A stretch of 35,996 bases of DNA, taken from positions 1-35,996 of the forward strand of contig QQRY01000047.1 of NCBI GenBank assembly GCA_003602575.1, read 5' to 3'. Position numbers and translations under genes: made by a program. Under the pieces are notes generated by a model. That model did no database searches, was not told where the DNA came from, and saw only the letters and a list, made by a program, of their open reading frames with translations. Every line of letters begins with the position of its first letter. Within the stretch, counting starts at the first letter, position 1. The stretch comes from Candidatus Poseidoniales archaeon (GTDB lineage: Archaea; Thermoplasmatota; Poseidoniia; Poseidoniales; Poseidoniaceae). Of the stretch, positions 1 through 35,996 are shown one piece after another.

Positions 1-2328
1 ACCCAGAATCGTGGTCTACTTAGTTCTCCTACTACCGAAGTAGAGATCATAACTCCGGATGGAACTTCTATTCGAGAACCTGTCCCTTCAATTCCATCAT
101 ATGGAGAAGCAAGAGTTGTTGTTGATTGGACTGTTCCAGCAGGAGCTTCTATTGGCATTCAAACTATGTCAATTACAGTTGACCCTGATGAAACCGTTAC
201 TGAAGATGGTAATCGAAGCAATAATTATGCTGAAGTAGAGATATTTGTTGGAAGAGTTCCTACTGCACAAATTACAGTAACTGATGGTGTTTATACCTTT
301 GAAAATGTGACATTGGATGCAACTGCAAGTTTTGATGAGGATAGTGGAGATGTAGAATGCCGCTTCGCAATCGAAAAGAAACCTGGACTTATCGATAACA
401 TTGATTCGGAAGATTGCTGGACTGAATACAACTGGAGTGATGGTGGCATTTGGAGTATCACACTAATTGTAACCGATGATGAACTAGATACCGATGAACT
501 AGATATTACCGCACAAGTACTAAATCGCGCACCTTATATGAATCTCACAATAATTGATAGTTTTGCTAATGAAATAAGTAGTATTGGAGTCAATCAATTC
601 GTAAAAATAGATGCATCAGATAGCGGTGATATAGATACTATTTCGCCCTCCGGCCAACAAGTTACAATTACTTGGCCAGGACTAAATTGTCAAGAAGGAA
701 CAACTCAGCCCACATGTACATTCTTGGCTAATCAAGAAGGAGTCATCGATATTACAGCTATTGCAGAAGATGATGATGGAGCAACTACAATTGTTTCTAC
801 TACTCTTGATGTCCTAAACGTCGCTCCTACTCTTGCACAACCTGAACTATGGTATGGCGGTCAAAATCAATCCACAGATTCAATGGGATATTGGAATTTA
901 TATGAAGATCAAACCGCACTATTACGTGTAGTTGCTGATGATACTCCTTTAGACAAAGATACTCTAATCATTGAATGGATGCCTTCAGACAGAGATATGA
1001 ATTGGACTGAAAGTACTGTTGGTCCTTCTTCCACCGCAACAGTTTCTTGGCCAGACTCTGGGCTACACAATATCTCAGTTGTTGCATATGATAATGACAA
1101 CTCACAATCTCAAATTAGAACTGGAATAGTAAACATCACAAATGTACCGCCTACTATCGAGAGCCTAGGTTCAACTCAACCAATATTCGAAGATGATGAC
1201 ATCACCTTTACCGCTGTGGTTTCCGATACTGCTTCAGATGTTGATTCACTAATCGTCTGTTGGGATTTAAACCCGATGGTAGACGGCGACAGTGATGGAA
1301 TCAGTGACAATGATTGTGATGAAACTGGTTTGGAATTAACTGCATCATGGCCTAGCATGGGCATTAGACAAATTACTGCAACCGTAACTGATGACGATGG
1401 TGCAAGTGCATCAACTTCAGTTAATGTAAGCGTTCTAAATATTTCACCAAAGGCAAAAATAACCAATGAAACAGATGTTCTAGCACTCAATGAAGGTGAT
1501 AATGTAACTCTATCTGGATTCACATCAACCGAGACACCTAGTGATAAATTGAACTTGATTTATGCATGGGATAGCGATCACTTAGATTCTGACTTGGATG
1601 GTGAAAATACTGGAGAAGTTGATTTCTACGGAGTTGAATATACAATCGAAAATCTCCCTCCAGGGAACTGGATTGTTACCTTGACAGTTACAGATGATGA
1701 TGGCGAAAGTACCTCTACTACTATCGAATTGAGTGTTGCAGAAAAGCCAGCAGATACTTTCCTTGAATCAATAACAGATACTGTTGGAGGAGTTGGTAGT
1801 ATAGTTATTATCATACTACTGATAGTAGTTGTTGGACTTGCAGCATTCCTTCTCTTGACCAGAAATTCCGACTCTGGCAACGATAAGTATTCCGACTTAA
1901 ACCTTGGAATTGGAACTCAGGGCAGTCAGTTCAGTGAACCAATACCTACTCAAACATATCAGCAAGTTGAATATGGTGCTTATGACCAAACGATGAGTCA
2001 ACCCGTGGCTCAAGACCCATATGCTGCTTACAATCCTGCACCAACTCAACCGGTTGCTCAAGACCCATATGCTGCTTACAATCCAGCACCAACTCAACCA
2101 GTCGCATCGCAGCCTGCTGCAGTACAACCTGCCGTGGCTACAGCGCCACCTATTCCAGCAACTGGTCTACCACAAGGATGGACAATGGAACAATGGCAAC
2201 ATTATGGCGCTCAATACTTAGCCGCACAAAACACTGCTCCTGCTCCTGTTCAACCAACAATTACAGATACTAGACCCGCAACTGCAAATTCGAATCTGAC
2301 AGATTTACTCGATGATTTGGACTTGTGA
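1..2328 (+). CDS. PKD/CARDB-repeat surface protein with one C-terminal membrane span (5' partial)
   Basis: The frame is open from base 1, so the true start lies upstream and the first in-frame ATG (166) is probably internal. The 775 visible residues begin with a CARDB-like segment, followed by about five Ig/PKD-like modules. Each module ends in an acidic turn such as VTDDDG and then a strand closing on N-x-x-P (NRAP, NVAP, NVPP, NISP). A hydrophobic span lies near residues 601-619 and is followed by a basic/polar stop-transfer. The cytoplasmic tail holds two copies of a 16-residue repeat (QPVAQDPYAAYNPAPT), a GWTMEQWQHYGAQYL motif and an acidic LLDDLDL end. The layout suggests an anchored extracellular adhesion or scaffold protein; the ligand is unknown. 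It precedes the SepF-like gene by 11 bases. Confidence 0.8.
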   Translation, partial: TQNRGLLSSPTTEVEIITPDGTSIREPVPSIPSYGEARVVVDWTVPAGASIGIQTMSITVDPDETVTEDGNRSNNYAEVEIFVGRVPTAQITVTDGVYTFENVTLDATASFDEDSGDVECRFAIEKKPGLIDNIDSEDCWTEYNWSDGGIWSITLIVTDDELDTDELDITAQVLNRAPYMNLTIIDSFANEISSIGVNQFVKIDASDSGDIDTISPSGQQVTITWPGLNCQEGTTQPTCTFLANQEGVIDITAIAEDDDGATTIVSTTLDVLNVAPTLAQPELWYGGQNQSTDSMGYWNLYEDQTALLRVVADDTPLDKDTLIIEWMPSDRDMNWTESTVGPSSTATVSWPDSGLHNISVVAYDNDNSQSQIRTGIVNITNVPPTIESLGSTQPIFEDDDITFTAVVSDTASDVDSLIVCWDLNPMVDGDSDGISDNDCDETGLELTASWPSMGIRQITATVTDDDGASASTSVNVSVLNISPKAKITNETDVLALNEGDNVTLSGFTSTETPSDKLNLIYAWDSDHLDSDLDGENTGEVDFYGVEYTIENLPPGNWIVTLTVTDDDGESTSTTIELSVAEKPADTFLESITDTVGGVGSIVIIILLIVVVGLAAFLLLTRNSDSGNDKYSDLNLGIGTQGSQFSEPIPTQTYQQVEYGAYDQTMSQPVAQDPYAAYNPAPTQPVAQDPYAAYNPAPTQPVASQPAAVQPAVATAPPIPATGLPQGWTMEQWQHYGAQYLAAQNTAPAPVQPTITDTRPATANSNLTDLLDDLDL
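1999..2094 (+). repeat. Two tandem copies of a 48-bp in-frame repeat
   Basis: Bases 1999-2046 and 2047-2094 are near-identical 48-bp units, each encoding QPVAQDPYAAYNPAPT. A third, degenerate unit begins at 2095 (QPVASQPAA). The unit length is a multiple of three, so copy-number change would keep the frame. It lies in the cytoplasmic tail of the surface protein. Confidence 0.85.
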
Positions 2329-2339
2329 TGTGAGCATTA

Positions 2340-2927
2340 ATGGCGAATCTTTGGCAATTTTTTGGACTTCCTGACCCTGAAGGTGCTAATAATTCTAAGA
2401 AAAAAACCAAGTCAAAAACAACTAAACCACAAGAAGATGTAAATCAACAGACGTTGATTCCTATCGCTGAACCTGTACCAGAATTACAAATACCTGCCGA
2501 ACCACAAGAAATTAAACAAACTAATCCTTTGAAAAACAATAATCTAGTTGCTGTCCCGTTGGGTTGGAAAGGCCCTATTTCAGCAGATGGTGAGCCTTTT
2601 CATGATTTAGGAGTTAACAACTCAGCAAGGCGCTCATTTCCTTCTAGAGCTCTACGCTATGTCGCTCCTGATGAGAAAAAACGAATACCAACTAGAGGAA
2701 TTGGGCAAAGGATTTCAACTGGGGACACTGTTATTGTGGACTTGAGGAGTCTAGTCCATATGGATGCTCATCAAAATGCATGTAGAAGAGAACTCAAGAT
2801 GATGTGTGAAGAGATTGGAGTAGAGGTTTTTGCTTTGGACGCTGAAGATAAGTTATTGATGATTCCTGGATGTGATGTAATTGTTGATAGAGGAAGTAAT
2901 CATCTAGGACTAAATCCACTAATGTAA
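2340..2927 (+). CDS. SepF-like cell-division protein
   Basis: This is a 195-residue soluble protein. Residues 1-10 (MANLWQFFGL) could form a short amphipathic membrane-binding helix. Residues 16-110 are lysine-, proline- and glutamine-rich and probably disordered. Residues about 119-183 look like a SepF/DUF552 fold: an opening strand (DTVIVDLRSL), a helix carrying paired cysteine/arginine positions, then EIGVEVFALDAEDKLLMIPG. In archaea that have FtsZ, SepF is the membrane anchor of the division ring. The assignment rests on this motif order and on the N-terminal helix, linker and domain layout. It lies 11 bases after the surface-protein gene and may be co-transcribed with it. An unrelated small cytoplasmic protein remains possible. 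Confidence 0.55.
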   Translation: MANLWQFFGLPDPEGANNSKKKTKSKTTKPQEDVNQQTLIPIAEPVPELQIPAEPQEIKQTNPLKNNNLVAVPLGWKGPISADGEPFHDLGVNNSARRSFPSRALRYVAPDEKKRIPTRGIGQRISTGDTVIVDLRSLVHMDAHQNACRRELKMMCEEIGVEVFALDAEDKLLMIPGCDVIVDRGSNHLGLNPLM

Positions 2928-2949
2928 ATTCACTTTGATGGCTATTTTC

Positions 2950-2957
2950 TTAAAAAC
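2950..2957 (+). promoter_or_regulatory. Possible TATA-like box for the 12-span membrane protein
   Basis: The AT-rich octamer TTAAAAAC is centred about 25 bases before the ATG at 2978, where an archaeal TATA box would sit for a leaderless transcript. No Shine-Dalgarno-like sequence precedes this ATG. The evidence is positional only. Confidence 0.25.
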
Positions 2958-2977
2958 TGTACCGTTTAACATGGTTT

Positions 2978-4270
2978 ATGGGGGAGAATTCGGGCAAAGC
3001 GATTCTCAACAAAATGACTGGGAATTATATCTCCCATTTCATGTCGTCCGGAATTATGGTCATATTATTCCTATTTGCGGTTTCTTGGCTATCATATTCT
3101 ACTTCAGATTACTCATTTAGACAAGAAAATTATCAGGTTGAAATAGCCTATATTTTGACATCGCTTATTTCTCTTGGATGGATGATGTCAATGGTAGTTG
3201 GGATTTCTTTCGACCTATTTCCATTAACTCACAATCTCGATTCATATAATCAAACACATTCAACACATTATCTATTCATCAATATAATTGGACAATTATT
3301 GATAATTGTTAGTATTTTCTCGAATAACCTCGGACTATTATTTGAGATGAGTACTATTGGGATGGTTCTCCTTTGCTGGGGAGTTTTGAGCATCGCATGG
3401 CCTAGTTGGAAATTACATAGAAATTCCTTAGAGGAGAATATAAATTGTGGAAATGTAGCATTGATTCCTTCAATACTTATTCCTATTTCATCGTTGGTTA
3501 TACTAGCATGCTGGATATTTAGGCAACATACTGGACTTCTAGAATTTGGACTAGCATTCAATGTCATTGTTATGATGGGAACGATTACGTTGAGTTTGAT
3601 CTTAGCACATTTCAATAGAAGATTAAGTTGGGAGGTTGTTAAATTCAAAAACTTCCGCCCTGTAGTCTCAATATACCTAGGCCTTGCAATAATTCATTCA
3701 TTTGCTTCTATGTGGCACGCTCGTGGAGACATCAGTCAGACTATTTTTGAGTACTCATTAGCCGCACCACTGCTATGGGGATTTATCTCAACAAGACCGA
3801 TTAAGACTATTGTAAATTCAGTAGGTTCGCAGCAAAAACCTCATTCAAGACTTATTGGGACTGCTCAATGGTTCTTCTTAGTCACAGCATTAATGGCCAT
3901 AATTCCTGACTTTAATCCAGGTAAATTCACGAATATCACCTATGTTGGATTTATGTTCTCATGTGCAGTACTATCTACTTGGGGTTCAGGAATCTATCTC
4001 CACCAAGACCATTTACACAAATCGATTCATAATCGACCTGGCTTGTGGTCGATAATTATCATAAACGCCGTCGGTATTCTCTCATTATTTCTCATCGGTT
4101 TTGAAGTCACGATTTTCGGTGAATATTCAGATTTAGTATATTTCTTTATGAGAAGTATAGCCTTGGGATTAATGATTATTTTCATATTCATATTATTAAT
4201 TCGGGACCTATTCTTTTCAATGGACACTTGGCATCGTATTCCAATGTCTATGGATAGATATGTTTCATGA
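2978..4270 (+). CDS. Polytopic membrane protein, about 12 spans, function unknown
   Basis: The 430-residue product has roughly twelve hydrophobic segments, starting near residues 21-40, 52-74, 95-115, 118-140, 156-178, 184-206, 224-240, 252-265, 290-308, 314-337, 353-375 and 382-405. It has no soluble domain. Twelve spans with a few intramembrane histidines (THNLDS after span 2, IIHSFASMWH in span 7) recall NnrS or heme-copper oxidase subunit I, but I cannot match their heme-ligand motifs, so no function is assigned. The ATG at 2978 is used; ATGs at codons 13 and 22 are alternatives. The stop overlaps the end of the convergent maf gene by 6 bases. Confidence 0.75.
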   Translation: MGENSGKAILNKMTGNYISHFMSSGIMVILFLFAVSWLSYSTSDYSFRQENYQVEIAYILTSLISLGWMMSMVVGISFDLFPLTHNLDSYNQTHSTHYLFINIIGQLLIIVSIFSNNLGLLFEMSTIGMVLLCWGVLSIAWPSWKLHRNSLEENINCGNVALIPSILIPISSLVILACWIFRQHTGLLEFGLAFNVIVMMGTITLSLILAHFNRRLSWEVVKFKNFRPVVSIYLGLAIIHSFASMWHARGDISQTIFEYSLAAPLLWGFISTRPIKTIVNSVGSQQKPHSRLIGTAQWFFLVTALMAIIPDFNPGKFTNITYVGFMFSCAVLSTWGSGIYLHQDHLHKSIHNRPGLWSIIIINAVGILSLFLIGFEVTIFGEYSDLVYFFMRSIALGLMIIFIFILLIRDLFFSMDTWHRIPMSMDRYVS

Positions 4271-4840
4271 AAATTCTTTGGAAATCTCCTCAATACTTTT
4301 CATTGCACTCTCCGCAATGCCAAGGACAGTTGATTGACTACCATCAATTAAAGATGCAAATTCGGACATTTCTCCAGCTAAATCATAACCGCCTGCTTTA
4401 CCCTTCCATGATCCATTCAGTACTAATTCAACCAAATCTTCATCCGATAACTGCTGAAACTCTACTATTGATGAATCGGTGTAAAATATCCATGCCCCTG
4501 AAAAATATATTCCAGTTGAACTCCAAACTCTGTGCCTTCTACCAGAGAGCCGATGTAACATCATTGCAGCCTCAACTTCATCTTTGGGCTTACCAAGTGC
4601 GACCTTATCGACATCTGGGTCTGCCAACATAGTATCGCTAACTATGATTAAATCAAATTCATCTAGATTTTTTATAGCATCTGCTTTTTTCTTGCATATT
4701 TCAAGAACCTGTTCTTCCACTTCTATTTCACCAGCTGTTTCATCAATTCCAATAAGCGCTTTAGATACGAGATTTGGAAATAATTCGGTTATCATTTGTT
4801 GACGCCGAGCGGAAGCAGAAGCTAGCCAGACTCTAAGCAT
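4265..4840 (-). CDS. maf: Maf-family nucleoside triphosphate pyrophosphatase
   Basis: The 191-residue length is typical of Maf. Visible motifs in order: LASASARRQQM at residues 6-16 (the phosphate-binding S-x-S-x-RR element), IVSDTML at 66-72 with the catalytic Asp69, LGKPKDEVEAAMML from 82, the SGRRHRVWSSTGI strand-turn near 99-111, the substrate-specificity segment GSWKGKAGGYDLAG at 143-156, and IDGSQSTVLGI at 165-175. Known Maf proteins hydrolyse dTTP/UTP or modified pyrimidine nucleotides to monophosphates as house-cleaning enzymes, and some restrain septation. Here it is convergent with the membrane-protein gene (6-bp overlap) and divergent from the KaiC-like gene. Confidence 0.92.
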   Translation of the reverse strand: MLRVWLASASARRQQMITELFPNLVSKALIGIDETAGEIEVEEQVLEICKKKADAIKNLDEFDLIIVSDTMLADPDVDKVALGKPKDEVEAAMMLHRLSGRRHRVWSSTGIYFSGAWIFYTDSSIVEFQQLSDEDLVELVLNGSWKGKAGGYDLAGEMSEFASLIDGSQSTVLGIAESAMKSIEEISKEFS

Positions 4841-4856
4841 GATTCGCCATAGTGTC

Positions 4857-4864
4857 TAAATTAT
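4857..4864. promoter_or_regulatory. AT-rich box in the maf/KaiC-like divergent intergenic region
   Basis: The only 51 bases between the divergent starts at 4840 (-) and 4892 (+) contain TAAATTAT. It is about 31 bases before the KaiC-like ATG and about 20 before the maf ATG, so it could contribute to either core promoter. The spacing is imperfect for both. Confidence 0.2.
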
Positions 4865-4891
4865 GTTTCTTTCCTCTAAAATTGAAAATAA

Positions 4892-5659
4892 ATGAGACAT
4901 ATTCAAGTGATAGGTGGTACTGGAATAACCGGTGCCAGCATGAGCGATATCCAAAGAATCCCAACCCACATTGAAGGTTTAGACGAGAATATGCAAGGTG
5001 GAATTCCACAAGGTCATATCTGTTTAGTAGCCGGTGCATCGGGTGCAATGAAATCCAGTCTTACATTTTCAATGCTTTACAATGCTGTACTTTACGGGGA
5101 GACCAGTGGAATATATGTCACCCTAGAACAAGGCAAAGATTCACTTCGTGCTCATATGAGTAATATGGGAATGAATGTGGACGACCCTCGGGTAAGAAAT
5201 AGAATTGCTATCATTGACTTAGTAGATCTTCGTGTTCAATTAGACGAGCAAGGAATGAGTAATCGTGTTGACTGGATGGGGCAACTAATCAAGCAATTGA
5301 CATCCTATCGTCAATCTATCGGATTTGAACTTCTAGTATTCGATTCATTAGGAGCATTCTTCACGCTGACTAAAATGGAAAATCCTCGTGATGAAATATT
5401 CAGACTCTTTGAAGCGGTTAGAAGACTAGAACTAACCTCATTCTTCATCTGTGAAATGACAGGTGAAGACCACAAACAATTCGGAGAATATGGTATTGAA
5501 GATTATCTTGCTGATGGTGTGGTCCACTTGGTTATGGAGAGAAGTGGCGATGATGTAAAAAGAAAGATGAGCATTATCAAAATGCGACATACAAATCACA
5601 TGCTTGGCTACAAACCATTCACATGGAAACCTGATGAACAAAGATTCACTACACTGTGA
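4892..5659 (+). CDS. Single-domain KaiC/RadA-superfamily ATPase
   Basis: The 255-residue protein is one KaiC domain. It opens with the usual RIPTHIEGLDENMQGGIPQGH lead-in (residues 22-42), then Walker A GASGAMKSS (48-56), the strand YVTLEQG (75-81) where KaiC carries its catalytic glutamate pair (here Glu79-Gln80), and Walker B LLVFDS (147-152). The end resembles the KaiC C-terminal segment (KMRHTNHMLGYKPFTW). Single-domain archaeal KaiC-like proteins act as ATP-dependent regulators or scaffolds with few defined partners. ATG 4892 is used; the ATG at codon 17 (4940) also fits the domain edge, but an AT-rich box favours 4892. Its stop abuts the glmS stop with no spacer. Confidence 0.85.
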   Translation: MRHIQVIGGTGITGASMSDIQRIPTHIEGLDENMQGGIPQGHICLVAGASGAMKSSLTFSMLYNAVLYGETSGIYVTLEQGKDSLRAHMSNMGMNVDDPRVRNRIAIIDLVDLRVQLDEQGMSNRVDWMGQLIKQLTSYRQSIGFELLVFDSLGAFFTLTKMENPRDEIFRLFEAVRRLELTSFFICEMTGEDHKQFGEYGIEDYLADGVVHLVMERSGDDVKRKMSIIKMRHTNHMLGYKPFTWKPDEQRFTTL

Positions 5660-7480
5660 TTATTCTACAGTCACGGATTTTGCTAGATTACGTGGTCTAT
5701 CAACATCGCAACCAAGTTCTAATGCGGCATGATATGCAATCAATTGTAGAGGCACTACGGTTAGAATCGGCGATAAATCGGGATGTACGTTAGGTATTGC
5801 AATGTTTATGTCTCCTTCTTCGCTAATATTGTCCCCTTTTTCATGAATCAGAATTATCTTTGCTCCTCGTGCCTTACATTCGTGAATTGCAGAGACTGTC
5901 TTTTGCTTAACATGATCATTTGGAACTATGAAAATCACAGGGCTTCCCTCTTCAAGCAAAGCGATAGGACCATGTTTCATTTCTCCAGCAGGATAAGCCA
6001 AGCACGGAATGTAAGCAACTTCCATTAATTTTAATGCGCCCTCTTTAGCAACTGGTGCTGAAATACCTCTGCCTAAAAATAGTACACTTTTAGCATCCTT
6101 TACAGCATTAACTGCTTCCATTATGGGACCTTGCTCCTCTAAATATTCTTCAATCAAATGAGGTATCTGTTGTAGACCTTGGATTAATTTCTGGCCTCTT
6201 TCCTTACTGATGGAGCGAGAACGCCCTACCTGTATTGCAAACATTGTCAAAGCAGCAACCATGTTTGAAAATGCCTTTGTCGATGCTACTGCTTGTTCTG
6301 GCCCAGAGTGAATGTATACGCCTTGACCACATTGTCTTGCAATTGTTGAGCCTACAACATTGACAATTCCATGAACTTGGCCTCCTTTGAGTTGAATCTC
6401 CTTGACCGCTGACAATGTATCTGCAGTTTCTCCTGACTGAGATACTGCAAAATGAAGCGCTTGAGGATCAATAACTGGGTCATTGGTCCTAAATTCGCTA
6501 GAGATGTGTGCAACAGCTGGAACTCTGGCCAATGACTCGATCAAGATTTGCCCTATTTCTGCTGCATGCATTGCAGTTCCACAGCCAAGTAATCGGACAT
6601 GTGGTAATTTTGATAATTCCAGTGGTGATAATTTCAATCCGCCAAGACGACCATTGCCTCTAACACGGTCAAGTCTACCACTAATACAATGACGTAGTGC
6701 ATCTGGTTGCTCAAAGATTTCTTTCAACATGAAGTGTGGGAACTCACCTAAATCTGCTTCTCCCCACTCGTCTTCAAGAACAGTAATACTCGCTTCTTTA
6801 TTGACTCCATTCAAAGAACTCATCGCTATTGAATCAGAGGTTATTGTTGCAATGTCTCCATCTTCTAGAAAAACAACTCTTTGCGTATGGGTAGTCAGTG
6901 CATGTGGGTCGCTTGAAATGAACATCTCATTGTCGCCTTTACCTATAATTAGAGGCGAGCCATTTCTTGCGCACACCATGACATCATGATTGAGAAAAAT
7001 AGCACAAATACCCCAAGTACCATGTAATTTGGAAATAGTTCGATGCATTGCAGAGGTCGGATTATTATCTCTAGAAAGTTCATAATCTAGAATATGAGCA
7101 ATCGTTTCAGAATCAGTTTCACTACTCAACGAAATGCCTTTCCTTTCCAGTAAGGTCCTAAGGGTTCTAGAATTTTCAATTATTCCATTATGAACAATTA
7201 TGACATCACCAGAAACTGATGCATGGGGATGTGCATTTTCATCTGAAACTACTCCATGTGTTGCCCATCTTGTATGAGCAATACCCATGTTTCCTGGGAC
7301 GTTGTTAGGAAGTATTGATTGTAATTCTGCAACCTTACCAACTTTTTTGTATACTGAAAAGGATTCATCCTTGACAGCTATTCCTGCTGAATCATAACCT
7401 CGGTATTCTAAACGCCTCAATCCTTCTACTAAGATTGGCGTTGCTAGTTTATCGCCCATATAAGCAAAAATTCCACACAT
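5660..7480 (-). CDS. glmS: Glutamine--fructose-6-phosphate aminotransferase (isomerizing), GlmS
   Basis: The 606-residue length matches GlmS. The N-terminal glutaminase starts with the Ntn nucleophile Cys2 (MCGIFAYMG) and has YRGYDSAG, RWATHG (71-76), HNGIIEN (97-103) and TDSETIAH (122-129). Two SIS isomerase domains follow: GCGTAMHAAEIG, SQSGETADT and SSEFR in the first, and LGRGISAPVAKEGALKLME with GEMKHGP in the second. The C-terminus is DRPRNLAKSVTVE, including the active-site lysine. It makes glucosamine-6-phosphate from fructose-6-phosphate and glutamine, the entry to UDP-GlcNAc used in surface glycans. It is the last gene of a minus-strand run after the subtilase (9-base gap) and has a clear Shine-Dalgarno sequence. 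Confidence 0.98.
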   Translation of the reverse strand: MCGIFAYMGDKLATPILVEGLRRLEYRGYDSAGIAVKDESFSVYKKVGKVAELQSILPNNVPGNMGIAHTRWATHGVVSDENAHPHASVSGDVIIVHNGIIENSRTLRTLLERKGISLSSETDSETIAHILDYELSRDNNPTSAMHRTISKLHGTWGICAIFLNHDVMVCARNGSPLIIGKGDNEMFISSDPHALTTHTQRVVFLEDGDIATITSDSIAMSSLNGVNKEASITVLEDEWGEADLGEFPHFMLKEIFEQPDALRHCISGRLDRVRGNGRLGGLKLSPLELSKLPHVRLLGCGTAMHAAEIGQILIESLARVPAVAHISSEFRTNDPVIDPQALHFAVSQSGETADTLSAVKEIQLKGGQVHGIVNVVGSTIARQCGQGVYIHSGPEQAVASTKAFSNMVAALTMFAIQVGRSRSISKERGQKLIQGLQQIPHLIEEYLEEQGPIMEAVNAVKDAKSVLFLGRGISAPVAKEGALKLMEVAYIPCLAYPAGEMKHGPIALLEEGSPVIFIVPNDHVKQKTVSAIHECKARGAKIILIHEKGDNISEEGDINIAIPNVHPDLSPILTVVPLQLIAYHAALELGCDVDRPRNLAKSVTVE

Positions 7481-7484
7481 TTAA

Positions 7485-7491
7485 TTCACCT
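7485..7491 (-). promoter_or_regulatory. Shine-Dalgarno for glmS
   Basis: Read on the minus strand, TAGGTGAATTAAATG places AGGTGAA about four bases before the glmS ATG and overlapping the TAG stop of the subtilase gene. This supports the chosen start and translation from a shared mRNA. Confidence 0.6.
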
Positions 7492-10400
7492 ATAGATTTA
7501 CTACTGCTGAACAAATAGGACAAACCGTTTTCCTCAGCATCATGTCTTTGACAGTGAATTTAGCAGAACATTCAGTACAACTTACTTCACGCTGAGGGGT
7601 TGGCATTCCAGCAATCGGAGGTAGATTTCCAAGTGGCGGTAATTCTCCGTCGCCTAATGGTGGTAGAGCAGGAAGTGGCGGCAAGTCAAGTTCTGCATCT
7701 AAAGGAGGTAATGTAGCATCTAAAGGTGGTAGATTCGCAACAGGAGGATTAGATAACATTTTTTCCGTGATTTCGGCAATCTCTCTTTGTTGTTTACGCT
7801 TCATTCTACGATCTAGCCGACTATTTCCTTGCCCAGTTTCCACCTTTGACTCTAGAGTTTCAGCAAGTGTTGTCTCTTTTTCTTCTTTCAGTTCATTTTC
7901 AGGCAAAGTCTGAACTGATGATTGAACTACTAATTCTTCTGAGTCTAGATTTATTGCTAATTCACCATCATCTTCTTCGATATCTACCATTAGTTCAACT
8001 GCATCGTCATCCACTTGACTTTGAATGATTAATTCTTCTTCTTTCTCTCGACGGAGAGAACGTACTGAAACTACTAGCCCAGCCAATAACACTACCATGA
8101 CAAATACTGATACTCCAAGTATTATTTGTTGAGTTTGTCTATCGCCTGGCAATGGTGCAAGCAATGAATCAATGAATGACTTCGAGGAATCAGGAACTTC
8201 TTCTGCTTCAAGTGAAGCCAAACTCCGTAGTGAAAGTACTCCACTACTAGATGACAATACTATTATTCCATCTTTATCTAATCCAGCATAACCTAGAACA
8301 AATCCTTCAGAAATCATATTTGACATTGCAAATTCTACTCCATTCCCATTATCGCTTACTGTACCATAACGAGTCATTGGCCCGTAAACATTGATCTCAT
8401 CAAATAGAATGCGGACGTCTTCTCCGTCTGAATTAAGTTGTAAATTACTAGCGCCTTGAGCATCAAAGTATGACGCTTCGTCTACAGACCACGCATTATC
8501 AGTGACCGCGTATGCTATTTTTGAAGATGCCCCGCTACCTTCTATCCAAGAAGCGATTAGAATATCTCTTTCGTTTTCTTGGATAGTCTCTAATTGGGCA
8601 TGACTTGCATCATCGCCAACTGAATATTGGAATGACCATGAAGACATCCATTCTTTCCCATGCGCATACATCAATCCAACTCTTTCTATCCCGGAAACAT
8701 CATCTCTCATTTCTTGGTATAGTATGTGCAGATTCTCATCACCTAGGGAGATAGCTAATGAATCGCCTTCTGATGGTTTGATATCAATATTGTATAGAAC
8801 ATTACTAAGACTCCAAGAACTTTCAACTTGTGGGGAATCAGAAATCATAACGAAAATGGAGGTTGAGTCTTGCCATGAACCTCCTGTGGCTATATCGCGA
8901 TGATATCCTGCAAGAACCATTCTATCGCCATTTTGAGCTAAATCAAGACCCCAATATCTCCCTTCTGAAAGTTTGATTGGAGTCATATGACTTTGAATCG
9001 AAGTTGTTTCTCCTGAACTCGTAATAGAGGTCATAGAAATATCTGTTAAGAAATAACCGGATTGACTTAGTTTATTCTCAGTCCAAGCGGCCTGTACAAG
9101 TCCATCATCTCTCTTCATTACTGCTAATTCACCAGCCCAAGAATCTGCTAGTTTGACTTGACCTGGAACTGACAATGAGTCGGTGATAGTTCTAACATGT
9201 AATTCACCATCCAAAGTAGTGAATAATAATCCACCTTCATCTAAGCCAACAAAATCTAGAATTATTTCATTAGAAATTAAATTTAACCTGACGGGTGAAC
9301 CAATATTTACATTATCAACTACAACGCTAAAGACATATGTACTAAACTCATTTTCAACACCATCGCCTTGTAGTTCTGCTTTAAATTCAGTACTTCCAAG
9401 AATAGAACTTGATTCATTTATCACAAAGGTCACTTCTTCATAACCCGAACTAGATTGCGAGCCTGGTATTTGCATTATCATCTCTTGTCCAACATCGGTC
9501 CATCCGCCATCTCTCATGTACAATTTCATAATTAAATTATTTGCATCGGTTTGTCCCAAATTATCAACTCTCACATTGATGTTGTAAGACATATCAGGTG
9601 CTGGTATTACCGGGAAGGTTTTGACCGCACCAGCCATGAATCTCAGCGTTGGTTCAACCGGTCTTTCAGTAATTTCAAAATTGAATGTATAGGTATTATC
9701 ATCTCTTTGTAAATCTGAATGAGTATTTGATGGATCTATGCTTATCATCACTTCATGAACACCCACTTCTGTCGCCCACCAGTATAGGGTTATTTCTCGA
9801 GAATCTCCTTCCTTGAGTGAACCAATGGTTGCTTCTGATGGATAGATTTCTGAATCACTTCCAGGGGCGTCTAATTTAACAAAAACATCGTTAACATCGA
9901 GGTCACCTACATTGGCAATTGTAAAGTCAATTGTTAATGCAGAACCTGCAACTGCAGATTGCATAGGCAAACCGACTTCATCTTTAATTCCAACAACTCC
10001 CGTAAATATAAAGTCTGGAGCTGCTGGTTGATTGTCAATAGTGAATGTTCTTCTTACGTCATCTGTCTTGAGACCACTTTCATTAACCATCCTAAAACTC
10101 AGTCGAGTCGAACCATCAGGTACTTCTCTTGAATCCCAACTAAAAGACCAATCTTGATTTCCTACTTCTAGCTCTGGTAAACTCATTGCGAATTGCCAAT
10201 CTCCACTGTCTATTTTGAATTCGATATAATCATGTTCAACACCTTCTACGGTACCTGAAAAGTCCACATTGCCCTGAAGAGAAGTACCTACTACTGGGCT
10301 AGCGAGAGTAATTCCCATTCTAGCTAAATTAATTACCCGGAAATCTATAGCCGACTCGGTTTCAGTTTCGGTATCAACTGCTCTAACACTAACAAGAACA

Positions 10401-12469
10401 TAATCTTCATCAAGTTCTATCCATTCAGATTTAATGTTCACATTAAGAGACCATTGATCAATATCTCCACCTGCAATCGTCCATGGTTTGAGTTCCTTGG
10501 TATTTCCAGACTCTAAGTACTGAACGATGTTTACCTGAATTTGATCATATGCGATTCCTTCGGGAACATCTGTAGTCCCAGAGATTGTAACCCTGCTACC
10601 TTCCATCCACCATGAACCATTAGTCGGTTGGGAGATTACGACGTGATCGCCTGAACCATTTCCAGTAGGTGGAGGAACAATAGCCCCTCCCTCCAAGGGT
10701 GTACACGGTTTGTTGAGGGCCATGTCTATTGCGCAGGATGCATCGATTAATCCGAAGCCCCACTTGTCATTCCATCGATTTGAAACTGAGGTTTCTGATG
10801 CCTTATCTTGTTGAATCTCAGAAGAATTACGAATTATATCTCTAATTTCTAAAGCATCTAATGATGGATTTGCTTCAATCACTGTTGCTACCACCCCTGA
10901 AGCGATTGGAGTCGCCATACTAGTTCCATCTTTTTCATCATAATCTGAATTCGCTTCTGGCCTAGGTGCTCCGGGTATTGAAGTGCCTGTAGCAGCAGTA
11001 GCTGAAATTATATTTGAACCAAATGAAGCGATATCTGGTTTTAGTTCATCCCAGTCATCATCATCACCATCGCTTAAACGAGGGCCGTAGTTTGAGTAAC
11101 TTGCTATACCATCATCGGTACGATTAATCGTACCAAAATCACTGGCTGCTGCAACAGATAGTCCATAATCGGCACTTGCTGGAGAAGGGACTCTCTTAGA
11201 GCCATCATTACCCATAGCAATTACACAAACTATATCTTGATCAATTGTTGCATTATTGACTAGTCTTGCTTCTGTTCCAGTCCCATTGTCACCTTCATCG
11301 CCTGGATTTAGTGGAGAAGAAACTGAACCAAATGACATTGAGCCTATTTGAATTCCACTGGCTGAAGAATTGTGCCCCCAATCCTTATTGGCATTATTTA
11401 TCATCCATTGAATCCCGTTTAGCGAGTATTGTGAGTTTGTACCGCCTGCATCAGTTAGGACTTTGATATCGACAAGATAAGCCCCCGGCGCAGTTCCAGT
11501 ATGTACTCTTGAGGAATCTCCTGTACCTAATGCTGAACCGGCAACGTGAGTTCCATGGCCCTGCCCATCATCTGGATCTTGTGTTCCATCAGGATTAGAT
11601 GCCGTTGACGTTGCATCATAACCTCCAACCCATTTGTGGTCATCATATGAAGTTGGGTCATCCACCACTGGATCATCATCAATATCATCGAAATCATTCA
11701 GAGAACGATGCTCGTTATCAACACCTGTGTCTAAAATAGCAATTACGACCCCATCGCCTGTATAATCACGTTCATATGCAGTAGCGGTATAGACATCGGA
11801 TGGATATGATCTGGTGGCCTTTGAAGCGATATTATTGAAAGGAATCATTACATTCTGCATCTCGATGACAACTACTCCTTCAAGATGATAAATATCCATT
11901 AATGCACTCACTGGGACTTTGTCAACAACTATTGAATCAACACTATCTAATGTTTGAAACCAAGCATCATTTTCTTGCCCAATCCATGAATGGCTTCTTA
12001 GAATCTGTTCTAATTTTTGCTCTTCTTCTTGCCCGGGATGCCAGGCATAATCAACTACAATAGCAACAGTTTTTCGTCCATCTTCACCGATTATTGCTGT
12101 AGGTGATATCGATTCCTGCCCTGCTAAAACTCTCTGTAGCCTATCATCCATTCCATTCCAATCTAAATCTGGACCGTATGAAAGCCACCATTCATTCTTT
12201 TCAGAGGCAGGTTGTGTGGTTCGTAAATCTGTTCTAAGTGGTCTCTCACAAAGTTCATCTCCGCACATCAATGGAGGTAAACCTTCAACCAATATCGGGC
12301 TTTCATGAGTCACTGGGGCAACTTGTACTACTTGTTCATTGGAGTTGGCATTAACTCCAAATGAGGACATATCAGATACTAAAAAAATCATCACGATTAG
12401 CAATGCAGTGCGTTGCATTTTCGCGCCGTTGATCATACGAGTCATTTCCTTCCCCATTGCGTGGAGCAT
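7490..12469 (-). CDS. Giant membrane-anchored subtilisin-like protease (S8) with CARDB-type repeats and cytoplasmic zinc ribbon
   Basis: The 1659-residue precursor starts with a signal peptide (TALLIVMIFLVSDM near 21-34) and a propeptide-like stretch (about 130-210). The S8 domain has Asp247 (ILDTGVD), His305 (GHGTHVAG), oxyanion Asn421 (MGNDGS) and Ser517 (GTSMATPIASG), so the triad is intact. Beyond about 610 come Ig/CARDB-like modules and a region with repeated strand patterns, perhaps a beta-propeller. One span lies near 1443-1470 (IILGVSVFVMVVLLAGLVV). The cytoplasmic tail has an acidic segment, proline-rich LPPL repeats and a terminal zinc ribbon (CTEC then CPIC). The start is uncertain: M1, M5, M9, M12 and M18 are all in frame before the signal peptide. 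It lies between rhomboid and glmS. Confidence 0.92.
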   Translation of the reverse strand: MLHAMGKEMTRMINGAKMQRTALLIVMIFLVSDMSSFGVNANSNEQVVQVAPVTHESPILVEGLPPLMCGDELCERPLRTDLRTTQPASEKNEWWLSYGPDLDWNGMDDRLQRVLAGQESISPTAIIGEDGRKTVAIVVDYAWHPGQEEEQKLEQILRSHSWIGQENDAWFQTLDSVDSIVVDKVPVSALMDIYHLEGVVVIEMQNVMIPFNNIASKATRSYPSDVYTATAYERDYTGDGVVIAILDTGVDNEHRSLNDFDDIDDDPVVDDPTSYDDHKWVGGYDATSTASNPDGTQDPDDGQGHGTHVAGSALGTGDSSRVHTGTAPGAYLVDIKVLTDAGGTNSQYSLNGIQWMINNANKDWGHNSSASGIQIGSMSFGSVSSPLNPGDEGDNGTGTEARLVNNATIDQDIVCVIAMGNDGSKRVPSPASADYGLSVAAASDFGTINRTDDGIASYSNYGPRLSDGDDDDWDELKPDIASFGSNIISATAATGTSIPGAPRPEANSDYDEKDGTSMATPIASGVVATVIEANPSLDALEIRDIIRNSSEIQQDKASETSVSNRWNDKWGFGLIDASCAIDMALNKPCTPLEGGAIVPPPTGNGSGDHVVISQPTNGSWWMEGSRVTISGTTDVPEGIAYDQIQVNIVQYLESGNTKELKPWTIAGGDIDQWSLNVNIKSEWIELDEDYVLVSVRAVDTETETESAIDFRVINLARMGITLASPVVGTSLQGNVDFSGTVEGVEHDYIEFKIDSGDWQFAMSLPELEVGNQDWSFSWDSREVPDGSTRLSFRMVNESGLKTDDVRRTFTIDNQPAAPDFIFTGVVGIKDEVGLPMQSAVAGSALTIDFTIANVGDLDVNDVFVKLDAPGSDSEIYPSEATIGSLKEGDSREITLYWWATEVGVHEVMISIDPSNTHSDLQRDDNTYTFNFEITERPVEPTLRFMAGAVKTFPVIPAPDMSYNINVRVDNLGQTDANNLIMKLYMRDGGWTDVGQEMIMQIPGSQSSSGYEEVTFVINESSSILGSTEFKAELQGDGVENEFSTYVFSVVVDNVNIGSPVRLNLISNEIILDFVGLDEGGLLFTTLDGELHVRTITDSLSVPGQVKLADSWAGELAVMKRDDGLVQAAWTENKLSQSGYFLTDISMTSITSSGETTSIQSHMTPIKLSEGRYWGLDLAQNGDRMVLAGYHRDIATGGSWQDSTSIFVMISDSPQVESSWSLSNVLYNIDIKPSEGDSLAISLGDENLHILYQEMRDDVSGIERVGLMYAHGKEWMSSWSFQYSVGDDASHAQLETIQENERDILIASWIEGSGASSKIAYAVTDNAWSVDEASYFDAQGASNLQLNSDGEDVRILFDEINVYGPMTRYGTVSDNGNGVEFAMSNMISEGFVLGYAGLDKDGIIVLSSSSGVLSLRSLASLEAEEVPDSSKSFIDSLLAPLPGDRQTQQIILGVSVFVMVVLLAGLVVSVRSLRREKEEELIIQSQVDDDAVELMVDIEEDDGELAINLDSEELVVQSSVQTLPENELKEEKETTLAETLESKVETGQGNSRLDRRMKRKQQREIAEITEKMLSNPPVANLPPLDATLPPLDAELDLPPLPALPPLGDGELPPLGNLPPIAGMPTPQREVSCTECSAKFTVKDMMLRKTVCPICSAVVNL

Positions 12470-12504
12470 GGTTCATGCTTTGAGGGTATCCTTTGAATGT
12501 TCAC

Positions 12505-12530
12505 TCCCCAGCCCCTTTAGGGGCTTGGGA
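12505..12530 (-). promoter_or_regulatory. Strong hairpin between rhomboid and subtilase genes
   Basis: Arms 12505-12515 (TCCCCAGCCCC) and 12520-12530 (GGGGCTTGGGA) pair over 11 positions with one mismatch around a TTTA loop. It is the most GC-rich structure in the 73-base gap. No T-run follows it on the minus strand, so it looks more like an mRNA processing or translation-control element than a simple terminator. Confidence 0.5.
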
Positions 12531-12542
12531 GATTATTTCAAT

Positions 12543-13583
12543 TCAAGGCCAATTGAAATGTTCAGGTTCTCTCGAACACTGCATATGAGGGCCATCAAAT
12601 CGTTCGATAACCGCTATCTTGTTACCACATACCGGACATGTCGATCTATCAGCGATATGCTCCATCCAAGCAATACGAGTTTCTGGTTCATCACTTGAAT
12701 CTAATAGGCTTTGCATGGCCTCTCTAAGGTTCTTTGGAATTTCAAAACCTCTTGAAGACCAAGGGTCTTCAACCGAATCTAATTTTTTCATAGATTTCTT
12801 CATTCGCCTTTGCTTAGCAAAAACTTCTGGAGATGACGAGGGACCTCCGTCTTCAACACCGAGCGGAGTTGGCCCCCCTCTAGCTATTAGAGGTAGCATA
12901 ACATATGATAGAACAAATCCTCCTAAATGAGCCATGTGAGCAACGTCGCTTGGTCGAGATAAACCATAACTAGAATATGCTCTAAAAACTTCTATTGCGA
13001 AGTAGAACAAAGCAAGATAGATTACTGGCCATTTCCTAATAAGAATTAGAGGGAATGGTATTTCATCCTTGGGCCATCCAGCAAGGTAGGCTCCAAATAA
13101 TCCAAACGCTGCACCTGAGGCGCCCAATGCTGGAGTTGTAGAGTCGATATTAAACAGGAACCAAGCGAAAGACCCCCCAAATAATCCTATCAAGTATATT
13201 GCTGCAAATCGTTTCATTCCTAATCGCTGCTCTAAAGGAATCCCAACTAGAGAAATTACCAGAATATTACCCAAAACGTGCGTAGCATCAAATTGACTGT
13301 GAAGAAAACCCGCTGAGAAAAAAGTAATCCATCCCGAAGGCTCTCCCGCTCTTGCCGGAATCATCCATAGGTCGCTCCATAACCAATCATTTACCCAACC
13401 TTGGTTGGCAAATAAAGTCCATATTACTTGGACTAAATAACCAAGCAACAAACAAACTGTGATTGACAAAGCAATCGATGTTTTATTCCTTACAGAGTAG
13501 ACTAAAGGCCAGATTATGACACCGAGCCAAACGAAAAAAAGCGCCCACTCAACTCCTCCAAATGAGTGGATTTGTGCGGCCAT
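12543..13583 (-). CDS. Rhomboid-family intramembrane serine protease with C-terminal zinc ribbon
   Basis: The 346-residue protein has the rhomboid core. FLHSQFDATHVLGNI (93-107) is the H-x6-H-x3-N element of span 2, GASGAAFG carries Ser156, and HMAHLGGF carries the catalytic His219. An extra hydrophobic N-terminal segment precedes the core. After the last span, residues about 236-310 are charged and basic. The end has a zinc-ribbon-like CPVCGNKI with a later cysteine (MQCSREPEH), which would face the cytoplasm. Rhomboids cleave transmembrane segments, and single-span surface proteins such as the neighbouring subtilase are plausible substrates by inference. It is the first gene of the run rhomboid, subtilase, glmS and is divergent from the ccm genes. 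Confidence 0.92.
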   Translation of the reverse strand: MAAQIHSFGGVEWALFFVWLGVIIWPLVYSVRNKTSIALSITVCLLLGYLVQVIWTLFANQGWVNDWLWSDLWMIPARAGEPSGWITFFSAGFLHSQFDATHVLGNILVISLVGIPLEQRLGMKRFAAIYLIGLFGGSFAWFLFNIDSTTPALGASGAAFGLFGAYLAGWPKDEIPFPLILIRKWPVIYLALFYFAIEVFRAYSSYGLSRPSDVAHMAHLGGFVLSYVMLPLIARGGPTPLGVEDGGPSSSPEVFAKQRRMKKSMKKLDSVEDPWSSRGFEIPKNLREAMQSLLDSSDEPETRIAWMEHIADRSTCPVCGNKIAVIERFDGPHMQCSREPEHFNWP

Positions 13584-13645
13584 GACAATGCTTTGAGGCT
13601 TTCACTTTTGAACTACCGCAAAAATTGAGTGTTGGGCAAGCATTC

Positions 13646-13669
13646 ATTGCCGGAACTCTCGTCGGCAAT
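13646..13669 (+). promoter_or_regulatory. Inverted repeat abutting the ccmAB start
   Basis: ATTGCCG (13646-13652) and CGGCAAT (13663-13669) form a perfect 7-bp inverted repeat with a 10-base spacer, ending two bases before the ATG at 13672. It could be an operator overlapping the transcription start, or an mRNA hairpin hiding the start codon. No Shine-Dalgarno sequence is visible. Confidence 0.4.
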
Positions 13670-13671
13670 AC

Positions 13672-14889
13672 ATGGCAGATACCCTGCTTGAACTCGATGG
13701 AGTCACAGTACGCCGGGGTATCGACATCGTGCTATCAAATTTTGACCTTTCACTTGATGGGGGCCAATGTACTATTTTACATGGAGAAAATGGTTCGGGC
13801 AAATCAACAGTGATCGAAGCATCCGCCAGACTATTACCTTTGGAGAAGGGAGAAGTTCGCCATCATTCAATTATGGTTCATGACCATGAAGGGAGAAGAA
13901 AAACTCCTAAGTTTCCATTTGGATTAACTCTTCAATCAAATGGTCTTGTACCCAGCCAAACAATCCAGAAGCACCTCGAAACTGTATGCGCATTATCTCA
14001 ATCGAATTGTGATTTAACCCCGATTTTAGAGAGTTATGGCCTGTCTCATCGCCGCCATGATAAAATTGCACATCTATCAGGAGGTCAGCAGAGGAAGGTT
14101 TCAGTGATTTCAGGATTGATTCCTGCGATGTTGAGCGAAAAGCCGAGGCTTATTCTACTGGACGAGCCTGATTCTGGGCTTGATGATTCATCCATTGAGA
14201 CCCTGAAAACTCACATAAATCAACTCAGAAGTGCAGGTCATGCAATATTGATTGCAACTCATGATGAGCGACTATTTGACTGTGCCACATCTCTTCATGA
14301 CCTCACAAATGAAAAACAAAATGAACCTACTTCATCCGAAGCTTGGGAGAATATTGGCACTGAGGCAAATAATACATTTCTGACTACTAAGATGGGATGG
14401 AAATATAATGCTTCCACATTGATTTCTATTCAAAGAAATTGGCTAGCATCTCTAATTGTCATTGGAGCATTGCTGACACTAGTAGAGCCCCTATCGATTG
14501 AAGATCAAGATGTTTTATTGATGGGTTTTGTACTCGCACCTGCATTCACAATTGGGCTGGTAGGAGATTCAGTAACTTCAATGCTTAAAGAACAAAGAGC
14601 AATTGATTGGTGGAGAGCACAAGTCAATTCGATTCCTAATTCCAATATTGAATCCTTCCTTAGCGGAATTATCTTGACTATGTTCTCAATGCAGTTATTC
14701 TTGCAAGAATTTGATTGGAGAATAGTTTTCATTGGGGGGTTAGTTGGTTTTGCTACTACATTCTGCCTGCGCTTCTTACAGTTGAGTACAATGAGACTAG
14801 CCCGAACAAATGCAGTCTTCATCAGACTATTGACTCCAATTCTTATTCTACCATGGGCAATGATTGTAGAATACTGCGTGATGCTTTGA
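13672..14889 (+). CDS. Fused heme exporter CcmA-CcmB (ATPase plus permease)
   Basis: Residues 1-210 are an ABC ATPase of CcmA type: Walker A GENGSGKST (38-46), signature LSGGQQRKVS (135-144), Walker B LILLDEPDSGLDD (160-172) and H-loop ATHDE (195-199). Residues about 245-405 contain roughly five hydrophobic spans and follow the CcmB pattern: a lead-in helix (STLISIQRNWLAS), a charged loop with LKEQRAIDWWRAQ where CcmB has its dosage-of-residues loop before the third span, and a final LLTPILILPWAMIV resembling the CcmB LPLTIPLLIF span. The last CcmB span appears missing. CcmAB normally power release of holo-CcmE during cytochrome c maturation. The ccmC gene directly downstream supports the call. 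Confidence 0.72.
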   Translation: MADTLLELDGVTVRRGIDIVLSNFDLSLDGGQCTILHGENGSGKSTVIEASARLLPLEKGEVRHHSIMVHDHEGRRKTPKFPFGLTLQSNGLVPSQTIQKHLETVCALSQSNCDLTPILESYGLSHRRHDKIAHLSGGQQRKVSVISGLIPAMLSEKPRLILLDEPDSGLDDSSIETLKTHINQLRSAGHAILIATHDERLFDCATSLHDLTNEKQNEPTSSEAWENIGTEANNTFLTTKMGWKYNASTLISIQRNWLASLIVIGALLTLVEPLSIEDQDVLLMGFVLAPAFTIGLVGDSVTSMLKEQRAIDWWRAQVNSIPNSNIESFLSGIILTMFSMQLFLQEFDWRIVFIGGLVGFATTFCLRFLQLSTMRLARTNAVFIRLLTPILILPWAMIVEYCVML

Positions 14890-14942
14890 TTTGATGAATT
14901 TTCAAGGTGCAAGTTGAAAAGGTATGCCATAGACGAAAGCCC

Positions 14943-15644
14943 ATGCGAGTGCGCCATGGTGAAGTTTTACTCGCATCCGGTTTCGCAGGCATAATGATTA
15001 CACTATTTCTTGCCTTGAAATGGGCGCCGAGTGTTTCTATCGACGCTTTCGCATCTCCAGCTGCTCAACGAATTTTCTATTGGCATGTCCCATCAGCTTG
15101 GGCTGCTTTCATAGCATTCAGCATACTATTTTTAGGATCTGCGCTATGGGTTTTCAAAAGAAGCGCATTTGGTTGGAGATTACATGTTGCTGGTTCTGAA
15201 GCAAGTCTTGCTTGTGGCTTGATGGCTGTTTGGTCTGGATGTGTGTGGGGTGCTGCAGAATGGGGAACTCCATGGGATTGGACAGATGTAAGATTAAACA
15301 CATTTGGATTGTTAACATTACTAGCTTTATTCTTGGTTCTTGGTCGACAAAGTCAGCCTGATGGAGTGGAGACAAGAGATACCTTTTCCACTTTCGGACT
15401 ATATGGATTTGTCCTAGTTCCAATAACTTATATCGCTACAAGAATTTGGCAAATTCGCCATCCTGGTCCTGTTATTGGCGGTGGTGAAGAAAGTTCTCTT
15501 TCTTCTGATATGGGCCTAGTTCTACTTCTTGGTGCAATTTCATTTACAATTCTAATCGCAGGACATATGGTTATGTCAGCTCGTATTACCGAGTATGAAC
15601 AAAGGTTAGAGAGACTACAAAATAAGGTCGATGGGCGGATTTGA
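14943..15644 (+). CDS. ccmC: Heme exporter protein CcmC
   Basis: The 233-residue product has six hydrophobic spans and CcmC hallmarks: FYWHVPSAWAAF with His48, the tryptophan-rich heme-handling segment VWGAAEWGTPWDWTDVR (101-117), and IRHPGP with His173. CcmC takes heme and delivers it to the chaperone CcmE on the extracytoplasmic face. The ATG at 14943 is chosen over an in-frame GTG at 14907 because it fits the usual CcmC N-terminus. It lies 53 bases after ccmAB and overlaps the ccmD-like ORF. No CcmE, CcmF or CcmH gene is present in the window, so the rest of system I must lie elsewhere or differ. Confidence 0.92.
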   Translation: MRVRHGEVLLASGFAGIMITLFLALKWAPSVSIDAFASPAAQRIFYWHVPSAWAAFIAFSILFLGSALWVFKRSAFGWRLHVAGSEASLACGLMAVWSGCVWGAAEWGTPWDWTDVRLNTFGLLTLLALFLVLGRQSQPDGVETRDTFSTFGLYGFVLVPITYIATRIWQIRHPGPVIGGGEESSLSSDMGLVLLLGAISFTILIAGHMVMSARITEYEQRLERLQNKVDGRI

Positions 15645-15837
15645 AATGGAAGGAATGACATACTTGGCAATAGCATACTTAGGAATGATTCTAGGTCTGG
15701 GTATTTGGACTTGGACGGTTGTAACAAGAAGTAGAAATCTACAATTGCGTATCAAAGCGCTAGAAGATAGTCTGGGATTAGGAGAATTTGAATCAGATAT
15801 TATCACTTCAGAAGTCAATGAAAGCGATAAAAAGTAA
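15631..15837 (+). CDS. CcmD-like small membrane protein
   Basis: The 68-residue product has a single span (YLAIAYLGMILGLGIWTWTVV) followed by a basic helix (TRSRNLQLRIKALE) and an acidic tail. This is the topology and size of CcmD, the adaptor that releases holo-CcmE from CcmABC. The sequence is too short for a firm family match, so the call leans on position straight after ccmC. The ATG at 15631 overlaps ccmC by 14 bases; the next ATG at 15646 is also possible. Confidence 0.6.
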   Translation: MGGFEMEGMTYLAIAYLGMILGLGIWTWTVVTRSRNLQLRIKALEDSLGLGEFESDIITSEVNESDKK

Positions 15838-15873
15838 GCCACAGGTTCAAGTCAATGATTTTACTCCCGCGTC

Positions 15874-16965
15874 ATGGTGAGTCAAATGTCTTCGAATCTT
15901 GGAGATGATTTTTGTTTGGTTTGTGGCTCGCCACCGCCTCTTTTTGGAGAGCGTATGTGTGAGGCGTGTCTAAGGAAAAGAATACATCTTGCAGAAGTTC
16001 CAGAAAATGTTCCTTGGGTTAGATGTGCCAGATGTGGAATTGTCGAGATTCAAGGAAAATGGGTTCACTTAGATGAGACCGATATATGGGATGAATTGGT
16101 TCAACGTCATTTGAAATTTCATCGAGATGCAGAAGATGTACAACTTGCCATGGAAACCAGAACTGTATCCGATAGACATACCTTGATTTATTTACAACTA
16201 GAGGGAGTCATCGAGGATTTATTGTTCAAAGAAGAACATACAATGAGGGCAAGAATGGCGAACGGCGTTTGTTTGACATGTACTCGAAGAGCAGGGAATT
16301 ATTTTGAAGCGACCGTTCAACTCCGTTCAAGTGGAAGGAAACTTTCTGAAGATGAATATGTCAAACTCAGAGCAACATTAGATGATGTTTTGGAATCGCT
16401 TTCCGATGACCCTATGTTCTTTATCACTAGTGAGGGACAAGTCACAGGAGGATATGATGTAGTCTTAGGAAGTAAAGGATTAGCACGTTCTTGGGGTCGA
16501 CATCTAGTCAAAGAATATGGGGGGCAAACCGTAGAAACCAATTCTACTGTTGGGCGTAAAGATGGTGTCGATGTAACTAGGCTAACTATGCTTTACAGAA
16601 AACCGGGATATGACCTTGGTGATGTAATTAGGTGGAGAGATAATTTCTGGAGACCTTCAACTTGGACAAAAGACGGAGCGATTGTTGAACGCATTGACAG
16701 GCAAGAAAGAACTGGAGCCTCTTGGAGAGATTTGGAATCCGCAAATGTAGTTTCACGGATGTCTGAACATTTGGTTGTGGATTTGATAACTCAAGATTCT
16801 TCAGTTGGAGAATTTCTTGACCCGCAGTCTTGGGTAATGGCATCGGTTCGACTTCCCTGGGACCATAAAGGCGAAAAGAGAATAAGATTGTCACGTATTG
16901 AAGGAGAATGGATGGCTCTACAGCATTTAGCCTTGGATGAGAATACGGAGGAGGAAATAGTATGA
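15874..16965 (+). CDS. NMD3-family ribosome-associated protein
   Basis: The 363-residue protein opens with paired zinc-binding motifs typical of the NMD3 N-terminus: CLVCG (14-18), CEACLRKR (29-36) and CARCG (51-55). A later CLTCTRRAGNYFEATVQLR matches the signature where NMD3 continues into its eIF5A/SH3-like part. Eukaryotic NMD3 brings 60S subunits out of the nucleus. The archaeal homologue lacks the export tail and is thought to act in large-subunit maturation, but its exact role is not settled. It starts 36 bases after ccmD and overlaps the sugar isomerase by 4 bases (ATGA), indicating co-translation. Confidence 0.9.
   Translation: MVSQMSSNLGDDFCLVCGSPPPLFGERMCEACLRKRIHLAEVPENVPWVRCARCGIVEIQGKWVHLDETDIWDELVQRHLKFHRDAEDVQLAMETRTVSDRHTLIYLQLEGVIEDLLFKEEHTMRARMANGVCLTCTRRAGNYFEATVQLRSSGRKLSEDEYVKLRATLDDVLESLSDDPMFFITSEGQVTGGYDVVLGSKGLARSWGRHLVKEYGGQTVETNSTVGRKDGVDVTRLTMLYRKPGYDLGDVIRWRDNFWRPSTWTKDGAIVERIDRQERTGASWRDLESANVVSRMSEHLVVDLITQDSSVGEFLDPQSWVMASVRLPWDHKGEKRIRLSRIEGEWMALQHLALDENTEEEIV
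16947..16954 (+). promoter_or_regulatory. Shine-Dalgarno for the sugar isomerase
   Basis: GGAGGAGG ends seven bases before the ATG at 16962, inside the last codons of the NMD3 gene. It is one of the few strong Shine-Dalgarno sequences in the window and fixes the start of the downstream gene. Confidence 0.75.
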
Positions 16966-18062
16966 GTGATGAAATTGATTCAAAGCCAGACATATTAGAA
17001 TTAGCAAAAATCCTTGATAGCGAAGATATGATTGGATTTACTCGTGCCTTTGTTAAAGATTTCCAGAAAGGATTAGAGCACGTGAATCTTGAAAGATTTC
17101 CTTGGATTGAAGATATTGCAAAACAAAAGTGGAATGGCATAATCTGCCTAGGAATGGGTGGTTCCGCTGCTGGAGGAGATTTCCTAGCAGCATTGACCAA
17201 CCTAAATGGTAAACTTCCAATTCATATTCAACGCGATTATACAATGCCATCTTGGTGGAATAAATCATGGTTAGTCATAGCAACCTCGCACAGTGGGAAT
17301 ACAGAAGAGGCTCTTTCTGCAAGCCAAATAGCATTGGATTCTGGGGCGACTGTTGTAGTAATATCTACTGGCGGGATGTTAGCAGGGATGCCCGAAATAT
17401 ATTCTAGATGTTATCTTATTCCATCGATAGGAGGACAACCTCCGCGCTCTGCATTTGGACACATATTTAGTAGACAAGTCGGCCTTTTAAGGCACCTTGG
17501 AGTTATTGATATGCCTGCTGAAAATAGCGATAAAGAAATGTTGGAAAGATTACAAATTGCGTGTGATGGTTTTGACATAATTAGTGATCCAACTGGGGAT
17601 TTAGTAGAACTCGCATCATATATGGAATCAAGGCCTATTGCAATTGTTGGACCTACTGAATTGATGCCAGCGTTGAATCGATTTAAGAATCAATTAAATG
17701 AAAATTCAGCTAGATTCACTAGAATTGGCGTTATTCCTGAAATGAACCACAATGAAAGTGTGGCTTGGGGTGGAGTTGGTGGAGATAAAGATCCAGCCTC
17801 TGACCAACAGGTTTTACTATTCTTAACTTGGGAAGGGATGCATAAACGTGTTTCTCATCGTATCGATTGGATGATTGCCCATACCACTACTGACTTTGCT
17901 TGGAAGATGCAAGGTGAAGGCGATACATTACTAGAATCTCTATTGCATCTTTGCATAATAATGGATTGGATATCGATTGCTTTAGCGCTATTACATGGTA
18001 AAGACCCTGCTGCCATAGGCCCGATTTCAGCATTGAAAGATTTCCTTAATTCAAAGAATTAG
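16962..18062 (+). CDS. Bifunctional phosphoglucose/phosphomannose isomerase
   Basis: The 366-residue protein has two SIS domains and the archaeal bifunctional PGI/PMI signatures: GMGGSAAGGD (near 62-71), ATSHSGNTEEAL, the PPRSAFGH segment that defines this subfamily, and PEMNHNE. Such enzymes interconvert fructose-6-phosphate with both glucose-6-phosphate and mannose-6-phosphate. Fructose-6-phosphate is also the GlmS substrate, and mannose-6-phosphate feeds GDP-mannose, so this gene links to the glycosyltransferases at 18.7-21.9 kb. It is translationally coupled to NMD3 by an ATGA overlap and ends four bases from the convergent M23 gene. Confidence 0.93.
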   Translation: MSDEIDSKPDILELAKILDSEDMIGFTRAFVKDFQKGLEHVNLERFPWIEDIAKQKWNGIICLGMGGSAAGGDFLAALTNLNGKLPIHIQRDYTMPSWWNKSWLVIATSHSGNTEEALSASQIALDSGATVVVISTGGMLAGMPEIYSRCYLIPSIGGQPPRSAFGHIFSRQVGLLRHLGVIDMPAENSDKEMLERLQIACDGFDIISDPTGDLVELASYMESRPIAIVGPTELMPALNRFKNQLNENSARFTRIGVIPEMNHNESVAWGGVGGDKDPASDQQVLLFLTWEGMHKRVSHRIDWMIAHTTTDFAWKMQGEGDTLLESLLHLCIIMDWISIALALLHGKDPAAIGPISALKDFLNSKN

Positions 18063-18066
18063 TTGA

Positions 18067-18687
18067 TTAGTAAAGAGATCCAAGAACAAGCCTAGGGTCG
18101 GGATAAATATTCAGCGCCGATTCTCGGTTTTCTTTTTCAACTACACCTGGCATATCATAGGTTTCAGGCTCGATAAATGATAATTGAAAATGAACATGTG
18201 GGGGCCATCCACCATTTACTTCTTCACTTCCTACTTTTGCTATCATTTCACCTGCGTTAATCTGTGAACCTACCTTGATATTTTGAATACTATCCATAGA
18301 AAGATGGCCATGTAATGCCCAAACCTTCCGCTTTGGACCAAAAATATTTGACCCGATATTTTCAGGAAGAGAAATGTAATGCTCGGTTATTATTGTTGGA
18401 CCATATGAACCGTCTTCTAAATTATTGCCAAAACTATGTATTATTCCATCGGAAAAGGCGTACACAGGTGTGTCAACTGGCGCTCCAATATCTAAGCCGA
18501 TATGGACATCTCTAGTTCCACCAAATAATTCAGTGGTATACATCCCTGGTCGATATTCATCATATCTACCGATTTGATACTCATAGGGGCAAGTCCAAGT
18601 TTTATCTTCGCCTCGTGTAAAGTCAAAAACCCAATACTCTTCTGGTAAATCGATGACTGAGTGAAACACCTCTGCCTCTGCGACCAT
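18067..18687 (-). CDS. M23-family (LytM-like) metallopeptidase domain protein
   Basis: The 206-residue protein carries all M23 zinc and catalytic positions: VHIGLDIGAP with His62 and Asp66, WALHGHLS with His126 and His128, and PPHVHFQLS with His164 and His166. The core beta elements (PVYAFSDGIIHSFGNN and IKVGSQINAGEMIAKVG) are also present. No signal peptide or membrane span is visible, so it appears cytoplasmic. Bacterial M23 enzymes cut peptidoglycan cross-bridges, which archaea lack, so the substrate here is unknown. The gene is monocistronic and divergent from the GT-C-like gene. Confidence 0.88.
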   Translation of the reverse strand: MVAEAEVFHSVIDLPEEYWVFDFTRGEDKTWTCPYEYQIGRYDEYRPGMYTTELFGGTRDVHIGLDIGAPVDTPVYAFSDGIIHSFGNNLEDGSYGPTIITEHYISLPENIGSNIFGPKRKVWALHGHLSMDSIQNIKVGSQINAGEMIAKVGSEEVNGGWPPHVHFQLSFIEPETYDMPGVVEKENRESALNIYPDPRLVLGSLY

Positions 18688-18759
18688 GACGCGATGAATG
18701 GGTGTTTTCTTTTGATTCTTAGCCGAACAATCAAGACCTAAGGGCGTCAGGGTTTGAGT

Positions 18760-21072
18760 ATGATTGTTACGAGTTTGCTAATCTTACTCGTAAGTATTAT
18801 GCCGGGATATGCTTTGTGTAAAGTGCTAGACGGAAGCGCAGACCTATGGAGGAAAGTACTGCTAAGCCCTGCTCTAGGATTACTATTATTATACGGTATT
18901 TCAGGACTGTTAGTACTTTCAGGATTATGGACTGCAATGCTAATGAGTTCTGTTATTTTACTACTCAATGCTCTTTCATTAGCCCACATAAAAAGGAGAA
19001 TAAACATTGAAAGAAAACTCACGCCATGGCAGAAGTTGGAGGCGGCCATGCATGGCGAAATATTGGAATCGGAAGACCAACAAATCACTGAAGAAGCGAC
19101 TGCTCAACAATGGTTTCAAAGTAGACGTTCACCATTATTATTTGCCATTGGTTCTCTAACAGTAATCGGCGTATTTTTACTTCCATTTTTCCAAGAGTTA
19201 CCATTTGGAGTTGATTGGATTGGCTTCTCAATGCTCTCAGGGCAATTAGCTTCTGTTGGAGATTTATCACTATCAGGAACAAATGAAGGTTTTTGGACAT
19301 ATCCTCCAGCATTCCCTGCACTATCTGCCTGGCTTCAAGAGATTTTAGGATTGAATGCTGGAAGGGCTGTATTTGAATTAGGACACTATAGCCTAGTTGT
19401 AATTCTCATAGGGTTAGCTGGAGCACTTGATCATCATGGAAGTGGAGCACATGGACTACTCGCACTCTCACTGGGTTTTGGTCTATTTGCCAAAGTATAT
19501 GATTCGGGATACCCAACTGTAGCCAGTCAACTAGGGCTTGTGATAGGTCTACTGGTTCTACTGAGGCCTTCTTCGACTAGAGGTGCCCATCATACAAGGG
19601 GATTTATCATCGCGGTAATATGTGTGGCTCTAATTCATCCAACAGGAGCAATATATCTTGGAATGCTTATGGCTGCGCACATCTTTATTGGCATAAGTTT
19701 GAACAAACAATATAGTGAAAATATGCAAAAATTAATTCTTACATGCTCGATTCTTCTAACCATTGCTGGCGCAATTTCCGTTCTATTATTAGCCCCTAGA
19801 ATGCTTGATTCTGCGGTATTCGCAGAATATGGTTGGCAAGGTGGTCGCCCTCTTTTCACTTTCAATGCGATTCTAATCTTGATGGGTGGAATTGCTGGAT
19901 GGAAATTGCGTTCAACGGTTGAAGGACGATTGTTGATTACTTGGTTTGCGGGCTTGTGGATTTTAACCTCTATTCATCTAATCGCCGGATTAGAGAGCGT
20001 TCCTGTTCTTTCACTACTATCTTACACTCTTTACTCAATGGGAATTCATGCCTTCCATGTACCGTTGGCGGCTTTACTAGCACTATGGTGGAGTCCAACG
20101 ACTGGCCTAACTTCTCTCGACGAAAAGCGCGGTTTGATGAGTGTTGGATGGGACCCTATGATTCCTCGTCGAGTTTCTACTGTAATGACTGTATTTGTTC
20201 TACTAGGAGTGATCTTTGCCAATGCAATAGTTTGGGAGATTTCTAAGCATGAAGAATTAAGGCCTGTAACCCAGGGAGATTTAGAAATTCGAGAAAAACT
20301 ATCTTCTTTACCAGAGGGCAGTATTGTATACTCAGAAAATGCACACTGGGGTCATATCTTTGACTCACCATCAAATATTGAATTGACTAGTATACCGACT
20401 TTAGGATTGGTACAATTAGATTCTAGTATACACTCTAAAGCCACTACTGCAATCATGATTGACAATACTACTGCGATTAAAGAATTAGGAGTTAATTATG
20501 CAATAACATCCCCAATTGGAACCATGGGGTGGACATTTGCAATGTCCCCATACTGGTTAGAAATAGAAAATATTAGAGGCAGTAAAATTTGGCAATTTAC
20601 ATCGTTGAAGGATGCTGATGTTTCCAAATTCTCAGTAGTTGATGAGCAGAGTTGTAATGATGGTTGTGAAATGAGAATTGAACCGTGGAATAATCATCGC
20701 TTTAGAACTCTAGACAATCTTTCTGAAAATAGGCCTTTTATCCAACAGGGAACAGAATCTGAGATTAGTTTTATTCACAATGGTGACTCGATTCAAAATG
20801 CAACGACATGCTTAGTTTACGAAGCGATTGGAGAAATTGATGATTTAACAATTTCATATTCAGGGGTTCAGGCTATTGAAGTACAGACTAGTTCAGGGTG
20901 GAACCAACAATGCTGGACAATGGACTATACTTTAGAAAATATGAACTTTTCATTTGATTGGGATGAAGATTCGAAACCCAATAGTTGGATAAATCCAACT
21001 GGATTATCAGGTAGAGGCGATCGAATCTTTGACACCAGTGGAATTAGGCTACACTGGCTAGAAATAAGATAA
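18760..21072 (+). CDS. Large polytopic membrane protein, probable GT-C-type glycosyltransferase
   Basis: The 770-residue protein has about a dozen hydrophobic segments in the first 480 residues, then an extracytoplasmic domain of about 280 residues. The first large loop contains GVDWIGFS and a YPPAFPALSAW segment, an arrangement seen in GT-C-like families that use lipid-linked sugars. The C-terminal domain has four cysteines in two close groups (SCNDGC and CLVYEA...QQCW) that could form disulfides. The ATG at 18760 is preferred over the in-frame TTG two codons earlier. A GT2 gene follows after 53 bases, supporting a surface-glycan role. Donor and acceptor cannot be named. Confidence 0.62.
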   Translation: MIVTSLLILLVSIMPGYALCKVLDGSADLWRKVLLSPALGLLLLYGISGLLVLSGLWTAMLMSSVILLLNALSLAHIKRRINIERKLTPWQKLEAAMHGEILESEDQQITEEATAQQWFQSRRSPLLFAIGSLTVIGVFLLPFFQELPFGVDWIGFSMLSGQLASVGDLSLSGTNEGFWTYPPAFPALSAWLQEILGLNAGRAVFELGHYSLVVILIGLAGALDHHGSGAHGLLALSLGFGLFAKVYDSGYPTVASQLGLVIGLLVLLRPSSTRGAHHTRGFIIAVICVALIHPTGAIYLGMLMAAHIFIGISLNKQYSENMQKLILTCSILLTIAGAISVLLLAPRMLDSAVFAEYGWQGGRPLFTFNAILILMGGIAGWKLRSTVEGRLLITWFAGLWILTSIHLIAGLESVPVLSLLSYTLYSMGIHAFHVPLAALLALWWSPTTGLTSLDEKRGLMSVGWDPMIPRRVSTVMTVFVLLGVIFANAIVWEISKHEELRPVTQGDLEIREKLSSLPEGSIVYSENAHWGHIFDSPSNIELTSIPTLGLVQLDSSIHSKATTAIMIDNTTAIKELGVNYAITSPIGTMGWTFAMSPYWLEIENIRGSKIWQFTSLKDADVSKFSVVDEQSCNDGCEMRIEPWNNHRFRTLDNLSENRPFIQQGTESEISFIHNGDSIQNATTCLVYEAIGEIDDLTISYSGVQAIEVQTSSGWNQQCWTMDYTLENMNFSFDWDEDSKPNSWINPTGLSGRGDRIFDTSGIRLHWLEIR

Positions 21073-21092
21073 ATATCCCAATTATCATAGAA

Positions 21093-21107
21093 GCCATCAA
21101 AAATGGC
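21093..21107 (+). promoter_or_regulatory. Small hairpin upstream of the GT2 gene
   Basis: GCCAT and ATGGC form a 5-bp stem with a CAAAA loop in the 53-base gap between the two glycosyltransferase genes. It is short, so chance is a real possibility. Confidence 0.2.
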
Positions 21108-21125
21108 ACCTTGATATGACAAGCA

Positions 21126-21860
21126 ATGAGGAATGTTGTAATCATGCTTCCAACCTTGGATGAAGCCAAGGGATTGGAAGAAGTAGCAAATAACATACCG
21201 CATGAAAAAATTGAACGGATGGGGTGGAATATTCATGTTTGGGTTGTCGATGGCGGCAGCAGTGATGAAACCGAAACGGTAACCAAGAATAATAAATTCC
21301 AATTTATGCCTCAACAAGGGAAAGGTAAAGGCGCTGCAATGCGGCTTGGGTTTGTTAAATTCCTCGAATCGGGTCATGATGCATTGGTAATGTTAGATTC
21401 CGATGGCACCTATGATCCCAGAGAAATACCAAAATTTCTAGATAAATTATCCAAATTCGATGTTGTAGTGGGTGATCGACTCAATGGTGATATTAATCCT
21501 GATGCCATGACCCGCCTCAATTACTTTGGAAATCACATACTAACTTGGCTAGCGACAGGACTGTATGGAATAACAATAAATGACTTATGCTCAGGTTACT
21601 GGGGATTTACAAGAAAGGCGATTTCAAGGTTGAAATTAAATTCTATGAAATTTGAGATAGAAGCTGAAATGTATACATCGTGCGTCAAGGAAGAATTAGA
21701 AATCAAGAATATCCCAATTAGATACTCATCTCGAATAGGTCAAGCCAAACTTGGTTCCGTCTCTGATGGCTGGAGAATTTTCCGTAAATTGATTGTTAGG
21801 CGTATATTTGGAACTCCTATTGAGGCGAAAATCGGTAAGGGAAACTTAGACATTGAATAA
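21126..21860 (+). CDS. GT2-family glycosyltransferase (dolichol-phosphate sugar synthase-like)
   Basis: The 244-residue GT-A protein has the family landmarks: MLPTLDEAKGLEEV at the nucleotide-binding start, VVDGGSSDET, GKGKGAAMRLGF, and the metal-binding MLDSDGTYDP (D-x-D). VVGDRLNGD and NDLCSGYWGFTRKA also match dolichyl-phosphate mannose/glucose synthases. There is no C-terminal membrane span, so it is a soluble or peripheral enzyme that would charge a polyprenyl phosphate on the cytoplasmic face. It probably supplies the adjacent GT-C-like protein. The sugar donor cannot be read from sequence. Confidence 0.9.
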   Translation: MRNVVIMLPTLDEAKGLEEVANNIPHEKIERMGWNIHVWVVDGGSSDETETVTKNNKFQFMPQQGKGKGAAMRLGFVKFLESGHDALVMLDSDGTYDPREIPKFLDKLSKFDVVVGDRLNGDINPDAMTRLNYFGNHILTWLATGLYGITINDLCSGYWGFTRKAISRLKLNSMKFEIEAEMYTSCVKEELEIKNIPIRYSSRIGQAKLGSVSDGWRIFRKLIVRRIFGTPIEAKIGKGNLDIE

Positions 21861-21896
21861 GCAAGAACTCAAAACAAATCACAATGTCGACCAATC

Positions 21897-22973
21897 ATGA
21901 GCCGTCGCCCGTGCATTGTACTCGGTGCAAGTGGTCTAGTTGGTCAAAGGCTTCAGCAGAGACTTATCGACCATCCATTCTTTGAACTAAAAGCTGTATC
22001 TGGTAGTAAGCAAACAGCAGGTAAGCCACTCATAGAGGTCGACTGGCGTCTAGAACAAGATAGGCCAAATTTGCCAGATATAGAAGTTCTTGATATTGAT
22101 TCAAATGATTTTATTTCAACACTAAAGGCTCTTGAAATTGAAGTTGCTTTCAGTGCTTTGCCCAATGAAATTGCATTGGCCATAGAATCAAAACTAGCAA
22201 ATTCAGGAATTCTTGTATTCTCAAACTCTAGTGCAAATCGGAGAAAGAAGGGAATCCCTCTAGTCATTCCAGAGATTAATCAAGAACAACTTAATAATTC
22301 TAGCAAAGGGATATTTTGTGCAACAAATTGCACCTTACTACCGATTGCATTGCCGCTTTCAGCGATTTGTCAAAAGTTTGGATTTAGTCATGTCAAAATA
22401 CGTAGTAAACAAGCACTTTCTGGTGCTGGTTGGAGGTTATTACACGACCAAGAGGCGTTAAATGGAATCCATGACCGACATATTTCCGGTGAAGCCGAAA
22501 AAATCAATGAGGAATTAATACATATTTTTGCTCAAGCAAATCATAATGATATCTCCTCGGCTAATTTTACAACTGACATTGAATGCGAGCGTGTTTCAAG
22601 GAAAGATGGACATTTGGTAGTAGTAGAAATTACTACAAAAGAGACGATTAGTATTGAAGAAGTCAATCAAGCAATAGTAAATTTCAATGCAAATTTTAGT
22701 TTAAACTCCGCACCAAGTTCGCCGATTAAGCCGATTCATCTGGTCGATAAAGTGGATACTGAAAAGCATCTGTGGAGCGATGGAGTCACCTTTACTAGCC
22801 TACCTAATCCAAGCCAAGATTTGAAAACTGGCATGGCAATTGTCGTCGGTGATATAGAGGTTTACGAAGGCAATACACTTCGCTTTAATGCTTATTCGCA
22901 TAATACAATTCGTGGTGCTGCCGGTGGAGTGATTCTTCTGGCGGAACTTATTGCAATGAAGACATTGGTTTGA
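21897..22973 (+). CDS. asd: Aspartate-semialdehyde dehydrogenase (archaeal type)
   Basis: The 358-residue protein has the NADP-binding GASGLVGQRL (10-19), the catalytic Cys145 in CATNCTLLP, an archaeal-type QALSGAGWRLLHD segment, the catalytic His in ERVSRKDGH, and the end motif RGAAGGVILLAELI. It reduces aspartyl phosphate to aspartate semialdehyde, the branch point to threonine, methionine and lysine. No aspartokinase or homoserine dehydrogenase gene lies next to it in this window. It starts 36 bases after the GT2 gene without an obvious Shine-Dalgarno sequence. Confidence 0.93.
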   Translation: MSRRPCIVLGASGLVGQRLQQRLIDHPFFELKAVSGSKQTAGKPLIEVDWRLEQDRPNLPDIEVLDIDSNDFISTLKALEIEVAFSALPNEIALAIESKLANSGILVFSNSSANRRKKGIPLVIPEINQEQLNNSSKGIFCATNCTLLPIALPLSAICQKFGFSHVKIRSKQALSGAGWRLLHDQEALNGIHDRHISGEAEKINEELIHIFAQANHNDISSANFTTDIECERVSRKDGHLVVVEITTKETISIEEVNQAIVNFNANFSLNSAPSSPIKPIHLVDKVDTEKHLWSDGVTFTSLPNPSQDLKTGMAIVVGDIEVYEGNTLRFNAYSHNTIRGAAGGVILLAELIAMKTLV

Positions 22974-23027
22974 AAAATAAACGGTAGCCATAAATGAATC
23001 TACCATGCCCCCAACTTTGGTGCGAGT

Positions 23028-24119
23028 ATGGGAATAACGGCGATGATTCCTGACATGACAATTGGTCAATTATACTCTGAAGCTGATTCTCGTTGGGGCG
23101 AAATATGGGATGAAGACGCTGCTAGGCTGCGTATTTTGCTTATATTCCCTAGAAAGGAACGCAAGATGATGGAACTTCATGGTGATATGATTGAACACGG
23201 TCAGCCTGTTATGACCATTTTTCACAGACCTAGAGATGAAGCATCATTATTGGAAGACCAAGGTTTTGACCCACGTGCAGCATCTTTCCAATTTGTAGAT
23301 ATCGCTAGCCCTGACCTTGGGCCGTGGATGCAACAGTTGATCAGTAACGAAAAATGGATGCGCAGTATGGTCGATGTGATGTCAGTACCATTCTCATTAG
23401 GTCTTCCAACACAACGTTCCTTTGAAACTGAACAGGTGATTTGTTTTCGTCACCCCTCTCTACCGGCGATAGAACGTTATTATCTCCCCTTCCCACCAAC
23501 CTCAATTCCAGGCAAGTGCTTTGTCTCATTGCCAAGAAGACAAGCTGCTGAATTAGCAAGACAACAAGCGGAAGTCCTTGGAGTAGGAAGACTGGTTAAG
23601 AAATCAAAAATTACTGTTCAGGAAGTTGCTCAAGAGCCAACTTCGCCACCTGCTGTCATGAATCAAAATGAAGCAACAATGAATGCGATGATGGATAACT
23701 TCTCTAATGAAATGCTCGAGAACATGGCGGAACAACAAGAAGTCAGAGATGTTGAACTTCCAAAATCTTCCCCCTCACACGCAGAAATTTCTGCTGGAAC
23801 TGCATTTGTCCCTCTGCCACCATCAGCAAACAAACCAAATGCATCACAACCGGAGTCAATCGCTCAAAGTTCTGAAAATAATTTCGACAACTCACCTTCA
23901 AGTGATGTACAACTGCCTGAGATCCAAGATAAGATTGACGAGCCTGAAATGTCAGAGATTGAAATTGAATTTAGAGAACTCGTAACTGGACTTCTTGCTG
24001 CAGGAGTTGAACCTTCTGATATGATGGATGACCCTAGATGGGAAGATATCTCTGAGAGGGCAACTGCTGTAGGATTTGAAACTTGGCCGGTATTCTTAGA
24101 ACTGGCCGCGATGGAATAA
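23028..24119 (+). CDS. Unrecognised soluble protein with disordered middle
   Basis: This 363-residue protein is not one I recognise. Residues 1-185 look folded, with alternating hydrophobic strands (RLRILLIFPRK, QPVMTIFHRP, ASFQFVDIA) and helices. One cysteine sits in ICFRHPSLP and another in GKCFVSLP. Residues about 185-320 are rich in Q, S, P and E and are probably disordered. The last 50 residues form a helical acidic unit (EIEFRELVTGLLAAGVEPSD, then a W-containing end). There is no signal peptide or membrane span. It precedes a small zinc-ribbon gene by 40 bases. The ATG at 23028 is used; codon 6 is an alternative. Confidence 0.8.
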   Translation: MGITAMIPDMTIGQLYSEADSRWGEIWDEDAARLRILLIFPRKERKMMELHGDMIEHGQPVMTIFHRPRDEASLLEDQGFDPRAASFQFVDIASPDLGPWMQQLISNEKWMRSMVDVMSVPFSLGLPTQRSFETEQVICFRHPSLPAIERYYLPFPPTSIPGKCFVSLPRRQAAELARQQAEVLGVGRLVKKSKITVQEVAQEPTSPPAVMNQNEATMNAMMDNFSNEMLENMAEQQEVRDVELPKSSPSHAEISAGTAFVPLPPSANKPNASQPESIAQSSENNFDNSPSSDVQLPEIQDKIDEPEMSEIEIEFRELVTGLLAAGVEPSDMMDDPRWEDISERATAVGFETWPVFLELAAME

Positions 24120-24146
24120 AATTCGATTATATGATATACCACGACT

Positions 24147-24152
24147 GGGAGG
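24147..24152 (+). promoter_or_regulatory. Shine-Dalgarno for the small zinc-ribbon gene
   Basis: GGGAGG ends seven bases before the ATG at 24160. It supports that start rather than the out-of-frame ATG overlapping the Shine-Dalgarno region. Confidence 0.7.
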
Positions 24153-24159
24153 ATGAAAT

Positions 24160-24420
24160 ATGGGATTCTGTGTTAACTGCGGTCACCAGCACCATGATGG
24201 TGTCAGATTCTGTAGATTCTGTGGCTCCCAACAACCTAGTGAACAACTTCTGGCTAGACTGCGCGCAGAAGCCGAACAGATTCGTCTCCTAAGGATGCAA
24301 ATGCAACAAGCAAATGTACAAGATAATGCATATGCTAGACTTGAGGCTATGCGTCAACAAGCAGAAGCTGCTGCAAGATTGAACAACCAACAAAATCAAA
24401 ATTATCCACCTAGGTGGTGA
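24160..24420 (+). CDS. Small zinc-ribbon plus coiled-coil protein
   Basis: The 86-residue product begins with a zinc ribbon: Cys4-x2-Cys7 (CVNC) and Cys18-x2-Cys21 (CRFC), with histidines between. Residues about 28-75 form a long, charged, glutamine-rich helix likely to be a coiled coil (LLARLRAEAEQIRLLRMQMQ). Such zinc ribbons often mediate protein or nucleic-acid contacts, but no function can be given. It has a good Shine-Dalgarno sequence and lies between the unrecognised 363-residue protein and the methyltransferase gene, 19 bases before the latter. Confidence 0.8.
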   Translation: MGFCVNCGHQHHDGVRFCRFCGSQQPSEQLLARLRAEAEQIRLLRMQMQQANVQDNAYARLEAMRQQAEAAARLNNQQNQNYPPRW

Positions 24421-24439
24421 TTATCTGCGGCCCAAACAT

Positions 24440-25075
24440 TTGGCCATAGAGTTATCAAAACTCAAATCGCATCCGCATAATTCAGTCGAACTAGAGCAAT
24501 ATGCAACCGAAGGCGACTTAGCCGCTTTCTGGCTTCTAGCCGTTGACCAACTCGATAATCTAGAAAATAAAACCGTTCTTGACCTTGGGTCTGGAAACGG
24601 TATTCTAGGTTTAGGCACTGTATTTCTAGGTGCAAAAAGAGTAATCCTAGTTGAGGCAGATGAAGAAGCATGTTTAATTTCAAAGCAAAATACTGAAAAA
24701 ATTAATCACAAATTTAGTGCTCAAATTGAAACTATTCATGCGGAAATTGGATTACAGAAGCCCGATATACCCGTACAAACTGACATCGTCATAATGAACC
24801 CTCCATGGGGGTTTCAAACAGAAAAGGCAGATCGACCTTTGCTTGAATTCGCCTTTTCACTTGGTGCTACTGCAATTTATGTCCTTCATTCCGCCAAAGC
24901 CAAACATGTTGCTGCAATGGCAAAGGATTTTGGCTATGAAGGAGAGATTGTATTTGAGACAGATTTTCGCTTACCTCCAATGTATTCACACCACTCTAAG
25001 AAAAAATCGACGACTGATGCTAGATGCTGGAGATTTCATAGAACAGGTGATGCTAAAATCATTGAAAGTGAGTAA
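24440..25075 (+). CDS. METTL5-like SAM-dependent methyltransferase
   Basis: The 211-residue Rossmann methyltransferase closely follows the METTL5 family. It has an N-terminal LEQYATEGDLAAFWLL, motif I VLDLGSGNGILGLGT, an acidic EADEEA loop after beta 2, and the catalytic NPPWGFQ (NPPF in most METTL5 proteins). Human METTL5 makes m6A in 18S rRNA; archaeal relatives are presumed rRNA or tRNA adenine methylases. The NPPW motif fits an N6-adenine target, by inference. The start is a TTG at 24440, chosen because the family N-terminus aligns there and no ATG is suitably placed. Its last codon begins an 8-bp inverted repeat. Confidence 0.85.
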   Translation: MAIELSKLKSHPHNSVELEQYATEGDLAAFWLLAVDQLDNLENKTVLDLGSGNGILGLGTVFLGAKRVILVEADEEACLISKQNTEKINHKFSAQIETIHAEIGLQKPDIPVQTDIVIMNPPWGFQTEKADRPLLEFAFSLGATAIYVLHSAKAKHVAAMAKDFGYEGEIVFETDFRLPPMYSHHSKKKSTTDARCWRFHRTGDAKIIESE

Positions 25076-25093
25076 TTTTTATCTCAAAATTAC
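25072..25093 (+). promoter_or_regulatory. 8-bp perfect inverted repeat at the methyltransferase stop
   Basis: GTAATTTT (25072-25079) and AAAATTAC (25086-25093) are perfect inverted repeats around six bases. The left arm overlaps the TAA stop. It may be a T-rich transcription end or an operator for the downstream csl4 fusion gene. Confidence 0.4.
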
Positions 25094-25133
25094 AGACCTT
25101 CTGTATGAGGGATTCAAAAGGGAAAAGCCCGCC

Positions 25134-25159
25134 CGCTTGATTAAGCGAGACGCATGCGT
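25134..25159 (+). promoter_or_regulatory. Hairpin and palindrome in the csl4-RRM leader
   Basis: CGCTT-GATT-AAGCG (25134-25147) is a small perfect hairpin, followed two bases later by the 10-bp palindrome ACGCATGCGT (25150-25159). They lie 29-54 bases before the ATG at 25188. A regulatory leader or operator is possible. Confidence 0.35.
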
Positions 25160-25187
25160 TCCACACAGGGCCATGTCAGCTTAGGAA

Positions 25188-26603
25188 ATGAATAACATGA
25201 CGGCGAGCCTCGTCACCCCAGGAATGCAAGTATCAACAGTAGCAAAATGTGCTGCTGGTGAAGGAACGATTGAAGTCGATGGAAAGATTGTTGCCACAAC
25301 GATTGGCGTCTTTTCTATTGAACAAGGATTTGGCGTGGTTATGCCACAAAAAGAACTTGTTAGCCCGGTTGTTGGTGATACTGTAATTTGTGAAATTGTC
25401 AAACTTAACGAAAAGAACGGAGAAGCAATGATTCTAGCCGTTGAAGGCAAGCCAGGAAGTATTCAACCAAATCACCTGTATGGCCAATTCCATGTTACTG
25501 GAATTGTTGATAGATACATGCATCAAACCGCTGACGCTGTTAGAAGGCGAGATGTTTGCCGTGCACTCATCAAAGAAGTCGAACCTGTAGTTCGCATAGA
25601 TTTCCGCGAAAGAGATGATTGCGGAGTGCTACATGCTATTTGTCCTCCTTGTGGAGAAAATCTAATCGCTCATCAAGATGGTGATTGGAATGTCAAGTGT
25701 GAGACTTGTGGATACCAAGCATATCGAGCACTTGCAGATAACTTCGCTGCTGGATGGGCCGAATTAGACCAAGGTGCAAGCGCTCTGAATAATTCAGGAA
25801 AGCGCTGGGGTTCGGCTGCTGAAGCAATGTTTGGCAAGGGGCCTTCTGGCCGTGCCACATTCATCGCCGAAGATGTTAGAGAAGATGGTCGTGAAAGAAC
25901 CTACTTTAGATTTGAAGGCGAGGGTGGAGGCGGACGTGGCTCGCAAAGACCCCGTCATAGCCCTGGATGTAAACTATTCATTGGCGGACTTCCAAGAGAA
26001 ATCGGAACCGATGAATTACGAGAGATGTTTGGTAAATTCGGCGATATGAGCGATTGTATTGTCCCTACTGATGATAACGGAGCGAATCGTGGATTTGGAT
26101 TTGTCACATATAGTCAAAAATCTGAAGCAGATGCAGCAATTGCTGAACTTGATGGCAATAAAATCAATGGTCGTAGAATTGGCGTAAGAGATGCGGATAG
26201 TGATGACAAGAAAGGTAAGAAGGGTAAGAGAAAAGACCCTGAAGGCGCTAAATTATACATTGGAAACCTTCCTTTCAAAGCAACTGAAGAACAACTCAGA
26301 GAAGTTTTCAAAGGCGTAGGAACTATTACTGGACTAAACATAATCACAGATAATGCTGGAAAGCCGAAAGGTTTCGCCTTCGCATTTGTCAAAGAAAAGG
26401 ATAAGGTCGAAGAAATCGTCAAATCCGTCAATGGCAGTGAATTACTTGGAAGAAAGATTCGTGTTGATGTTGCTCAACAAAAGAAGCGTAACAACAACAG
26501 TGGCGGCAAACCAGAGAAATCTTCTAGAGAATTGAGAGCCATGCGCGAGGAAGAAGAAGATTCGAAAAAGCGTAACCGAAGACCTCGGCCTAAGAAGGAT
26601 TGA
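25188..26603 (+). CDS. Exosome subunit Csl4 fused to two RRM domains
   Basis: Residues 8-58 match the archaeal Csl4 N-terminal domain (VTPGMQV, GEGTIEVDGKIVATTIG). Residues about 60-150 fit the S1 domain, and CPPC (152-155) with CETC (171-174) form the Csl4 zinc ribbon. After a glycine/arginine-rich linker come two RRMs: RRM1 at 262-336 with RNP2 LFIGGL and RNP1 RGFGFVTY, and RRM2 at 355-429 with RNP2 LYIGNL and RNP1 KGFAFAFV. The tail (430-471) is strongly basic. Csl4 caps the RNA-degrading exosome and helps choose substrates. Typical archaeal Csl4 is under 200 residues with no RRM, so this protein should bind extra RNA. The frame is continuous with no sign of a frameshift. Confidence 0.88.
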   Translation: MNNMTASLVTPGMQVSTVAKCAAGEGTIEVDGKIVATTIGVFSIEQGFGVVMPQKELVSPVVGDTVICEIVKLNEKNGEAMILAVEGKPGSIQPNHLYGQFHVTGIVDRYMHQTADAVRRRDVCRALIKEVEPVVRIDFRERDDCGVLHAICPPCGENLIAHQDGDWNVKCETCGYQAYRALADNFAAGWAELDQGASALNNSGKRWGSAAEAMFGKGPSGRATFIAEDVREDGRERTYFRFEGEGGGGRGSQRPRHSPGCKLFIGGLPREIGTDELREMFGKFGDMSDCIVPTDDNGANRGFGFVTYSQKSEADAAIAELDGNKINGRRIGVRDADSDDKKGKKGKRKDPEGAKLYIGNLPFKATEEQLREVFKGVGTITGLNIITDNAGKPKGFAFAFVKEKDKVEEIVKSVNGSELLGRKIRVDVAQQKKRNNNSGGKPEKSSRELRAMREEEEDSKKRNRRPRPKKD

Positions 26604-26627
26604 AGCCTAAGAGCACGAGACAAGTGC

Positions 26628-28403
26628 ATGGCCGAGCACAGTGAACCCAAGTGGTTGATTCTTGACGGCTATGAAGATGAGCCTGCTGCTTTTGGTGTCC
26701 CACCATATGTTGGTTTCCACATTCGATATCTATGTGGCGTACTAGAAGAGGCAAGAATTGATTATCGATATATGACAATCGATCAATGGCGTAATTTTAT
26801 TGAACAAAAAGGCGTCGGTGGTGTTCAAAAATTAATGTCAAATATCGAGGGTTTCGCTTGTATTGCCGGTGCAGTAGTTCCTGGTAGGTATCTTAGAGGA
26901 ACTCCTATTTCACTCAAGGAAATGCAAAATATTGTCCGAGAATTACCTTCAGGAATTCCAGCTATACTCGGTGGATGGGCGATTCGTGGATGGCGTCAAC
27001 AAGGTTGGAATCCACTGAGGAAAAATTTATTTTTGGCCTTACAAGATACCGATGCAACATTGAACAACTACCTTGAAAGTGGTCAATGGAAACACTGTCG
27101 TAGAAATTCACAGCAATGGACCAAGTGGGCGCACCTTGGAGCTAAGAGCAAGGCTGTGGAATTTCATCCAGATTTGGGAAGTCAAGAAAAGCCCGGTCCT
27201 CTAACATATGAAGTCGAGGTTTACCAAGGCTGTGTCCGATTCAAGAGAGGATGTAAATTCTGTATTGAACCGAAAAAAGGAGTACCAATTTGGCGCACGC
27301 CTGAAGATATTATTCAAGAGGTGAAAATAGCCCATGATATGGGTGTCAAACATGTTCGTCTTGGCGGGATGACTGATACTTACACATACATGGCAGAAGG
27401 TGTAAGAGAATTAGAATATCCAATACCCAATCCTGAACCTATTGCTAAGTTGCTTCATGGACTCCGAGATGATGACCGTCTTGAAATCCTTCATACTGAT
27501 AACGGCAATCCTTCTATCATTGCTGAAAATATTGAACCTTCCGAAGAGATTACTAAGACATTGGTTGAAACATTATCTGATGGTGCTGTACTTTCATTTG
27601 GACTTGAATCAGCAGACCCCAATGTTCACGAAGCAAACTGGCTAAATTGTGACTCTAATCAACTGAAGGATGCAATAAGGCTGATCAATAAATATGGAAA
27701 AGAACGTGGAGAAAGAGGCCTTCCTAAACTTCTACCTGGATTGAATTTTATTGCTGGTTTGAATGGAGAAACAAAAGAAACCTATAGACTCAATTTAGAT
27801 TTACTGCATGAGATACGTAAGGAAGATTTGTTACTTAGGAGAATTAATATCCGTCAAGTAGAAGGTGAAGGTTTCCAAGAGATACCTCAAGAAGCATTTA
27901 AGAATTTCAAAAGTAGTGTACGAGACACTATTGACAAACCACTACTAGAAGATTTATTCCCCTTGGGTGGAGAATTATGCGGTGTGCATTGGGAGACTCA
28001 TGATGGGCGCACTAGGCTGCCCAAACATCTAGAAATTGAACACACATCAGAATCCTGCCGTGGGAAAGCTGGCATCACTTTTGGCCGACAAATTGGAGCA
28101 TATCCTATATTGATTGGTGCGCAATACCACATTCCACTTGAAACTAAATCAAATATTATAATCACTGGACATGGCGCTAGATCTATTACAGGAGTTGAAA
28201 CAAACATGAATCATGATATTATTTCACAAAAGCAATTAGAAGCAATTCCAGGAATTGGGGAAAAGTCTGCTTGGAAGTTAATCAGCCAAAGAGTTAAGAT
28301 GAAGAGGAAAAATGGTAATGAATTTTCTTTCGTAAATGCTGAAAATTGGTTTGAGCAATCAAAAATAGAATGGAGTGCGTCTTTTGAGAGGTTTTTTGTC
28401 TAA
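26628..28403 (+). CDS. Radical SAM protein with C-terminal helix-hairpin-helix (COG1031-like)
   Basis: The 591-residue protein has an N-terminal Rossmann-like part (ILDGYEDEPAAFGVPPY; ACIAGAVVPGRYLRG; AILGGWAIRGW) resembling the cobalamin-binding fold of other radical SAM enzymes. Its cluster motif is unusual: Cys202-x6-Cys209-x2-Cys212 (GCVRFKRGCKFC). A TIM-barrel region follows, with GGMTDTYTY and SFGLESADP. Near 543-561 is a helix-hairpin-helix motif (LEAIPGIGEKSAWKLISQR), suggesting nucleic-acid contact. The combination matches the uncharacterised archaeal radical SAM family with C-terminal HhH. The substrate is unknown. It lies 24 bases after the csl4-RRM gene, so a shared RNA-related role is plausible but unproven. 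Confidence 0.85.
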   Translation: MAEHSEPKWLILDGYEDEPAAFGVPPYVGFHIRYLCGVLEEARIDYRYMTIDQWRNFIEQKGVGGVQKLMSNIEGFACIAGAVVPGRYLRGTPISLKEMQNIVRELPSGIPAILGGWAIRGWRQQGWNPLRKNLFLALQDTDATLNNYLESGQWKHCRRNSQQWTKWAHLGAKSKAVEFHPDLGSQEKPGPLTYEVEVYQGCVRFKRGCKFCIEPKKGVPIWRTPEDIIQEVKIAHDMGVKHVRLGGMTDTYTYMAEGVRELEYPIPNPEPIAKLLHGLRDDDRLEILHTDNGNPSIIAENIEPSEEITKTLVETLSDGAVLSFGLESADPNVHEANWLNCDSNQLKDAIRLINKYGKERGERGLPKLLPGLNFIAGLNGETKETYRLNLDLLHEIRKEDLLLRRINIRQVEGEGFQEIPQEAFKNFKSSVRDTIDKPLLEDLFPLGGELCGVHWETHDGRTRLPKHLEIEHTSESCRGKAGITFGRQIGAYPILIGAQYHIPLETKSNIIITGHGARSITGVETNMNHDIISQKQLEAIPGIGEKSAWKLISQRVKMKRKNGNEFSFVNAENWFEQSKIEWSASFERFFV

Positions 28404-28424
28404 TTTAGACTTTAGGCTCATTTC

Positions 28425-28440
28425 GGGTAATTCGCTACCC
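28425..28440 (+). promoter_or_regulatory. Short hairpin between the radical SAM and SMUG1-like genes
   Basis: GGGTA (28425-28429) and TACCC (28436-28440) form a 5-bp stem with a six-base loop, 22 bases after the radical SAM stop. A T-run (28392-28397) lies at the gene end just before it. It may mark a transcript end, though the order is not that of a bacterial terminator. Confidence 0.25.
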
Positions 28441-28505
28441 ATTATGCATAAATCCAAATTTAACGGCATCGGAATCATCATGTATCTCCGAATCCTAGAC
28501 AGACC

Positions 28506-29285
28506 ATGGAGGTCGAAGAACGCTTGATTGAAGCGGCAAAACGACTTTCGGGAGTCTGTAATAAGGCAATTCCGGTTCTAGAAAAGAAAACCATCGTCGC
28601 TCACGCTACAAATCCTTTGGATTATGCTTGGCCACACCATGAGCAATATTTGTCTAAATGGGGCATACACGGATCCAAGACTTTGCTGCTAGGGATGAAT
28701 CCAGGACCATGGGGGATGGCCCAAACAGGGATACCTTTCGGCTCTACCGAAGTTGCTAGAACCAGTTTAGAAATCAAACCCCATGACTTGACAACACCGA
28801 GTAATGCTCACCCTAAGCGGCCTATCATCGGATTGGGCATGGAACGTCAAGAGATTTCCGGGCAGCGGTTGTGGGGGTTGCTGTTTGAGCACTATGGATC
28901 AGCAGAATCTGTTTTTTCAAATGTCTTTGTTGTAAATCATTGCCCGCTACTTTTGCTTGGCGAAACTGGGAAAAATTTGACTCCAGATAATTTGCCGGCC
29001 AACATAATGAAACCAATTCTACAAGCTTGTGATAATCATTTGACGGAAATAATAGAAATTTTACAGATTGAGAGGATTATAGGCGTTGGAAAGTATGCAG
29101 AGAAGAGAGCCCGTTTAGCGCTAAATGCAGATAAAAGTGGCCACGGCACCACAAAATCAGGAAGAGAAATTGAGATCACTTCATGTTGGCATCCAAGTCC
29201 TGCAAGCCCACTTTCAAATCGAAATGGTGGTGCTGATTGGCGAAATAATGTCAAAAATTGCCTAGATTCGGTAAATTTTGATTAA
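28506..29285 (+). CDS. SMUG1-type uracil-DNA glycosylase (family 3)
   Basis: The 259-residue protein carries the SMUG1 active-site motif GMNPGPWGMAQTGIPFG (63-79), nearly identical to the vertebrate form, which has F in place of W. The second motif, HPSPASP, lies near residue 218 and is followed by an N-rich loop as in SMUG1. The Asn of GMNPG and the His of HPSP are the catalytic positions known for the family. SMUG1 excises uracil, 5-hydroxymethyluracil and related bases from DNA, starting base excision repair. It lies 102 bases after the radical SAM gene and probably has its own promoter. SMUG1 is best known from animals and some bacteria. Confidence 0.93.
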   Translation: MEVEERLIEAAKRLSGVCNKAIPVLEKKTIVAHATNPLDYAWPHHEQYLSKWGIHGSKTLLLGMNPGPWGMAQTGIPFGSTEVARTSLEIKPHDLTTPSNAHPKRPIIGLGMERQEISGQRLWGLLFEHYGSAESVFSNVFVVNHCPLLLLGETGKNLTPDNLPANIMKPILQACDNHLTEIIEILQIERIIGVGKYAEKRARLALNADKSGHGTTKSGREIEITSCWHPSPASPLSNRNGGADWRNNVKNCLDSVNFD

Positions 29286-29332
29286 AAATTGTAGGCGTGA
29301 AGTTCAAGTGCTTGATGCTACACTTAGTGTAC

Positions 29333-31246
29333 ATGGCAGAACTTAAGATGGCCTGGGAAAGGCAACCAGATGACAGACAATGGGACGGACCAGAAGGCGA
29401 AGACCCGCGTACACTATACCAAATGTTAATGACAAGCGTTGAAAGATTTGGAGATGAACCTTGTTTCGGATATATTCCTGGAGAAGGCATGGCTAGAGTG
29501 CATTTAGACTACAACACATTCGGAGAATTATCCACGTCTGTAGCAAAGAGATTGAACGACATCGGTGTCGAGAAAGGCGACCGTGTCGCCCTAATTTTAG
29601 ATAACAGCGTTCAATGGGCAGCACTATCTTATGGTGCAAATGCAATTGGAGCAGCATATACTGCAATGTATACTCACCAACATGGCTCAGAATGGGCATA
29701 TATCCTTGGAGATTCAACACCTTCCATTATTGCGGTTGCAAATACAACTGTATTAGACAAGTTGGTTGACAACCTCCCTAGCGATGCTTCTGCTTGGCCA
29801 AAGTGTGGAGTAATCCTACTAGGCGATGACGAGGCAAATAAAATCCCTCCGAAGGGTATTGAAGTTCATTCATGGACTGATTTCGTCGCAGCAGGTAGAG
29901 CAAGCGAAAATGATTTTGAAATCGCTGATGACCCATTCGCACTTAACACTCTGATCTATACATCAGGAACAACTGGAAATCCTAAAGGTGTAATGCTCAC
30001 CAATTGGAATACGCTTTCCAACATATTGTGTGTCCAATCTGCTTTCAAGATTTATGTCGGCGATAAGAATGCTGCATTCTTACCATGGGCTCACTCATTT
30101 GGAAGTACATTCGACTTGCACTGGATGATTAGATGTGGAGTACACATCAATCTAATCTCAGATCTAACAAAGATTGCAGATGAATGTATAGAGATTAAAC
30201 CGGCAGTACTTCTTGCAGTTCCACGTGTCTGGAATAAATTCTATGACCGAGTAAATAGTCAATTTGAAGCGGCCACAGGAGTTAAGAAATTCCTTATCGG
30301 AAAAGCAAAGAAATCCGCTGCAAAGAGAATTGCAAAGGCTGACGTCGAGTGTGATGCTGTCCCAGCAAGTGGATTCTTTGACAAACTATACGACAAGTTG
30401 GTTTGGTCGAAGGTTCGTGCAAGATTCGGTGGAAACATTCGTTTCTGTATGTCTGGTGCAGCTGCACTATCCCCTGATGTTGCAGAATTCATCCAAATGG
30501 TTGGATTTAGTTGCTATGAAGGATATGGGCTAACTGAAACTTCCCCTCTAGTCTCAGCCAATGGATGGTCTGGACCAGGAACTTCCAAACTACGTTGCGT
30601 AGGTAGAGTTGCTAATGGAGTGAAAGTCACAATCGATACCGATGCATGGGACGACCCTGACCGGCCAGATGAAGGTGAAATCATTGTTCATGGACCAAAC
30701 GTAATGAAGGGATACTGGAATAATGAAGAGGCTACTAAGGAAGTAATTATCGAACCTGGCGTATTTAGAACAGGAGACCTTGGAAAACTTTCCAAAGATG
30801 GTTACTTGGCCATCACCGGCCGTGTCAAGAGCCAATTCAAACTAGAAAATGGAAAGTATGTCTCTCCAGCACCTTTGGAAGAGAACCTAAAATTATCACC
30901 ACTTGTTGAACAAGCAGTACTCGATGGTAGAAATATGTTGAAGACTTATCTGATTGTTCATCCAAATATGGATGCATTGAAGTCTGCTATGTCTGCTGCT
31001 GGTGTTGATTCATCTGGAAGTAATGCAGATATTTGCGCTCGTAAATCAACTAAAGAATGGTTGCTTGGTGAACTAAAGGCAAACAACATGAAGTCTCCAG
31101 TATGGAAAGGTTATGAAGTTGCTGCAAATCTAATCTTAGATCATGAAGAGTGGACCACAGACAACGATATGTTGACTCCTTCCATGAAGGTGAAATTGCG
31201 AAACCTTCTGAAGCATCATGAAGGCGCAATTGCAGAATTCAGTTGA
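29333..31246 (+). CDS. Long-chain acyl-CoA synthetase (AMP-forming)
   Basis: The 637-residue adenylate-forming enzyme shows the P-loop LIYTSGTTGNPKGVMLT, the A5 motif GYGLTETSP, the hinge region TGDLGKLSKDGYLAITGR and the C-terminal lysine segment LENGKYVSPAPLEE. These follow the FadD15-like long-chain acyl-CoA ligase pattern. It activates fatty acids to acyl-CoA through an acyl-AMP intermediate on the cytoplasmic side. The ATG at 29333 is chosen; an upstream in-frame GTG at 29297 would add 12 poorly fitting residues, and ATG 29348 is possible. It is separated from the IcmF gene by two genes, and both enzymes act on acyl-CoA. Confidence 0.93.
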   Translation: MAELKMAWERQPDDRQWDGPEGEDPRTLYQMLMTSVERFGDEPCFGYIPGEGMARVHLDYNTFGELSTSVAKRLNDIGVEKGDRVALILDNSVQWAALSYGANAIGAAYTAMYTHQHGSEWAYILGDSTPSIIAVANTTVLDKLVDNLPSDASAWPKCGVILLGDDEANKIPPKGIEVHSWTDFVAAGRASENDFEIADDPFALNTLIYTSGTTGNPKGVMLTNWNTLSNILCVQSAFKIYVGDKNAAFLPWAHSFGSTFDLHWMIRCGVHINLISDLTKIADECIEIKPAVLLAVPRVWNKFYDRVNSQFEAATGVKKFLIGKAKKSAAKRIAKADVECDAVPASGFFDKLYDKLVWSKVRARFGGNIRFCMSGAAALSPDVAEFIQMVGFSCYEGYGLTETSPLVSANGWSGPGTSKLRCVGRVANGVKVTIDTDAWDDPDRPDEGEIIVHGPNVMKGYWNNEEATKEVIIEPGVFRTGDLGKLSKDGYLAITGRVKSQFKLENGKYVSPAPLEENLKLSPLVEQAVLDGRNMLKTYLIVHPNMDALKSAMSAAGVDSSGSNADICARKSTKEWLLGELKANNMKSPVWKGYEVAANLILDHEEWTTDNDMLTPSMKVKLRNLLKHHEGAIAEFS

Positions 31247-31247
31247 A

Positions 31248-31278
31248 CGTAAAACTGTCCCGTTTTACTGTTAAACGG
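31248..31278 (+). promoter_or_regulatory. Two overlapping, mutually exclusive hairpins after the acyl-CoA synthetase
   Basis: GTAAAAC (31248-31254) can pair with GTTTTAC (31262-31268), while CCGTTT (31260-31265) can pair with AAACGG (31273-31278). The two stems share bases, so only one can form at a time. They start just after the stop codon and precede the TATA box of the next gene. Confidence 0.35.
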
Positions 31279-31316
31279 CGATTCTAACATAATTCTAGGC
31301 ACAGGTCGGCTTTTAA

Positions 31317-31324
31317 TTTATAAA
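31317..31324 (+). promoter_or_regulatory. TATA box of a leaderless archaeal promoter
   Basis: TTTATAAA is centred about 27 bases before the ATG at 31348, the expected distance if transcription starts at or next to the start codon. No Shine-Dalgarno sequence is present in between. It is the best core promoter in the window. Confidence 0.6.
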
Positions 31325-31347
31325 CCGTCACAATTCACTATTATCAA

Positions 31348-31683
31348 ATGACTATAGATAGCGTTGAAATGATTTCATCGGCCAAAACAGATGTTGGCGC
31401 TGATAAAAGATCAATTCTATCTCTCCTTTTCCCAATTTATGACCGTCCACTTGGTGTCGGTTTTGTGGTAGGTTTGTTGGTAGGATTAAGCAATTCGTTA
31501 ATCCTCAACATACCGCTAACTTATTCACTAATTTCAGGAATCTCCATCGGACTACTTGTTTGCCTGATAGGATGTCCTGCAATGGTAAAGCAACTAATTG
31601 AGAGGCGTGAGTTGGAAAAAACCCGAAAGGCAGCTCTTGCTCGTAAGGCGAGAATCATTAGTGCTTTTACCTCTTTAGACTGA
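31348..31683 (+). CDS. Small two-span membrane protein, function unknown
   Basis: The 111-residue product has two hydrophobic segments (about 36-55, VGFVVGLLVGLSNSLIL, and about 59-77, LISGISIGLLVCLIG) joined by a short loop, so both ends should be on the same side. The C-terminal 35 residues are a basic helix (IERRELEKTRKAALARKAR) suited to ribosome, nucleic-acid or lipid-headgroup contact. I do not recognise a family. It has its own leaderless-type promoter and precedes the ABC-F gene by 67 bases. Confidence 0.7.
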   Translation: MTIDSVEMISSAKTDVGADKRSILSLLFPIYDRPLGVGFVVGLLVGLSNSLILNIPLTYSLISGISIGLLVCLIGCPAMVKQLIERRELEKTRKAALARKARIISAFTSLD

Positions 31684-31750
31684 AATGCCAACCAGTAATC
31701 TTTGGAGTCGGTTTATCAATGAGCAGTAGTCCGCCAGTTTGAGGGATAGC

Positions 31751-33427
31751 ATGGTACGTGACCTAATAACCATCGAAGCAGTGGACAAAAGCTTTGGTCC
31801 AGTCGATGTTTTAGTCGATATTAATCTCTTGGTTCAAGACGGTGACCGCATTGGAATCGTTGGGCACAATGGTGCTGGGAAAACAACTCTACTAAACACG
31901 ATTAGTGAGCAAACACAAGATGTTGGAGACATTGATTTTGCGCCTGGCATAAGACTTGCCTACCTTACACAGATTCGAGATATTGATTCAGATTCTACTA
32001 TCGAAGAAGAACTCAGTCGTAAAGGAAGACAATTCCAAGAGTTAGAAGAAGAGATTGCTGCTATTGAAGCACAAATGGCCGACCCTGCCTTCTATGATGG
32101 TGATTGGGAATCTGTAATCGAAAAGTATAGCCAACTCCAACAAACCTTGGGGGAAAGTGGTGGTTCAAATGTGGCAAGTATTGCCAAAGCCACTCTTGCC
32201 AAACTCGGATTAGATAAGCATCCAATGGATATGCAAGTCAGTAAATTATCTGGCGGTGAAAAGGCTAAACTTGCTCTTGCTCGGCAACTTGTTGGACTTG
32301 CTGGAGTGGATGTAATGTTCCTTGACGAACCGACAAATCACTTGGATATTCAAACCACAGAATGGCTTGAAGCATTCCTTCGTGATTTCAAGGGTGCTCA
32401 ACTTATCGTATCACATGACAGATATTTCCTTGATCAAGTATGTACTAGAATTGTTGAAGTTGATAATCTAAGAGCATGGCCATGGAAGGGTAATTATAGC
32501 AAATTCCTGCGACAAAAAACTGCTCAAGAAGCAACTCTTAGTGATATGATAAAAACTGTTGAGAAGAAAATAGATGCTACAACTGGCGCTCTAAAACAAA
32601 TGAAGAGAGCCAATAAGTATGACAAGTCTATTTCTGCTAAACAAAAGATGATCGAGCGTATGCAACAAGAACTCAAAGCACTTAGAGCAAGAGTTCCTAA
32701 GAAACGCAAACCATTGATTCTCAAACTTGAGGCAACCGATAAAGCCAGTATGGACGTAATTCAAATCGAAGGTGGCTCAAAGAGTTTTGAGGGTCTAGAA
32801 AGACCGATCTTAAACAACCAAGACTTAGAGATAAGAAAGGGCGACAGAATAGGAATTGTTGGGGGCAATGGTCAAGGAAAGACCACTCTTCTAAAAATTA
32901 TCAATGGTGATGAAAAACTCGATAGTGGAATGAGAGACCTCGCGCCTGGCTGTGAAATAGGATATTTCCATCAAGACCACGCTACATTGGATTTCAATCT
33001 TAATCCGATTGAGCAAATTGAAAAGTTGCGACCTGATTTCCAATACGGCGATATTCGTGCTGCACTAGGACGGTTCCAATTCTCTAGCGACCAAGTCACA
33101 ACTAAATTATCACAATTATCTGGTGGAGAAAGAGCCAGAGTTGCCCTACTCAAATTACTTCTCGAAGAAAATAATCTCTTACTTATGGACGAGCCTACCA
33201 ATCACCTAGACATGGACTCAAAGGATACTTTAGAAGAAGCACTAATCAACTATGAAGGCTCTTTAGTCACAGTATCTCACGACAGATGGTTCCTCGACCA
33301 AGTGGTAAATCGCATATGGGAATTACAAGATGGAGTTGTCACGGTTTACTATGGAAACTATACCGATTATGTTCGTGCTAAGAAAGGTCTTCCTCCGCTT
33401 GCAGAAGATGAAATTTCCTCAGTTTGA
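31751..33427 (+). CDS. ABC-F family ATPase
   Basis: The 558-residue protein has two ABC modules and no membrane spans. Module 1 has Walker A GHNGAGKTT, signature LSGGEKAKLALA and Walker B MFLDEPTNHLD. Module 2 has GGNGQGKTT, LSGGERARVALLK and LLMDEPTNHLD. Between them is a charged linker (KQMKRANKYDKS through VPKKRKPLILKL) of the type that reaches into the ribosome in ABC-F proteins. ABC-F factors act on translating or stalled ribosomes, or confer antibiotic protection. The ATG at 31751 replaces an upstream TTG (31739). A T-run follows the stop. Confidence 0.93.
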   Translation: MVRDLITIEAVDKSFGPVDVLVDINLLVQDGDRIGIVGHNGAGKTTLLNTISEQTQDVGDIDFAPGIRLAYLTQIRDIDSDSTIEEELSRKGRQFQELEEEIAAIEAQMADPAFYDGDWESVIEKYSQLQQTLGESGGSNVASIAKATLAKLGLDKHPMDMQVSKLSGGEKAKLALARQLVGLAGVDVMFLDEPTNHLDIQTTEWLEAFLRDFKGAQLIVSHDRYFLDQVCTRIVEVDNLRAWPWKGNYSKFLRQKTAQEATLSDMIKTVEKKIDATTGALKQMKRANKYDKSISAKQKMIERMQQELKALRARVPKKRKPLILKLEATDKASMDVIQIEGGSKSFEGLERPILNNQDLEIRKGDRIGIVGGNGQGKTTLLKIINGDEKLDSGMRDLAPGCEIGYFHQDHATLDFNLNPIEQIEKLRPDFQYGDIRAALGRFQFSSDQVTTKLSQLSGGERARVALLKLLLEENNLLLMDEPTNHLDMDSKDTLEEALINYEGSLVTVSHDRWFLDQVVNRIWELQDGVVTVYYGNYTDYVRAKKGLPPLAEDEISSV

Positions 33428-33429
33428 GA

Positions 33430-33435
33430 TTTTTT
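33430..33435 (+). terminator. T-run after the ABC-F gene
   Basis: Six consecutive Ts begin three bases after the TGA stop of the ABC-F gene. Archaeal RNA polymerase commonly terminates on T-runs without a hairpin. The IcmF gene starts about 43 bases later. Confidence 0.3.
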
Positions 33436-33477
33436 ATCAAGGGCTGAATTGATGAACCAATAACCGATGGCATCGGC

Positions 33478-35996
33478 ATGGCCGATGAAGAGGTAGTGTT
33501 CCAGACTAGCACTGGACCAGTGCGAATAATCACTGCAGCCTCGCTTTTTGATGGCCATGATGCGGCGATAAATGTCATGCGCAGACTGATTCAATCATCT
33601 GGTGCTGAAGTGATTCACCTTGGCCACGACCAATCGGCAAAAGCTGTTGTTGATTGTGCTGTTCAAGAAGATGCACATGGTGTTGCCCTAACCTCATATC
33701 AAGGCGGCCATATTGAGTATTTCACATACATTCGTCAACTTCTCGATGAGGCTGGATGTGAGCATGTTAGAATCTTTGGCGGAGGCGGTGGAACAATTAC
33801 TCCTCCTGAAATCAAGACCTTGCACGAATCTGGAATCTCTAAAATTTACTCACCTGATGATGGCCGAACAATGGGCTTAATGGGCATGATTCACCATCTT
33901 ATGGGAATTGCAAGTGAAGTCGACATCATAGGTAAAGAGCGACTTAGCACGCTAAACGGACCGGTCACTCCAGAAGACATGGCAAAGGTAGGATTGCTTT
34001 TGACTATGTCAGAAAGTGCTGATGATGACCTGTTCAAGTCGACTTTGGAGACTTGTCGCTCCTCGAGTGACGATGTACCTGTCATTGGTTTTACTGGGAC
34101 TGGTGGTGCAGGAAAATCAAGTCTTCTCGATGAATTAATGCTAAGAATTCTAAGAGACAACCCCGGTAAGAAAATCTGCTTACTTTGTGTTGACCCGACT
34201 CGTAAGCGAACCGGTGGTGCTCTACTTGGCGATAGAATCAGAATGAATTCTCTTTCAAACAATGATCTATTCATGCGAAGTCTAGCAAGTAGGGGTTCAG
34301 GAAGTGAGATTTCTGCTAACCTTGACCGAGCAATTGAGGTTGCAAAGGCTGTTGGATTTGACATGATTTTCTGTGAAACAAGTGGTATTGGCCAAGGTAG
34401 CGATGCGATTACTTCTGTTGCCGACCATTCACTATACGTTATGACTGCAGAGTTTGGCGCACATACTCAACTTGAGAAAATCGAAATGCTTGATGTCGCT
34501 GATGTTGTTGTTCTAAACAAGTATGAGAAGCGTGGCAGTGAAGATGCACTTCGAGCCATTCGTAAACAGGTTAGACGCAATAGAAATCTGTTTGATGTCG
34601 CTGATGAAGAGTTACCAGTCGTAGCAACTATTGCCAGTCAATTCGCTGATGGTGGAGTAGACAGACTATGGGGCAAGGTTGCAAAACTCGTAGGATTTGA
34701 GGCGAGCGAGCCTGTTGATTTGATGGGTGAGCGCAAAGGAGTTATTCCTTCAGAGCGTGTCTATTACTTGTCTGAAATTGCCGCTACTGTTAGGGAATAT
34801 CATCAAAGAAATGGTGAAGTTGTCGAGAAACTAAGACTATGCCAGCATCTTGAAACCGCAGCAGAGAATGCTACAAGTCGAGGATCTAAGGCTGTTGCAG
34901 ATGATTTACAAACTCAAATTGATGAATTACTCGAGGAAATTTCCGAGGCTAGAAATGAATTAGCAGAGTTTAGAGAATTAGCAAAACAATACTCCAGTGG
35001 CGAGCATACCTATCACGTTAGAGGAAAACCATTCACTGTTCAAACAACTACTAAGTCTCTTTCACACTCTGACATCCCTAGAGTTTCCCTGCCAACATTT
35101 GCTGATGATGGAGAATTATATTCTTGGATGACTAAAGAAAATGCTCCAGGACATTTCCCATATTCTGCCGGTGTATTCCCATTCAAGCGTACCGATGAAC
35201 TCTCAGCAAGAATGTTTGCTGGAGAAGGTGAGCCAGAACGAACTAACAGAAGATTCCATTATCTGTCTCAAGGCCAAGATTATGTCCGTTTGTCTACTGC
35301 TTTTGACTCTGTAACTCTGTATGGAAGAGACCCGGCAAAGCGACCAGATATTTGGGGTAAAGTAGGAAACTCTGGAGTAAGTATTGCTACATGTGATGAT
35401 GCTAAGCGTCTTTATTCTGGTTTTGATTTATGTAATCCAAATACTTCAGTTAGTATGACAATCAATGGGCCTGCGCCAATTATTCTTGCATTCTATCTCA
35501 ATGCAGCAATCGACCAACAAGTCGAAGCACATCTTGTCGAAAATGGTAAACTTCCAAAAATAAACAAAGATGCTTATCGAGGAGATTTACCTGAAGGACA
35601 CAATGGATTTGGCCTTGCTACTATTGGTCGAAGAGGCGATGAACTGATCGATGAGAAGACATACGCAGAGATCAAAGCAAAAACTCTTCAAACTGTTAGA
35701 GGAACTGTTCAAGCCGATATTCTCAAAGAAGACCAAGCCCAAAATACCTGTATTTTCTCAACTCCATTCGCTCTCAAACTGATGGGTGATGTCCAACAAT
35801 ACTACATCGATAATGGAGTTAGAAACCACTACTCAGTATCTATTTCAGGATATCACATTGCTGAGGCAGGAGCAAATCCAATCACTCAACTTGCTCTAAC
35901 ATTGGCCAATGGTTTCACCTATGTTGAATACTATCGAAGTCGAGGAATGGATATCAACAAGTTCGCTCCTAACCTATCGTTCTTCTTTAGCAATGG
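33478..35996 (+). CDS. icmF: IcmF-type fused isobutyryl-CoA mutase with G-protein chaperone (3' partial)
   Basis: The first 839 residues of an approximately 1,090-residue family are visible. Order: B12-binding domain (1-145) with DGHDAA at 25-30 as the lower-ligand motif, a MeaI-type GTPase with P-loop GTGGAGKSS (207-215), a helical linker (about 400-500), then the mutase barrel starting near 520. The substrate loop PGHFPYSAGVFPFKR (about 555-570) has the IcmF pattern, not the PFTRGPYP pattern of methylmalonyl-CoA mutase. The GTPase base motif is NKYE (347-350) in place of NKxD. The enzyme interconverts isobutyryl-CoA and butyryl-CoA with adenosylcobalamin, and the built-in G protein guards cofactor loading. 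ATG 33478 fits the frame; the stop lies beyond the window. Confidence 0.93.
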   Translation, partial: MADEEVVFQTSTGPVRIITAASLFDGHDAAINVMRRLIQSSGAEVIHLGHDQSAKAVVDCAVQEDAHGVALTSYQGGHIEYFTYIRQLLDEAGCEHVRIFGGGGGTITPPEIKTLHESGISKIYSPDDGRTMGLMGMIHHLMGIASEVDIIGKERLSTLNGPVTPEDMAKVGLLLTMSESADDDLFKSTLETCRSSSDDVPVIGFTGTGGAGKSSLLDELMLRILRDNPGKKICLLCVDPTRKRTGGALLGDRIRMNSLSNNDLFMRSLASRGSGSEISANLDRAIEVAKAVGFDMIFCETSGIGQGSDAITSVADHSLYVMTAEFGAHTQLEKIEMLDVADVVVLNKYEKRGSEDALRAIRKQVRRNRNLFDVADEELPVVATIASQFADGGVDRLWGKVAKLVGFEASEPVDLMGERKGVIPSERVYYLSEIAATVREYHQRNGEVVEKLRLCQHLETAAENATSRGSKAVADDLQTQIDELLEEISEARNELAEFRELAKQYSSGEHTYHVRGKPFTVQTTTKSLSHSDIPRVSLPTFADDGELYSWMTKENAPGHFPYSAGVFPFKRTDELSARMFAGEGEPERTNRRFHYLSQGQDYVRLSTAFDSVTLYGRDPAKRPDIWGKVGNSGVSIATCDDAKRLYSGFDLCNPNTSVSMTINGPAPIILAFYLNAAIDQQVEAHLVENGKLPKINKDAYRGDLPEGHNGFGLATIGRRGDELIDEKTYAEIKAKTLQTVRGTVQADILKEDQAQNTCIFSTPFALKLMGDVQQYYIDNGVRNHYSVSISGYHIAEAGANPITQLALTLANGFTYVEYYRSRGMDINKFAPNLSFFFSN

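Follow-up and report, generated by a model that had tools for sequence, protein, structure and literature searches.

The window analysed here is a 35,996-nucleotide stretch of a Candidatus Poseidoniales contig, and it carries on its forward strand one continuous frame in which the exosome cap subunit Csl4 is joined to two RRMs (Table 1). The 471-residue chain runs from a Csl4 part (N-terminal domain, S1 domain and zinc ribbon) through a 70-residue extension to two RRMs and a basic tail, and its limits are exactly those given in the first-pass annotation. Translation may in fact begin at Met4, with which the starts of relatives align. The order methyltransferase–csl4–radical SAM is retained at most of the loci examined in both families of the Poseidoniales (families as defined in PMC6461757), that is, in the window's own family, Poseidoniaceae, and in a sister family that is presumably Thalassarchaeaceae (MGIIb), the second family of the order. 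The adjacency of methyltransferase and csl4 extends to the class-level sister group, probably Marine Group III, and to one other Thermoplasmatota genome. Gene order is thus conserved, and the csl4 genes of these groups are therefore considered orthologous.

Table 1. Features of the csl4-RRM locus and its flanking genes (positions in the window).
Feature	Position	Strand	Remarks
Methyltransferase gene	24440..25075	+	Precedes csl4; conserved neighbour, a marker of orthology
csl4-RRM gene	25188..26603	+	471 aa plus stop; ATG start at 25188, or Met4 at 25197
Csl4 N-terminal (ECR1_N-like) domain	25209..25373	+	Residues 8-62; Pfam ECR1_N 24.7 bits over 8-44; 2ba1 alignment
S1 domain region	25374..25592	+	Residues ~63-135; profile aligns over its whole length with Csl4 of known structure
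Csl4 zinc ribbon	25629..25718	+	Residues 148-177; Cys152/155/171/174
Conserved extension	25746..25961	+	Residues 187-258; motif LN..G.RW...AE...D.R common to both Poseidoniales families
RRM1	25965..26201	+	RNP2 LFIGGL 25974-25991; RNP1 RGFGFVTY 26088-26111; pLDDT ~72-86
RRM2	26244..26483	+	RNP2 LYIGNL 26253-26270; RNP1 KGFAFAFV 26367-26390; NCBIfam Rbp_regulator best stretch 356-432
C-terminal segment	26490..26600	+	Conserved SSREL.AMREEE helix and Lys/Arg-rich tail; helix in model
Radical SAM gene	26628..28403	+	Downstream of csl4; neighbour conserved within Poseidoniales

Profile comparisons identify the first ~186 residues as Csl4, though diverged in sequence. The NCBIfam equivalog model for Csl4 (PRK09521.1) matched at 87.1 bits (1.2e-24) over positions 2–178 of its 180, narrowly missing the cutoff of 90, above which the Csl4 of several relatives do score. 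A single-sequence search of the PDB aligned Archaeoglobus Csl4 (2ba1) with residues 8–187 at 8.6e-12, and a profile built from the window protein and its relatives matched 2ba1 (5e-33) and human CSL4 (1.7e-8) from end to end. Foldseek, run with a low-confidence AlphaFold model of residues 1–191, likewise ranked 2ba1 first, with mostly eukaryotic Csl4 chains next. Profiles thus do place residues 1–176 in Csl4, a point on which the first-pass annotation had staked its reading, and the N-terminal domain, S1 domain and zinc ribbon occur together in one chain under a full-length match. The N-terminal domain, by which the Csl4 of other archaea is mainly anchored to the Rrp41/Rrp42 ring (PMC4227792), is present in 60 of 60 relatives; the four cysteines of the zinc ribbon are invariant in those 60 and in an eight-member family alignment that includes sister groups. 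Pfam EXOSC1/S1 matches were weak and seen in relatives only. The domain order is that of Archaeoglobus fulgidus Csl4 (AF_0206, PDB 2ba1/3m7n), end to end by profile match, but the Poseidoniales protein has about 285 extra C-terminal residues, made up of the extension, the two RRMs and the basic tail.

Both RRMs are complete. Pfam RRM_1 (PF00076) matched the protein at 134.7 bits (1e-39) in two stretches of 77.9 and 64.7 bits (cutoff 20.7) that cover 69–70 of the 70 model positions, each with canonical RNP1 and RNP2 motifs, which bears out the earlier description of two full RRMs within the Csl4 chain. The RNA-stacking aromatics (RNP2 position 2, RNP1 positions 3 and 5) are near-invariant in RRM1, in RRM2 and in the RRM of the sister family, which argues for RNA binding, and the RRMs look able to bind RNA to judge from these residues. 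In single-domain searches the single best PDB match of each RRM was a poly(A)-binding protein, a matter of resemblance and not of specificity. In the AlphaFold model of the whole chain (pLDDT 61 overall) both RRMs are well predicted (pLDDT about 72–86) and the remainder is of low confidence.

The stretch between Csl4 and RRM1 (residues 183–260) had been described in the first-pass annotation as a linker, but it is not a neutral one: much of it matches Csl4 itself in conservation, and both families share a part of it. For the extension, dN/dS was 0.015–0.04 where computable, and when predicted alone it appears disordered (pLDDT ~30). This very conserved though apparently disordered segment of ~70 residues perhaps docks on another component of the exosome or ribosome. 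Among the pairs compared, strong purifying selection extends over Csl4, extension, RRMs and tail (dN/dS about 0.015–0.1 where computable), with the short spacer at residues 341–352 and the tail more variable than the other parts. Within the C-terminal segment, K444, R447, A451 and E454 are invariant in the 60 relatives.

To follow the fusion across the Thermoplasmatota, to which our genome scan for Csl4 with RRMs extended, we made an even draw of 390 genomes: 72 of the window's family, 55 of the sister family, eight of the class-level sister group and 255 others. RRMs were found in 71 of the 72 Poseidoniaceae genomes and 54 of the 55 sister-family genomes, and wherever the gene was complete, in either family, they lay within the Csl4 frame. 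Every one of the 106 complete Poseidoniaceae loci fetched (some genomes twice; 74 distinct RRM1 sequences) carries both RRMs; these copies come in part from single-cell assemblies and from CM001443.1, the MG-II chromosome. In relatives with complete genes, residues 183–260 showed neither a stop nor a division into separate genes, either of which would have spoken against a true fusion. A profile search of the window's genome gave one Csl4 match and no RRM match outside the Csl4 frame; a second, plain Csl4 was looked for elsewhere in that genome and none was found. One Poseidoniales genome of the draw, G229, and it alone, has RRM matches apparently outside Csl4; these are weak (38.8 and 22.4 bits) and lie in frames of 111 and 96 aa (C15:1843-2067; C16:12687-12806).

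The sister family has arranged its Csl4 differently. There the Csl4 part is followed by the LN..G.RW...AE motif, an RG-rich segment, a zf_Tbcl_2 finger, a single RRM and a tail that is short, basic and in many cases RG-rich. The finger, a CxxC-x17-CxxC treble clef (PF23477/TIGR04272), was recognized in three sister-family proteins at 39–50 bits against a Pfam cutoff of 27 and at 38–50 bits against an NCBIfam cutoff of 36, while a Pfam profile search of the window protein gave no zf_Tbcl_2 match. We considered whether the ~140-residue middle of the sister-family protein might hold a degenerate first RRM, and ruled this out, the segment consisting of the RG-rich stretch and the finger. By its domain content, the zinc finger with RG-rich stretches ahead of the RRM is a second, different putative RNA-binding design on Csl4.

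In the Thermoplasmatota sampled outside the order, Csl4 and RRMs are found apart. The class-level sister group has a plain Csl4 (open frames of 185–235 aa) and, in eight of eight genomes, a lone RRM in a separate frame of 85–105 aa, the two being on different contigs wherever both were located. RRMs also occur in 21 of the 255 other Thermoplasmatota genomes, where those listed are all short stand-alone frames (81–158 aa), and the Csl4 frames listed for these genomes span about 190–250 aa. The view, held at first pass, that RRMs are uncommon in archaea therefore stands only in part, small stand-alone RRMs being found in both of these sets. In trees, RRM1 groups with the sister-family RRM to the exclusion of the stand-alone RRMs (support 100/100), and RRM2 is fast-evolving and unsure in position. 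The fused-RRM clade, together with the shared extension motif, supports a single fusion of an RNA-binding module to Csl4 before the two families split, and the simplest reading of RRM2 is a tandem duplication within the Poseidoniaceae. Stand-alone RRMs, of the bacterial Rbp family and of other Thermoplasmatota, are the likely source of the fused ones; for the Marine Group III stand-alone RRM as their direct source, the AU test (p 0.39) neither rejected nor established such an origin.

The other parts of an exosome are encoded in the same genome. Genes for Rrp4, Rrp41 and Rrp42 are adjacent (G000:C50), with frames upstream of them that read as proteasome alpha and SBDS, and Csl4 thus co-occurs with all three. 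DnaG is also encoded (G000:C51:83262-84419), with its RNA-binding N-terminal domain, a Toprim domain and a diverged C-terminal domain, and it is present in nearly all Poseidoniales genomes sampled. The RRMs would therefore add to DnaG and not replace it; replacement of a lost DnaG was ruled out, since DnaG occurs across the Poseidoniales with conserved N-terminal and Toprim domains. The C-terminal domain of DnaG has been reported as important for interaction with the exosome in Sulfolobus. In Poseidoniales DnaG this domain is short and diverged, and most of the charged linker before it is missing; its divergence is roughly proportional to that of the rest of DnaG.

An engineered relative of this architecture exists: in the Csl4-NT chimera of Sulfolobus solfataricus, the N-terminal domain of DnaG was placed on the C-terminus of Csl4, and the product assembles and boosts RNA capture and degradation (PMC4227792). 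The Poseidoniales protein likewise bears its RNA-binding domains at the C-terminus of Csl4, but is natural, order-wide and RRM-based. The archaeal DnaG–Csl4 exosome also has an RNA-binding subunit added to the cap beside Csl4, in that case as a separate protein. In eukaryotes, RRM proteins such as RBM7 (in NEXT) and PABPN1 (in PAXT) direct RNA to the exosome, but these adaptors are separate proteins that act through the MTR4 helicase, and we know of no RRM in the core of the eukaryotic exosome. Bacterial PNPase, a phosphorolytic ring, does have RNA-binding domains in the same chain, but they are KH and S1 domains, not RRMs, and the whole is one polypeptide. The small RRM proteins of bacteria (Rbp family, NF058537) and the stand-alone RRMs of Thermoplasmatota belong to the same domain family as the fused RRMs but are single free domains of about 80–100 aa, and prokaryotic RRM proteins are mainly of one domain and about 90 aa (PMC9313427, 2022). 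The first-pass annotation knew of no described exosome subunit with built-in RRMs, and our search of a mainly open-access literature likewise found no description of such a Csl4 or other subunit.

Taken together, the protein is probably the sole Csl4 cap subunit of the Poseidoniales exosome, with a fused module that would grip RNA and feed it into decay. By analogy with the Sulfolobus chimera, the RRM module most likely acts in cis to make the exosome cap capture more RNA. The Csl4 N-terminal domain would anchor the protein on the Rrp41/Rrp42 ring, and the RRMs, held beside the pore on the conserved flexible extension, would hold single-stranded RNA and concentrate it locally, which would make the entry of 3' ends into the channel, for phosphorolysis (or tailing), more efficient. 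Up to three Csl4–RRM copies could surround the pore of each cap, and the RRMs would probably alter the substrate preference of the exosome. We infer that Csl4–RRM would be incorporated into the exosome, bind RNA and stimulate decay, possibly with some sequence preference.

Two other roles deserve consideration. On the one hand, the RRMs might chiefly be protein–protein modules that tether the exosome to the ribosome, Sm-like proteins or a helicase and not to substrate RNA. Some eukaryotic RRMs do work in this way, as when the RBM7 RRM binds ZCCHC8 (PMC5322736), and the conserved extension and C-terminal helix resemble possible docking segments; we nonetheless consider such a tether improbable, as the RNP1 and RNP2 aromatics are near-invariant, which is expected of selection for RNA stacking, and the sister family swaps two RRMs for a zinc finger and one RRM while keeping the RNA-binding face. 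On the other hand, homotrimeric Rrp4 caps assemble in vitro (PMC4227792), and since Rrp4-only caps are thus possible, Csl4–RRM could act elsewhere, binding RNA or serving as a chaperone on its own in the manner of the small bacterial RRM proteins. The fused RRMs do resemble the Rbp family, and the Csl4 part has diverged (87 bits, where the cutoff is 90), yet a role off the exosome seems quite unlikely to us: the ring-anchoring N-terminal domain is kept in all 60 relatives under strong purifying selection, no other Csl4 was found, and a protein that bound RNA on its own would have no need to retain the N-terminal domain, the S1 domain and a zinc ribbon with its four cysteines intact. Finally, an error of assembly or gene calling, or a fusion peculiar to a single lineage, is ruled out, given the same continuous frame in all independent relatives with complete genes, single-cell assemblies and CM001443.1 included, and given that the break in sister-family assembly G335 (overlapping frames, one of 213 and one of 230 aa) sits among ambiguous bases and the ‘insertion’ in L082 is a run of N.

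The choice of substrates by archaeal exosomes is thought to reside mostly in the preference of Rrp4 and DnaG for poly(A); in eukaryotes it falls to separate adaptors. Beyond the proposed capture of RNA by the cap, it is conceivable, and we offer this tentatively, that substrate selection has been built into the exosome itself in a clade-specific manner, with the RRM and zinc-finger modules on Csl4 choosing mRNAs or tails for decay and the differing modules of the two families giving rise to different RNA-decay programmes. If so, Csl4 would be the first known case of a core exosome subunit with its own targeting domain. A Csl4 with RRMs fixed across a dominant archaeal group of the surface ocean (Marine Group II) amounts to a natural version of the activity-boosting laboratory chimera, and it opens the gain of substrate preference by exosomes to direct test, the two module designs found in nature being available for comparison.

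Two further features of the window merit mention. At 33478-35994, a single frame that continues beyond the window's end combines a B12-binding domain with a MeaB-type GTPase and methylmalonyl-CoA mutase, an arrangement that we take to resemble IcmF-type fusions. On the reverse strand, positions 7490-12469 encode a protein of 1659 aa that has a subtilase peptidase domain and a CARDB repeat and is likely a large secreted protease.
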